Below, piece after piece: positions 1 to 64,000 of a stretch of DNA of 64,000 bases; position 1 is the stretch's first letter, and each line of letters opens with the position of its first letter. The translations under genes and the position numbers were made by a program. Under the pieces are notes generated by a model. That model was not told the DNA's origin. It searched no databases and was given only the letters and a program-made list of their open reading frames with translations. The DNA comes from Saitoella complicata NRRL Y-17804 (Eukaryota; Ascomycota; Saitoellomycetes; Saitoellales; Saitoellaceae), in the NCBI RefSeq assembly GCF_001661265.1, contig NW_017567005.1:359912-423911 (forward strand), written 5' to 3'.

Positions 1-415
1 GCACACCCAATCGCCGAATTCCTCGCCTGCTTATACCCTGCACGAATCGCCAAGGATCCACCCGTGAAGAATCCCGCAATGATCGCGTTCCACGGATCTT
101 CCTTGTGGCGGATTCCCTTTACGGCACAGTCATAGGTGGAGAAGAGACCACCCCAGACACCAAAGTTACCACCGAGGACGGGGGCGCGGGCTTTGATCGC
201 AGCGAGTGCGCCGATGCGGCGTTCGCCCATGGGGGAGTTCCTCCATCCTTTGATTCCGTGCCAGAGGGCACCGCCTAATCATCATCACAAACATCGTTAG
301 TCGCGAACGGAGATGGTGGAGGCGAATGTTACGTACCGATCGCGCCCATGGCGAAGGCACCACCAAAGTCGTTGAGGATAACGTAGGGACAGGGATCTCT
401 TGAGTGATCAGCCAT
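1..415 (-). CDS. TIM17: Mitochondrial import translocase subunit TIM17 (5' part; cut by window edge)
   Basis: This is a core channel subunit of the TIM23 presequence translocase in the inner mitochondrial membrane. Exon 1 (337-415) begins [20 protein letters not shown], the near-invariant TIM17 N-terminus. A 62-nt intron (275-336, GTACGT...ATTAG) interrupts codon 27. Exon 2 (1-274) continues with a [10 protein letters not shown] segment, [20 protein letters not shown], and a second glycine-rich helix, as in TIM17 proteins. The reading frame is open to the window edge at residue ~117, so about the last quarter of a typical 150-160-residue protein lies outside. The gene is divergent from the IVY1-like gene. 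The identification is secure; only the C-terminus is unseen. Confidence 0.95.
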
Positions 416-957
416 TGTATATGAGGTGTAGTGTTACTGGAATGGCGGTGAACGGCGGAGATTGATGGGCTCTTCTTCTTTGTGGAGTAGCACTTTGGCG
501 TACGTGGTTACGAACTTTTGAAAGCGGGATGCAGGGGGTGCACCGGGATGGCGGAAGGGTCGGGATACATCAGGGAGGATTGAATGAACTGGATGATACA
601 GACTTTATTTTGATAAGATTGTTTATGGGGTTCCGCTCATGCCAATACCTCAGGGAAAGGGCGTCTCCGCTATCGGGGAGTGCCTGCACTGGCTCAAACC
701 GTATCCATTCATGAGTCCCTAAATTGACCGGAAGCCGTTGCATTCATCCGTCGTGGAGAGCATTTATCCTCGATGTCTACATTCCTCTCGTTTCTTTTGC
801 AAGATTCTGACTCTTCGCATTTTCCTGTAGCAAACCGCTCAATATAAATGCTCGGACCTCGTCGCAAGCCATGGCGATTACGATTACCTCCTTTATGGCC
901 ATGGACACCATGTACTGACATTGTAGCCCGTGAACATCCTTCAAGTACCAGTTCAAG
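416..957. promoter_or_regulatory. Divergent intergenic region between TIM17 and the IVY1-like gene
   Basis: This 542-bp spacer separates two divergent genes. A TATAAA at 843-848 lies 110 bp before the ATG at 958 and could serve the plus-strand gene. I see no convincing coding frame, RNA gene or repeat in it. The assignment as a shared promoter is inferred from gene orientation. Confidence 0.4.
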
Positions 958-2469
958 ATGTCTCTCGGTAAGAACATCAAGCGCCTCTCCTTCTTCGGGA
1001 AGGACAAGGACATTCCATCGACCCCATTACCCTTCTCCCCCGGTATCCCACAAACGCCTGGTGTCCCCTCCTCCGCAGACAATGACCAACCCCTTTCGAC
1101 TGCTGAGCTACATGCTCTCATTTCTGCTCTGGAGTCTCTACTCACCAATTTCGACATCTTGCGCGACCTTTCGCTGCGTTTGGCGAGGGCGACGAAGACG
1201 CAGGCATCTTCGATCGAAGCATATTCCAAAGTTTTGAACAATATTCCCGCCGGAGCGAGGAATGAGGGTACAAACACAGTCATAGCGGTGATGAGTGCAA
1301 GTGCAGCATATCTGGAGGAAATCGGGCACGTTCAATCCAAGTTCGCAAAGCACATGGCGAAGGAATACGATGCTCTCAACACATATGGTATGTCTGTTTG
1401 CATGCTACCAATTAGTATGAATGCTAACAAACAAACTGTCATTCAGCGGCCTCCCACTTTCGCACCCTCGCAAAATCCGAATCCCGCACAACCCAAACGC
1501 ACCTCAAACTCTCCCGTCTCGCCGCCTCCCAATCCGGCGCTTCCCCCCCACTACCTCGCCCAAATCAACGCACCTCACATTGAATCACTCACGCTCACCC
1601 GCGCGCAGCGCAAAGCTGATGCGGTTATTGCAGCGAGTATGTGTAGGCTCGCGATGGGGTCTTATGCAATGGTGAGTGAGGGAGTGCAGAAGTGTGGGGG
1701 AAGGATTGGGAGGGTGAATGCCTGGGCACCGTTCTTAGGGAAGGGGGATGGGAGTGTGTGGAGTGTGCCGAGTGGGTATCCAATTGCTGGTGGTGAGGCA
1801 GGAGGAGGCGACTATTTTGGAGTGCCGCGACCGGTGAGTGGGAGTGGGACATCTACGCCTGGGAGTACTGGGACGGGGATGTCGACGCCGGGGACACCGA
1901 TGGTTTCTATGTCACCCATGTATCCTCCATCCACGCCATCTAGCCTCAGTGTGGGCGCACCCTTGGCTCGAAGCCGCAGTCCGCTGAACGGTACCACTTC
2001 TGGTACCGGCCCCACCCCTCGTCGTCCCGTCAATCCCTACCACCCGTCCTACGCACCCACCTCCACTGGAACCTTCAGCAGCACGAGCGGCTCAAGTATG
2101 CCCTCCCCAACCCGTCAACATGCAACACCCGCAACTTCTTTCGCACTTACCACGTCAACTCGTCCCTCCACCTCCTCTGCCTCAATCTCCATCGACGATG
2201 TCGACGCCGAAGAGGAAGCGGATGAAGGCCCGGAGGTGAAGGGACACGCACGTGCGCCTAGTACTTTCGCGTTAGCGAAGAAGACCATTGCTACTGCGCC
2301 GACGACACTGACAGATTCGGGTACGACGTCGACATTGGAGGAGGATCAGACAGGGATGTGGGCTGCTGGAGACAACGGCGCGTTCGTGGGGATGGAAGGG
2401 GGGAATGACAGGGTAATGGGTGTGGGGAGGAGGCCGCAGTTTGGGCAGTATGCTGCGTATGGGAAATAG
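958..2469 (+). CDS. IVY1-like phospholipid-binding protein, with a frame break in a C7 run
   Basis: Residues 45-140 are predicted helical and resemble the N-terminal coiled region of fungal Ivy1, a vacuolar phospholipid-binding protein that interacts with Vps33 and Ypt7. A clear intron (1388-1446, GTATGT, branch GCTAAC, CAG) joins DALNTY to AASHFRTLAKSE. After that splice the frame runs into a stop near 1580. The adjacent frame continues with a long amphipathic helix (TLTRAQRKADAVIAASMCRL and on) and a Ser/Thr/Pro-rich tail of about 230 residues to 2469. The switch falls at seven consecutive C at 1543-1549; one base fewer would keep the frame. No good second intron explains it. It is either an assembly error, a true frameshift, or an unrecognised splice. 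The family call is moderate. Confidence 0.6.
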   Translation: MSLGKNIKRLSFFGKDKDIPSTPLPFSPGIPQTPGVPSSADNDQPLSTAELHALISALESLLTNFDILRDLSLRLARATKTQASSIEAYSKVLNNIPAGARNEGTNTVIAVMSASAAYLEEIGHVQSKFAKHMAKEYDALNTYGMSVCMLPISMNANKQTVIQRPPTFAPSQNPNPAQPKRTSNSPVSPPPNPALPPHYLAQINAPHIESLTLTRAQRKADAVIAASMCRLAMGSYAMVSEGVQKCGGRIGRVNAWAPFLGKGDGSVWSVPSGYPIAGGEAGGGDYFGVPRPVSGSGTSTPGSTGTGMSTPGTPMVSMSPMYPPSTPSSLSVGAPLARSRSPLNGTTSGTGPTPRRPVNPYHPSYAPTSTGTFSSTSGSSMPSPTRQHATPATSFALTTSTRPSTSSASISIDDVDAEEEADEGPEVKGHARAPSTFALAKKTIATAPTTLTDSGTTSTLEEDQTGMWAAGDNGAFVGMEGGNDRVMGVGRRPQFGQYAAYGK

Positions 2470-2500
2470 TAGATTAGAGGTCGAGGTATTGGAATTACGG

Positions 2501-3331
2501 TCAGGTGGTTGCGGAAGGTAGTTGAGCAGCCTCCCCACCAATTGCTTCCCCTTGTTCTACCGCGTACACATCTCCTATAGTGCATAGCTTTTGAGTTCCG
2601 GTTCCTCGAAAATCTTCGGCTCGTACAATACAACCATTCACGACCGCCAACGGAATTAACCCTTCAGTCGCCAAAACATCGTTCAAACTCAACCCATCCG
2701 CCGCAACCAAATCACACAGCGTGGCCAGATCAATCCGACTGCTATCACCAGGTCCATCATGAGTCAATGCATCCCTAATGAGTGCAAAGGAGATAGGATT
2801 GTATAACACTCCTTCATGCGTGTAGAACCCTCCCGCAGGTCTTCCAGGACATAAGGACTGAACCTCGTTGTTCGACGCTTGAGCAAAACCCGAGCTTTTG
2901 AGGTATGCGGAAGCATCAGTTCCACTTGTTGGTTGCACGATCTCGTCGTAAATGGAGTACAGTGTCGTCGTGGGTACATACGCCGAATCTCCTCCACCCT
3001 CTCGAAGCGTCTGCACAAACTTCGACGAGTACTCTTGCTGGATGATAGCCGGATCACAGGGTAACTTCCGAAACCCAGGACAAAGCGCATAAGCACTGAC
3101 AGTTCCATGGAAATCCGGGCTAATGGGTATGAAATCCGAAACTACCTTCCGTGTCGACGGCCAACACTTGAACGCCCATTGCGTAATCAACCCGCTCTGA
3201 GACCAAGTAATGATCGATATGTTCTTGTTCTGCGATATAGCGGAGATATAGTTGATCGCATACGTGACGTTTTCCGCGTTCACCTGTGTGTCACCCAAGG
3301 CAGCAGCGATACAGACGTCGACCATCTCCGC
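2501..3331 (-). CDS. CalB-type lipase / alpha-beta hydrolase, N-terminus missing
   Basis: The protein matches the core of Candida antarctica lipase B-like serine hydrolases. The nucleophile sits in ITWSQSGL (TWSQGG in CalB, so the second position after Ser is Ser instead of Gly). The acid follows in PTTTLYSIYDEIVQP and the histidine in RDALTHDGPG. An in-frame TAG lies just before 3331 and could be the 3' splice site of an intron, placing GCG GAG before the first ATG (3325). Only about 43 residues precede the nucleophile, against about 104 in CalB, and no signal peptide or oxyanion-hole segment is visible in the 360 bp upstream. It is either a model with undetected short 5' exons or a truncated gene. 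The 3' end faces the IVY1-like gene tail to tail, only 31 bp away. Confidence 0.7.
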   Translation of the reverse strand, partial: AEMVDVCIAAALGDTQVNAENVTYAINYISAISQNKNISIITWSQSGLITQWAFKCWPSTRKVVSDFIPISPDFHGTVSAYALCPGFRKLPCDPAIIQQEYSSKFVQTLREGGGDSAYVPTTTLYSIYDEIVQPTSGTDASAYLKSSGFAQASNNEVQSLCPGRPAGGFYTHEGVLYNPISFALIRDALTHDGPGDSSRIDLATLCDLVAADGLSLNDVLATEGLIPLAVVNGCIVRAEDFRGTGTQKLCTIGDVYAVEQGEAIGGEAAQLPSATT

Positions 3332-3730
3332 CTACCCTCCCCTAGCGTATGAAGATCGGCGATTTTTCACTTTTCTGCGCGACGGACACCGGACATTTCC
3401 CCACCTCCGGCCACGGTTCGAGATGTGGGGCACCGGTGCCGAGGACCGTTTGGAGGGATGTTTGACATTTTTAATAATTGCAACACGCGTCGGCGTCAGC
3501 TGCTGGGTCATGAGAGTTCGTCGGGGCTATAGAAGTACAGCTGGCTGACAATAATGATACAGTACATCTCGCAACAAACTTTCGCTTTCTGCCATTCACC
3601 GACACCCTCATTGTACCAGGCGATGTGCAATACTCTGGCTTTTCCCCTATCCCGATTCTCCCTCCCATCCGCCTAGTCATACACCTAATTGATAAATTTT
3701 GTCCTCATATCATTCCGCACATCAATTCAT
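3332..3730. other. Spacer upstream of the lipase
   Basis: This stretch should hold the missing 5' part of the lipase if that gene is intact. Short frames are present but none shows a recognisable signal peptide or lipase N-terminal motif. Nothing else is supported. Confidence 0.3.
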
Positions 3731-5527
3731 CTACTTCCTCCCCCTGCCATTCCTGCCCTTATTCCCCAACAACGACTCCCTCTCACGATCCCCTTCCGTG
3801 GCCTGACTAACTTCCTCCTCCGTCTCCTCCGGCGTAGTCGTCCCATCACTCGTCTCCACAACCGTCTTACTAACACCCCCATACATCCTCTGCCTCTCCA
3901 CAATACTCCCACTCCTCGCCTTCGTCTTACTCGGTGGCTTCAGTCCACCGTTCTTCCCATGGCCACTCTTGTTGCTTTCACCACTATTCGGTCGACTGTT
4001 CCCTACGCTCACGACTGGACTTCCCGTCTCCACATTCGCCAATTGGGCGGCATCGACAGCGGCCTCCTCAGTCCCCATCACGTTATAGGCACCGGCGGCA
4101 GTGGCGACGTCTCCAGCCTTGATTTTAACCTTTTGATTTCTCGTCTCCATGGGCCTACTCGCGACATTCTTCGGATTCAACGCCGGTCCGCCCTTCTGGC
4201 CCGCATTTCCATGTCCGTGGCCACCCGCGATGTTGGGCACAGTTCCGTACGCGGATGCAACACGCTGCGTATACCTCTTTCTCAACAAATTGGGGTTCAT
4301 GGCTCTCTTCAAGTGACCCCTCACATCAATAAAGACATCCGTCTCGTCCACGATTTCCTCTCCGATCAACTCCTCGATGATGTCTTCCAAGGTAACAACA
4401 CCCAACGCACCGTGATTCTCACCCGGGTGTTCGGATACGATGACCATATGCGACTTTCCTTCCTGGAACCAGTTGAGCATATCCAAACACGACGTCTCGC
4501 AAGCCGTCTCGGGCAGCGTAGCGAGCGCAAAAGAAGAAACGGGACGCGCATCCTCAGGGTCGTACGTAATCAACGTCTTCACCAACAACATACCAATGAA
4601 ATTCGTAGGTTGTCCAGGCGCATGAATCGGAATTCTCGAATACCCAGCACTCAAGATCTCATCCATGACCTTCTCATCTAAAACATGTTCCGCGCTCATA
4701 ACGTAAACATCCTCGATAGGGGTCATGACATCCCCAATCGGTGTCTCCTTCAAATCCAATACCGCACTGATAATCGTGACCTCATCCTCGTTCAATGCCT
4801 CTGCATGGGAATGCAACGCAGAGTTTCCATGGAGACTGACCAAGGTCTTCAACCCCGCCTTCTTGTACATCGTTCCCATGTCCTCGCCCAGCGCCCAATC
4901 CAGCAACATCGCAGTCGGGTACGCAACGGGATACAACACGTACATCAACCCCACCACAAACGGCGCACACCGAGCTCCGATGCCCAATCCATACCTAACA
5001 CACATACTTTGCGGAATAATCTCTCCGAAAATAACGATGGAAACGGTCGAGATGACGATAGCAGGCCATCCACCTCCCAGCACCGAATCCGCCACGATTG
5101 GCAACGTCTCGTTCGTAATGACGTTCGACAACAACAACGTAACCAGAACCCAATGCTTTCCCCTCTCCAACAACGACAGAACTCTATGCGCATGCTTCCT
5201 CTCAAGCGGCGTCCCCGACGCCTCCAACACCTTCAAATTCATGACATCCTGTCCCATAAGTCCTAGCGTGAGTCCGGCAAAGACACCACCCGCCAAGACC
5301 AAGACAACCGAGATGGCAACCTTCCACCAAAACGCAGCAGTATCGACAGGTTCCGCAGGGAACGGCTCGTCGCTCCCCGGAATCCCTCCAATCTGTCCAT
5401 GGTGCCCACCTGGCCCCTCCGCTGCGCCGGCCAGGTACTGAAGCGGGTACGCAACCGCCAAGCCCATCAACTTCGTCACACTTGTTAATAGCGATAGCCT
5501 CGATGCCGTCGGCGTTATACGTCTCAT
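3731..5527 (-). CDS. MAM3: MAM3-like CNNM/DUF21-CBS membrane protein
   Basis: This 598-residue protein has the CNNM layout. After a hydrophobic N-terminus comes a DUF21 domain with about four membrane segments, including VVLVLAGGVFAGLTLGLMGQ and IVIFGEIIPQSMCVRYGLGI. A CBS pair follows (GDVMTPIEDVYVMSAE and GVVTLEDIIEELIGEEIVDE), then a charged, disordered C-terminus. Yeast Mam3 is a vacuolar membrane protein involved in metal homeostasis and mitochondrial morphology, and the family is linked to Mg transport. I chose the ATG at 5527 because the 48 codons before it are Arg/His-rich and lie in the likely promoter. The coding region is a single exon. It is divergent from the GPI-protein gene, with a GGGAA microsatellite between them. 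Confidence 0.88.
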   Translation of the reverse strand: MRRITPTASRLSLLTSVTKLMGLAVAYPLQYLAGAAEGPGGHHGQIGGIPGSDEPFPAEPVDTAAFWWKVAISVVLVLAGGVFAGLTLGLMGQDVMNLKVLEASGTPLERKHAHRVLSLLERGKHWVLVTLLLSNVITNETLPIVADSVLGGGWPAIVISTVSIVIFGEIIPQSMCVRYGLGIGARCAPFVVGLMYVLYPVAYPTAMLLDWALGEDMGTMYKKAGLKTLVSLHGNSALHSHAEALNEDEVTIISAVLDLKETPIGDVMTPIEDVYVMSAEHVLDEKVMDEILSAGYSRIPIHAPGQPTNFIGMLLVKTLITYDPEDARPVSSFALATLPETACETSCLDMLNWFQEGKSHMVIVSEHPGENHGALGVVTLEDIIEELIGEEIVDETDVFIDVRGHLKRAMNPNLLRKRYTQRVASAYGTVPNIAGGHGHGNAGQKGGPALNPKNVASRPMETRNQKVKIKAGDVATAAGAYNVMGTEEAAVDAAQLANVETGSPVVSVGNSRPNSGESNKSGHGKNGGLKPPSKTKARSGSIVERQRMYGGVSKTVVETSDGTTTPEETEEEVSQATEGDRERESLLGNKGRNGRGRK

Positions 5528-5679
5528 CCTGTTTGTCGCAAAGTCGGTGGTTGTTGGCCTGCTTTGCCTCGCGCTCCCTTCGCGGTGATATAATGACGCA
5601 CCAGTGTGGCGGTGCATTTTGTGTCGAGGCTTCCGACGAACAAAGACGTCGCGCCTGTATGGAACTGACAAAGACTGTT

Positions 5680-5734
5680 GGGAAGGGAAGGGAAGGGAAG
5701 GGAAGGGAAGGGAAGGGAAGGGAAGGGAAGGGAA
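5680..5734. repeat. (GGGAA)11 microsatellite
   Basis: Eleven perfect GGGAA units lie in the 300-bp divergent promoter between MAM3 and the GPI-protein gene, about 95 bp before the latter's ATG. One strand is pure purine, so the tract could form unusual structure or vary in length. Confidence 0.97.
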
Positions 5735-5827
5735 GGGGGAGCATATATGTAGACGTAGATCCCGTCATTGTAATCGTAAATCTCATCCAATTGCAAGTCA
5801 CTCTTTACTACACAGGCTCGCCGGACG

Positions 5828-6376
5828 ATGCACTTCACTACCCTCCTCTCGCTCATCTTCTTCGCCATGGCCACGGCCCAATCAACCCAAACCCTTTCCG
5901 AAACATCCTCCTCCGGCCGCCTCACCTCCACCGTCACCATAACAAGCACGATCGACCCCTCCTCCTCCTCCTCCTCCTCTTCCACGACAACCGCCGCCTT
6001 TTTGGTAACCTCAATCGGCGACACCCCCTCCTACGCCCAACAAACCTCTTCCGCCATCTCCAACACAACCACCACCTCAACCACCCTCGTCCCAAAAATC
6101 CCAATGCCCACGTATTCCGCATATCGTAATACCACGACGATGATTTACGCTTCGAATTATACGATGACGAAATCGAGTGGGAGTGGAGCGACGAGTACGT
6201 TGGTGAATAATGGCTGGGCGATTGAGAGTGGGGGGGTTGGTGGGAGCTTGTTGAGTGCGGGGGCGACGAGTGGGGCGGGAAGGATGAGGGTACCGGTTTC
6301 GGCTGGGCATTTGTCCGCAGCAGTTGCTGGGCTTGGCGTTGCGGTGGTGCTGGCGCTCGTTGGATGTCTGGTATGA
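5828..6376 (+). CDS. Small Ser/Thr-rich cell-surface protein with GPI-type C-terminus
   Basis: This is a 182-residue single-exon protein. It opens with a signal peptide (MHFTTLLSLIFFAMATAQ), has a Ser/Thr-rich body with an eight-Ser run and several N-x-T sites (NTTTT, NTTT, NYT), and ends in a hydrophobic tail (AAVAGLGVAVVLALVGCLV) preceded by small residues. This is the pattern of a GPI-anchored wall or membrane mannoprotein. I recognise no catalytic domain, so the role is unknown. Residues 120-150 are Gly/Ser/Ala-rich and could hold the omega site. Confidence 0.75.
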   Translation: MHFTTLLSLIFFAMATAQSTQTLSETSSSGRLTSTVTITSTIDPSSSSSSSSTTTAAFLVTSIGDTPSYAQQTSSAISNTTTTSTTLVPKIPMPTYSAYRNTTTMIYASNYTMTKSSGSGATSTLVNNGWAIESGGVGGSLLSAGATSGAGRMRVPVSAGHLSAAVAGLGVAVVLALVGCLV

Positions 6377-6956
6377 AGTGGAAGTTGATGGACGATTCAT
6401 TTAAGTGAAGAACTGGAGTGGAATTTGAAGTGATGTGCGTCTCACGGCTGGCCGTGATCCACGCACCACAAAGAACGAGAAGGAAGAAATCGAGCGGGGT
6501 TTTGCATCTTTTAACTAGGTTTTCGTGTCACTGCTATACCCATACACATACCAATTCATTGTCATTATTGTCAGTTGGTTGTATCGACCGCGAAGATGCG
6601 AGCCTCTACGGCCGCGGTACATGTAGATGTCCCAATCTCACATTCAATCGAGCGAACAAGTAGCGAATCCATGGCTAGCTCCGACGTCGACGTCGGTGAC
6701 GATGATGACGCTCAAGCTCAACAGCAAAGTAGCGGCCGAAATATCAGACGAATTCCTCGTAACTGCCTCAATCGCCTCACTTGGCTATAGAAGGTCTTTG
6801 TGCAGCAACCACTGTAGAACTCGACAGATTTGGACGAGATGTAGACGTAGTTTGACAAAACTCGGTATTATGGTATCAGGGACCCGTCCCGCGGCTATCC
6901 TATTTCACATGCATGCGCAAATGCTATCGTACATACCACCCATATGATATTCTCGC
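6377..6956. other. Convergent 3' spacer
   Basis: The 580 bp lie between the 3' ends of two convergent genes. Short open frames occur on the plus strand around 6575-6947, but they have no recognisable product or splice pattern. I see no RNA gene or repeat. Confidence 0.3.
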
Positions 6957-8231
6957 TTACTTCTTCTCCTTAACATCCTTCTGCGCCTTCTCCGCAACCT
7001 TCCTCGCCTCCTCAACCTTCTTCTTCAAAACCTCCTTAACCTCTCCCCACCCCTCCTCCACAATCTTCTTCACCTCAGGTCCATGCTCCTTTCCGAGCTT
7101 CTGCAATTCCGCGATATCGGGAACCTGTTTGTAGAGTTCCTTTGCTTGGGAGAGAGCGTTTGTGCCTGCTTTGGAGGCGATGGAGGACGCAGTTGAGGCG
7201 CGCTCGGTGATGAAGGATTGGAGGTCTGAGATGGAGTCTTTGTTCAAGCCCTTCTTGGAGATCTCTTCGGCCTTGGCATAGATCTCCTGCACGAGCTTCT
7301 CGGCGTCGGGGCCACCGACAGCCTTGATGGTCTCGGCGTTATCGTCGAGCAACTTCTTCAAATCGGGGACTTTCTCAAGGTAGGGCTTTGCCTTCTCCTG
7401 CGCTTGTTGCCAGAGTTTGTCGGCGTCCAGAGCGTCAGGAGCGAGCTCCTTCGCCTTGGAAACTTGTCTCGCGATCAACGCGACAGCAGAGGCGATGGAG
7501 GCGGGGGTAACGCCCTTACCAACGAGATCCTTCAACTCAGAGTATGTCTCATCGACAATCTTCTTAGCCTCAGGTCCAGCCTTCTCGGAAAGGGAGCGGA
7601 GCTGGCTCAAACCGCCTTCGACACCAGCCTTGAGTTCGGGGTGCTCCTTCAACAAAGGTCCGAAGACATCCTGACCAGCCTCACCAGCCAACTCGTAAAT
7701 CTGACTCAACTTCTCCTGGATCAACTCGAATGCCTGAGAAGCGGTATCCTCAGAAACGCCCTTCGCGTACAACTTCTTCAACTCCCCGTAAGTCTCCGTA
7801 ACGATCTTGTCGACCTCCTCACCATGCTTCTCGCTCAACTCGTCAACCTTGTCAAAAACACCATCAACGACGCCCTTAGCGCCGGGGATCACGCCAGCAT
7901 ATGACTGCGCAGCCGTTCTCAACAACTTGAGAGCAGCACGCGGGGAGGGAGCCTTCTCCACGACCTTATCCTTAGCAGACTGGAACGTCGCGGCGGTTTC
8001 CTTGGCGGTATTGACGTAGCCTGCGAGACCGGAGTAGTGGTAGTATCCATATCCCAATCCCAACACCGCCAATCCACCGGCGAAGCCGGAGGCGAGATGT
8101 GAGGCGCCGGATTGAGCGCTGGGGGCAGCCTCGGAAAGGGTAGACTTTGTGGAGTTAAAGCGGGCACCGTTGAAGGGCTGGCGGCGGGCCTGGCGGAGAG
8201 CGGCGCGGGCGGATGTTCTGGCAAAGGGCAT
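6957..8231 (-). CDS. Mitochondrial membrane protein with four ~85-residue helical repeats, function unknown
   Basis: This 424-residue single-exon protein begins with an Arg/Ala-rich presequence (MPFARTSARAALRQARRQPF, no acidic residues) and a Gly-rich membrane segment at about 46-68. The remainder is strongly helical and charged. Four related cores occur near residues 136-159, 218-241, 306-329 and 383-406, each like GPExKKIVDETYxELK followed by a Lys-Gly turn, spaced about 77-88 residues. The layout suggests an inner-membrane anchored helical protein exposed to one mitochondrial compartment. It recalls apolipoprotein-like or MICOS-type amphipathic proteins, but I cannot name a family. It ends in a Lys-rich tail. 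Confidence 0.7.
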   Translation of the reverse strand: MPFARTSARAALRQARRQPFNGARFNSTKSTLSEAAPSAQSGASHLASGFAGGLAVLGLGYGYYHYSGLAGYVNTAKETAATFQSAKDKVVEKAPSPRAALKLLRTAAQSYAGVIPGAKGVVDGVFDKVDELSEKHGEEVDKIVTETYGELKKLYAKGVSEDTASQAFELIQEKLSQIYELAGEAGQDVFGPLLKEHPELKAGVEGGLSQLRSLSEKAGPEAKKIVDETYSELKDLVGKGVTPASIASAVALIARQVSKAKELAPDALDADKLWQQAQEKAKPYLEKVPDLKKLLDDNAETIKAVGGPDAEKLVQEIYAKAEEISKKGLNKDSISDLQSFITERASTASSIASKAGTNALSQAKELYKQVPDIAELQKLGKEHGPEVKKIVEEGWGEVKEVLKKKVEEARKVAEKAQKDVKEKK

Positions 8232-8296
8232 TCTTAGTATTGGGTTGTTGTTTAATAATGGCGGTTGGGGTGGACGGGGAGGGGGAGGTGGAGGGG

Positions 8297-8305
8297 TTTA
8301 TATAA
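8297..8305 (-). promoter_or_regulatory. TATA box of the four-repeat mitochondrial protein
   Basis: The minus strand reads TTATATAAA here, about 66-74 bp before the ATG at 8231. Position and sequence fit a TATA element. Transcript start is not shown. Confidence 0.45.
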
Positions 8306-8364
8306 GCGATCAATTGTGTTGCTATTGCGTGCAGGGCGCACGGATGGGTGGAGTTAGTTGCTAG

Positions 8365-8379
8365 TGACGTCACGCCAAT
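8365..8379. promoter_or_regulatory. CRE palindrome TGACGTCA with adjacent CCAAT
   Basis: A perfect 8-bp ATF/CREB-type palindrome (8365-8372) is followed by CCAAT (8375-8379) and a second TGACG half-site. They lie in the 281-bp divergent promoter between the mitochondrial protein and the RING gene. Such sites bind bZIP factors and the HAP/CBF complex in fungi. Control of both genes is inferred from position. Confidence 0.5.
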
Positions 8380-8512
8380 GACGTTGGCAGGTTAACCGAG
8401 AATTAATGCGCGGGCGCGTGTTAATTGGCCGGATTCGGGAAATTCAACGTTACCTGAGCTTGCGTCAGCGCGGCGCGTCCCCGAAGACCTTTCCCGTGAC
8501 GATACCCAATAG

Positions 8513-9129
8513 ATGGAGTGGAAGAAGAGGATTGGCAGCATGGCATCCTACGAAGAGGACCACAATATAACCAAGGAAGAGAAACCAAAACAAGCCGCTG
8601 CACGGCCATCTCGCGACGACCCCGCCCTCGCCGCATTCTTCTCCAATGACCCGATCTCGCCATCTGAATCAAATCTACATTCACTCGCTGAGTATGTCTA
8701 ACCTCTTCATTTTCTTCGAGAGCGGAAGAGCTGACACCGGTATGCGACAGCGCACTTCGAAACTATCAAATGAACGCAGACGTATCGTCTCCGCTGCTTA
8801 ACCAGATGATTTCCCTTCTCTCTTCCAACTCCCTTACCTCCGACCCAAAATCCTCCACCCTCCCCCCCGACTTCCCGGACACCCTCCCCCGCGTCCCAAA
8901 ATCCCGCCTCAAGCCCGACGACGCCTGCCCAATCTGCACCCTTCCCCACCTCTCCGACAAATACCCCCTCGTCGTCGAGTTACGGTGTAATCATCGCTTC
9001 GATCTGGAGTGTATTGTACCGTGGTTCAGGGTTAGTGATACGTGTCCGATGTGTCGGGGGAGGGTTGTTAAGGAGAGGGAGGTGGTGGCTGAGGATAGTG
9101 AGGAGGAGTTCGATGATACGTATGGATGA
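8513..9129 (+). CDS. RING-H2 finger protein, probable E3 ubiquitin ligase
   Basis: Two exons (8513-8691 and 8751-9129) are joined by a 59-nt intron (donor GTATGT, branch CTGAC, acceptor GACAG). They preserve the frame and give 185 residues. The C-terminal RING has CPIC, then CNHRFDLECI and CPMC, the C-H-H-C spacing of the H2 type. The hydrophobic turn PWF before CPMC is typical of E2 contact. Residues 1-60 are polar and unremarkable, and there are no membrane segments. An in-frame ATG at 8540 is an alternative start. The substrate is unknown. Confidence 0.82.
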
Positions 9130-9234
9130 ACGCGGTGAAGCCGGGATTAAGATAGAAGGGAGGGGGGCAATTGGCAATAACTCGTCGTTCATTCTACCGT
9201 AGACCGTAGACAAGGGGTGAGGAGCAAAAACGTG

Positions 9235-9317
9235 TGCGGTACCCAGGAATCGAACCTGGGTCAATTCGGACGTTGCGTAGCCACAACGAATTATGATAAC
9301 CCCTACACTAGTACCGC
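9235..9317 (-). tRNA. tRNA-His (GTG), intron-containing, copy 1
   Basis: Acceptor GCGGTAC/GTACCGC with discriminator A, T-arm CCAGG-TTCGATT-CCTGG, and anticodon stem ATTCG/CGAAT. The loop TTGTGG...C places GTG at 34-36. An 11-nt intron (CTACGCAACGT) follows position 37 and contains CAAC, which can pair with the anticodon-side GTTG. The gene totals 83 nt; the G-1 base and CCA are added after transcription. Confidence 0.95.
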
Positions 9318-9477
9318 AGATTGTTGTTTGTCATTGTCATTTTTAAAATCAGAGTACAACCGCCATGAACCATGTGCACGATACCGTAACCAGCCGCGCG
9401 CTGACATCAAAGGCGGAGAACGACCCGCACCGAGAGACCAACCTGTACACCATTACCAACTTATCAATTAAACAGCT

Positions 9478-10841
9478 ATGGGTCTGTTCGCCGACGACCA
9501 CCCTTATTCTGCCATTACGCAATGGATTGAGCGATTGACTGCCGAGACGTACGAGGAAGATGACTTGAGCGGCTTGCCGGACTTGATCGAGGTGATCCGG
9601 CTTCAGGATACGGGGTATGTGTGTAGGATTGGGTGAATGGGATGATTGCTGATGAGATTGCGGTAGACCTCGTGAAGCTGCGCGTGCGATCAGGAAGAAG
9701 CTGAAGTATGGTAACTTACACCGTCAGTTGCGAGCTTTGACTGTATGCACTATCCACCTGCACCACCTGCCCGCTTTTCTGACCAATTCGTGCCCCAGAT
9801 TCTCAATGCTCTGATCGAAAACGCCGGAAAGCGCTTCCAACATTCCTTCGCCGACGAACCCCTCCTCGAACGCCTCCGCATCATGGCATCAGACTCCTAC
9901 ACCGATCGCGACGTGAAGAAGAAGTTGACGCTCTATTTCTTGAGCTGGCACAAGGAGTACGAGAATGAGCCGAGGATGAGGGGGATTGCGAATTTGTATA
10001 AGGATTTGCCGAAGAAGCCAAGAGCGCAGCCGGTGGTTAGGCCGCCGAGTCCGCATGATGAGGATCAGGAGGGAGATGAGCAGCATCGTCCGGGGCCTTC
10101 GAGTCCGCCGCCGAGGCCGGTGAGGACGAGCGCACCGAGTAGTCCGAGGATGGATACGTACCAGGGTTCTGCGAGTGTCAGTATCTTCGGGCACAAGAAA
10201 GACAAAAACAAGGATAAGCCATTCAATTTGGAGAAGGAGCGTCCGATGATCTTACAGACCATTGCGGCGAGTGGGCAGGCGAGTACGAATTTGTCGAATG
10301 CGTTGAAGCATGTCAATCGCGAAGTCGAGAGCGTGGTCGATAACCCAAAAAGTACACTCCAATCCTTCTCCCCTCGCATCGATCAGTGCTAACCTAGGGC
10401 GTAGTTACGCAATACCACAACCAATGCCGCCAACTCCGCAAACGCATCCTCCTCTACATCTCTTCCATCGAATCCGAAGAATGGCTCGGCACCCTCATCC
10501 ACGCAAACGAAGAACTCGTCTCCGCCCTCCAACTCTACGAACGGATGAAGAAACCCGTTCACGAAGACAGTGACTCCGAGGATGAAGAGACCTACATGCG
10601 TGAACGGATGCGGAAATTGTCCTTACCAGCGGACGGTGAGATGCCGCCCCCGAAACCTGCTAGACCTGGTTCAACGCCGGCAAGTCCGCAGTATAGGAAA
10701 CCTCCGCCGCCGCCGCCGATGGCGGCGAAGAAACCGGTTATGGCGATTGAGATGCCGGAGAGGAAGGTTGAGAAGGCGGATCCGAATGATCCATTTGCGA
10801 CGCCGATTGATGATGATGGAGTTAAGTGGGCGGAGGTGTAG
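9478..10841 (+). CDS. LSB5: LSB5-like VHS-GAT endocytic adaptor
   Basis: Four exons (9478-9614, 9667-9742, 9799-10351, 10405-10841) give 400 residues in frame. All three introns are 52-56 nt with GTATG or GTACA donors and CTGAY/CTAAC branches. Residues 1-140 form a VHS domain (MGLFADDHPYSAITQWIERL, then DVKKKLTLYFLSWHKEYENE). A GAT-like helical bundle follows around 240-320, including SSIESEEWLGTLIHANEELV. The C-terminus carries polyproline (six Pro) and an NDPFAT motif near the end. Yeast Lsb5 links endocytosis to actin by binding Las17, Sla1, Arf3 and ubiquitin. Proline tracts fit SH3 binding and NPF/DPF-like motifs fit endocytic partners. The gene starts 161 bp after a tRNA-His. Confidence 0.88.
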
Positions 10842-11332
10842 GGTGTTTTGCGGTGAGGGTGACGGTAATGGTGATGGAGGGTGTATGGGATTTTGAGGGA
10901 TGTGGGACTGGTATTTGGGCATGATTAGCGATATTTAGTATGTAATGTATGTATCCAACGTAAGCATAAGCAAGTAATACCGTGTACCTCCCATTATTTC
11001 CTCGTGTCCGTACCCGTGGGAGTTTCGCCGGTGGTATGCCGTTGGAATCAATTGTTTTGAGCCCACTGAGGGTTTTCGTATTTTGACACTAGAGATGATC
11101 AACGAGAACAACGAAACTCTCACAGACGCAACCCGTGGGAACACCGTATAGACATTCGGATATCCACCACCGAGACTGGTATACGCAACCCATGCCATCA
11201 TATGAGCGAGAGTCCAAACGTTCTAACGCAGGTTTCAACGAAGTACCAGTCGCCACAAAGATGGAAAAGACAAGGACCGAGGGAAATACCAAAAGGATAC
11301 AAAGCGGAGAAACATCTTTTAAACACTAAAAT
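10842..11332. other. Spacer between LSB5 and tRNA-His copy 2
   Basis: The 491 bp hold the LSB5 3' flank and the 5' flank of the next tRNA. I see no supported gene, repeat or RNA in it. Confidence 0.3.
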
Positions 11333-11415
11333 GCGGTACTAGTGTAGGGGTTATCATAATTCGTTGTGGCTACGCAACGTCCGAATTGACCCAGGTTCGA
11401 TTCCTGGGTACCGCA
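11333..11415 (+). tRNA. tRNA-His (GTG), intron-containing, copy 2
   Basis: Identical to copy 1 over all 83 nt, including the intron CTACGCAACGT, but on the opposite strand. Confidence 0.95.
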
Positions 11416-11631
11416 CATTATTTTGCATTTTGCTGTCCCATCATTCATGGTCATTCCGTCTTACACAGCTCATCTGAAGCCTCCTCAACTCATTTGCAAA
11501 TGCAATCCAGTTGCGGCCGCAAATGGCCACGCTGCATCGCTACCAGTATGCGACCCTGACAGCGGCCCGAACCTTCGTACTTTATGTCACCGCGCACGAT
11601 CCAGCGAAATAGCCGACCCAACACCACGACC

Positions 11632-12838
11632 ATGGCCCAACTGGCTGCCTGGTTTCTGGGCACCTCAGTTACAGTCTCCATCCTTGTTTTCATCGTCCTC
11701 TTTGGTCAACTACCTGCCTTCGGAGCCGGTCCTCTTGGTGCAGCGAACCGGTTCATTCTCCATGACATACCTTCATGTCTATCCTCTCTCGACCGACGGA
11801 TATGCGGAGGCAAGCTGTGTCCAATAGTCATGAGCATCGGTGATGGTCTCATGAACAAGAAGCATCCTCTTGTATTGATTCTGTACCTCGTACTCATGAC
11901 CGGTGGCTCCTACCTCTTCCTCCGGAACGGATATACCGAAATCCCGAACGAAGCACTAGGAAGCAAGCACATGTTCGTCCCTCCCCAACACGTCCGTCTC
12001 ATTTTTGTAGCTCACCTAAGTCTGTAGATACCTTATCCCCCTGACCATCCTCCTACCCTACGTCGCCCTCTACCTCGCAGCCTCCTCCGACCCAGGCTTC
12101 ATTTCATCCCACAACCACCACACCGCAATGTCGCTCTACCCATACGATCAGATCATCTTCCGCGCCGTACCCAACCCCGAGGAATGTCGGACGTGTCGAT
12201 GGGCGAAACCGGCTAGGAGTAAGCATTGTGGATTATGTGCGCGGTGCGTGGCGAAGATGGATCACCATTGTGCGTGGATTAACAATTGTGTTGGAACGAG
12301 GAATACGAGACATTTCCTTGGCTTTCTGGCGGCGAATGCGATCACCTTGACGTATGGTACATACCTGACGTACCATGTTCTCTATTTGAAGATGTCTGGG
12401 TCGGACGAGGACCAGTTGTGGGTTCGGTGGATCAACACCATGGCTGAGTACCGGGAGCTCGGGGCGGTATTTATATTGTGCCTGATGTGTTCCCTTATCA
12501 TGATCGGGTTCTTGGTAGCCCATATGTATCTGATCTGGGCTGGTACCACGACGAATGATTCATTGAAGTGGGGTGATATCAAGTACGCCCTGAAGAAGGG
12601 TACGATTGTTGTATTCGATGATGAAGGCAGAGGCAGCCCTACCGCGGATTATGATGCAACACGCTGGCCATGGGGAGGAATGAAGGGTAGGAGAAGGGGT
12701 GTCATTGCGGTGGATGCAGATGGGAATGTGCCGGAGGAGATTCGGGATTGCATTACGAACCTGAGAGACTTGGAAAATATCTACGACCGAGGGTTCCTAC
12801 GGAATATGACAGAGGTGTTGTGGCCGCCTAAGTTGTGA
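11632..12838 (+). CDS. SWF1: SWF1-type DHHC palmitoyltransferase
   Basis: Proteins of this family S-acylate membrane proteins, including SNAREs, at the ER. Two exons (11632-11972 and 12028-12838) give 383 residues; the 55-nt intron begins GTTCGT, and the frame requires this donor. The protein has an N-terminal membrane segment, two central segments before residue 130, then the Cys-rich domain: CRTCRWAKPARSKHCGLC and DHHCAWINNCVG with the catalytic DHHC. Two more membrane helices follow (AANAITLTYGTYLTYHVLYL and VFILCLMCSLIMIGFLVAHM). The size and the early transmembrane layout fit Swf1 rather than Akr or Pfa3 types. An upstream in-frame ATG at 11584 would add 16 polar residues. Confidence 0.88.
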
Positions 12839-12951
12839 TAGACAAGAAGGTATATTTGGTTACAACACACGCAAACTCCAAAAGAATGGCTAACATGCTC
12901 AATGATCACACCGCACTCTGCTAAACTCCCCAACATACAATATCTTCCACA

Positions 12952-14415
12952 CTAATACTCCAAGGCCTGCTCAAACAGCTTCGCCAAGCTCTCCCTCGTA
13001 ACCTCCTCTGGCTCAGGCGCCAACATCAACACCCTGCGCTGCGGCAACGTTCCCTCAACCAGATTCGGGATGTCACTCCTCTCGTAACCCAACTGACTAA
13101 TACCCCTTGGTTGATCTCCCAACCCGACCAGGAATTTGGCGATCGCCTCCGAGAGGATTGGACCAGCGTCCTCCTTACGGGCATTCGAGGTGTCTACTCC
13201 GAATATTTTTGCAATTTCGAGGTGACGCTCGGGGTTTGCTGGAGCGGTAAAATTGAATACAGCGGGCGCGGTGACGGCGACCGAAACACCGTGCGGCACG
13301 ATGGGGTGATCCACCGCGTACCCAGCATGCTTGTAGCTCTTGTTCATTCCGGACAAGGGGTATGACATGCCGTGACACAAATGCACACCAGCATTTCCGA
13401 ACCCGATACCGGCGAAGGTAGCGGCGAGGAGCATTTGTCCCTGAGCAAAGTGGTCTCCGGGGTCCTTGACGCAGCGGGGAAGGTACTCAACCACCATCTT
13501 CAAGGCGGTAATGGACCAGATGTCAGAGATTGGATTTGCGCCCTGGTAGGCGGGGCGGAGGAGGGGGTTGGTGGGGCGTGGGGTACGCTCGTTGTAAGGA
13601 ATTGCGGTGTAGGATTCGATGGAGTGACACAGAACATCGAGTCCGGAGGAGGCGAAGACGGCGGAAGGCATAGTGCGGACGTTGAGAGGGTCTACGACAC
13701 CAAGAAGTGGCTTAAGGTTTCGGTGTGCGATACCAGTTTTCGTCTTGTGGGACTGGAGATCGAAGATTGCGGTTCCGGTGGTTTCGGATCCCGTTCCGGC
13801 GGTGGTAGGAACTGCAATGAGAGGGTGAAGGCGCTTACCCACTGGAAGTCCCTTTCCGAGCGGCGCGTTGACGAAATCCATGAAGTCTGCGTCGGGATAG
13901 CAGGTGTAAAGGTTTGCCAGCTTGGCGGTGTCCATGACTGATCCTCCTCCAACTGCGAGGAATGAGTCTACACCGGCATTCCGTGCGAACTCGATGGCCT
14001 CCTTGATGGAAGTGTCCTTTGGCTCCACGCGGACATTGTCGAAAATGGCGTACGGTACACCCTGGGCCTCCAGACCTTCGATTGCCAACTTCAATGGTGT
14101 AAGTTGTGCAATGGTCTTATCCGTAAAGACCGCCACCTTCTTCGCGCCCATATTCTTGAAATCCATACCGACTTCACGGGTGACGCCTTCACCATAACGG
14201 ATCGAACTCGCAGCCATCTCGAAAGCATATTCCTTTTCCTCGGCAAAGGAGACAGGGGTAGCGTAACCTTTGCGAAGGATGTTTTTGGCGACTTGGAGGG
14301 GGTTCTGAACGGAGGAGCAAGAATGACAGGGACAAGAGGATGAGTGGGAGTTGACTGCGCCCATGAGGGTCATGGCCCTTTGGCGGGCTGTCTGTGCTAC
14401 GCGGATCATAGACAT
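12952..14415 (-). CDS. Mitochondrial hydroxyacid-oxoacid transhydrogenase (iron alcohol dehydrogenase family)
   Basis: This 487-residue single-exon protein matches ADHFE1-type enzymes, which oxidise 4-hydroxybutyrate to succinic semialdehyde while reducing 2-oxoglutarate to 2-hydroxyglutarate. The first 50 residues form a Ser/Cys-rich presequence. The dinucleotide-binding signature FLAVGGGSVMDTAKL and the PTTAGTGSETTGTAIFD segment are present. Metal-ligand candidates are the Asp and His of SGLDVLCHSIESY, the His residues of HLCHGMSYPL, and those of VDHPIVPHG, all conserved in the iron-dependent family. The length is normal. It converges with SWF1, the two stops being about 110 bp apart. Confidence 0.9.
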   Translation of the reverse strand: MSMIRVAQTARQRAMTLMGAVNSHSSSCPCHSCSSVQNPLQVAKNILRKGYATPVSFAEEKEYAFEMAASSIRYGEGVTREVGMDFKNMGAKKVAVFTDKTIAQLTPLKLAIEGLEAQGVPYAIFDNVRVEPKDTSIKEAIEFARNAGVDSFLAVGGGSVMDTAKLANLYTCYPDADFMDFVNAPLGKGLPVGKRLHPLIAVPTTAGTGSETTGTAIFDLQSHKTKTGIAHRNLKPLLGVVDPLNVRTMPSAVFASSGLDVLCHSIESYTAIPYNERTPRPTNPLLRPAYQGANPISDIWSITALKMVVEYLPRCVKDPGDHFAQGQMLLAATFAGIGFGNAGVHLCHGMSYPLSGMNKSYKHAGYAVDHPIVPHGVSVAVTAPAVFNFTAPANPERHLEIAKIFGVDTSNARKEDAGPILSEAIAKFLVGLGDQPRGISQLGYERSDIPNLVEGTLPQRRVLMLAPEPEEVTRESLAKLFEQALEY

Positions 14416-14620
14416 GGTTGATGCTTCAAAGTGTTGTTGATCGATCGATCAATCAGGGTGGTCGTGGAGGTCTTATACGAGACATACGTCGAGGTGGGGG
14501 AGTATCGCCGGGCGTTCCGTGCCAGTGCGGGGTTCATCATGTGGAGTCGGAACCGCGGCGCCTAAAGCTGACATAGCCGACAACTCCACATAATGTTTAA
14601 ATCCATATACATGTAGTTAA

Positions 14621-17012
14621 TCAGTTCACAATCCCACGCACGTACTCGATTTCACTCCATGTCGCCTTCCTGACTTTCTCCACCTTCAACTCCATCTTGC
14701 CGTCTTTGGTCACCCTTGCAACACCCACGACGCGGGTCATGTCTCCCACGCGCACATCATTCGAGACATCATGCCAGCAGCGACCGGAGAGGTACGGCCC
14801 ACGAGATGGATGGAAGATGTCACTGAGTTGAAGGACGTACTCAGGCCTTGGGTGGTAGATGGTACGTTCGGAAGAGGTAGAGGAGTGTAATACGCCTAAT
14901 CCCATACAATTAGCCTTCCTGCTGCGAACCATAAATGTGAGACTTACCAAAGAACTCGATGATCATCACTCGCTCCTCATCCTTACTCCTGCTGCAGCGT
15001 AACACCTCTCCGACGCGGAAACATGTCCGCAGCAAGCTTTCGCTGCCGAGGTTGAGGATCGTGGATGGAGGAGCCAGAGGATCTGGGTAAGAAGTACGTG
15101 TGAAGGGTTTGATGACCCGCGGTGCTGACGGTGCTGTGAAGGTTTCGGAGGGCGGAGGCGAGAGAAAGGTTGGTCTGTGTTGGTCGGCCTTGGTTTTGCT
15201 GGGAGGCGGCATGCATGTCCGAGCGATGTCATGACCTGATATGACTTCCGCTGAGGTCATCACCTCAGCTCTCCTTGCTCTCTTCCCTCTACTATCCGTA
15301 CACTCAGCCACTTCGCCATGCTCATGATCATCATACTGTCGTCTTTTGCGACTTTCACTGGAGTCTGAATCTCGAGAGTCCGGTTGGATGCCCCGTTCGT
15401 CCTCAAGCCTCATGCTAGCTTTCTCTTCGTTCACTCGTACCGATCGATCTCGAGACACAGAGCTGACTTCTACCTTCCCTGGTTGCTGTGGTATAGCAAC
15501 ATGTGATTTTGCGCCAAACTTGAATGCTACCAGTTTCTGTCGTGCTGGACCCAATAGATCTCGGGTGTCGTTATGCGTCTGCACCGTCTTCTCCGATCTC
15601 GTCTGCTGAGCTGAATTTGTTGTACCGTCTTCGGGACATCCGTTGATCCCTGCTTTCTCCATCTCTTCTTGTACCATCCGTTCCCCTATCATTTGAGAAT
15701 ACCCCATAACCTTGTCTGTTGTGTGGGCCTCTTCTGCGTTGCTCTTGGGCAGTCTCAATGCCGGTAATCCCATATAGGCAGGGTCAACATGATCTTCTTC
15801 GGGGGGCCGTGCAACGATACCGAGTTCGTAAATGTCAGCCGTGGGAATGAAGGAAGAAGCGGATCCAAACCCACCCAAGCCCGAAGGCTTAGCCGGGGTT
15901 ATATCCCAACCATTGTCTTCATCCTCGGCTAGATCTTCGTCTCGTCCCTGTGGCGAATAAGACTCCCCGTGCCTCCCAGATTCGTCGTGTAATGTGGAAC
16001 CCTTGTCTAGAAGGCTCTCCCGCGGGACCTCGAGCTCGACCTCTTTCGCTTCCAGATCGTCACCCGGTGGGACGGACCTGCCCATCTCGTAAATATCAGC
16101 CGTGGGAACAAACGTCTTTCCGCTCGAAAACCCGTCGTACACTGTTTTTGTTATACAAGTCACAGCAGGTGATGAGTCGCATCCGTATTTTCTTGAAGAA
16201 TTATGTTCGACAGGGGAAGTAACTTGATCTGTGGCGGCGGTATCATAAATGCTCGAAGTGGGAACGAATGATTTGCCGGAGGAGAATCCGGTGGAGAAGC
16301 CTGAAGGCGCGAAGACACACTCATCCTCGACCACATCTGTCCCTTCGTCCTCTTCTAAGTGGGTAGATGTATCATCGTTGCCCTGCTCTTGACTCTTCTC
16401 AGCTACCAGTAGCTCAACCGTGTCCGTTAAGGGGTTGACTCCCATGTCGTATATGCTCGCGGTCGGCACATAAGATTTGCCAGATGAAAAACCACTTGAG
16501 AAACCTGATGGGGCAAAGACGGTACCTGTATCCTCACAATCACCTTCCCCGATACTGGAATTATCTCCTTCTTGCTCGAGCGCATTTACTGCCAATGGCG
16601 AGCCGGCGGATGTATTCAATCCGTCCAATTCCTCGGGACATTGTCGTTGCTCACCTTCGACGAGCTCGCAAACGTTGCGTCCCCCTCCTTCCTCCGTGAT
16701 TTTACCGTGGTCGTGGCGCTGGCCTCCATCTCCTTCAAACCCCAAATCCACGCATTCATCCCCATGATGTTTGGACATGCATATATCCACATCCACATCC
16801 ACCCTCACTGGTCCCGTCATACACTCTTCCTCTCCCAAAGTTTCCACGCTATTCTCAGCCACCCTCTGTCCCGCTTCGTCCATATCTGTATCCGCTTCGA
16901 ATTCGTTCATCGACACCTCAACCGTATGGAGGCGCCGAAGTACGGGACGGTCTGGAGTGAATGCAGCAGAATGGCGAGCTGGCTGTGAGTATGGGGAAGA
17001 GTCGAACGTCAT
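14621..17012 (-). CDS. Fungal protein with four BRC-like repeats and a conserved C-terminal domain, function unknown
   Basis: Two exons (14948-17012 and 14621-14895) are split by a 52-nt intron (GTAAGT...GATTAG), giving 779 residues. The acidic, disordered N-terminal two thirds carries four repeats near residues 169-191, 237-257, 293-311 and 377-398, of the form GFSSGKSFVPTxxIYDMG. The last 150 residues are folded-looking: STILNLGSESLLRTCFRVGE, then YVLQLSDIFHPSRGPYLSGR, ending KATWSEIEYVRGIVN. I recall this C-terminal block as conserved in Pezizomycotina hypothetical proteins. The repeats recall BRCA2 BRC repeats (F-x-x-A-SGK-x-V), but the FxxA alanine is absent, so RAD51 binding is only a hypothesis. 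A basic, possibly nuclear segment (SRKRRQYDD, RGKRARR) lies near 560-590. Confidence 0.72.
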
Positions 17013-17306
17013 ATTGGGATGCTATGACTCACGGCCGGTTCAATTGAGTACAATTAAATCCCTTGTGGAGTGAAGTTGGTAGGTCAGTTCGTGTGGTGGG
17101 TCCCGGTGTGTGAGGTCAATGCGCGTGCGAACGCTCGGGTCTCTCGAACACACGATGGATCTGCACGACTGCGGCGAGACGCCGAGCAGAAGCACGAAAA
17201 GGAGGTTCCATTGATGGAATTGCGGTATCAACCTAAATTGTCCTGAATACGTGCGCTGTAGAACTTTGCAAGGGCAAGAAAAGCGAACCAACATACAAAA
17301 GCTTCG

Positions 17307-17389
17307 TGCGGTACCCAGGAATCGAACCTGGGTCAATTCGGACGTTGCGTGGCCACAACGAATTATGATAACCCCTACACTAGTACCGC
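17307..17389 (-). tRNA. tRNA-His (GTG), intron-containing, copy 3
   Basis: The mature sequence matches copies 1 and 2. The intron differs at one base (CCACGCAACGT rather than CTACGCAACGT), outside the mature tRNA. Confidence 0.95.
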
Positions 17390-17594
17390 AGAATGTTGAT
17401 TCTGTTTTGCTAACAAAATACGTATCAAGCGTTTTGGCCATTCTGTATAGACTCCTTCGAGTCTCGAACTTTGAGCGGGTATGCCCCCTCTGTATACGTT
17501 GTCTCGTCTACTTCTATGTTATCTCCCTATTTCGCAAAATACCAACACCAATGTCAAAAACGCCCCGAGCCAATCACGAACCCTCCCTTCCATG

Positions 17595-18668
17595 TCACGC
17601 CTCATCCACATCCAAATCAACCTGCCTCACATTCAAATTAACCCTCTTCCCCCTCATATACCCCGCAAACTCCTCCACCCACCCATCCTCCCCCTCCCCC
17701 TGCCCACCCACCTCCCCCAAATACCCCGGACACGTCCCCTCAATCACCCTCGGCACAGCATGAAACCCCATTCTCGCCTTCCCAGTCATGACGACAGCAT
17801 CCCCACTCCGCACTAAAATGGCAAGTGGCGCGACATCCTTCGTCTCCCGTCCCATTAGGAAGATTGCTGAACAACCGAGAGAGAGGGAGAGGAGTGGTGC
17901 GGTGTGGTTGGGTTCGGAGTGGTCGGTATGGGGGGACAACGTATCGCCTGGTGAGTAGAAATTGACGATTGCGGTTTGCGCAAGCCAGGTGTGTGTAGAG
18001 GATGGGAGGACGGAGACAAGGCGGGAAGAGAGGAGGGCAATGTCGGTGGGGAATGGTGGGGGTGGGGATGGTGGGTATGTCTTGGAGGTCCAGTCGTATT
18101 GGTGACCGAGTGTGATCCAGCGTAACTTCTTCTCCAGTAATTCCCGTACCGACATAGGTTTTAGGTGGTCTTGTAGTGGTTGGACAAGATCTAGAGTTTG
18201 TTCTTCTTCGCTTTGTTGCTGTGTCGCAATCGCGGCGGCGAAGAGGCCCCCGGGAATGAAGGGGTAGAAGGGGGTAAGGTTGCCTTTGTTGTAGGGTTTT
18301 GCGATGTCGCGGAGGAGTGTTTTTCGTATGAGGGTGCGTTGCGTGCGGGGTGGGAGGACGTTGGGGAGGATGATGAGGCCTGTTGTCATAACAAGTCAGC
18401 TTGGGCAATTGCAACCTCGCCGAGCTCAAGGTAACATGCCTGGTGCTCGTTCGTATTCGTAGGCTACTGGGTTTTCGGCAATGTCCCATCCGGTTTCTAC
18501 AACGGCCTCCTGTCGCGGTAAATTGAGCTCCACCCTTCTCAATCCCTCCGGCAGCTTCTCCACATCACTCAAATCCAACACATCCGACAAATCCAGTGGC
18601 TGATCTTTCCTCTTGTACTTCAACTCTGCCAACCTGAACGGAGTCTTGTTCGTCGGTGCTGTCCCCAT
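17595..18668 (-). CDS. ALKBH1-like Fe(II)/2-oxoglutarate dioxygenase, with a GC-AG intron
   Basis: Proteins of this family remove methyl groups from nucleic acids. Exon 1 (18440-18668) and exon 2 (17595-18379) join only if a GC-AG intron (18380-18439, CAG|GCATGT...CAACAG) is used. This gives 337 residues with APG|LIILPNVLPPRTQ, the usual opening of the AlkB fold. The iron site is seen as HTDHSEPNH (H-x-D) and the later His in GFHAVPRVIEG, with Arg following. No GT donor in the region keeps the frame. Residues 20-75 correspond to the N-terminal extension of ALKBH1/Abh1 proteins. A short Pro-rich loop (YPPSPPPPFP) precedes the core. Substrate, DNA or tRNA, cannot be read from the sequence. Confidence 0.85.
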
Positions 18669-18841
18669 TCTCCTTCTTCAGATGCGCAATTGTCGATCCT
18701 CACGGTTCGTAGCTTTTTTGAGATTCTTTGATGCCGTACACTTTTTGGCTGCATGTGGTGTGAGGCCGGTGATGCACCGCGATACTTAAACGTCAGCGAT
18801 AAGAACTGCTACTCCAAGAGTTGGGCAAAACGGTATTGGAG

Positions 18842-21062
18842 ATGAGCAATGTTGGGGATTTGCTAGAGTCGAAGCCGGAGGGACGCGAGCGGGAAAGATC
18901 GTCTTCGAACAGTGCTGCTGCCTCATCAGCATCAACAATGCCAGCACACTCAATCAGCGCACCAGAACCACCACGCCCAGCACCGGACGTGCCTCTATCA
19001 GAAAAAAGCAACGTCAGTCGTCCAATTGCAAGCTTCGATAAACCCTACAAACCCACAGTACGGCGTTCCGCCTCAGAACGACCATCATCACTCCACCCCC
19101 GCCCATTCACCAATGACTTCCGTACACCTGGAAAAGGACCAGGAGTCGACGCCCGCCTGACACCAGTAAAACGACCCACCCTCGATCCACGAACGCCGAC
19201 GTTGGAGGCCTGGCAAATCCGTTCATCATCACCCGTCAAAGCTCTCGGCACCGCGAACGGGAACACCCGAGTCCGCAGCGTAACGAGCCCTACCACCTCC
19301 CGCCGTCCCAGCCTCGAAAAAACGAAAAGCTCACGCACGTTCGAAGACCGAGGAAGAAAAGGAGGAGATAAACCATTCAGTTTATGGGATTATTTGTTGT
19401 TGGAGTTGAGTGCTACGGATCATGATGCGAGTGGGGTCGATATTGCGGTGAAGCAGGAGCGGGTTAGTAATTTCTTGAAGATCCCTGGTGCGCTCGAGGA
19501 GGTACGTCCCCCTCCCTCTTCAACGTCTCGTGTATATACTGACTGATTGAGGATCTTAGGTCATGGCATTCGGCTGGCTCGTCTGCCTCGATGCATTCCT
19601 CTACACCTTCACCATCCTTCCCCTCCGCTTCCTCCTCGCCCTCCCCTCCCTCTTCTCCTCCCTCCTCTCCTATACCCCCATCCCCCCCATCCCCTCCTCC
19701 CCACCCTCCCACCTCAAAACCTCCCAAAAACACGACCTCCTCCGCTTCCTCCTCGTCCTCCTCTCCACCTCCTTCCTCTCCCTCTTCGACGCCTCGAAAA
19801 TGTATCACACGATCCGTGGACAAGCGAGTATCAAGCTCTATGTTATTTTTAATTTGTTGGAGGTTGCGGATAGGCTTTGTGGTGCGATTGGGGTTGATGT
19901 GTTTGATTGTTTGTTTGGGAGGGGGAGGAGAGGGGGTGGTGAGTCGAGGCGGAGGAGGGGTGTGGAGAGGATGGGGTTTTTTGTATTGGGGGTTGCGTAT
20001 AATGGTGAGTCACTTTGTTTTGTCGATGGTTGATGTGGGTGCTAATGGAGGATATTGTACAGTTTTGCATGCCGTCGTGCTGTTTTACCAACTCGTCGCC
20101 CTCAATGTCGCAGTGAACAGCTACTCGAACGCACTACTGGGGCTACTGTTGAGTAACCAATTCGTGGAGATCAAAGGAAGCGTGTTCAAAAAATTCGAGA
20201 AGGAGAATCTGTTTCAGGTCACATGTGCTGGTAGGTCTCCATCAAACGCCATACTCGATGGTATTGGCTAACAACATGGTAACCTACAGATATCGTCGAG
20301 AGGTTTCAGTTGACGCTGATGTTACTTATCATCGCACTTCGCAACACTGTCGAGTTATCGGCCTCGACTACACTGTCGCTTCCGCTGCTGTTCGATTTGT
20401 TGTCGCCGGTTTTGATCGTGACGGGTAGTGAGATGGCGGTAGATTGGCTCAAACATGCGTTCATTACCAAATTCAACGGATTACGACCACGGGTGTATAA
20501 ACGCTACTTGGACGTATTATGTCGCGACTACGTCGTCTCGGAAAACGCGTTCGTTGACCAAAGTCCAGCCGTGGCGAGGAGGATTGGGTTCGCGAGTTTG
20601 CCGTTGGCGTGCGTCACGATTCGGGCTGGTATGCAAGTTTGGAGTATGCTACGAATCGTGCATACCTCGAACGTGGTACTAAACCAGACCGGGTCGAGGG
20701 TCGATAAAGTATTGGCGCACCTCACATCCTCCGACACCCTCGAAGCCTACATCTTCTCCCTCACCTCAACCCTCCTCTTCTTCGCCCTTCTTTTTGCCTG
20801 CCTCGTCGCGGTCAAACTCGTACTCGGACTCTCACTCCTCCACTACGCACAAAGCCGATACGGAACGATGTTGGAGCGGGAAGAGGAGGAGAGGGAGTAT
20901 GAGCGGAAACGGGGGAAGGTTGTGGAGAGGGGTGAGGTTGAGGTTGGAGAGTGGGCTAGGGAGTATATTAGGCGGGGAAGGGATGAGGTGCTGGATGGGG
21001 AGGAGAAGAAGACGTTGTGGAGGTTGGAGAGGTGGAGTATGGTTAGTAAGCGGATATGGTAG
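18842..21062 (+). CDS. TAPT1/EMP65-family ER membrane protein
   Basis: Four exons (18842-19501, 19560-20004, 20063-20230, 20290-21062) with introns of 58-59 nt give 681 residues in frame. The first 180 residues are disordered and rich in Ser, Pro and Arg. The conserved domain starts at SLWDYLLLELSATDHDASGV and continues with VSNFLKIPGALEEVMAFGWL, the signature of the TAPT1 (DUF747) family. Several membrane helices follow, including DIVERFQLTLMLLIIALRNT and the late YIFSLTSTLLFFALLFACLV. In yeast, Emp65 acts with Slp1 at the ER in protein folding and stability. The C-terminal 80 residues are a charged coiled region. The exact function here is inferred from family. Confidence 0.87.
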
Positions 21063-21394
21063 TCTAGTCCATCATGTATCACTGCCATGGATCTTCCTTG
21101 TTTGCATAGCCGACTGTCATCAGTGCTGCCTTTAGATAAAACCCATTATGATAAATCGTTACCGTTATCGTTGTATGCTGTCGAGGCCGAGTCAACCGTG
21201 CAGCGCGGGGAGTGCCAACCGCAACCCAGCCTGAGTCGCCCAGCGAACTTCGAGAAAAACTGCCAGATGCAAGGTGCACAGTCCCCCACACACAGGACGA
21301 AACCGGGCGATTACCACTGCGATATCTCCCGAAAAAAGTTCGCACGTTTCACCATCCATCCCGCTGATCTGCCAAGCGCTGTCACACTGCTGCC

Positions 21395-23066
21395 ATGCCT
21401 GAGGCCGTCCCTGTAGAGAACGGCGCCGTCGTCGGCCCGGGCCCAACTTCTGCCGCCGTCACGGACGTGGCAAACCAGCGGATCGAGCAGACAACGACGA
21501 CTACAGACGGACAACAAGACAACGGACACTACTCTGATCCAGCATCCTACGGTTCAACTGGACCGATCACGAACGAAGGCACGCCGCAACCCAACGACGT
21601 TCACCCCGCCGCCGCAAACGCGTACGAAGGTCCCGCACCCACAAAACGCAAAAAGGCAACCCGCGCCTGCTCCCACTGCCAAAAAGCCCACCTTACATGC
21701 GATGATTCCCGCCCCTGTCTCCGCTGCGTAAAGCGTGGTCTCGGCGCAACCTGTCAAGACGGTGTTCGAAAGAAAGCCAAATACCTCCACGACGCAGATC
21801 TTTCCTCACCCAACACGAAATCACCATCACCTACAGAAAGCGGACAACAGACCTTCACGACCGACGGATTGGATTTAACGGGGTTTGACGCGGGTGGGTT
21901 CTCGATCCCGCCGTTTGATTTGAGTACGTACGATTTTGGGAGTAAGACGGCGAATTTGGAGTACTCGATCTTGTCGAATATGTTGGGATCGAATGGATTG
22001 ACGCCGGGGGTGGAATCGAATGATCCGTTACCATTTCAGAGGTTCCCGTCACCGGGACCGTATGGGCAGACACAGCAGCAACAGCACGTACAGGGCGCGA
22101 ACCCGACGTTTCCGGATATCTCTATGATGGACCCATCATGGGGTACACGTAACGCAAACGGGTATCAGGGAGCAACGAGCAACACCCCCGGCGGCTCCTT
22201 CACCTCACCCTCACCTCCCGCACCCTCGCCGCAGCAAATCGCGGACCAACACGCACAAGCCGCTCAGCAGCAACAACAACAACAACAACAACAACAACAG
22301 CAACAACTAGCCCCACCCCAGTCGACAGCGCCTCTGTCGTCTTCCGATTATCGTCGTCGTCTCCGTCAAGACCCCGAAAGCGTCTACGCCTCCGTAACAA
22401 AACCCTTCTCCTACACCCCCGGCTACCACGCCCTCCACGCTTACCTCCGCTCCCGCTTCCCCCAACCCCTCCTCATCCGCATCGCGCGCGCAATCACCCA
22501 CTACCGTCCCTCATTTATCGCGTTGACCAAAACCCTAACAGAACAAGATTTGATTTTCATGGAGAAATGTTTTCAGAGAACGTTGTTGGAGTATGAGAAG
22601 TTTATCTCGTATTCGGGGACGCCGACGGTTGTGTGGAGGAGGACGGGGGAGATTGCGGGGGTTGGGAAGGAGTTTTGTTTGTTGACTGGGTGGGGGAGGG
22701 AGCAGTTATTGGGGAAGAGGACGTTTATTGTCGAGGTACGCCACCCTATCCTCCTTCCTCTACGGGTTTGCGTGAGACTAACAGATGTGACCAATAGTTG
22801 ATGGACGACTCATCCGTTGTAGAGTACTTCGAGCGCTTCTCGACCCATGCATTCGGTGATACGAGTAATGTCATGACGACTTGTGTGTTGATGACACCGC
22901 AGCGGAGACCGGTGCCGTGTACGTTTTGCTTTACGATTAAGAGGGATGTTTTTGATATCCCGATGATGATTATTGGAAATGTGAGTCGTTCTTCTCTGAG
23001 TGTGTGTGGGTTTGGGTTGAGGAAGTATGCTGACTGGTCGTTTAGTTCTTGCCGATTTTGAGCTGA
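21395..23066 (+). CDS. ERT1: ERT1/AcuK-family Zn(II)2Cys6-PAS regulator of gluconeogenesis
   Basis: Three exons (21395-22735, 22798-22980, 23046-23066) give 514 residues. The last exon encodes only six residues, FLPILS, plus the stop. The binuclear zinc cluster spans about residues 90-120 (CSHCQKAHLTC, then CLRCVKRGLGATC), followed by the basic RKKAKYLHD typical of ERT1/AcuK/RDS2 activators. A 14-Gln run (22265-22306) sits in a Pro/Gln-rich middle. The C-terminal PAS-like domain includes GTPTVVWRRTGEIAGVGKEF and LTGWGREQLLGKRTFIVE. These factors activate PEP carboxykinase and fructose-bisphosphatase genes on non-fermentable carbon. Whether it is the AcuK or AcuM side of the pair is less certain; the zinc-cluster sequence favours ERT1/AcuK. 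Confidence 0.85.
22265..22306 (+). repeat. CAG/CAA tract encoding 14 glutamines
   Basis: A trinucleotide tract within ERT1, mostly CAA with CAG at its edges, encodes an uninterrupted Gln run in the activation region. Such tracts vary in length between strains. Confidence 0.95.
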
Positions 23067-23408
23067 GCAGTGAAGCTTAAGAACAAGAAGGTTAGCGTAT
23101 ACGGGAACATTAAGAAAAGAACGGAGAGAATTGCTGGGAGAGAACAAGCGAGCGAGCGAAAAAGTATCCTTATCGGGTTTTTGGAATTAATGGGTCATCG
23201 GCGTTCACAATTCATCGTTATGGGAGCTATGAGTTAGAGAGTTGCGAGAATCGAGATTCGAGACTGGAGAAGTTTGTTTTGAAATATTATCATTTTCTTC
23301 TATCAGGCTCTATCCTCATCTTATCCGAAACCCATGTAACTCCTCTCTAATTAGCCCTCTTGGCTCTGTTGTCCGAAGATCGAAGTGGCGGCGAGATGAG
23401 TGGTGGGC
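23067..23408. other. Convergent 3' spacer
   Basis: The 342 bp lie between the ERT1 stop and the stop of the next, minus-strand gene. No supported feature is seen. Confidence 0.3.
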
Positions 23409-24029
23409 TTACATCAAGTCCCTCAACTCCTTTTGGTACCATTCAGCGACACCACTGAACTCTTCAAAGTCTTTAACGTCCATCGCCGCGTCTCGTCGAG
23501 GCAACTTGGGCCTGTCTTTGCTCCCATGGTCGACTTGCTCCTCCTTCGTCTCGCGAAGGTCAGGGGCGTTTAGCATTGTTGGCCGCACACCCGTAACGGC
23601 AAAGGTGTTACACCGTGTCGGTGCTGGCTCAGCAGTAAAGTACTCATCCTCAACCTTGAGCTTCTTCGACTTCTTCGCCGTCTTGCGTCTGTTGAGGAAG
23701 GGCGTATTGTTCCCGGCCATAATCTCCGACTTTTCTTCGAGGAGCCCGGCATCGACGCAGTCGGTGATATCCCTCTCCGTGATAACAGTCGTCATCCTTT
23801 CCTGGCGTTTCGATGAGCGTTTGCGTGTGAAGATGGTGAAGATCGATTCCCCTGCGATATTCTTGTCGAGGAGGGTGGTGAAGACCTCCGGGCTGTCGGG
23901 ATCTGGGAGGTTTCTCGGTACGGGGATGAGGCGGATGGTTTCTTCGTACCTTTCGTCTGAGGAGGAGTAGCGGCTGGCCGTTGCGGACTTTCTCCTGAGG
24001 AAGAGGAGCTTGGAGGAGGTGTTGGGCAT
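23409..24029 (-). CDS. Unknown basic protein, 206 residues
   Basis: A single-exon frame with an ATG start and polar, largely disordered composition. Notable are Arg/Lys clusters (RKRSSKRQER, NRRKTAKKSKK) that could act as nuclear signals, and a short more ordered stretch PDSPEVFTTLLDKNIAGESI. There is no signal peptide or membrane segment. I do not recognise a family. It converges with ERT1. The upstream region is long and gene-poor, so an additional 5' exon cannot be excluded. Confidence 0.5.
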   Translation of the reverse strand: MPNTSSKLLFLRRKSATASRYSSSDERYEETIRLIPVPRNLPDPDSPEVFTTLLDKNIAGESIFTIFTRKRSSKRQERMTTVITERDITDCVDAGLLEEKSEIMAGNNTPFLNRRKTAKKSKKLKVEDEYFTAEPAPTRCNTFAVTGVRPTMLNAPDLRETKEEQVDHGSKDRPKLPRRDAAMDVKDFEEFSGVAEWYQKELRDLM

Positions 24030-25675
24030 AGTGAAAAAGTGGGGAGAGTTGGTGGTGGGAGTGAGTCGGGAGGAGGAAGAACTTATAGTTTACGAAAGAA
24101 GAAGGACACCACGCCTTCTTAAGTAATACCGTCTTCGAGCTACTCCGCTACATCAGTGAGGTACTCGGCGCGGTGACGTTGGTTGCTTGTTGAACACATC
24201 CGCATCGGGAAATTCAGACCTGCAACTGCACTAGCGTATGCGTGGGAAATATAGTCAAGCTAGGGCACAGGCGTCATGGATTGGGGTGTCTGCTTCTATA
24301 AGCATTCTTCAATTACAGTAGCCTTCGACCTCAGGTAGCACGGCGACTACGCTGGACCGAAACGAATGCTGCTCCGACGTGAAGAGGTCGTCTGCAAACC
24401 CTCAGTTGACCGGGCTACTGTTCCACCAAGTGGCAGGTGTTGCAGTCCAATCTCCTCGGCAGTAACTTCCTCGGGAGCATGAGGTTTCTGCTCGCTCCAT
24501 GGTGGAGAGATGGTGACCTTAAACTTGCTACCAGGCCCCCGGCCGGGATTCTCCCGGTCCGTCATCCTCAGGAACGACATGCCAGGCAAACAGCAGCTGT
24601 TTTTCGTATCGGGACTCTTCCTAGTCGCTTATATCCAGTCAAAACGAGAGAACTCTTAATGTATGGTGCTCGTACGATATTCTGTTTGTCAGGGCGTGTA
24701 TGTGGCTGATTTCATCCGCTTACGTTGCGAGCAGAAGAGAACACACCGGTACCACAGTCTACCCCACCGCCCAAAACGCCCACCAGAACGACCAGTCTGC
24801 TTTTGCCGAAAGAGCAGCCACCAGTTTTCTAGACTTGGAAAGCCATCCAATTTCCACTCATCTATAAGGGCAGCATGCACGTGGCCGCACCACCGCAAAC
24901 CTTAATCAGCCATGCACGCAAGTCTTCGGACCGCATGACGTCCTCTCGGCGGTTTGTCCAGCAAGGAGCAGAAGGTTTGTCTCGAAAGGCCCGCCTGCTG
25001 CTGGGTTCACGGATGGGGTCCTATCTGGCGTGCCAGAGTTGGGTGACGGATTGGCAGTTGGAAGGATCGAACATCATACGGGCATCGTGGAGGGGAGATC
25101 TTGAACTTTTAGACGGTCGTGCGGTCCGAACGTAACCTTTACGCGAGAATTCAGTACCGGGTACCACCTCATGGAGGACAACAGCTGCGCCGATGAGCAC
25201 CACGCTGGGCGCCCTCTTCCTCTTCCCCTTCCGAATATACCGAAAGCCAGGCAACCCGACCCACTGCCAGAATTTCCCTGACCAGGAGGCTTTGGTAACA
25301 CCAACTCCCCAACATTCCTTTCGGCCAATCAAAGCAGCCTGTCGAGAACGGAGGCGTTCGCGCTCCCCTTCCGATCCGCCTCATATGGAAGGATCAACAA
25401 ATGAGCATCACTCATCAAGCAAAACCATCGCTCTCTCTGCCCGCTTTCTAATGTTAATAGGGTTTGAGGCTACGGAACCCGGTCGAGGAAGTTGCGCCGC
25501 AGACGTACACTTGATACCTCCATGAGGTTTTGATCGTCGAAAACACCTCGGTTGAGGACGGCCTCGGCGAATCATCTACGTCGAAGGCATATGGACCAGG
25601 TCTTGGGGAAAGGTGGTGGGGAAATTAGCCCCAAACCTTATCCTGATCTGCTCAGACGATCACTCATCCGACGGG
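24030..25675. other. 1.6-kb stretch without a supported gene
   Basis: Between the unknown basic protein and the TATA box of the next gene I find only short frames on both strands. Several minus-strand pieces (about 24347-24590 and 25020-25380) have protein-like composition but no consistent start, splice or family, so I do not call them. It may be a long promoter for the secreted protein downstream, a non-coding transcript, or decayed coding sequence. Confidence 0.35.
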
Positions 25676-25682
25676 TATAAAG
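25676..25682 (+). promoter_or_regulatory. TATA box of the Tyr/Glu/Cys-repeat secreted protein
   Basis: TATAAAG lies 111 bp before the ATG at 25787, followed by a pyrimidine-rich 5' leader (CTTCTCTTCC). This is the layout of strongly expressed fungal genes. Confidence 0.65.
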
Positions 25683-25786
25683 TCCAGGCATCCCAAACCC
25701 TCGAATCGATCCTCACCCAACAAGTCTTCTCTTCCTTCGCTTCTCAACCCTTCGTTACCAACTACACTCCCACTCCAAATATCAAA

Positions 25787-26860
25787 ATGGTCGCCAAGTC
25801 CCTCGCCGCTGTCCTCTTCGCTCTCGCTACTCTCACTCCCGCCTTGGCCGCCCCCAACCTTAAGGCTCGTGGACACGACGATTATGAGTACTCCAGCACC
25901 GAGTGCGAGGAAACTCCCACTTACTACACCTCTTCTTCGTGCGAGGAGACTCCGACTTATTATTACTACAAGTCCTCTTCCTCCTGTGAGGAGACGCCTA
26001 CCTACGAGTCCTCTTCTTGCGAGGAAACCCCCACTTATGAGTCTTCCAGCTGCGAGGAGACTCCCTATTACCCCCCTTACTACCCTACGACCTCCTCGTG
26101 CGATTATGAGTCGTCCTCTAGCAGCGAGTACTGCTACCCGACCACAGTGACCGAGTACAGTTGGTACACCAGTTACGAGACCGTCACATACTGCGAGACC
26201 TCCTACGAGACCACGACGTACTGCGAATACATCAGCGTCCCCTACACGGAGGAAATCGTCTCCACCTACTGCGTCACGGAAACCGAGACCGTCCCCGAGT
26301 ATGAGACTATCACCAGCTGGTATCCGTACACTACTACCGAGTCTTACGAGGTCACATACTACGAGACTTACCCCGCTGAGACTGTCACCGAGTACCAGTA
26401 CGTGTACAACACTGCCACCGAGTACAGCACCGTCTACAGCGAGTACACCGAGGTCGAGACCGAGACCGTCTCTTACACCGGGGAAACCACACCCACCGAG
26501 ACCTCCACTCTTCCTTACTGCACCGACGAGTACGGTTGCATCACTCTCTACCTCGACTGCGGGTACTTTGTCCTCACACCTGGTACTGACTGCTACTACA
26601 CTCCTACTTCTTCGTCCTCTTACGAGTGTACTGACTGCTACTACACTTCTACTTCTTCGTCCTCTTCCGAGTGTACTGACTGCTACTACACTCCCACTTA
26701 CACTTCCAGCTATGAGTGTACTGAGTGCACTGAGCACAGCACTCCCACGTACTCTTCTGAGGAGTGTACTGAGTGTACTGAGTACAGCACTCCGACTTAC
26801 TCATCTGAGGAGTGTACCGAGTGTGACACCAAGCCCACCGGTGGCTCCGGCTCCTGGTAA
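25787..26860 (+). CDS. Secreted Tyr/Glu/Cys/Ser-rich tandem-repeat protein, probably wall-associated
   Basis: This 357-residue single exon starts with a signal peptide (MVAKSLAAVLFALATLTPAL, cleavage near ALA-AP) and a likely KAR-type processing site at about 27-29. The body has three repeat zones. The first, about 35-95, has CEETPTYxSSS units. The middle, about 115-240, is rich in TYCETSYET and TVTEY-like units. The last, about 265-350, has SSSYECTDCYYTPT and CTECTEYSTPTYSSEE units. Regular cysteines suggest disulphide cross-linking and tyrosines oxidative cross-linking. There is no hydrophobic C-terminus, so no GPI anchor. Strong codon preference (TAC, GAG, ACC) and a good TATA box imply high expression. 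An upstream in-frame start at 25613 is disfavoured because it lies 5' of the TATA box. The family is not recognised. Confidence 0.78.
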   Translation: MVAKSLAAVLFALATLTPALAAPNLKARGHDDYEYSSTECEETPTYYTSSSCEETPTYYYYKSSSSCEETPTYESSSCEETPTYESSSCEETPYYPPYYPTTSSCDYESSSSSEYCYPTTVTEYSWYTSYETVTYCETSYETTTYCEYISVPYTEEIVSTYCVTETETVPEYETITSWYPYTTTESYEVTYYETYPAETVTEYQYVYNTATEYSTVYSEYTEVETETVSYTGETTPTETSTLPYCTDEYGCITLYLDCGYFVLTPGTDCYYTPTSSSSYECTDCYYTSTSSSSSECTDCYYTPTYTSSYECTECTEHSTPTYSSEECTECTEYSTPTYSSEECTECDTKPTGGSGSW

Positions 26861-27417
26861 GGAAATGATCGGACGCTCGTAGGAATGGAGGGGATTACGG
26901 GATGAACGGAAACATATGATATGGGATAGGTGAACTCTGCCGCTTGCAGAGACTTCTTGGGCCTCCGCCTAATTCTTTCTGGAGACATTCTCGCTTTGGT
27001 CAACTGACCCTTTAGATCTTACTTTCCAACATATATAGTTATACCTTGCTCAATTTAGAGCAACAGAATCGAGAAATCCTTTTTCTTTTCAAGTTGTTGT
27101 TCCTCGTAAGTTAGCAGTCGGACAGCAGCTCTTGTCTCCTCCAATGTTAATTGCACATTACCAATTGGCCACGATGACGAGACTTGTCTGACAACTGCCC
27201 TCTCGCCAATATCAAACAACAATGCACCTGTATTACATAGGATATCTTCGACATAGAAAAAGCAAGCCGACCCATTCATGAAAACAAAAGCAAAACCCAA
27301 GAGAACGTAACGGGCGCTGAGCTGCAGGTATGTCAACCTCAAGCACCGAGTTCCCAAATGCAGACCATCCGACTAACTTGCCTCTATCTCTCCTGCCTCA
27401 CTCGCCACACGTTTTCT

Positions 27418-28418
27418 TTACAGCCTCTGTCTCTCAATAGCCTCACCTCCAAAGTAGGGGTGCACCAACGCCTTCTTCGCACTAATTCTCTCTGCCGGGT
27501 CGTACACCAATAACGCACTCAACAAATCCAGACCATCGTCGTCCAACGGGACAGTGTCACAAATAGGCGTTCCATTCCACTGCGGGAAGGTACTCTTGTA
27601 GTCCGGAAGACCGGTGACGCCGGGCCATGTCTCTTCGCTCGGCGTGCCGAGGAGTCTGAAGATCTTGAAGATCTCGTCGATTTCAGAGTCGCCAGGAAAC
27701 AGCGGCTTACGGGTAACCATCTCAGCGAAGATACAACCGACAGACCACATGTCCATTCCTGTCGCGTACTGGCGACCACCGAGCAAGATCTCCGGGGCAC
27801 GGTACCACAGGGTGACGACCTCGTGGGTGTATGCCCTCAATGGCACTCCGAAAGCTCGTGCGAGACCGAAATCAGCCAACTTCAGGTTTCCATCGCGGTC
27901 GATAAGCAAGTTCTGGGGCTTCAGATCGCGGTGAAGAATACGGTGTGCGTGACAGTACTTGACACCAGACACGAGCTGCCACATGAACCTCTTGACCATA
28001 TCGGCACCGAGACCCTGGTTCGCAGGAATAGACTCCATGTATTTCTTGAGATCGAGATCAAGGAATTCGAAAACGAGGTAGAGTTTTTGGTCGGAGTGGA
28101 CGATGTTGAGGAGGCTGTTCGTGAGCAGGTTAGCATAGTTTAACTGAGGACAGACAAAGTGACGAACTTGACAACGTTCTCATCCTTCATCTCCTTCAGC
28201 AGAGATATTTCCCTGATGGCAGTTGAGGGAACACCCTCATCCTCGGCCTCGAGACGGATCTTCTTCAGCGCTACGACGCGGTTGTTGTTGAACTTATCAT
28301 AGGCCTTGTATACGACACCATAAGTTCCTGACCAGCAATATCAGTACCATATCCACTAAACAGAATCTGTTAAGATCATACCCTCTCCAATCTTCTCAAT
28401 CTTCTGATACTGATCCAT
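27418..28418 (-). CDS. CDK1: Cyclin-dependent kinase 1 (Cdc2/Cdc28)
   Basis: Three exons (28382-28418, 28168-28327, 27418-28114) with introns of 54 and 53 nt give 297 residues, the same length as fission yeast Cdc2. The Gly loop is [11 protein letters not shown], with inhibitory Thr and Tyr at 14-15 by the usual numbering. The ATP-binding lysine is in VVALKKI and the cyclin-binding helix is PSTAIRE. Catalytic [11 protein letters not shown] and the activation segment [13 protein letters not shown] with its phospho-Thr follow. All key residues are intact. This is the essential kinase driving G1/S and mitosis with cyclin partners. The 12-codon first exon ends exactly inside the glycine loop. The minus-strand genes SET5, APE4 and eIF3c follow upstream in the same orientation. 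Confidence 0.97.
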
Positions 28419-28869
28419 TGTTCCCTTCGTATAAACGCGTAAAGTGATGAGTTACTAAGGTGAATGCCGCAAAAGCGAGTAAAGAGACGGTGATATGCTC
28501 CGGTATAGAAGTATTCGTTGGATTGGTGAACGATTGACGGCTCTGCTGGTGAGTGGGATGGTTGGTGTTGTCGAGCTTGGTGTTCGAGGGTGTGTTTTGT
28601 GGTTGCCGTGCTGCCAGGGGCGCCGTCGCTAAGGACAACCGGTTGCCTCAAAGGGAAAGTAAATGAAGGTGAGTTTTGAAAAGAGGTGTCTGAGGAAGAA
28701 CTCGGAAAAAGGAGATCAGAAGGGACAGCAGGGACAGCAGGGAACGTGTGAACGGGAAATGTCCTTTTTGTGTTCTTCTGATGGTTTGAAGTTTGAGTCC
28801 ATGGACCAAGAATATGCCTCGTTATGTCTTATTAATACCCTTTTGATATGCCTCCCAGGGTCATGATAT
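28419..28869. other. CDK1 upstream region
   Basis: The 451 bp between the SET5 stop and the CDK1 ATG form the CDK1 promoter and leader plus the SET5 3' flank. A short frame upstream of CDK1 (about 28396-28638, minus) overlaps its first exon in another frame and looks non-coding. Confidence 0.35.
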
Positions 28870-30033
28870 CTATTGCTCAATCTTCAACGCCTTTTTCACA
28901 TCCTCCTTGACCGCCTCCTCTCCCTTCACACACCTAACACAGTCACAAACGAACCCATACTCCTTCCTCAACAAATCCCGTCGTCTCTCCTTATCCATAT
29001 TCGGGTTCGTATACGTAATCGTAACTTCCTCCCCTTCCGTGATATCCGTGATCGCATTCACCGAGATCTTGTAGTTCGTGTATTGCAGTGGGTTCCCAAT
29101 TTTGGTGTTTGGTGCGCAGGAGTGGTTGAGGTGGGACTGTGCGAGGTAAACTCCACCTGCGATGTTATTAATGTTGAACATTCCCAAATGCAAATCGAAC
29201 TGCTCCTCCGTCCATAACTCTGATGGAGGCAATGCCTTTGTGAGAAGGGCGTACGCAGACTTCCACAGCGCCCGGGTGCCCTCCTCCTCAAACATCCACG
29301 ACGTGTTTTGTTCTTGTCGCGTCACCTGTTTCACCGTCGCGAAACTCCCAAGCGTCTTCACCACCAGATCCCTCTCCTCGCCGTTCTTTGCAGCCGCGAT
29401 CTTAGCCCAGCACATACCAACACCCATCCCACCCATCCAATCCTCACTCACGCACAAATCCACGAATTTCTTCCATGCAGGGTTTTTCTTCGTACACGTA
29501 ATCCTGTGGGGCTCATCCCTCTTCTTGCAAAGACCAGTACAGTATTTAACCCCACACGACGAACAACTCGCCTGTAAGCTCCCCGTTACCGGTCGAGCAC
29601 ACAACGCGCAAAACTTCCCATCCCGGATCCCATCGACAGCGGCAAGCGGCGGCGCCCACACATACGGAATCTCCTCGAAAATAGAAGTCCCACTCTTGGT
29701 ATCCTCCGTCCCATACAATCCCTTTCCACGTCCCTTGACCTCCTTCACCGCCAACTTGGTCGTGGTGTCTTTGATGTCGAAGTTCGGTGTCAAATGCGAC
29801 ACGGCAGCATTAGGTAACGCCGTTCCCTTCGGCGGCGCATTGCCCAGATTATACTGTGCCAAAACCTTCCTCAGCCTCTTCTCCGAGACAGCCCAGTCGG
29901 GTTTTTGATCCTTCACCTGCGCCAACAACTTTGGCACACCGAGGGTTTGACCGTGTTCATTCCGGATCGCGGTGACTTGTTTGATCAATTCATGTTCGGT
30001 TGGTGTGATGGATGCGATTGCGTCTGCGCACAT
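28870..30033 (-). CDS. SET5: SET5-like SET-domain methyltransferase with MYND-type zinc finger
   Basis: This 387-residue single-exon protein has a split SET domain. The SET-N part starts at KEVKGRGKGLYGTEDTKSGT. An inserted MYND-like zinc cluster follows (CALCARPV, CSSCGVKYCTGLCKKRDEPH). The SET core contains AQSHLNHSCAPNTKIGNPLQ with the NHSCxPN cofactor motif and GEEVTITYTNPNMDKERR. Post-SET CDCVRC ends the domain. Yeast Set5 methylates histone H4 on Lys5, 8 and 12. The N-terminal 100 residues carry a helical DNA-independent segment (QVKDQKPDWAVSEKRLRKVL) common to fungal Set5 orthologs. The C-terminus ends in a short Lys/Glu helix. Confidence 0.88.
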   Translation of the reverse strand: MCADAIASITPTEHELIKQVTAIRNEHGQTLGVPKLLAQVKDQKPDWAVSEKRLRKVLAQYNLGNAPPKGTALPNAAVSHLTPNFDIKDTTTKLAVKEVKGRGKGLYGTEDTKSGTSIFEEIPYVWAPPLAAVDGIRDGKFCALCARPVTGSLQASCSSCGVKYCTGLCKKRDEPHRITCTKKNPAWKKFVDLCVSEDWMGGMGVGMCWAKIAAAKNGEERDLVVKTLGSFATVKQVTRQEQNTSWMFEEEGTRALWKSAYALLTKALPPSELWTEEQFDLHLGMFNINNIAGGVYLAQSHLNHSCAPNTKIGNPLQYTNYKISVNAITDITEGEEVTITYTNPNMDKERRRDLLRKEYGFVCDCVRCVKGEEAVKEDVKKALKIEQ

Positions 30034-30303
30034 TATTTTAAGCTTTAGATCAAACTGGTGTTTATGACCCTCAAGGTCTTCCCTACCGGTTTTTTCGAAG
30101 ATCGAGAAGGGGAGCGGATGCGGGCGCGTGCAAGGCCCAAACTTAAAATTCGATGATACATCTCTCCATCAACCTCATCAAGGTCATGATCCGGAATGTA
30201 TTGTAGGTATCGTAACGTACAAGCAATCTACTCCCCTACTCCCCTCACCGCCAACTGGCGACCATCTTCCCATTTCATCCCATGCTCCCTCCATTCCCTC
30301 CAT

Positions 30304-31737
30304 CTACTCAACGAAAATCTTCGCCTCAGCCTCCTCATACCCCTCAAAAAATTCTCTAAACAAATTCGTCCCAAGCAGAACGTCCTTCGTCCCCCCACAC
30401 TCCCTAACACTATGCATACTCAACTGCGGATTCCCCAAATCAACCGTCCTCACCCCCAATTTCGCACTCAACATGGGTCCAATGGTACTCCCACACGCCG
30501 AATCATTCCTCACCACGAATTGTTGGAGCGGGATAGATGAGATGTGTTGGAGGAGAGTCGTACCGGGGGAGTTTGTCGCGTAACGGGCGTTTGCGTTGAT
30601 TTTGATGACCGGGCCGAGGTTGAGTTGGGGTTTGTGGTTGTTCTCGTATTTTGCGGCGTAATTTGGGTGGACGGCATGTGCCATATCCGCACTCACCAAA
30701 AAGCTCTTCGCTAGACATTCCTCATAACTCGTCGCTTGTGCGCCATCCCCGATATCGAGTTTATTAAGTCTCTCGAGGACTACGGGGAGGAAATTCGAGT
30801 CGGCGCCTTGTGCGGTGAGGGATCCGATTTCCTCGTGGTCGAAGAGGGAGATGAGGCGGATTGTGCCGTCATCGTGCTCGCCTTTTTCGGCGGCGTCGGA
30901 AATTCCGCGGACGGCGCAGTAGGAGCAGCCGAGGTTGTCGAGGCGAGCGGAGAAGATGAACTCCTCATGGAGACCTCCGAGGGCAGGGGCTTGCGTGTCG
31001 AAGAGGACGAGCTCGAAGTCGTGGATCTCTTCTGGTTTGCAGGAGAGTTCGTTGGAGATGAGGGAGATAAGGGCGGGAGTATGGCGCTTAGCGACGGAGC
31101 CGGCGTCTTTGTCGTCGGAGTCGGTGGTGGGGTCGACGGGCGTCTCGGCATTGAGTTGCGCGGACACGAGGCCAGCGATAGGTGTGAGGTGTGTCTCTTT
31201 GTTGAACTCGAACTTGACGTTCACATCCCGATCCAAATGAATCGCCAACGTCGGGATCCTGAGGATAGGCCTATCAATCTTCAACAACTGCTGCTTATAG
31301 CTCCCATCACCCTGCCTAACCATAACACGACCCGCAACCCCAAGATCACGATCAAACCACGAATGCCAAATCCCACCTCCATAGCACTCAACCCCAACCT
31401 GTAAATACCCCTCCGCTGTCTTCGCACTAACGGGCTTCAGGCGCAAGGTAGGCGAGTCGGTGTGCGCGCCAATCATCGCGACACCCTTCCCTGGCGACCA
31501 TTTCTTGCCGACGGAGAATGCGATGAGGGAGGTTGTGTTGCGGGTGACGTAGTACTTTCCGCCTTGTTTGATGGAGGAGGCCCAGGAGTCCCGTTCGCGG
31601 AGTTCGGTAAAGCCTACGCGCTCGAGGAGGGCGATGGAGGATGCGACGGCGTGGAAGGGGGTTGGGGAGGAGGCGACGAAGGAGAGGAAGTCCTTTGCGT
31701 AGGATTTTGCGCTGTTGGAGATGAGTGGAGCGGACAT
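30304..31737 (-). CDS. APE4: Aspartyl aminopeptidase (M18 family)
   Basis: This cytosolic metallopeptidase removes N-terminal Asp and Glu; in yeast the enzyme Ape4 is also delivered to the vacuole. From the ATG at 31737 the protein has 477 residues, the normal family length. Zinc and catalytic motifs are visible: AMIGAHTDSPTLRLKP, the bridging Asp in EFIFSARLDNLGCSYCAV, the FDHEEIGS catalytic Glu pair, and a distal His in the SVRECGGTKD region. The frame also opens upstream at 31821 (28 further polar residues, MLIKVPIQKD...), but family proteins begin near ISNSAKSYAKDFLSFV. The coding region is a single exon. Confidence 0.92.
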   Translation of the reverse strand: MSAPLISNSAKSYAKDFLSFVASSPTPFHAVASSIALLERVGFTELRERDSWASSIKQGGKYYVTRNTTSLIAFSVGKKWSPGKGVAMIGAHTDSPTLRLKPVSAKTAEGYLQVGVECYGGGIWHSWFDRDLGVAGRVMVRQGDGSYKQQLLKIDRPILRIPTLAIHLDRDVNVKFEFNKETHLTPIAGLVSAQLNAETPVDPTTDSDDKDAGSVAKRHTPALISLISNELSCKPEEIHDFELVLFDTQAPALGGLHEEFIFSARLDNLGCSYCAVRGISDAAEKGEHDDGTIRLISLFDHEEIGSLTAQGADSNFLPVVLERLNKLDIGDGAQATSYEECLAKSFLVSADMAHAVHPNYAAKYENNHKPQLNLGPVIKINANARYATNSPGTTLLQHISSIPLQQFVVRNDSACGSTIGPMLSAKLGVRTVDLGNPQLSMHSVRECGGTKDVLLGTNLFREFFEGYEEAEAKIFVE

Positions 31738-32042
31738 TGATGCTGGTTGTTGTGGTTGTCTTGTGGAGGGTTGTTCTGAGGAGAATGCTTTGTCCTTTTG
31801 GATAGGGACTTTGATGAGCATTCAATTGACAAAGGATGGAAGATAGAGAGCCGATCTTATAGAGTAAGAGGCGGCTTCACGGAAGGTGAGTAAATGCTTG
31901 GTTTGAAGGGCCACTGGTGTTTTGTCTTCCGCTGCCGAGATGTACGACGTCAGTTCAGTCTACCCGCGCCAGCTGGCCCGCAAGTGGAGTACCGGTATTC
32001 ATGACAACATCAATTGCAAACCAAATTTAACAGCAACAATCT

Positions 32043-32125
32043 GCGGTACTAGTGTAGGGGTTATCATAATTCGTTGTGGCTACGCAGCGTCCGAATTGAC
32101 CCAGGTTCGATTCCTGGGTACCGCA
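32043..32125 (+). tRNA. tRNA-His (GTG), intron-containing, copy 4
   Basis: The mature sequence is identical to the other three copies. The intron differs at one base (CTACGCAGCGT). It lies between APE4 and eIF3c, about 22 kb from copy 1. Confidence 0.95.
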
Positions 32126-32535
32126 CACAGCTTTTGCAACCTTTTTGCTGACTACGGTGCACCACCATATTGCATTTCATTGCGATGCTGCACCCAATCT
32201 CAATCAACACTCGTCCCCTCCAAATCCTTGGATGTTCATCCTACCGGCATTGGAGCTAAACAGAGTTAGAGGCTCGACAATCAGGTAGGTCTGGGCTCCA
32301 TTCGGGACAGAAAATCCTGATAAGGAGCTCGAGATTCCAGCAATATGATCATGAACAAACAGACAAGGGGGATATCGTTTTGTATTTTCCCAAAAGTAAC
32401 TTTCTACAAGCGAACCCATGATGCAGATGATTCCCTAAAAAGATCGCGAGCAAGACCGCCTAAATTTTCCACTCACTGCCAACAACGAACGAACGTCAAC
32501 TACCCCAACACTTTGCAACCCACACGCACACACGC
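32126..32535. other. Spacer between tRNA-His copy 4 and the eIF3c 3' end
   Basis: The 410 bp carry no supported gene. They are the tRNA 3' flank, including a T run just after the tRNA (TTTTGCAACCTTTTT), which can act as a Pol III terminator, and the eIF3c 3' flank. Confidence 0.35.
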
Positions 32536-35163
32536 TTAAGCCCTAACAGATCGCCCGATGGCGCTGTTGAAGTTATTTCTGCCACGTCCCCGGTTACCAC
32601 CACCAACACGTCCACCCGTCTGGTTGTTCCTCGGTCCATCACGCTGTCTCCTATCCCGGCCATCCTGTCCTTGTCTCCTCTCGCCCTCAGTCTGAGTCTT
32701 GCTCTCCAACAGCCTCTCGTTAGCCTCGACAAAGTGGTTAGCCTTGTCAGCGAATCCGATAGCCAAAGCCTGGAGTCTCGAAGGCTCGACACGCTGGAAG
32801 ATAATCGCGGAAGAAACCTGGTCGAAAGCAGCAGGGATCTCCTCGTGAGAGATCATCCTGCTGACAAGAGCAGTTACGGAACGCTCGCTCAAGTCAAACA
32901 TTTCAGACAAAGAAGCGATAGACATAGTCTCGTAGAATGATGCGTAGGTGAAGAGGTATGTTCTCAGACCCTCCTCCTGGATCTTCTCACCCAACATGGT
33001 CTTGATCTCCTCAGTGTTCGGCATGAGGTCCCAAATCTTGATAGCAGAGATGAGCTCCCGTGCCTTTTGCCACTCACCAGCAGCCAGAGCCTTGGCGGCC
33101 TGCATGATGTGGTCACGGGTGTTCTCGGGGGGACCGACGAACACTTGACGCTCATTGAAGTCAAGCATACGCCTGAACGGCCTAGAAATAACCCGCTTCT
33201 TAGCATCGGGACTCGAGCCAGCAGCAGCCATAGCAGGAATTTCCAAAAGCATAGAGCAAGTCAAGTAAACACATTCCAAAAGCTCGAGGTTGATGTGCAT
33301 GTGGAACGGAAGCTGACGCTGACGGTCCATCCTCTCCTGCTCAGGCGAAACCTGGTTGTATCGCTGAACACCCTGCGCCAGCAACTCCTTAATACGACCA
33401 GTGCTGCAAATCTCCTGCAAACATTGCTGCGCCTCGTTGACCATGCCCGCACGGAACGCACAGAGACCGAGCTGAACCATTGTTCTGTTGTGAAGGATTT
33501 GAGTGGCAATGTCGGCCTGGTGGATCGACTCCTGCAAGTGAGACATCAAGAGCAAGTCACGAGCCTGGTGGTATCGGTTGTGGAGGGCGTGGTGGTAGAT
33601 GTGGCACAACATGGCGCGAGTACGGTGCAAAGATTGACCGTTCTTGTAGAGGTAGACACACAAAGTCTGCACGAGGTCGGTGACGTTGACGGCAGCCTCA
33701 CGGGGAGTGACGGAGGAGTTGATGCCCTGGGGCAAGTTCTTCCAAGTGTTCTCCTCGAGGATGGCAACAACCTGCTCAGGCTTGAAGTAAACGTGCTCCA
33801 AACGACGTGCAACAGCGGCAGCGATGGAGTCAGCGAGCTTGACACGCTCAAAGTAGCAGTGAGAGCGGACAATGATGTAGTAAAGACCAGCCTCGTGCTT
33901 CATGCGCTCAACGTAGTCAGAGGTATGAGGGTCGATGTGCTGAAGAGCCTTAGTGAGCTCATCATCGAGACGGTCGACGTACGCGATGACACTTCCACGA
34001 ACACGGACAACCTCGTCACCCTCAGGAACCTGAACATCCTCATCCTCCAAATCATCAGCATCCTCAGCAACCATGAACTTAGGCTGCTCCTCAAGAAGCT
34101 CAAACAACTTGCTCAAGTCCTTGCTCGCCGCCTCCCACTGCTCAGAAGCCATGTATAATGCGGTTGACGGGGTAGCGTCGAAACGAGCCGAAATCAAAGC
34201 AAGGAAAATGCGGAGCTTCTGGTAAGGAGTGATAGCGACGTCGACGAGCTTCTCGAGGATAGAGATCTGCTCGTTACGGTCGGTGTTCTTCTTTCCTCGT
34301 GCCTCGACAACAGCACGGAGCTGCTTGAAGATATCCTCCGCAGTGACCTTCTCCGTCCGTCCCTTCTTTCCAACAGTAGAGAAACCATCATCACCATCAG
34401 CCTTGCCATCCACTTCGACATCCTCCTCGACCTTACGCTGTGCCTTAGCAGCAGGAGCAGCCGCCGGCTCAGGCTCATCTTCGTTCTCGAACGACTCGGG
34501 GTTGGCGCGCCACTGGGCGATCTCGGACTCGAAGTCGCGGTTGTTCTTGCGAATGCGCTGCTTGAGGGAGTTGAGAGCACGAGCGTTGGAGGCGTTCATC
34601 TTCTTCTTAGACTGCTTCTCGTTCTTGACGGACTCGTTAAGGGCATCCTCGAGCTTGCCGATAGCCTTGATGTAGACTCTTGGGATACGACCGTCGAGTT
34701 GCTTGGTCTTCTGGGTAAGCTTATTAAGTTTGTCGAATTCTAGGCACACGTATTAGCATCCTCTTCATCAATTGAGGTGTATGGATCACAACTCACCAGT
34801 AGAGATAGTGACCCAGTCATTGATCTTAGTAGCATTGGCAATCACGCTCACACTGCTGACAATCTCATCATATCGCTTATCCTTCGCACTCTTAACAACA
34901 CGCTTCGTCTCCTCCTCCTCATCACTATCATCTGAATCACCACCCTTCAAGAAACGGTTCGCGCCGCGCGACGGACCGTCCTCATCACTGCTCGAATCAT
35001 CATCCGAGGAATCATTGTCGCTGTCATCAGAGGACTCTTCGGAGTCAGATTCTGATTCCGATCCAGACGCTTCGGAAGATCCAGACTCAGAGGTGGAGAT
35101 ATCGACCTCGGACTCGTCAGAGGAGGATTCCGTGTCGGAACTGGCGCGGAAGAAACGAGACAT
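32536..35163 (-). CDS. NIP1: Translation initiation factor eIF3 subunit c (NIP1)
   Basis: Two exons (34797-35163 and 32536-34739) flank a 57-nt intron (GTGAGT, branch GCTAAT, CCTAG) and give 856 residues. The N-terminus starts MSRFFRASSDTESSSDESEV and continues as a long Ser/Asp/Glu tract typical of eIF3c, which contacts eIF1 and eIF5. The middle has KFMVAEDADDLEDEDVQVPE and the HLQESIHQADIATQILHNRT region. The C-terminal PCI domain follows, with FYETMSIASLSEMFDLSERS and VSRMISHEEIPAAFDQ. The protein ends in a Gly/Arg/Asn-rich tail (GGRVGGGNRGRGRNNFN). The subunit is essential for 43S complex assembly. Family length and domain order are complete. Confidence 0.95.
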
Positions 35164-35722
35164 GGTGGACTGCTGAGATATGCGCTGCGACGAATTGATC
35201 GTTCGGACGACGACGGCGGTTACTCTGCTGCTCTGGGCGTTCAAGCTCGGGGGCTTCACGGAATGAGAGCTTCTGACAGACAGTTGACGACAGACGTGCT
35301 CCTTAGGCGCCTCGGTCTCGAAATTCTTTAGTACGGGGCACAGTACAGGAAGGCACTTCAGAGACGAATAGAAAGGGATGAGAGGTTCACAAGAGATATC
35401 TAGAATTCTTTTATAATAATTGTATGCCACATTCTCTGTCATCTGTATATATCGTATCAGTCTCCCCGTGCACAGATCGACTTCCAATGTATCCGCCGGC
35501 GCCGGCCGCAGATGCGACGTGTGAAGGATAGGTTGGATAATTTTGCCGAACCTGATTCAAGGCGTTGCGATTAGCCTCTAGGAGCCTTGCCTAGCCATAG
35601 CTCACACCCTTGGTGGACTCCTCGTACCGTTTCTGTGACGAAAGCTGCCTTTCATGAGGCTCATGTACATACTGTAAGCTTTATTGTAGGATCAAACACC
35701 TAAAACTCAAAATAGACCTCAG
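35164..35722. other. eIF3c promoter region
   Basis: The 559 bp are the 5' flank of eIF3c and the 3' flank of the spliced unknown gene that follows. No other feature is supported. Confidence 0.3.
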
Positions 35723-36444
35723 TCATTCGTATAGAAAGTCTTGATAACCATTAGTAAATCTTGGGGAAGGTTGTTCATCCGGTATAAACACCCAAACTCG
35801 GACCTTCTTCTGGCTGATGGCAGACATGTCGACACCTTCTCGACATCGATCAGGAAGTCAAGCCATATTCAAGCGACCCTCATGAAGCCGTTTGCCCCGG
35901 ACACTAGAGGCAACTGCATACGCCGTCTTCACTCCATGGCGAGCTCCATATGCCTTGTTCTTAAAAGCTTTTCCCGACTCGTGGACCAAATCGATCTTGC
36001 TCAAGTGCCCTCTGTCTCTTCCACCAACTGCAGGTTCATCGGACGTCGACAGGGGAGATGTTCCTACTCTCGTACCCCTCAAATATATCTTCTCATCCCC
36101 ATAGAAGGACATGGCCGCCAATTCCCACGACGTGACCGAACGTAATACCAACCGCTGCTCGTTGTAAGTCGGCAAAATCTGTCTCACGATCAGTGCTTGC
36201 ACGGTCCAATGGTCTGACAATAGAAGTAGGAACACGATAGTTCGCAACACTCGAAATATCCCAGACGATTTGGGAATATCACGATTGACCGGCCGCTGTT
36301 CAAAGTCAAGCAAGGTTAGAGCATACGTGAAAGACGAAGCAACCTTCACCGTACGTGTGGGAACAGGATCGATATCAGCCCCCGATAGACACTGCGTGGG
36401 CTGTGTAACACTTCCGCAAGAAGCATAAGCTCTTCATACTTCAT
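35723..36444 (-). CDS. Unknown protein, 206 residues, reconstructed from three exons
   Basis: Three exons (36355-36444, 35878-36295, 35723-35835) with introns of 59 nt (GTACGG, branch CTAAC, GAACAG) and 42 nt (GTCGCT, branch CTGAT, GAGAAG) keep one frame and give 206 residues. Without the 42-nt removal the frame meets a TGA. The protein starts MKYEELMLLAEVLHSPRSVY, has one hydrophobic stretch at about 45-65 (VLRTIVFLLLLSDHWTVQAL), then a basic region and ends VRVWVFIPDEQPSPRFTNGY plus six residues. It could be a single-pass membrane protein with internal anchor. No family is recognised. The second intron is the weaker call. Confidence 0.45.
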
Positions 36445-37042
36445 CTTCGCACACGCATGATCGCTCACAAAAAGGCCTCAACCGGCCGTCGACGTCGCGA
36501 AATGTACAGATCATGATCACAGCATCACCGTGGCGTCGCCCATCGCCCAACAACATCCACCCTTCCAACTTTCATGATGGCCACCAGTCGGACTGCCAGT
36601 CGGACTGCCAGTCGGACTGCCAGGAAGGCCCATCCCATCCCAACAGACACCTCAATTGTTTAACTTGACAAACCCTCGCGGAGCTCCACTCCTCGGTACA
36701 TCCCTACCGAGCCTGGCTGCTGCTGCGCCTCTGCTCCGCGGAGATATCAAGATGTAAAACGAGATAACGGTCAAGATTCGCCCCTTGAGAGGCGAAAAGA
36801 AGGGAAGAGCTAATGCGAGGTTATATGAATGTTCGCACGACCTCAAGGGTTGTAAGGCTGCTTTGCTCGAGCTCGGAGGTTCCAAGGAGTTTGAGGAACT
36901 GGCTAGATCGAGAGCAGATAAGTGGATAATGCTTTTATTGAAGTGTTTAGAACAGGGGTAGCCATAAACACAGAACGCTCAAATGCAACTCTTTTCTATC
37001 GTCCTCTCCAGATCCCCTCTAGATCTCCCTCACGCCCCCCGT
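36445..37042. other. Spacer with a short 12-bp tandem repeat
   Basis: The 598 bp separate the unknown spliced gene from the permease. Apart from the 12-bp repeat listed separately I see nothing supported. Confidence 0.3.
36584..36623. repeat. 12-bp tandem repeat, 3.3 units
   Basis: Three perfect units of CCAGTCGGACTG plus a partial CCAG. Each unit is itself close to an inverted repeat (CAGTC...GACTG). Confidence 0.95.
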
Positions 37043-38527
37043 CTATCCATACGACTTTGAATCACACGTAAACGGATCCCTCACCGACCCACTATTATAC
37101 TGCTCAACAATATCCTTCACACTAGCATAAGTCCCACATCCCACACACGCAACCCCAATCAAAAAACACCCCCCATTAACCACACTCAACCCCAAATTCC
37201 TCCAGCCCCTATACCACTTCCCCTCCTTAATCAACATAAACCAAAACAACGCCGGGAAGTAAAACGTGAAGCCCGAGATGAAGAGGGAAGACATGATACC
37301 CAAGAGGTCTGAGAAGAATGGGATCGCTTCGGCGATGATGAAGGCGAGGATGATTTGGGCGAGGAGGAGGAGGATCCAGATTGTCCAACCGCGTGGGGTT
37401 GATATGTAGCGGATTGTGGAGTTGGGGAAGGCGCGGGAGATGATGTACCGCCCCGCTACGGTTGCGTTGATTGAACCCGAGATAAAGATGACAGGCAGCG
37501 CGATTCCGAAAGCGATACGGGAGACTGTTGACCCAGCCGAGAGCAACGCAGGCGAAGCGACACCAGACCCGACGAAAGCGTAAACGAGAGCGCCGGTGAC
37601 GGTGTAAATCACGATCTCGATCACACCGAGTGCCCAGATTGATTTGACGTAGTCTTTTGGTGTATGGAGCTCTGACATGAACGAAAACTGACACACGGCG
37701 AAACTGTAGGCAAAGATAATATTCGTCACAGCCAAGAAGGCTGACGAGAAGGATATATCGTCCGGAGGCCATACGGACCAGTCGACGGCTGGGAGTCCAC
37801 CGACTTGGGATGTGGCTTCGATGCCTGTTGCGATGATGGTGATCCCGATTGCGCAGATAATCGATGCGAAATCGATGTACCCCAAAATCGCAAACTCCGT
37901 GAACGTCGGCGGTATAGCCAGCAAAAACAAAACAACAGCAGATACGACACCCCAAACCAACGCACAAACCCCCTCCCTCTCAACAATCCTCACAAACGCA
38001 ATCGTCCCCGTAAGTGCATGCGAACCCAACAACAACACAAGCTGACACACAAACATAAACCCTGTCAACTCATACCCGAACCGGCCCCAAATGAGGCGCA
38101 CGGCGTCTGCGTAGTGGTCGATGTGTGGGTATTTGAGTTTGACTTGGCCGACGACGTAGGAGGTGTAGATTGCGATTAGGCCGATTCCGATACTTAGAAT
38201 TACACCAGCGACCATGCCTACTGTTGCGAATGCCTGCGGAATGGATAAGGACCCCAATGCAATCGCCTCGACGATTAGGCAAATCGTTAAACGGACCCAG
38301 CCTAGGCGGCGGAATTTGTCATGGTATTGGCCGTCGTCGATGGGTTTGAGGGATGATTCGCCTTCGGAGGCGATTTCGCCGGTTGCGTAGGCGGGGACGG
38401 AGTCCATGACGGTACTGGTCCCGGCTTCCTCGAATTTGGGCATTTTGAGGGGGTCGTGGTTGGTTGTGTTGGCTGCGGTTGTTCCTAATTCGAAGTCGAT
38501 GGCCTCATTGAGGTGAGGAGCCGACAT
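37043..38527 (-). CDS. AAAP-family amino acid permease (Mtr-like)
   Basis: This 494-residue single-exon protein has a hydrophilic N-terminus of about 75 residues and eleven predicted membrane segments. The first helix contains RLTICLIVEAIALGSLSIPQ, the usual start of the auxin/amino-acid permease fold. Later helices include HALTGTIAFVRIVE, YIDFASIICAIGITIIATGI, NIIFAYSFAVCQFSFMSELH and SIWALGVIEIVIYTVTGALV. This subgroup includes Neurospora Mtr, a plasma-membrane carrier for neutral amino acids. The substrate is inferred from the family only. The ATG at 38527 is preferred to 38554 because the nine extra residues are Cys/His-rich leader sequence. Confidence 0.85.
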   Translation of the reverse strand: MSAPHLNEAIDFELGTTAANTTNHDPLKMPKFEEAGTSTVMDSVPAYATGEIASEGESSLKPIDDGQYHDKFRRLGWVRLTICLIVEAIALGSLSIPQAFATVGMVAGVILSIGIGLIAIYTSYVVGQVKLKYPHIDHYADAVRLIWGRFGYELTGFMFVCQLVLLLGSHALTGTIAFVRIVEREGVCALVWGVVSAVVLFLLAIPPTFTEFAILGYIDFASIICAIGITIIATGIEATSQVGGLPAVDWSVWPPDDISFSSAFLAVTNIIFAYSFAVCQFSFMSELHTPKDYVKSIWALGVIEIVIYTVTGALVYAFVGSGVASPALLSAGSTVSRIAFGIALPVIFISGSINATVAGRYIISRAFPNSTIRYISTPRGWTIWILLLLAQIILAFIIAEAIPFFSDLLGIMSSLFISGFTFYFPALFWFMLIKEGKWYRGWRNLGLSVVNGGCFLIGVACVGCGTYASVKDIVEQYNSGSVRDPFTCDSKSYG

Positions 38528-38999
38528 CTTGCAATGTCTACAATTGACCAACACTCGAGGTGGAGCAGCTGCTGGTGTAAGTAAGAGCTCGAGGAAAAGA
38601 AGTGATAGGCCTAGGATCGGACTAGCCCGAGAGTCTCCGTATGTAGCAATTTAGTGCGAGCGGATCCCAGACTAGATCACGTCGCTTATGGATCCGGGAG
38701 TTGGCTGTTGGGGAGATACGACTTGAGCCGTTTTTCTATCAAGGAGGACAAGGGAGGGAGGAGGGGGATGTCGAGGGTAACTTTTTTTTTTTCTCCGGGT
38801 TTGCTGCAGATGGGTTCATGGTCGCGCTTCCGAGATGAGCCTTGAGACACTTGCATGATCAGTCAAATGAGCCGAGAGAGCCAGCGGGAAGAGGCAGGCA
38901 AAAAGAAAACCTGTACTACCTCCTCGGTTGACACGAATTGGAAGGCCCCGTCTGAAGGAAACATGAACCAAGCGCCCGTAAAACTTATGGTCGAAGTGA
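38528..38999. other. Divergent spacer between the permease and an unknown gene
   Basis: The 472 bp form a divergent promoter region. A run of 11 T at about 38781-38791 is the only low-complexity feature seen. Confidence 0.3.
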
Positions 39000-39859
39000 A
39001 TGAATATGAATTCCACTCATGCTCGTGAGGTGGCCCAGGCCGAAGATGCTCATTGTCAATCTGGCCACCCTGATCTCACACCGTCCTCGAGAGTTGAAAT
39101 TGATGGAAACCTGGTTACTCTCAGATTCGTGGCAAACTTCCAATCCGGAGAAGGATGTGGCCGAGAACACATGAGTTCATGCCTGCGTCTTCAGTGGCAA
39201 TGTCCGGGCTCTGAATTAACACCTGAAGCTTGTCAGTCAATCACGGCCAAGCTGGAAGAGGCGTCCGTCAAACTCACTCAAGAGGCCGGTCATCGTGTCA
39301 TAAGTTCGAGATCGACATATTCGCCCGGAACGGATCAGAATGCTATGCTTGCGAAGAAGGATGCCAGAACCGTTTTCTTGCAGTACGAAAGTGCACATGA
39401 AGCCATGTTAGCCTTGCAAAATTTCACCAGGCAATATGTTCAATGTTCATTCCCGGTTTCGTATCCGAAAATGAGTAACATCTATGTCAGGGTACATAGC
39501 TGCGAGTGTCCGAATAGTGCCCTGTCGGGAAAGGCAGGGACTTACCAGCTTCTGACCAGGCGCCCCTACCATCTCCTACGTCTGGACAGAAGGCAGACGA
39601 GAGTGACCAATCAACTGCGCAGCTTGACATATGTCCTGAATCTGTCGAGTATGTTGCAACTGCTCACGACGTCACCGGTACACCACTACCAGCCAGGCCT
39701 GATTATATTCCGACGACGATGGATCAGATGACGTGGGCAGAATCAAGTATGTTTCAGACAGCCCCGACGAGTCTTGCTGACCACAGGAGTGTCGACTGTC
39801 ATGAGTACGATGAAGGAGCTTCGAGATACCATACATACCTTGACGACTGTAAGATCTAA
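39000..39859 (+). CDS. Unknown protein, two-exon model with uncertain splice
   Basis: The first part (39000 to about 39490) encodes MNMNSTHAREVAQAEDAHCQ and on, with a mixed alpha/beta-like stretch (TVFLQYESAHEAMLALQNFT). A different frame then runs from about 39560 to a TAA at 39857-39859 with acidic, protein-like sequence (ADESDQSTAQLDICPESVEY; MDQMTWAESSMFQ) and ends YHTYLDDCKI. An intron 39492-39559 (GTACAT...GACCAG) would join them in frame at about 263 residues; a donor at 39486 works equally. The branch point is very close to the acceptor, so the splice is tentative. No domain, signal peptide or membrane segment is recognised. Confidence 0.4.
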
Positions 39860-40167
39860 GTTGGCGAACGCGGGCGTATGACATCGTGAGGAAGAATATC
39901 TAAGGTAGCTAGAGCAGCTGCAAATGCCAGTGGTATTTATATTGAATAACTATCTGGCTATATGAATACGTGTACGAGCCCATGTTCAGAGACGCAAAGA
40001 ACTATCTGGGGTATCGTAAAGATTCATAAGGAATTGCAAGTGAACGTGATATACCGCGAGAAAGTCATAGCCCTATTCAAATCAAAGTAACGCAACCTCC
40101 AGCAAAAGCCCAAACCATATCCTTACTGAAGCCCGGTACCAGAAGTCCCCCAAAACCTTCACTCCCC
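39860..40167. other. Convergent 3' spacer
   Basis: The 308 bp lie between the 3' ends of the unknown gene and the glucosidase. Nothing is supported. Confidence 0.3.
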
Positions 40168-42501
40168 TCACATCACCACACAAGGCGGACAACACCAACC
40201 CCCACCCCCCCTCTTCTTAACCCTCAAATTCCCCGCCTGCCCAACCGCCTCAACAACCCTAATCCTCTGCTCCCCACCCCCCTCACTCCACCAATTCAAC
40301 ACCTGCCTCTCGCGATCAACTTCATACCGCCCCGAACTGATCTCGACACGCGCATGTTCGCTAAATTGGAGTTCGGGAAAGAAAATCTCGGTTGGGGCGG
40401 TGATTGTGGGGTCGGCGGTAAATGCGAACTCGAATGTGCGGGCGCGGAGGTCGAAGGACCAGGTGCAGGAGGTTCCGGCCGTCGCGATGGGTGCTGGTCG
40501 GACGAATGCGCGGAGGGCGCGGGCACCGTCGTTGTACCCCTCGTTATCATCCGCGAACCGTGACCTCAACGGTTTCTTCAACGCAATATCCGAAGAATCC
40601 CCCTCCGAATCAGTACTAGCTGGACTCTCCAATCCACTCTCCGTCCTCCTCTTCCTCGAAATCGAGGTAGCGGGCGTCTCACGGTCTACCATATCATCCC
40701 GACTCCACAAACTCAAATCTTCTCGATTCCAGTTATCACCCCACTCGTGCACATTACTCGGACTATACTGCCACAGCGTATAATTCATTCCGCTCCCCTC
40801 GAGCGCGTAATGATTCGCGTCCATCGCGCCCAACTGGGATGAAAAGTCTCCGGTTTTGTAGGCGTAGCAGGCGTCCATATCATACGGAATCCCAATCTCG
40901 GACATGAAGCACGGGATGGGGCCCATATTCTCCAATCCCTCTCTTCGGATCATGTTTAATTGGTCTTTGAGGCAGTTCCTACTATATCGTTAGTGAGCGT
41001 CCATACAGACAACGACCTACGACAACGAGTCATGAACTTACCTTACAGCTTTCTCACCGACCCTAATCGCAAAAACCGGACTCGAGTATTTCCCTCTCAT
41101 AATCCCCATGACATCAACATTAAACCTCGGATTCCAATGGCGGTTCATCAATGTCAAGCCGTCGTAGTAGTGCGGGGTATAAACTAACCGATCCACCGCT
41201 TCGGGGGTATTGATGAAATGTGGTGGAGGAGCCATGACGGGTGGTTGGCAAAATAGGATAGCCGAACGATGCTCAGCCCGGATCCCACCCGCATAGACTT
41301 TAAAATGTTCTCGGAAATAAGTCTCGAGGAAGGAGTCTGTGGTGATTTCCTCACCCTTGGGTGTATAGCGGAAGTATTGTGGCTTCACGAGTTGGTTCGT
41401 GGTCCTATCCCACACTCCGTGCTGAGCCCAGAGACACGTACCCATCTCCCATCTTTCGTCACGCTTCCAGCCGTATTTCACGTCTGCTTTTGCGACTTCT
41501 TCTGGGCTTAGCCATGCGCGTAGGCCTTTGGGGTCAACTGTCTTCACACCCGTCTTCTTCGGCCCGAAGCCGCCAAAGTCGTAGACGTCCACCGTGCAGG
41601 GAATTCCCATTCCCAATAACATAGCTTGAAATTGAGTCGGTACGGTTCCTTTGCGGAGTTCCTGACTCTTCGGGATAATACCCAGATTCTCGTGGGAAAT
41701 GAGTGCCAGGTTCGGTTCATTGAGCGTTTCCCACCCGATGACTGGGTCATCGGCTAACCCCGCCTCCACAATTCGACCAGCGAAGTGGGACATGGCATTC
41801 GTGAAATACGTCTGCAGATAATCTTGGATATTCATCCCGTTGACATTCGCATGAGGCGCGAAATCTCGGCCAGCGAAGAAGAGGGTGAACATTGTCGCAG
41901 CGGCTAGGCGGTGGTAATTCGTGCTCCAAATCATTTTTTCGAAGTTGTGTTTGTCGTCGGATTCGGAGTGGATTAACGCTGCTTCTGTGACGTGGAAGTG
42001 CCGGGCGTTAAGGCCGGCGAGAAGGAGTGTCCAGAATGGCGCACCCGAACCACCGGAGAATCGAGACCAGACGTCTTGGTGTGGGTCCATGATAACGTGC
42101 ATATTGTGTTCCCGACATTTTTTGAGGATTTGGAGGGTGTAGTCGATGAATTCTTCGTCGTATTTCCCACTGTCAGTTCTCTGATTAGCAACTGTAGTGC
42201 AACACAGACTATTAGGAGGGACGTACGGTCCAGCATGTTCGACAGCCTCCCAGGTAATGACATAGCGAACAACATTGTATCCCCAACTCTTTAACCTCAA
42301 TAAATGCTCATCTGCTTCATCTAGCGGGAAGGGTCTCCCAATAAAGGAGCAAGTGTCTGCTGATTCGTAAAAGTCGTCGGATAGATGCGAAGGGAGGTCA
42401 GGCCGTCCAGGCTGTTTGGTGTCGCCGGAAAGATTGACACCGCGAAGAAGAACGGTTCTTCCGGTCTCGTCTTTGAAATTTACGCCGTCTATGTTGAGCA
42501 T
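40168..42501 (-). CDS. Ergosteryl-beta-glucosidase-like GH5 hydrolase (EGCrP2/Egh1 type)
   Basis: The enzyme would remove glucose from ergosteryl glucoside or related glucolipids. Exons 42227-42501, 41042-42169 and 40168-40981 give 738 residues, near the usual family size. Introns are 57 nt (length divisible by three, so the frame stays open through it) and 60 nt. The first part has GVNFKDETGRTVLLRGVNLS. The acid/base Glu is in DPVIGWETLNEPNLAL, and the nucleophile Glu in CFMSEIGIPYDMDACY. HQDVWSRFSGGSGAPFWTLL is the fungal-subfamily signature. The C-terminal beta-sandwich follows from about 600. The second 3' splice site is a tandem TAGTAG, so proteins with or without one residue are possible. 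It is divergent from SKI3. Confidence 0.9.
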
Positions 42502-42795
42502 TGGGATGTATGCTGCTTTGTTAGTGAAAGGGTGAATGAATGCTGTTCTTGGTGTTCTTCGTTCACGTTAAGCTTTGCGATACGTGAATCGGAGCTAATG
42601 TGAGTGAATGCAGCACGGTCGTCATGGTTGCACTAATCCATTTCTGGTAGAGAGAAGGTGCGGTAACGTAGACCGCGACGAAAAGTATACTCTCGAGGAA
42701 ATACACCCGTGATCCGTCTCTTGCGCCTGAGGACGAGGTCATTTGAGTACAGCGTAACGAGCATAACGAAAAGAGCGACTGAAGTTACGTGAACC

Positions 42796-45700
42796 ATGTC
42801 GACAAAGACCGCTCTCAAACAAGCAAGAGAACAGATCGGAAAGAAGGATTTCGCAGAAGCGGTCAAGTCATGTCGACGAATCCTCGATTTCGAACCAGAT
42901 AACTACAATGCGTGCGTACCTTTGGCGGTCATCTTCAAGCGCCTGCTGACACTTCGCACAGGAATGTATTCCTCGGTCTGAGTTTGATGAACCTCGGTCA
43001 ATTGGATGAAGCAGAGACAGTATATAAAGCTGCAGTCGAGAAGGAGGCTGGGCAAGTACTGGCTTGGCAGGTATGTTTGAAAGTTAATTTGGCCTTCCCT
43101 TGGGATGACGACTAATTCAAGCATACAGGGTCTCTGGAACCTCTACGAGAAGAAACAGAACGTCGAAGAATACATTCGGACATCCGAGAAATTGATGACA
43201 ATGTTCATGGAAAGGTGTGATCCCCTCGACGAGTATTGGTGTAACATCTGCTGACCGACGCCTATCATACAGTGACGACCGCGACAAATGCGCACAAACA
43301 CACGAGAAACTCGCAGCGTTTATCAAAGAACACGGCTCAACCCTGCAGCGCGTCCAGGTCCACTCCCTCATCCTCCCATCATCACCATACTACACTTTCC
43401 TGGAAGGTCGAGTATTTCAGCCAAGCCTAACCCTGACGAGGATAGTGGAGCTCTTGGAACCATGGGAGTCCGACACAATCAAACGCGAAATCGCAAAACG
43501 CCGCAGCAGACTCGGCGCAAACATCTCCAAAATCAACGGCGAGGTCCGTCTCGAAGTTTTCGCACAAAGCAAGTTGGACGAATACTACCTACAACTCATT
43601 GATTGGACCGACGAAGACGAGATTCGTCGCGCGACTGAAGTTAAGGTTTTTGATCGGGCGTATCAGGTGTTGTTGGTGTTACCCGCGGGTGGACAGAAAG
43701 ATGAGAAGAGAGCGCAGGTTGCGGATATGGCGAGGGGGATGGTCATCCTTCATGCCCCCGTTGAGCTCGCATGGATGATCCACCTCGAGTGGGCTGACGT
43801 AAGCGACATCTCCCAGTTCGACGTCAATGTTCTTCGTGAGTTCGTGGCGCTGTTCCCGGGTAACGGCCTATCAAAGACGATCGACGCATACCTGACCTCC
43901 GAGTTATCCCCTTTCCCTCCCGTCCCAGTCGTGGAAGGCGAGGAACCCCGACCACAGCTGAGCTCGGAGGATATCCTCGACGCGATGCTCGACGCCATCG
44001 CCGACGCGCCCAAATCGCCGCTCGCGAGTAGGTTGTTGGCAGCATACTACCTCCACCTCAAAGACTACCAATCCGCATCCGAAACCGCCCGGTCAGCGAT
44101 GGAGTCCGCTAATCAACTCTCATCCGAAACCGGAATTTCACTGGCAAACACCCAGACAGCATTGATGCTGGTGTTAGGATTATCTTACGTGTATTACCAA
44201 ACACCCAAGAACCATCCACAGGCAAAAATGTTATTCGAGAAAGTCTTGGGTGCGTATCCGGATTGTGTTCCGGCTCTTATTGGGTTAGGACATATCCAGC
44301 GCGAAGCAGGCGCGGTTGGGGAGGCATTGGATCTCATGCGTCAAGCTGTGGGGGTGGATGAGTCGTATATTGAGGCGAGGATGGAGGCTTCGTGGTGTGA
44401 GGTACTGCTGGAGAATTATGAAGAAGGACTGAGCGGGTTGAGGTATTGTTTGGAGCAGTTGGAGGATGAGTCGGATTCTGCTGTGACGAGGGAACGGAAG
44501 GGTGAATGCCACTGGCGCATCGGACACGGGATTTGGCTTTCGAAGCCGGAGGAGAGGGGGGAGAGGGATGGGGCTTACGCGAGCTTCATTACTGCGTTGA
44601 GGAAGAATCCGAATTATGCGCCTGCGTATACGTCTTTGGGTGTATTTTACGCTGATGTGGTGGGCGATGAGGATCGTGCGCTCCGATGTTTCCAGAAAGC
44701 GTTCGAGCTCGATGCGGGGGAAGTCGACGCAGCTGAACGACTCGCCTCAGGCTTCGCCGAGGTTCGGGACTGGGAACTCGTCGAAGTCGTCGCACGACGT
44801 GTCGTCAGCTCTAACCAGAAACAGAGTTGGCCACAACGCGCCCTCGGTGTCGTCGAGCTCAATAAACGAAACTACAATAAAGCTATTGGACATTTCCAGC
44901 AGGCGTTGAGGGGGGATGTTGGAGATGTCAATTCGTGGGTTGGGTTGGGTGAGGCGTATTCGTCTTCTGGACGGTATGTTGCGGCGAGTAAGGCGTTTAA
45001 GAGGGCTGAGCAGCTTGATCCGGGGAATTGGTTCGCAAAGTACCTCTTTGCGAACGTGGAGAAGGAGATGGGGAATTACGAGGAAGCCGCTGGTGCGTTC
45101 GGTGCAGTCCTTGAGACGAGACCGGGTGAGTTCGGGGTCCTTGTTTCGTTGGCTGAGACGCTCGTTGCGTGGGCTTGGGAGTTGATCCAGAACGGGTTCT
45201 TTGCGAGGGCGGCGGAGTGTGCGGTGAAGGCTTTGGAGACTGTGCGGAGTGTGGAGGAAGAGAAGAGGGTGGGGAGTGTGGGGTTGTGGAAGGTCGTTGG
45301 TGATGCTTGTAATGTGTTTATGCAGGTGCAGAGTCATGCGGATGCTTTCCCTTTGGCGCTGTTGAAGGAGCTGTTTGAGGTGAAGGAGGTTGATGCTGAG
45401 GAGGTGATCGATGGGGTTGCGGAGTTGAGTTTGGAGGAGGTCGGTGATGTTGAGAAGGCGATGAGAGCTAGCGTCGCAGCTTTCAAGCGCAATGTCAAGG
45501 GAACCGCTGGAGATCGCTACGCCCATTCTGCTGCATGGTATAACCTCGGATGGGCAGAGCACCGTCTTGCTACTCACCTCGGTGTCCCGGCATCCAGGGA
45601 CAGCCCCGCCGTCGAGGCCTTCAAGCATGCCATCAAGGGCGAGGCTAAGAACGAGAGCTACTGGAACGCGTTCGGTATCGTTCTGGGTGAGGTCAGTCCC

Positions 45701-46972
45701 AGTATCGCACAGCATGCGTTTATTCGGGCATTGCACCTCAACCCCAAGTCTGCCACGATCTGGACGAACCTCGGTACGCTGTACCTTATCCAGGATGACT
45801 TGGAGCTCGCAAACGAAGTGTATTCGAGAGCACAGTCGATTGATCCCGAATACGTCCAGGCATGGGTCGGCCAAGCTTTCGTGGCCATGGCCCTCGCCGA
45901 AGAAGACGAAGCTCGCGATCTCTTCGAACACGCCGTCGAAATCAGCGGTGCGAGCTTCATGACCGCAAACTACCACTTCGGCACAACCGTCTGGGCCCAA
46001 CTCGCTGCTGGAAAGAAGGGAGTCCGTGGTCTCACTTCTCCCATCTTTGCTCTGCAAAAGTTCGTTGAGCAGAAACCGTTTGATGCGTATGCGCTGCAGT
46101 TACAGGCGCATTTGCTTGAGCGTGCGGGTGATTATGTTAGGGCTAGTGAGAGATTGCGGAAGGCATGCGAGATCTTGGAGGCTGAGTATGAGCAGACTGA
46201 GGATGCGGGTGTGTTGAAGAGGTTCGTTGGGTGTAAAGCTGATCTCGGAAGGTGTCTGCTCGCGGTTAAGGAGTATGAGGCAGCCGTTGAGGAATGCACC
46301 ACCGCTCTCGACCTCAGTGCTAACGACGAGAAGACGTATGAGAAGGCTAGGTTGAGTGCGCATCTGTCTGCGGGATTGGGGCAGTATTGTTTGGGTGCGC
46401 TGCAAGATTCGTTGGCCATGTTCCAGCAAGCCCTCACGGAGGCGAACGGTGACCCAGACGTCGTTGTCCTACTTTCGAAAGTGTTGTGGGCGATTGGAGG
46501 AGAGGAGGAACGCGAGGTTGCTCGCTCCCAGCTCTTCGAGAGTATCGAGGCGTATCCTGAGCATCTCGGTTCTGTTCTCCTCCTCGGTACCACGGCTCTT
46601 GTCGATGGGAACGAGGATGTCCGGGATGCCGTGCTAGCTGAGTTGCAGGATGACAAGTTCTCTGCTGATCGACGGAAGAAGCTGGATCCCAAGTATGATG
46701 TGGAGAAGTTCCTGGCGGCTGTTGCTGTCACTCAAGGCAAAGACCCGAAGAGTATCTGGATGAATGCGTTACATGTTAACCCCGGTAGCACCAAATTGTG
46801 GAATCATCTCGCGAAAACCGTGCCTGGAGATGACGGCGCGAAGATCAGGGAAGCAGCGAAGAATGTCGCGGAGAAGGAAATTGCTGTTAAGGGTGAGGAG
46901 TTGGCTACGGCGTACGAAGCTGCTGGGGAGATTCAGAGGGGAATTTGGGTTGCCCCGTGGATGCATGTGTAG
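42796..46972 (+). CDS. SKI3: Superkiller complex protein SKI3 (TPR scaffold)
   Basis: Four exons (42796-42911, 42962-43070, 43129-43214, 43273-46972) give 1,336 residues in frame; introns are 50, 58 and 58 nt. The protein is a long array of TPR repeats, starting ALKQAREQIGKKDFAEAVKS and including YAPAYTSLGVFYADVVGDED, NSWVGLGEAYSSSGRYVAAS and SATIWTNLGTLYLIQDDLEL. Ski3 is the scaffold of the Ski2-Ski3-Ski8 helicase complex that feeds mRNA 3'-5' into the cytoplasmic exosome. Length and N-terminal TPR start fit yeast and animal (TTC37) orthologs. It shares a 294-bp divergent promoter with the glucosidase gene. Confidence 0.92.
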
Positions 46973-47078
46973 AATAGAAGACAAAGTAGAGCGTGAGGGA
47001 ATTGCCAAAAAGAGAGAGTTATTGCATACAAAAGCCACAAAGCAAAAGATCACAGATCGCGAGCCAGAGTCGACGGGT

Positions 47079-48104
47079 CTACTCCTTGTACACAACGCAC
47101 TCGCTCTTTTTGCCCTTGACCAACAAGCTGAGCAAGTCAGGACGCGAGTAGTGCCCACAAGGGTCGGCCATGTTCTTCGCGCTATCAATATCAGTCAAGT
47201 CGATTTCAGCACAGACAAGCCCCTCCTGTCCAGCAGGAAGCCTCTGCACCATCGGCCTCCCATCCGGCCCAAAGATCATACTGAACCCACCACCCGGAAC
47301 CTGCATCTGCTCAACATGATCAATCCCCAACGTCTTCGCCCCGTCCACACTAACAACTTGGCTGGCCAACAACACGAACGCCTGCCCCTCAATCGCGAAA
47401 AACTGACTCGCGACATAATTCGCCTCCTGCGTCTCATGATAACTCAAAACCCCGCCTTCCTTCCAGAAAAACATGGGTGGCCATGCCGCGACGTGGATTT
47501 GGGTGTTTTGGGAGTATGTGTGGTAACGGAGGAGGGGTTGGAGGTGTTCCCAGCAGTTGAGGGCGGAGAGGTTGCCGAAGGGGGTTGGGATGGTGGTTTT
47601 GAGGGAGTCGGCTTGGCCGTCGCCCCACATGGAGCGTTCGACGTGGGTTGGCTTGAGCTTGCGGCGGTGGTGGATGATGGTGCCGGTGGGGTCGATGAAG
47701 ACCTGGGCCATGTAGAGGGAGCCCTTGTCGCGCTCGGAGAATCCGAGAACGACGTAGATCCCGGCTTCCTTGACAGCAGCGAGGATGGTACGCATCTCGT
47801 CAGAGTCGATGGCGAGGGAGTTTGCGATGTACTTTTTGATATCGGGTTTGTTTTCGCCGACGGAGCGAGTGAAGATGAACCTATTCCCACTGATTGTCAG
47901 TCACACAATTGATCAAGGAGAGGGGGGGGGAAGGGTGATGTACCACGGGTATCCGGGGATGAAAACCTCGGGGAAACCGAGGATGTCGGCACCCTCCGCC
48001 GCGGCATCAGCGATGAGACTGGTGACCTTCTTGACTCCGCCTTGGAGATCGAGCCAAGCGGGCTCGGCCTGGACTGCGGCGACTTTGGTCTTCTTCACCA
48101 TCAT
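47079..48104 (-). CDS. Nitrilase (aliphatic nitrilase / cyanide hydratase group)
   Basis: Two exons (47944-48104 and 47079-47880) flank a 63-nt intron and give 320 residues. The catalytic triad is visible: Glu in [14 protein letters not shown], Lys in [18 protein letters not shown], and Cys in [35 protein letters not shown] and the C-terminal [16 protein letters not shown] match fungal and plant branch-1 nitrilases. Such enzymes convert organic nitriles to acids and ammonia, or cyanide to formamide. The substrate cannot be read directly; the CWEHLQPLL surroundings are shared by both. The C-terminal tail is shorter than in spiral-forming cyanide hydratases of about 360 residues. Confidence 0.87.
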
Positions 48105-48616
48105 TGAGGTTTTTGTAGTGGTAGTGGTAGTGGTTGTAGTAGTGTTGTTCGATCTGTTGATGAGGATCAGAGAGAGGAGGACAACGGTCCCTTCTTATAC
48201 TCTATGAGTATCCCGACGAGAACGCTTTGTAAGCATCCCGTTATCTCCACTTCGTGACCCGGTTCCCTGTAACCGTACATTGATCTGTATGACAGCTGAT
48301 CTCCACACATACTTATCGATATCGGGTACGTGCAGTGGGCGAGCCAGCCGATAAGATACCCGAGGACCCTGGGGTCCGCTAGTGTTTTACAGAGAGTTAA
48401 TCCGGAGTCGAGGGAGCAGCGTGACGTGCATTGTAATTGTGGGGCTTAGGCAGACGCTCCCGTCGTCCGGAACATCCCCTGTAAGTACATGATGTACCAT
48501 ATCCTGGGGTCACGGTTTTTTCAGTGACAGGGCTTGGGATCGAAGATACACAAAGAAGGTACCTGTTCAAGCAGCTATATAAGGTCATTCTAGAGGGCAG
48601 GTCATGTCATAACCAC
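48105..48616. other. Nitrilase upstream region with a short GTAGTG repeat
   Basis: The 512 bp between the nitrilase ATG and the MsrB stop contain a short GTAGTG microsatellite (about 48115-48133, three units) in the nitrilase leader. No gene or RNA is supported. Confidence 0.35.
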
Positions 48617-49233
48617 TCACTCCTCCCCCTCCCCCTTAAACGTCAAACTAACACTGTTAACACAATGCCTCTCATCCGTCGGCGTCCCATACCCCTCCCC
48701 CTTAAACACATGCCCCAAATGCCCCCCACAATTCGCACACATAATCTCCGTCCTGCGCATTCCCCACGCGTTGTCTTCACGCCTGATTACGCGACCGGGA
48801 ATGGCATCAAAGTATGCGGGCCACCCACAGGATGAGGGGAATTTGTGGGAGGAGAGGTAGAGAGGCGTGAGGCAGCCTGCGCAGGCGTAGGTTCCGGGGG
48901 CTGTGTGGGAGGTGTAGGCGCCTGTGTGGGCCGGTTCCGTGCCTTGTTGGCGGAGGATCCGGAATTGTTCGCTATGGTCTATCTTTCAGCTCAGTTCATT
49001 GGAGAAGAACATCAGGGAACGACATACGGTGATAAGATCGCCCTCCACTCCTCATCACTCTTTTGTACGGGGTATCCTCCAGACGATGACGATGACGACG
49101 GCATATCGTCACTCTTGGGCGCGGGAGACGACGTTGAGAAAAACGGGATAGAGATTGCGGCGAGTCTGGTTGCTGTTGCTGTGATAAAGGGTCTCTGAAC
49201 GGTACGAGTTGTTGTAGCGAACCTTCTCAGCAT
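48617..49233 (-). CDS. Methionine-R-sulfoxide reductase (MsrB), probably mitochondrial
   Basis: Two exons (49028-49233 and 48617-48971) flank a 56-nt intron whose acceptor is the second of two AG sites (ATAGACCATAG), the only one that yields ILSPEQFRILRQQGTE. The 186-residue protein reduces methionine-R-sulfoxide. Zinc is held by CAGC and CANC pairs. The catalytic Cys is in RHCVNSVSL; the HLGHVFKGEGYGTPTDERHC block is standard. A resolving Cys may be the one in SSCGWPAYF. The N-terminus MLRRFATTTRTVQRPFITAT is Arg/Thr-rich without acids, a mitochondrial presequence; a second ATG (MPSSSSSS) could give a cytosolic form. Confidence 0.92.
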
Positions 49234-49265
49234 CGGAGTTTGAGTTTGTGATCGATTCGGAGGGT

Positions 49266-49303
49266 GCAGTACGGTATAGTACAGTACGGTACAGTACAGT
49301 ACG
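49266..49303. repeat. GTAC-rich imperfect repeat in the MsrB 5' flank
   Basis: About 38 bp of alternating CAGTACGGTA/CAGTA units, rich in the palindrome GTAC, directly upstream of the MsrB start. It could fold into short hairpins. Confidence 0.8.
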
Positions 49304-49411
49304 TCACTGACGACGGGCGCGCGCGGTGGCAACGATTGATGACCTGTGATAGACGGGACCAATGAACGGCACGTCTGTGCAGTGTGCAGTCATGAGGTAG
49401 AATGGTATAAC

Positions 49412-49577
49412 AGTGTAGTGTTGGTAAATCGTATAAAAAATTCTACTTTCAAGACCAATTGTCAATCCAGATTGTGCCCACAATATCCCACTAACTCGAA
49501 TAACTCTATTCGTGATACTGGATAATTTTATTCGTGTTTTATAATCGTGTTTGGTAGAATTTGGGGGTCTCGTAGGG
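49412..49577 (-). repeat. ~166-bp repeat, internal copy (inverted relative to the telomere-adjacent copy)
   Basis: The reverse complement of this stretch aligns end to end with 63676-63842, starting CCCTACGAGACCCCC and ending CAACACTACACT. By eye there are about ten mismatches and one single-base gap, roughly 93% identity. It is AT-rich in the middle and contains a palindrome CGAATA...TATTCG. No open frame, terminal inverted repeats or clear target duplications were seen, so its class is unknown. Confidence 0.92.
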
Positions 49578-49665
49578 TTGCCGTGGAAAGAAAAAAAAAA
49601 CTGTTTACTGTTCTTATCTTCTTACACAATATAGCTATAGCAACGTGTATCGTCTGCAAGTTTAT

Positions 49666-50949
49666 TCACAGCTTGGTCAACCCCCAATCATCCCTCGCCC
49701 AGCTCGCCATCAACTTGTGCGCAATAGCACTATCCGGCGGCACCCTCAATCCCCCCTTCCACTCCTCCTCCACCCCATCAAATATCCCAAACGTGGCACT
49801 CTCGAGCGCAGTCTGGACCTCCTCCCTCGTAAACCACCTCGCGTCCTCGAGTTCTGGGTCGTTGCCCAGATCGACGGTGGTAGAGGTGGGGAGTGCTTCG
49901 GCGATACACCCGATCATGATGTTTGCCGGGAATGGCCAGGGTTGGGAAGAGTGGAATTGCACGCGCCCACAGATAATCCCGGATTCTTCGTACACTTCAC
50001 GGCGGACGGCTTCCTCGATTGATTCTCCCGGCTCCAAAAATCCGGCGAGGGTGGAATAAAACCCCTTTGGCCACTTCTTGTTTCGGCCCAAAAGGATCTT
50101 ATCGCCCTCGGGACTGATGACGGCCATGATCACGCTTGCGTCGGTGCGTGGGTATGCGAAGTTGTGGAGACCCTTTCGGGAGATACACGCTGGTCTCTCG
50201 ACCGCTGGTTTGTTCAGTTCGGCGGGGTCGAGAGAGGTTGGGGGACACACCCGTTTAGCACCAGCCCAGACGGACATCGTCCTCCCACCACACCCGGCAC
50301 AAAACTGGTTCCTTGCATTCCAGTCGACGAATGAACGTGCTTGAGCAACGATCGCTGCTTCTCCCTTCTCGAGCGCGGTACCGAGTCGGATGTTTCGGTA
50401 TTCCGCGTTGTACTTTTCCGCGAGGAGTGTAGTTATTTTCTCCGCGTCGGCGGGGTTGGGAAGTTGAGCGGGCGTAACGTCAACGACCCAATACGGCACG
50501 CCCCTATCCTCCTTATTCCCATCCTCCTTTACGCGCTCATCACAGCCCACGAACACCAGCGTGACCTCCCTCTGCCCCTCACTCCACCCCTCAACCCTCT
50601 CATCATCCGTCTTCTCGAATCGGTTCCCGCCGAGTACGTGTTTGATTTCGTCGTAGGTTACATAACACAATTCCCCGCTCTCCTTGTTCGTGGAAGGGTT
50701 GAGGGAGTGGAGGAGGAGGAAGCGCGCGGCGGGGTGGAGGAGGGAGGATGAGAGGAAGGTGTGGGAGGTGCGGAGGAATGAGAAGCGGTTTAGGGGGGAG
50801 CCGGCGTAGTAGTTTATCGTCTCTGGACCGAACTTCTTGTCCAAGAGTGTTGGGTGGTCCATGGTTGGAGAAGTAGCAAAGGGTCTCGGACGCTTGATAA
50901 GTGAACTGAGAATTGGAATCGAGATGGAGGAGGTTGAGCGGGGGAACAT
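49666..50949 (-). CDS. NPY1: NADH pyrophosphatase, Nudix family (NPY1/NUDT12)
   Basis: The enzyme hydrolyses NADH to NMNH and AMP, and in related proteins removes NAD caps from RNA. The 427-residue protein has an N-terminal NUDIX-like domain, a zinc-ribbon start at QFCAGCGGRTMSVWAGAKRVC (only the first Cys pair is clear, a partial ribbon), and the Nudix box GFLEPGESIEEAVRREVYEE followed by SG. The family insertion QPWPFPANIMIGCIAEA is the SQPWPFPxS signature of NADH pyrophosphatases. The ATG at 50949 gives a basic, Ser-rich leader (MFPRSTSSISIPILSSLIKR) that looks mitochondrial; the ATG at 50862 (MDHPTLLDKKFG) gives a form without it. An ATG at 51078 would overlap less likely sequence. It ends LTKL; a peroxisomal signal is not clear. 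Confidence 0.9.
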   Translation of the reverse strand: MFPRSTSSISIPILSSLIKRPRPFATSPTMDHPTLLDKKFGPETINYYAGSPLNRFSFLRTSHTFLSSSLLHPAARFLLLHSLNPSTNKESGELCYVTYDEIKHVLGGNRFEKTDDERVEGWSEGQREVTLVFVGCDERVKEDGNKEDRGVPYWVVDVTPAQLPNPADAEKITTLLAEKYNAEYRNIRLGTALEKGEAAIVAQARSFVDWNARNQFCAGCGGRTMSVWAGAKRVCPPTSLDPAELNKPAVERPACISRKGLHNFAYPRTDASVIMAVISPEGDKILLGRNKKWPKGFYSTLAGFLEPGESIEEAVRREVYEESGIICGRVQFHSSQPWPFPANIMIGCIAEALPTSTTVDLGNDPELEDARWFTREEVQTALESATFGIFDGVEEEWKGGLRVPPDSAIAHKLMASWARDDWGLTKL

Positions 50950-51139
50950 GCAAAGCGAATCTCTCGGCGAGACGGCGGCCGGTCGTGAAGTCACCCAGAA
51001 CGCGCGCGGCTGACTAAGGATCTTTCGCGGGAGTGCGATCCGGTTACCCCACCCAACAAAGAACGACGGCAACGACATGTACACCCAATTGGATCGTGTT
51101 GTTTTGGAATTAAGCGGAGTTCTACTCTCTTTGCCCGTC

Positions 51140-52621
51140 TCACAGACCCTCAATCCTCCTCCCCGGAACATACATCCCCGCCAACCCAACCACCCCGGCA
51201 GCCTTCATCGCCTTGTTCTGGCTCGCAATCGCCCGTCGCACCGGCTGAACTCTACTCCCCAACACCAACGTCCCGGTCAACAACGCCAAACTCCCAGCCT
51301 GGTGCGCGGCGGCGAGAGGGATGGGTACACACATCAATAACGTACTAATCCCCAGTGCGACTTGCATCGTAACGAGTGCCATACACGCGTCCGCTGCGCG
51401 TTTAGCGGGCAGGGGGAGGAGCGGGAGACGTTTGCTGTAGATCCAGAGCGCTAAGGTGGCGAAGAATGTGGTGGTCGCCAGGATACGGTGATCGAGTTGG
51501 ACGAGGACTGGGTTCTCGAGGAAGTTGCGCCAGTAGAGGTCGGAGTGGTCGGGGGATGTTGCGTAGTCTGAGGAGAAGAGGTCGGAGAGGGGGGGCGCGA
51601 GACGGCCGGGTCCGCCCATGGTTGGGAATTCGTTGTAGATCATTCCGGCGTCTAGGCCTGCTACGAAAGCGCCGGAGAGAGCGGTGAGGAAGACGAGGGC
51701 CATGAGGAAATGAGTGTACCTCCTAAACGGCCTCAACTCGGGCTTGGAGAGAAGTTCGTTGGAAGGGAGGCTCTTGGCGTGACTCTTGAGGATTTCGAGA
51801 CCAGTGTTGAGCATGGCGACGTAAACTAGGAATGCGGTTCCGAGGTGAGTGGCGAGACGGTATTGCGAGACGCGGGGGTGTTTTCCTTCTTCGAGGAGTT
51901 CGTCCTTGAGACCTGACGCAACCATCCACCATCCAATGAAACCCTGGAATCCAATAAGCGCACCAATCCCAAGAAGCCGTTTGGCAATCCTCGGCGTAAC
52001 CCGTCTCCGGGCAATCAAATACAAAGTTGGCACAACAAACACCAACCCAATCGCCCTTCCCCAAACCCTATGCGCCCACTCAAACCCAAAAATATACTGA
52101 AACTCCGCAAGCGTCATATCCTCACTCCGCAACACCTTATACTCGGGCGAATTCTTGTATTTCGCGAATTCCGTTTCCCATTCTGCGTGGGTGAGGGGTG
52201 GGATGGTGCCGGTTACGGGTTTCCATTCGGTGATGGAGAGGCCGGATTCGGTTAGGCGGGTGAGGCCGCCGATTACGACGATTCCGAAGACGAGGGAGGC
52301 GGAGAAGAGGAGCCAGTAGCCGGTTGCTTTGGAGTTGACGGGGGGTGATGGTGGTGGAGATGGTGCTTCGGCCGGGGGTGCTTCGGCGGAGGCGGTGGAG
52401 GCGGCTCGTCGTACGAGGAGGCCGTGTGCGAGCTTGGTGATCAAGTCGTTTTGGGATGTTGGTCTTGTAGAGTTGAACCGCGAAAAGGTAGCCTGTGTCG
52501 TAAAAGCGATGTTCGCCCGATGAGCAAGAGGCGCCGACGCTGACAGAAAAGTGGTGGCGGGCCGTCTGACTGTTGAGCGCAGCGATAGCCTACAAGAGGC
52601 ACATATCGACGACCTGAACAT
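51140..52621 (-). CDS. COX15: Heme A synthase COX15
   Basis: This inner-membrane enzyme converts heme O to heme A for cytochrome c oxidase. The 493-residue single exon has a long Arg/Ser presequence (MFRSSICASCRLSLRSTVRR), then eight membrane helices. Heme-ligand histidines are seen in FGFEWAHRVWGRAIGL, YRLATHLGTAFLVYVAMLNT, LVQLDHRILATTTF and PIPLAAAHQAGSLALL, the four expected positions. Signatures GGLTRLTESGLSITEWKPVT and AGLDAGMIYNEFPTMG are complete. NPY1 follows on the same strand about 190 bp downstream, very close spacing. Confidence 0.97.
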   Translation of the reverse strand: MFRSSICASCRLSLRSTVRRPATTFLSASAPLAHRANIAFTTQATFSRFNSTRPTSQNDLITKLAHGLLVRRAASTASAEAPPAEAPSPPPSPPVNSKATGYWLLFSASLVFGIVVIGGLTRLTESGLSITEWKPVTGTIPPLTHAEWETEFAKYKNSPEYKVLRSEDMTLAEFQYIFGFEWAHRVWGRAIGLVFVVPTLYLIARRRVTPRIAKRLLGIGALIGFQGFIGWWMVASGLKDELLEEGKHPRVSQYRLATHLGTAFLVYVAMLNTGLEILKSHAKSLPSNELLSKPELRPFRRYTHFLMALVFLTALSGAFVAGLDAGMIYNEFPTMGGPGRLAPPLSDLFSSDYATSPDHSDLYWRNFLENPVLVQLDHRILATTTFFATLALWIYSKRLPLLPLPAKRAADACMALVTMQVALGISTLLMCVPIPLAAAHQAGSLALLTGTLVLGSRVQPVRRAIASQNKAMKAAGVVGLAGMYVPGRRIEGL

Positions 52622-52976
52622 CGTCGTGACCTCCTTGAAGATTACCGATGGAGATCGAAGTCGAGGAGTCGTTTGTTCGTAACTTTAATTAGGCGCTGCG
52701 AATGCACGGACCGGCATTGGCTGGGGTGCACGTGCATCGGGGTGCTCGAGGGTGACCTTCGCTTATAGAAAGCTCTTCAAAATGTTTGTTTTTCGTAAAA
52801 CTGAATCTGTTTCGATATGAGCTGGTACGTTGCATCTTTCGGTAGCACTTCCGAGGCCGGGCATAATCTCGCACGGGCCCCGCAATATGATATCAGACGA
52901 ACAGGCAGAGTTTCGATGATTCCCTGACCTTCTCGAGCAGTTCTCACTCGCCAGTACCTTCCGCAAGTGATCCAAC
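52622..52976. other. Divergent spacer between COX15 and the 2OG dioxygenase
   Basis: The 355 bp form a divergent promoter region. No RNA, repeat or additional gene is supported. Confidence 0.3.
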
Positions 52977-53972
52977 ATGACGGACTCGCCCCCCTCCTCC
53001 CTCCCAATCATCGACATCTCACCCTGGGTCAACCCCTCCTCCCACACCTCCTCCTCCCGCCTCTCAACCTCCCGCGCCCTCGACTCCGCCTGTCGTACCC
53101 ACGGTTTCTTCTACCTCTCCAACCACGGCCTCGAACATCTCACCCCTAAAATCCTCCACCTCGCCCGCCAATTCCTCACGGAATCAAGCGTGGAGGAGAA
53201 AGAGAAACTCAAACTCCGCAGCGCGGGAAAGGGTGGAGGCGATGGAGCGAGGGGGTATCAGAGGATTGGGGAAAACGTGACGAAGGGGAAATCGGATTAT
53301 CATGAGGCGCTTGATCTCTATCGTCCTTGGCCGGAACCGACGGAACCGCCATACGAACCCATCCAAGGCCCGAATCAGTGGCCTTCACACCCACCAGGGT
53401 TCCGCGAAACCTACGAAGACTATATCGACAAACTCCAAACCCTCGGCAGGACACTCCTCCGTGCAATGGCCATCGGCCTAGGCGAACCCGAATCCACCTT
53501 CGACACCGCCGTACGGGACTCATTCTGGGTCCTCCGCTGTATCGGATATCCACCACTCACCCCCTCCCCCTCCCCCTCCCATCTAGAGGAAGGCGTGAGT
53601 TGCGGCGAACACACCGACTACGGGTGTCTCACCCTCCTCCTCACAGACGACACGAGGGGCGCTCTCCAAGTCCTCCACGCGCCCTCCGGGAAATGGATCA
53701 CCGCTGATCCGATCCCCGGATGTTTCGTGGTTAATATTGGGGATATGTTCAACGTGTGGACAAGCGGACTTTATGCATCGACGTTGCATCGCGTCATTCA
53801 TCGTGGTGGGAACTACAGGGTGAGTGTGCCGTTTTTCTTTGAGCCGGGGTGGGAGGCGAGGGTTGATGTGTTGCCGGGGTGTGTGGGGAGGAAGGGGAAG
53901 GAGGGAGGGGTGGTTTATGGGGAGCATTTGCTGGGGAAGGTTTTGGGGAATTTTGTGTTGGAGGATGGGTAG
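52977..53972 (+). CDS. Isopenicillin N synthase-like Fe(II)/2-oxoglutarate dioxygenase
   Basis: This 331-residue single exon shows the DIOX_N start (LPIIDISPWVNP, ACRTHGFFYLSNHGLE) and the 2OG-Fe domain. Iron ligands are the His and Asp of GEHTDYGCLTLLLTDD and the His of STLHRVIHRGGNYRVSVPFF, with Arg for 2-oxoglutarate in the RVSVPFF part. KGKSDYHEALDLYRPW is common in the fungal branch of unknown substrate. There is no signal peptide. The neighbours do not form a biosynthetic cluster, so a stand-alone oxidative role is likely; the substrate is unknown. Confidence 0.85.
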   Translation: MTDSPPSSLPIIDISPWVNPSSHTSSSRLSTSRALDSACRTHGFFYLSNHGLEHLTPKILHLARQFLTESSVEEKEKLKLRSAGKGGGDGARGYQRIGENVTKGKSDYHEALDLYRPWPEPTEPPYEPIQGPNQWPSHPPGFRETYEDYIDKLQTLGRTLLRAMAIGLGEPESTFDTAVRDSFWVLRCIGYPPLTPSPSPSHLEEGVSCGEHTDYGCLTLLLTDDTRGALQVLHAPSGKWITADPIPGCFVVNIGDMFNVWTSGLYASTLHRVIHRGGNYRVSVPFFFEPGWEARVDVLPGCVGRKGKEGGVVYGEHLLGKVLGNFVLEDG

Positions 53973-54555
53973 GGTGTGGATCTAGAGATGGAGGGGGTGG
54001 TTTTGATTGGTTAGCGGTGCGCTGTCTACTCCGCTGTGCTTGACTTGCTATTCACCAGAAGTTGGAACCAGCTACGGCATACTGCTGAGCCAGGCAAGAC
54101 TCAACGTCTTGCAAGCCAGCTTGGACTCCTTTGCTATCGTTTTGGTAGTATCGTTCAGAGGATTGGATGGTGGGTTAGGCAGAGAATACGAACGAGAGAA
54201 CGAACGGGCTATTGAAAAATGCTACAGAGCTAATTCTTTTTCATGCATTAATCGGACAGGTGGGCGAATCGCGATTGGCCTTGGGTGGTTGACGCTAGGG
54301 TTGTCCCAATCCGGTACCGGGTATACGGAAAAAGCAATAGCCAAGGATCCAAGAATAGCCATAGCTGCGTGTGTGCATAATGATGAATATTCTTTCTGTT
54401 GATCGCGTAGATTACAGGTATCAATCAGATGCCGAACCCACTTGTGCTATATTCAAATTCCACGCCCGCAAAATGCCTGACGGCCGTCACCCGCTCCTGA
54501 CGACGGGCCGAACTCTAACTCGGGTCATGACAATTGGTCACGCGACTCCTATGTC
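53973..54555. other. Spacer 5' of the small Cys-rich gene
   Basis: The 583 bp contain only short frames with no recognisable product. The right edge leads into the TATA box at 54556, so part of it is promoter. Confidence 0.3.
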
Positions 54556-54563
54556 TATATAAA
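54556..54563 (+). promoter_or_regulatory. TATA box of the small Cys-rich gene
   Basis: TATATAAA stands 130 bp before the ATG at 54693, followed by a C/T-rich leader (CCTCTACTCTCTCCTACC), the usual arrangement of a well-expressed fungal gene. Confidence 0.6.
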
Positions 54564-54692
54564 CAAACGAACGTGTCCCTCTACTCTCTCCTACCATTCC
54601 GCACCACGAGCAATCCTCGAAACATCGACGTCTGCATCGCCTTGCCATATCCTTGAACCCAACGTTACCACAAGCCCACGCGCAGCCGTACG

Positions 54693-55012
54693 ATGTCATA
54701 CCCTCTCAACGCAACAACCCACAACGACATCGACACAACCCTCCTGCAGCTGACATCCACCACCATCGTCCTCTGTTCCTGCAACGTAGTCAAAACAGAT
54801 TGTGCCGCATGCCGGTACGATCGCATTTTCGGTGCACCAGAGTCCATAGCAAACTCTCCAGGTAGCGGGAAGTGCTGACTGAGTGTACAGAGGAAATACA
54901 AGCGAAACATAAGGAGATAGCACCGTGTGCGCATGAAGGAAAACACCATCGGGTCGATTGTCCGTTGCAGAGGGATTGGGAGGCTATTGGGAGTGGTGGG
55001 CGGTATTGGTAG
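54693..55012 (+). CDS. Small Cys-rich protein, 96 residues, with a candidate 29-nt intron
   Basis: The first frame (54693-54861) encodes MSYPLNATTHNDIDTTLLQL and a CSC...DCAAC cluster before meeting a stop. Removing 54862-54890 (GTAGCG, branch CTGAC, TACAG) restores a frame that runs to a TAG at 55010-55012, giving 96 residues ending GSGGRYW. The second part has two more cysteines (APCAHEGKHHRVDCPLQRDW). Six Cys and clustered His suggest zinc binding or disulphides. There is no signal peptide. At 29 nt the intron would be the smallest in the window, so it needs transcript proof. The strong TATA box supports a real gene. No family is recognised. Confidence 0.5.
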
Positions 55013-55398
55013 ATGATACGTAGTCCAATCCATCAATATACGTCGAGTCAGAACAAGCCTTGTGATTCTGTAAATATCATGCCGGAAGTATTGTATCAAA
55101 TATTCGAGGGATGCAAACTACCCATCCTCCAACCTCCTCCCTCGTCGGCTCCTCCAAATCGAGGAGTCCTTGACTCTGCTCAGCCTCCATCATGTCTAAA
55201 ATTCTCATCAACTCAATCGCCCTGTTCTTCGGCGTCAGAATTGCTCGTACAAGAATTCAATAAGACGGCGGTGTTTGGTTACGGTTCGTTATCGATTAGC
55301 TGTAGAGCTCCTCACGTGATCTGGGGCAGCACGCACCGAGCCCATCGCAGTTACCGCAGCGTCCCAGTCACCTCCAAGAATTCGACAGAGTTTGAAGG
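55013..55398. other. Spacer between the small Cys-rich gene and SAD1
   Basis: The 386 bp hold the SAD1 promoter. Short frames present have no recognisable product. Confidence 0.3.
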
Positions 55399-57006
55399 AT
55401 GTCGAAAAGACCAGGAGAAAATATGAATGACGCTACAGCATTCGACTCACCCGCCTCGAAACGCGTGCGGATTAAGGATGTGGACGACGTGAGCGCTGCG
55501 CCGATAACCCCCGTTATTCGACCACCATCCCCGGCGGACGAGACCAATGGCACTACGAAACACGATCATAAGGAGGAGGAAGAAGAGGAACACGAGTATA
55601 TCGTCGCACCACAACACAGAAGAAAAGCGCAACAAATCGATTCCGACATCTACCTCGACACAATAACCCCGACCCACCTCGACTTCGACTTCCAAAAAAT
55701 CTGCTCAGTCTCACTCTCCACACAAAACATCTACTGTTGTCTCGTCTGCGGGAAGTACTTCCAAGGCCGTGGTCGCTCCTCCCACGCCTTCCGACATTCT
55801 GTGGATTCGGATCATCATGTTTTCATGAATTTGTCGGATGAGGGGAGGTTGGGGGTGTGGGTTTTGCCGGAGGGGTATGAGGTTAAGCGGTGCGCCGGAG
55901 TCATCGGAGACATTAGGCGGGTTGCGGATCCGAGGTATACGAAAGATGATGTACGGAATATCGACGCCATCCCCGAGACAAACGCCGTACCAAAGGATTT
56001 GTCGGGCAAGTCGTATTTACCGGGATTCGTAGGTTTGAACAACATCAAGGCAAATGACTACGTCAACGTCATCCTACAACTCCTAACCCACGCCCCACCC
56101 ATCCGGAATTTCTTCCTCCTCTCTCCACAGATAACCAACGGGCTTCCTGGAGCATTGGGAGCACTGACACGGAAAATCTGGAATCGGCATGCGTTCAAGG
56201 GACATATCTCGCCACATGAAATATTGCAGGTCATTGGAGTGGAAAGTAAGAAGCGGTTCACCCTACTCGAACAGAAAGATCCAATGGAGTTTTTGGGATG
56301 GATCCTCAACGCCCTCCACACTGGCCTCGGCGGAACAAAGAAAAAACCAAGCATCATCACCAAAACATTTCAAGGACGCGTCCAAGTCGAGACTCAAACG
56401 ATTGCTGCCGAATCAACCGGCTCACGCGTGGTATTCAAAGCGGATAAGAAAGCGACGACGATGACCCAGACCCCATTCCTCTTCCTCACCCTCGATCTCC
56501 CGCCAACGCCCCTCTTCCAATCCTCGATCGAGAAAAACATCATACCGCAAATCCCTCTCACAGATCTCCTCAAAAAATACGACGGGAGCACGGAACAGGT
56601 TTCTGAGGGTGGGGTTAGGAGGTATAGGCTTTTGGAGGTGGGGTGGTATTTGGTGTTGGGCGTCAAACGCTTTACAAAGAATGGGATGGGTGAGGTAGAG
56701 CGGAATCCGACGATCATAACACTACCGCCCTCGCTATCCCTCAACCTCGCGCCCTACCTTGCCCCCTCTTCCTCCTCCGACTCCCAGCCCGTCATTTTCG
56801 ATTTGTTGGCAAACATCTACAACACTTCCGTACCCGACGAAGACGGCAACGAAAAATCTGTGTGGAGTATACAGCTCCGCGAAGGCAGGGCGGGGGATGT
56901 GAAGGGTAGGTGGTGGGAGTGTGGGGATTTGAGGGTTGAGGAGGTTAGGAGGGAGTTGTTGGGGCTGAGGGAGGGGTGTTTGCAGGTTTGGGAGAGGAGG
57001 CGGTAG
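55399..57006 (+). CDS. SAD1: SAD1/USP39, tri-snRNP assembly factor (inactive ubiquitin protease fold)
   Basis: This 535-residue single exon has a Glu-rich N-terminus, then a ZnF-UBP domain (CSVSLSTQNIYCCLVCGKYF, RGRSSHAFRHSVDSDHHVFM), then a USP domain. At the place of the catalytic Cys box it reads GFVGLNNIKANDYVNVILQL. The Cys is replaced by Asp or Asn, as in all Sad1/USP39 proteins, so no protease activity is expected. LDLPPTPLFQ and the C-terminal blocks follow as in orthologs. Sad1 is needed for U4/U6.U5 tri-snRNP addition and for splicing. The upstream ATG at 55399 sits in a good context; the next Met is nine codons on. Confidence 0.93.
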   Translation: MSKRPGENMNDATAFDSPASKRVRIKDVDDVSAAPITPVIRPPSPADETNGTTKHDHKEEEEEEHEYIVAPQHRRKAQQIDSDIYLDTITPTHLDFDFQKICSVSLSTQNIYCCLVCGKYFQGRGRSSHAFRHSVDSDHHVFMNLSDEGRLGVWVLPEGYEVKRCAGVIGDIRRVADPRYTKDDVRNIDAIPETNAVPKDLSGKSYLPGFVGLNNIKANDYVNVILQLLTHAPPIRNFFLLSPQITNGLPGALGALTRKIWNRHAFKGHISPHEILQVIGVESKKRFTLLEQKDPMEFLGWILNALHTGLGGTKKKPSIITKTFQGRVQVETQTIAAESTGSRVVFKADKKATTMTQTPFLFLTLDLPPTPLFQSSIEKNIIPQIPLTDLLKKYDGSTEQVSEGGVRRYRLLEVGWYLVLGVKRFTKNGMGEVERNPTIITLPPSLSLNLAPYLAPSSSSDSQPVIFDLLANIYNTSVPDEDGNEKSVWSIQLREGRAGDVKGRWWECGDLRVEEVRRELLGLREGCLQVWERRR

Positions 57007-57217
57007 ATGGTAGAATCAAGCGATATTTCGACAGTGGTTCATTCTCCATGAAGTGAAGGTCTAGGAACGGTATGTGCCAGTGACCAATCATACCATCGTT
57101 CAGCATTCACCATAATGCATATGCCCAATAGAATTGATACCGCGGACATGAGTTTTCGTAAACCCGTGCGATCCGGTGAACCACCCATTCTACGTTTTTG
57201 ACACCCCAGATTGAAGG

Positions 57218-57708
57218 CTACTTACAGTGGCAACTCTGACAGGCACGGATCTCGCGTTGCTTGCTGCAGTTGCAGAACACATGAGAGGGACCGGGGACAA
57301 GGGGGAGGACTAGGGGAGTCGGTGCGGACCCAGGTTTTGTGTAGGCCCCCTTTGGACATGGTGTTGATGTAACAGGAGTAGAAGCAGTTGAGTGACGTTG
57401 AGTATCTTGAATCTTAAGTGTAGGCTGTGAATACGGAAGTAGTGTTGCCATGCGGAAGCCCGCAAGGTCGGACCGTGTGATGACTCAGCCGGTCAAGGTT
57501 ATGTATGACCATGTCATTGATGATGACACTCCCCTGATGGATTGCTAGCTCTTGATAACACCATTTGACTAGGGTTGATGCCTAGTCTGTGGGGTATCAA
57601 TGCTCCTGTTATGATCAAAACTATCAACACTCCAAGGGCGACAGTCACGGCATAATTATCATTGAGGACTTTGTGTGAACAGTCTTGAAGCCGTCGGCAG
57701 CATAACAT
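57218..57708 (-). other. Possible spliced small gene: membrane segment plus Cys-rich exon
   Basis: Two minus-strand open pieces look coding. The upstream one (57514-57708) starts with ATG and holds a good membrane helix (YAVTVALGVLIVLIITGALI). The downstream one (57218-57451) is Pro/Thr-rich, ends in FCNCSKQREIRACQSCHC and runs directly into a consensus donor GTAAGT. I could not find a consistent set of splice sites joining them or the following exon, so no gene model is given. They may be one gene of a single-pass protein with a Cys-rich tail, or chance. Confidence 0.25.
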
Positions 57709-58252
57709 TCTCTGACAAGAACTAAATCATCTAAGAACCCAGGCTTTCGGATCCGGTGCTCCTATCTACTGTCCGGCGTAGGCATCGTATCACCCTTCAA
57801 CACACACCCAACTGCATGATGTTTCCCTTTGTGCTCGCAGCGCATGCCAGAGGGGGTTTCTGTAGAGAGAAAATCAGTTACTCCCCAAGCCTCATTATCC
57901 GCTGCGTACTGAATCTATCATCAAATCGGCAAGAAACACATTCCTCCCTGGGCACAGAACAGGCACATGTGGTATCATCAGGCTGGGAGAGCTTCAGAGG
58001 TTCGCTTTGGGGGTTTAAGGACATGTTTGAATTTAGGTTGCTGGTCAGAAACTTTGAGGACTTGTTGTGGATGTATCAGTGTTGTTTACCCGGCTCAACA
58101 GGTGACAGCTCGTGGGAATGTACAAACTCAAATTCATAGCCTTAATTGGAAGTGTCATGTAAGGACCTCTGCTAGAAGAATGACCAATAGCACAAAAGAC
58201 CGTAATGGTCCCACAACAACGACCGTCTTTGCATGGGCAAAAAGATTGATGA
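57709..58252. other. Spacer 3' of tRNA-Leu
   Basis: The 544 bp have short frames only and no supported gene. They include the tRNA-Leu 3' flank; a T run on the minus strand was not clearly seen within 20 bp. Confidence 0.3.
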
Positions 58253-58347
58253 TGACGAAGACGAGATTCGAACTCGCGCCCTTTCGGACCGCGGGATTAC
58301 TGGTTGTAACCTTAACACGGCGCCTTAGACCGCTCGGCCACTTTGCC
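58253..58347 (-). tRNA. tRNA-Leu (AAG) with a 15-nt intron
   Basis: On the minus strand the acceptor starts GGCAAAG and pairs with CTTCGTC except for one A-C mismatch. The D-arm has GGCCGAGCGGTCTAAGGCGC, typical of leucine tRNAs. Anticodon stem CCGTG/CGCGG encloses TTAAGG, giving AAG at 34-36. A 15-nt intron follows position 37, then C38. The long variable arm TCCGAAAGGG and T-loop TTCGAAT complete the class II fold. The gene totals 95 nt. Confidence 0.9.
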
Positions 58348-58625
58348 TGGTATGAATTCAAACAGCGCTGACATCTGTCGTGATTTCACTGGAAAAGATC
58401 CAGCTCCGTTACCTGCAGTAAATTATCTGATGTACGAGCCTTATACCTTCGAGACGGATCCCTAGAGATTTACACAGCGAAGGACATTACGGGCAGGCGA
58501 TGTAAGAGCATATTCGATTTCCCACGGGTCATGCGCTTGACATCATCATTCATCGTCCCGATCGATAATAACCTCAAGTACGCGTCCTTCACCGCCATCA
58601 TCGCTCTCCATCCCTTTCCATAACA

Positions 58626-59088
58626 ATGTCCAACCCAATCTCCGATCCCTCAACCTGGACCACCGGCCACGACCCCGTAACTGAGAAACAAGCAGCCTTC
58701 CTCGCGAAACTCGCCACCGAGAAGGGCGTGGATGTCGATACGCAATCGATGGACAAATCTGAGGCGAGTAAGAAGATCGATGAGTTGAAGTCTGCGAGTG
58801 GTCCAAGTTCCGCCGAACAGGTATGTGGATCTCCAGGAAGTGGCGACCGCGATGGATTTGAAGCTAATGGAGTGTGATGAGGCGGGAGAAGGCCAAGCAC
58901 CGGCACCAAAGACAATTTCCGATCCGGAGCAGTGGACGACGGGCGGTGATCCCGCAACTGAGCGTCAAAAGCGCTACATCGCCGTGTTGGAGAGACAAGC
59001 GGACGAACAAGTCAAGGTCGATCCCGACATGGACAAAACAGAAGCAAGCGAGAAGATCGAGGAATTGCGGCAGAAGACCGGTCAATAG
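58626..59088 (+). CDS. Tandem DUF3072 protein, 133 residues
   Basis: Two exons (58626-58820 and 58882-59088) flank a 61-nt intron (GTATGT, branch GCTAAT, GATGAG). Each encodes one copy of the DUF3072 module: DPSTWTTGHDPVTEKQAAFL ending in MDKSEASKKIDELK, and DPEQWTTGGDPATERQKRYI ending in MDKTEASEKIEELRQ. The intron sits exactly between the two modules, suggesting exon duplication. The module is small, acidic and helical, and no function is established. As I recall, single-module members are frequent in bacteria, so ancient transfer is possible. There is no signal peptide. Confidence 0.8.
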
Positions 59089-59196
59089 CCCCGCAAACCG
59101 CTATAAGGGAGGATAAGGTGTACGATAGTTGATGACCAAAAAAATCATGTATTACACTGTATGACTATGACTGATGTACTCTTTCCACACCCACAT

Positions 59197-61050
59197 CTAA
59201 GCGTTCAACCCACCAGTAGCATCAACACTCTTCTCCTCACCCTTCACAAGCGGAACCTCAGCCTCAACAGCCTTCGCATCAACCTTCTCCTCATCAGGCT
59301 TCGCACCAGCACTGACATCAGGCTTCATTGCCGGGAACAAAAGGACTTCCTTGATGTTGTTCGAGTCGGTCAAGAACATACACAAACGGTCCACACCCAA
59401 TCCCCAGCCTCCGGTGGGGGGGAGACCATACTCGAGCGACGTACAGAAATTCTCATCGATGATTTGGGCTTCGTCGTCACCGGAATCCTTCTGGTTGGCT
59501 TGTTCCGCGAATGTTGCGCGTTGAGCGACGGGGTCGTTCATCTCGGTGTAGGCGTTACAAAGTTCCTTGGTCGCGACAAACATTTCGAAACGCTCGGTCA
59601 ATCCGGGGCGGGAACGGTGGTATTTGGCGAGGGGGGACATCATTTGGGGGTGGTTCATGATGAAGGTGGGGTTGATGCAGGATTCCTCGATGAACTCGCC
59701 GACCAGTTTGTCGAGGAGACGGGCGTTGGTGAGAGGTGGGGAACACTCGATGTTGTGCGCCTTGCATTGGGCCAAGAGGAATTCTCCGGTTTCTTTGGTG
59801 TGGAGTTCGGTGCCGGGGGGGAACTTGACGCCGAGTTTCTCCTCGAGGGTCTCGATCATGTCGCAGCGCTTCCATGGGCGCGCAAAGTCGATGGTGAGCT
59901 CCCTGCCGTCGGGACCGTCGGGGTGGTAAGTAACCTTGGTACCACCGGTCAAAGCCTCGACCATTCCGGAAACCAACTCCTCCGTCATGTCCATGATGTC
60001 GTTGACATCGGCGTAAGCCCAGTATGCCTCGATGGTGGTGAATTCGGGGTTGTGGGTGAGGTCGATACCCTCGTTACGGAACTGGCGGCCGATTTCGTAG
60101 ACGCGCTCCATACCACCGACGACGAGCATCTTGAGGTACAGCTCGGGTGCAACACGCATGAACAAGTCAAGGTCCAAATCGTTGTGATGGGTAATGAAAG
60201 GCTTGGCGGTAGCACCACCGGCGATCATGTTCATCATGGGGGTCTCAACCTCGACAAAGTCCTTGTTGTCAAAGTACTGGCGGATGTACTTGATGATCTT
60301 GGAGCGCATCAAGAACTTGTTGCGGGTGTTGTTGTTCATGATCAAGTCGAGGTAACGCTGACGGTAACGGGTCTCCTGGTCCTTGAGACCGTAGTGCTCG
60401 GTGGGGAGCATGTGGAGGGAAGGAGAGAGAAGGACGATCTCGGTAGCGAAGATGGAGAGCTCGCCACCCTCACGGCCCTTGGGGTTGGAACGACCGGGGT
60501 AACCCTTGACACCGACGATGTCACCACGGCGGATGTGGTCGTGCATGGCAGCGTAGTCACCAGCGCACTCCTGGGCCTGAGCCAAGATCTGGATCTTGAC
60601 ACCCTCACCGCGGAGGTCGTAGAACTTGAGCTTGGCACCGGACTCACGCTTGTTGTGGATACGACCGGCGACGGTGATGATCTCCTCGGGGAGCATGTCG
60701 CCCTTGGCGAGGTGCTCGTACTTGGTGATGAACTCGGTCAATCGGGTACCGACGTGGAACTTGTGGGGGTAGGGGTTGGTCTCGGGGTTGCCACGGAGCT
60801 TGTTGACGGCGCGGGAACGGATCTCGAAGTATTGGTTGGGGGTAAGCTCGGCCTCATCCTCCTCGGCAGACTTCTTCTTGGGCGCAGCGGCGGCAGGGGC
60901 CTTAGCAGCCTTCTCGGCCTTCTCGGCGGCCTTCTGACGGGTCTTTTGGCGCTTCTTGAGTTCGGACTTGGAGACCTGCTCGCCAGTCACGTCATCAAGG
61001 TAGGTCTGCTGGACCTTGTCGGCCAATTCGTTGACGGCAGCGGCAGACAT
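59197..61050 (-). CDS. KRS1: Lysyl-tRNA synthetase (class II)
   Basis: From the ATG at 61050 the protein has 617 residues. A Lys/Ala-rich N-terminal helix (tRNA binding) precedes the OB-fold anticodon domain ([20 protein letters not shown]). The catalytic core has motif 1 ([14 protein letters not shown]), motif 2 ([20 protein letters not shown]) and motif 3 ([20 protein letters not shown]). All are intact. The frame remains open upstream and includes an ATG at 61167 that would add a 39-residue basic leader. The C-terminal 35 residues after the core are an Ala/Glu/Lys extension. The gene lies within 3 kb of the telomere repeats. Strong codon preference gives a long, spurious frame on the opposite strand. 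Confidence 0.96.
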
Positions 61051-61209
61051 TTTTGTGACGAAGATCGAGAATGCCTGGTGTAGTGTATCGTTCGAGCAAC
61101 CGCCCGTTTTTTTAGAGTAGCAAATTCCAGGGGTAGCGCACGATCGACCGACGATACGTGAAGTCATCAAGAAGAGCGCGGTGAAGACAGCAATTCGACC
61201 TAGAAATAG

Positions 61210-61580
61210 ATGAGCTGGAAGAATTTGTTTACGAAGTTTACGGAGAAGAAAGGGATCAATACCATTGTTCGTGAAACAGCTCCCCAATCGGCGCTGTAAC
61301 CCTCACGGAAGACGAGGAAGCGCTCCGAGTCCACTCCGTCGGATTACTAAATCTATATTTCCCACCAGTGCCCGCGCCTGAAGAAGCACAGGCCAAGGGC
61401 TCTGTCAATGCGGAGCTGAAGGATCTTGCAGATGCGTACACCAAGCTTGAGGCCCGTGTCTACGATTACGGCAGCTGTACCGCGGACAGGAGTACGCAAT
61501 ACCATTTTGTAACGTACCCTTTCGTCAAAAGGACCAAGACGGACCCCAACCGAGCATGTGCTGTGCGTTCCCACGATTAG
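61210..61580 (+). CDS. Small unknown protein, 105 residues, two-exon model
   Basis: A coding-looking frame from 61280 to a stop at 61580 reads [20 protein letters not shown], then [15 protein letters not shown] and a helical part ([20 protein letters not shown]). Upstream it is closed by a stop. A 53-nt intron (61227-61279, GTTTAC...AAACAG) connects it to an ATG at 61210 (MSWKN) in frame for 105 residues. The donor is weak and no textbook branch point is seen, so the 5' end is tentative. It is divergent from KRS1, about 160 bp away. No family is recognised. Confidence 0.4.
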
Positions 61581-61794
61581 TCTTCTCAAGTCCTCTGTAT
61601 GGGATCAAGCATGGGAAATTCAGGGGTTTCCCTGGGATCGGTCTGGTATTCGAACTTCTTCTTAAATATGTAGATATAAAGACTTTTACATCCTCGAAAT
61701 TCATGTTTTCACAGATTTGTGTGACGGTCCGTATCCTCGACTGCACCGCAATTCAGCTGCTTTGAAATCTGCCGTGTCCTTTACTTAGAGTGGT

Positions 61795-63058
61795 CTACTG
61801 ACTCGTTTGAACGAGACACTGGTGGAGCTTGGTGTCCCACCTTCCACCGACTCGCACACACTATTAAACGTCACAGGTTAGCAAGGCGATTCAACATGCT
61901 CTGTACAAAGCACTCACAAGATCGGCAAGCTTGGCCGTGCTCGGAGCAACAACAACCGCAACGAGGCCATGGGAAGCCACACCGCTCTGCTTGACGGCCC
62001 CAGCCTCGAGATCCCTAACCACAATACCACTGTTTGAATTGCTCTGCGACCCGCCATTTAGGTCACCGATGTTGTTTTGCTGGTTCGTCTGGATCACGCA
62101 TTGCTGAAGCTGGGTATTGAGGGTGGTACCGAACTGGTTGCACTGTTCGAGGGTCACTGTGTTAGCAAATGGGCAGAAGCGCATGAAGTGGTGGACTTAC
62201 GAGGTTCACGGCGATTACGATGTTAGGCGCGATGATGATAGTAATTGGCTCCGTAGCCCCGGGAGTCTCGGTAGGGGAGGCGGAGGGAACAATGTCGGTT
62301 TCAGGAGTGCTTGTAGGAGGCGTGAAGGTCGTTGAACCCACGTTGTCCACCGAGGCAATCTCTGAAGGAGTTGAGGTAGGTGCAGGACTAAGAGCGGTTC
62401 CGGAGGCAGAGGTTGCGGGGGTGGATGAGTTAGCGTAGATATCGAGAGGGAAGCGACTGGAAGAGGGTGCATTGAAAGAGATCGCAGGCGTGGGCAACAT
62501 ATCCTGGCGACCGGGAAGCGTGTTGGTCAACGGAATCTCCACGGTAGCCTGCACAGTCACCCCAGCAACGACGTTTTGGACAAAGTACGTAGTAGGCGTG
62601 TAAACCGCCTCGAACGTATACACTCCCATCCAGGTACTCTCGTCCGCCCACGAAGTCCATGGGACGTAGATCTGGGTTGTGGAGGGGGAGAGCGTAACCT
62701 CCGATCCGGCGTAGGTTACCACGGGCGCGAAACAGGCAGGACCCGTAGGAGTGCTGGGGGGGAAGTAGTTGGCGGGGGTGTTGGTGATGGTAATGTAGCG
62801 CGTCACTGTCGGAGCTGCTACTACCGTTGTGATCGTGGATGTAGCAACGACGACGTCGGTGTGCTCCGCGATAACGGCAGACCCGAAGGCGACGACGTTG
62901 AGGGCAGGAGCAGGGAGAGCAGCAACGCCGCCTTGCTCAGTCTGCGTCGTAGTCGAGTTGCCGAGCGTGGTGTTGAACCGGGGATAGTAAGCTGCTTCCA
63001 CGGCGTATCCGCCGAGAAAGGCCATTGCACTGAAGATAGTGAAAGATTTGGTGATCAT
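61795..63058 (-). CDS. Secreted Ser/Thr-rich protein, subtelomeric, function unknown
   Basis: Three exons (62201-63058, 61918-62142, 61795-61860) with introns of 58 nt (GTAAGT, branch GCTAAC, GAACAG) and 57 nt (GTGAGT, branch GCTAAC, TAATAG) give 382 residues. For intron 1 the nearer CAG acceptor would create an immediate stop; the second acceptor, 15 nt on, keeps the frame. The signal peptide is MITKSFTIFSAMAFLGGYAV with cleavage near VEA-AY. The middle has beta-like TVTRYITITNT and VVAGVTVQATVEIP stretches, then a Ser/Thr/Pro linker. The C-terminal exon has CNQFGTTLNTQLQQCVIQTN with NNIGDLNGGSQ. Length and composition suit a wall or secreted protein; there is no GPI tail. Confidence 0.7.
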
Positions 63059-63131
63059 AGTGAGGAAGCAATTTGGTTGTGATAACGAGTGATTGGGACT
63101 GTCGAGGACATGAGGTCTGCCAAGCGGACGG

Positions 63132-63139
63132 CTTTTATA
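63132..63139 (-). promoter_or_regulatory. TATA box of the subtelomeric secreted protein
   Basis: The minus strand reads TATAAAAG, about 75-80 bp before the ATG at 63058, suitably placed for a TATA element. Confidence 0.6.
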
Positions 63140-63675
63140 ACCAACGTACAGTCAGAGGGCTCGAAGCAGACGGGAATTCGTGAGACAAGATGTGGGAGAG
63201 AGGTGGAGAAGTCCGTGCGTCCTACAGCGGCATTATTGGAGGAGCTCGGGTCATGGCACCGAGGTTTGTCTCGCGGCACGCACAGGCTTCGACGGCAGGA
63301 TTCACGCGGGAACGCACAGACACTGCCGTGCCACCGGCCACCATACCAGGTTTCATTGAAGACTTTAAGGATTTAAGCGTAGCGTGTAGGTTGGAGGTAG
63401 TCCAGCCTTGCAAATTTCGAGCAGGATCACAGCAGTATCGACAATTGATCATGATCGTACGTCTACCGGTACCGTTTCACGACAGTACGCTGCCCCGCCC
63501 TCCGGTCGCCTGCAGTCTTACGTTTCTATGTCACAACATCAGTCCGTCTATGTGGTTCTACTGGTAAGCCTGCCTCTCACTCGCTACCCCGCTGTGGCTG
63601 ACGTCGGAACGTCGACTCCAGCCAGTCTTAACGTTAACATTGGCGTGTGAGACCGCTGAGGGACCGGATGACTAG
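63140..63675. other. Subtelomeric spacer
   Basis: The 536 bp between the last gene and the subtelomeric repeat have no supported gene and no tandem repeats. Short frames are present but lack a recognisable product. Confidence 0.4.
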
Positions 63676-63842
63676 CCCTACGAGACCCCCAAATTCTACC
63701 AAACACGATTATTAAACACGGATAAAATTATCCAGTATCACGAATAGAGTTATTTGAGTTACTGGGATATTCCGGGCACAATCTGGATTGACAATTCGTC
63801 TTGAAAGTAGGATTTCTTATACAATTTTACCAACACTACACT
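63676..63842 (+). repeat. ~167-bp repeat, telomere-adjacent copy
   Basis: Inverted, about 93% identical partner of 49412-49577. Its right end (CAACACTACACT) stops 30 bp before the first G of the telomere tract. The short linker contains CTAG on both sides of the unit, but the internal copy has no matching duplication. Confidence 0.92.
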
Positions 63843-63876
63843 ATTGCTAGTACAGCGACAGGCGATGGAATCGGGG

Positions 63877-64000
63877 TTAGGGTTAGGGTTAGGGTTAGGG
63901 TTAGGGTTAGGGTTAGGGTTAGGGTTAGGGTTAGGGTTAGGGTTAGGGTTAGGGTTAGGGTTAGGGTTAGGGTTAGGGTTAGGGTTAGGGTTAGGGTTAG
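63877..64000 (+). repeat. Telomere, (TTAGGG)20 plus TTAG
   Basis: Twenty perfect TTAGGG units and a partial unit run to the end of the window, preceded by GGGG at 63873-63876. The G-rich strand runs toward the right edge, as at a right chromosome end. Confidence 0.99.

Follow-up and report, generated by a model that had tools for sequence, protein, structure and literature searches.

Saitoella complicata is a Taphrinomycotina yeast with a genome of 14.1 Mb (PMC4447899); the assembly comprises 14,122,262 bases on 34 contigs. Within the window, by which we mean the whole stretch of 64,000 nucleotides analysed here, we found a predicted two-exon gene on the minus strand, which runs from an ATG at 17012 to a stop codon that ends at 14621 and encodes 779 amino acids once a canonical intron of 52 nt is removed. 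The gene model was drawn by inspection of the sequence. An earlier reading made from the sequence alone (the sequence-only reading) had placed an undescribed fungal protein at 14621..17012, and these two positions proved to be the exact stop and ATG ends of the gene. The gene is single copy, because a search of the genome with the full protein, at E values up to 10, returned only the gene itself, with the match split in two at the intron. Its exons and intron are as follows.

14948..17012, minus strand: exon 1, amino acids 1-688 and the first base of codon 689; an open frame from the ATG to the GTAAGT donor
14896..14947, minus strand: intron of 52 nt (GTAAGT...CTAAT...TTAG), placed by inspection; the protein match changes frame here
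14621..14895, minus strand: exon 2, from the end of codon 689 to amino acid 779 and the stop; supported by its open frame and by the genome match

Just downstream of the gene lies an iron-containing alcohol dehydrogenase on the minus strand (window 12952-14448; PF00465, E 3.9e-42). Upstream, past one tRNA gene and also on the minus strand, lies a 2OG-Fe(II) oxygenase that is AlkB-like (window 17595-18395; PF13532, E 1.3e-37). The 293 bases directly upstream of the gene contain one CACGAAA and no ACGCGT, which is too little to use as a record of promoter boxes. The tRNA gene just upstream is one of four within 23 kb (window 9234-9317, 11333-11416, 17306-17389 and 32043-32126), which are near-identical at 82 to 84 of 84 bases. 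ARAGORN called these tRNAs Pro(TGG); by our own reading, the loop TTGTGG with its extra bases looks more like His(GTG) with a short intron. At window 59107-61302, long open frames on both strands overlap, and the plus-strand frame of 658 amino acids is probably a mere shadow, because the minus-strand frame encodes a tRNA synthetase of class II (PF00152, E 3.4e-92) that includes an OB domain. The window ends, as does the contig, in a perfect TTAGGG telomere repeat of 124 bases (63877-64000), which puts the gene about 47 kb from a chromosome end.

Four spaced units in an acidic arm

The first exon carries an 18-residue unit in four spaced copies, at amino acids 174-191, 242-259, 294-311 and 381-398, with start-to-start distances of 52 to 87 residues. 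The copies and the arms that precede two of them are listed here; all four were defined by comparison of the units and by the genome pattern search described below.

16494..16520, minus strand: left arm of unit 1, amino acids 165-173, VFAPSGFSS; joined to unit 1 it gives a second FSSG
16440..16493, minus strand: unit 1, amino acids 174-191, GFSSGKSYVPTASIYDMG
16290..16316, minus strand: left arm of unit 2, amino acids 233-241, VFAPSGFST; joined to unit 2 it gives FSTG
16236..16289, minus strand: unit 2, amino acids 242-259, GFSSGKSFVPTSSIYDTA
16080..16133, minus strand: unit 3, amino acids 294-311, GFSSGKTFVPTADIYEMG
15819..15872, minus strand: unit 4, amino acids 381-398, GFGSASSFIPTADIYELG; its first half is divergent, and its FGSA keeps the alanine of FxxA

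In outline, the motif is GFxS[GA]x[ST][FY][VI]PTxxIY[DE], with G, F, S, P, T, I and Y invariant in all four units. The sequence-only reading had described four repeats of a single pattern in which the FxxA alanine is not kept. Units 1-3 fit that pattern, but the fourth departs from it in its first half (GFGSASS) and reads GFGSASSFIPTADIYE; likewise, glycine takes the place of the alanine in three units, but alanine is kept in one (FGSA, amino acids 382-385). A faint echo of the unit (FxxG, KS, V, P) can be seen at amino acids 493-512 (window 15477-15536, minus strand; KLVAFKFGAKSHVAIPQQPG). By eye, it could be a decayed fifth copy, which we do not claim.

Within this genome, the unit is unique to this gene. 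A DNA pattern for its second half, [FY][VIM]PTxxIY[DE], had four matches in the 14.1 Mb genome, all four of them in this gene, in a search that would miss copies split by an intron, and the reversed control of this pattern had no match in the whole genome. A looser pattern for GFxxGK[ST]-like sequences matched seven places, three in this gene and four elsewhere; we rejected the four, in all of which the rest of the unit is absent and a stop occurs within 30 codons. When we shuffled the residues of the protein, none of 2,000 shuffles contained Fx[ST][AG] or [FY][VI]P[TP] as often as the protein itself does. Such shuffles flatter patterns that were read off the data themselves, and the genome-wide count is the better control.

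Comparison of the units at the codon level revealed that their residues have been kept over a long divergence. Across the six pairs of units, pS ranged from 0.62 to 1.05 and pN from 0.11 to 0.34 (pooled, 0.85 and 0.24). Identical residues used the same codon in 3/14, 3/14, 2/10, 3/12, 4/9 and 7/12 cases, that is, in less than half of cases for five of the six pairs; the closest pair is units 3 and 4, with a pS of 0.62 and 7/12 shared codons. With synonymous sites near saturation and residues kept, we conclude that the copies are old and that the peptide is constrained within this genome, an estimate that draws on only 18 codons per unit and in which the low pN is partly a matter of choice, because the units were selected for their likeness.

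The surroundings of the units are acidic, with a net charge of -26 for residues 1-160 and -31 for residues 160-400, and FoldIndex was below 0 in 20 of the 25 segments starting at residues 1-601. Each of the five positive segments before residue 626 overlaps a unit; some negative segments overlap units too, and segment 351-401 contains the whole of unit 4. These charges and mostly negative values bear out the acidic, low-fold region in which the sequence-only reading had placed the repeats. Judging from its charge and hydropathy composition, the arm that carries the units is probably disordered. Between the arm and the C terminus, we noted a possible nuclear import signal:

15270..15350, minus strand: two basic clusters, amino acids 555-559 (RKRRQ) and 575-581 (RGKRARR)

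A putative C-terminal domain

The end of the protein differs in composition from the rest. Hydrophobic residues make up a larger share of residues 640-779 (0.34) than of the other four stretches of the protein (0.17-0.25), and we conclude that the C terminus is probably small and folded. From composition, Pfam and a structure model, its predicted extent is as follows.

14948..15047, minus strand, in exon 1 (amino acids 656-688), continuing through exon 2 to amino acid 779: putative C-terminal domain

The sequence-only reading had raised the possibility of an OB fold here, and profile and structure-prediction checks took that suggestion as far as a hint. The Pfam OB-fold model PF01336 matched the last part of the domain at E 0.02 when 149 residues were searched and at E 0.012 when 124 were searched, about 11 bits under the cut-off. 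Among eight shuffles and one reversed copy used as a control, three shuffles matched other families, the best at E 0.038; because shuffles reach this value, we treat the PF01336 match as a hint only. When the same profile was run over the genome, it matched eight other places, but this exon was absent from them. An AlphaFold2 model of exon 2 alone, which covers only the stretch of the domain encoded there, had a pLDDT of 44 and ended in the order strand-strand-strand-helix. In so poor a model, this order would be in keeping with the second half of an OB fold. Foldseek returned 623 matches to the exon 2 model at E values up to 10, none of them at 0.001 or better. A PDB sequence search with the C terminus gave eight distinct chains at E values up to 10, of which the best, EF-Tu at E 0.13, was taken as chance, and a PDB search with one unit gave no match. 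No relatives of exon 2 were found among prokaryotic genome contigs or viral contigs.

Probable multivalent docking and its alternatives

The explanation that we favour, with a probability of roughly 0.7, is that the protein serves as a multivalent scaffold of short linear motifs, has a small folded tail and probably acts in the nucleus. Four constrained, genome-unique units in an acidic, low-fold region give good support to the multivalent short linear motif that had been proposed from the sequence. Within this genome, the protein combines what such a scaffold should have: spaced copies of a motif, kept at the protein level, in a region that is disordered as judged by composition. We propose that every unit would fit the same pocket on a folded partner, which would let a single molecule gather up to four partners, and that the small folded C-terminal domain may tie the arm to a second target. 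Among titles and the opening lines of abstracts, a literature search returned no description of such a protein in Ascomycota; as far as our searches reach, this real, single-copy protein is undescribed.

The second half of the unit might instead be a phospho-docking site, in which an FHA domain would recognise the invariant threonine of PTxxI once it is phosphorylated, which would make the protein a tunable platform of the checkpoint type. FHA domains read pTxxI, the threonine and the isoleucine at +3 are invariant in all four units, and the residue two positions after the threonine is serine in two units and aspartate in two. However, T..[ILV] is a common pattern in this protein (16 observed versus 8.7 expected), TP, SP, TQ and SQ are absent from every unit, and the invariant GFxS of the first half would be left unexplained; we consider this reading quite improbable. 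Still less probable is a recent, neutral repeat expansion without function. The longer left arm VFAPSGFS[ST] common to units 1 and 2, with its doubled FSSG/FSTG, does look like a local duplication, but the units are spaced rather than in tandem, and the near-saturated synonymous divergence between units whose residues are kept led us to reject this explanation in the main. PABP-binding PAM2 motifs are suggested by S[GA]xS[FY]VP, given that the PAM2 core loosely resembles [GA]xx[FY]xP. The PAM2 expression had no match in the protein, however, and the Pfam model PF07145 matched three other places in the genome (one over the cut-off) but not this gene; we therefore rejected PAM2, to which we give almost no credence. 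The SHP box, F.G.G..[LH], had no match in the protein.

Comparison with recombinase-binding motifs

For the multivalent docking protein that we favour, the best named candidate for a partner is, possibly, a recombinase of the Rad51 family. We regard this sub-case, with Rad51 or another recombinase of its family as the partner, as unlikely, if less so than the alternatives above. In it, Fx[ST][AG] would enter the pocket for the recombinase's own FTTA, [FY][VI]PT would add a PhePP-like contact to this one and the C-terminal domain would bind DNA or RPA, an action like that of BRCA2 or of the Rad52 tail and identical to neither. In profile searches of the genome, we found Rad51 in one open frame on contig C26, with GFTTA in its own linker, as this sub-case would have it. 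A second gene of the family, perhaps Dmc1, lies in pieces on contig C10, and weaker matches to the family occur on contigs C11 and C19. Rad52 is also present, with an FxxA sequence (FMNA) in the long frame that lies downstream of its Rad52 domain, as is Swi5. Because these usual mediators are present, Rad51 loading can be accounted for without the protein described here, and this counts against a recombinase partner. The BRCA2 repeat, OB1 and helical models found nothing in the genome, which counts for such a partner; these searches had no true positive control behind them, since control genomes matched in only one run, and there it was E. coli under the cut-off, and a genome-wide absence of BRCA2 is not established.

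The sequence-only reading had likened the units to the BRC repeats of BRCA2. The likeness to the BRC repeats of BRCA2 and Brh2 lies in spaced, F-centred peptides that contain Fx[ST][AG], and in a disordered setting that precedes a folded C terminus. According to part of PMC10684384, the BRC consensus is Fx[ST][AG]xGx(12)[ASV] or, relaxed, Fx[ST][AG]xG, FxxA and FxxG both occur in fungi, where the tetramer is FxT[GAV], and a second tetramer follows 17 residues on from the first. The first fungal tetramer (FxxA, FxxG or FxT[GAV]) is found in all four units, as FSSG in three and FGSA in one, all of them Fx[ST][AG]. This pattern occurs six times in the protein, with at least one copy at each unit, compared with 0.56 expected, a count that 0 of 2,000 shuffles reached. 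By contrast, strict FxxA does not exceed chance (1 observed versus 1.40 expected, reached by 1,550 of 2,000 shuffles). Neither the full nor the relaxed consensus has a match in the protein, as the xG fails in all units. The BRC-type second hydrophobic tetramer at 17 residues is absent; instead, IY[DE]x lies at a distance of 8 residues, and its last residue in the four units is M, T, M and L rather than D, E or Q. Pfam, including its BRCA2 repeat model, found no match in fragments of the four units, and the full protein matched no family at E values up to 10, hence no BRCA2 helical domain or BRCA2-type OB folds. Thus, the Fx[ST][AG] part of the likeness stands, but by consensus, spacing and Pfam, the units do not qualify as BRC repeats. 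By resemblance, the pocket that binds BRC repeats could still accept them. In line with this possibility, FxxG in tetrapeptides lowered binding about sixfold without abolishing it (PMC4855620, in part), and in an excerpt of PMC9162458 the FxxG of Leishmania BRC1 cost threefold in binding, BRC1 binding without the LFDE cluster.

Two other kinds of recombinase-binding motif can be compared with the units. The PhePP motifs of BRCA2 are FxPP (PMC11436757, in part), and the [FY][VI]P core of the units, which also lies in a disordered region, is one residue off this form. However, FxPP has no match in the protein, and threonine replaces the second proline in all four units; in the same portion of PMC11436757, binding was abolished when the phenylalanine and both prolines were changed together, so this replacement falls on one of that set. 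The Rad51-binding tail of fungal Rad52 (FVTA with extensions) is similar in having an F-centred tetramer in a disordered segment, but there is one extended site per Rad52 chain (PMC12218292, in part) compared with four repeated units here, and Pfam found no annealing domain in the full protein.

Taken further, the recombinase sub-case would make the protein a BRCA2 analogue in a fungus of a phylum reported, in part of PMC10684384, to lack BRCA2 homologs: a disordered arm with four compact 18-residue recombinase-binding units, each joining an FxxA/FxxG mimic to a PhePP-like contact, and a small OB-like C-terminal domain. This fuller picture seems to us more doubtful than the choice of partner itself.

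The units provide a ready-made bait, as a single peptide could fish out the binding partner. Should this partner prove to be Rad51 or a relative, a fungus in which no BRCA2 was detected would possess a helper of the BRCA2 kind in addition to Rad52, and the reported lack of BRCA2 in Ascomycota would be read differently. If the partner is not of the Rad51 type, the motif would still be a new multivalent docking peptide.
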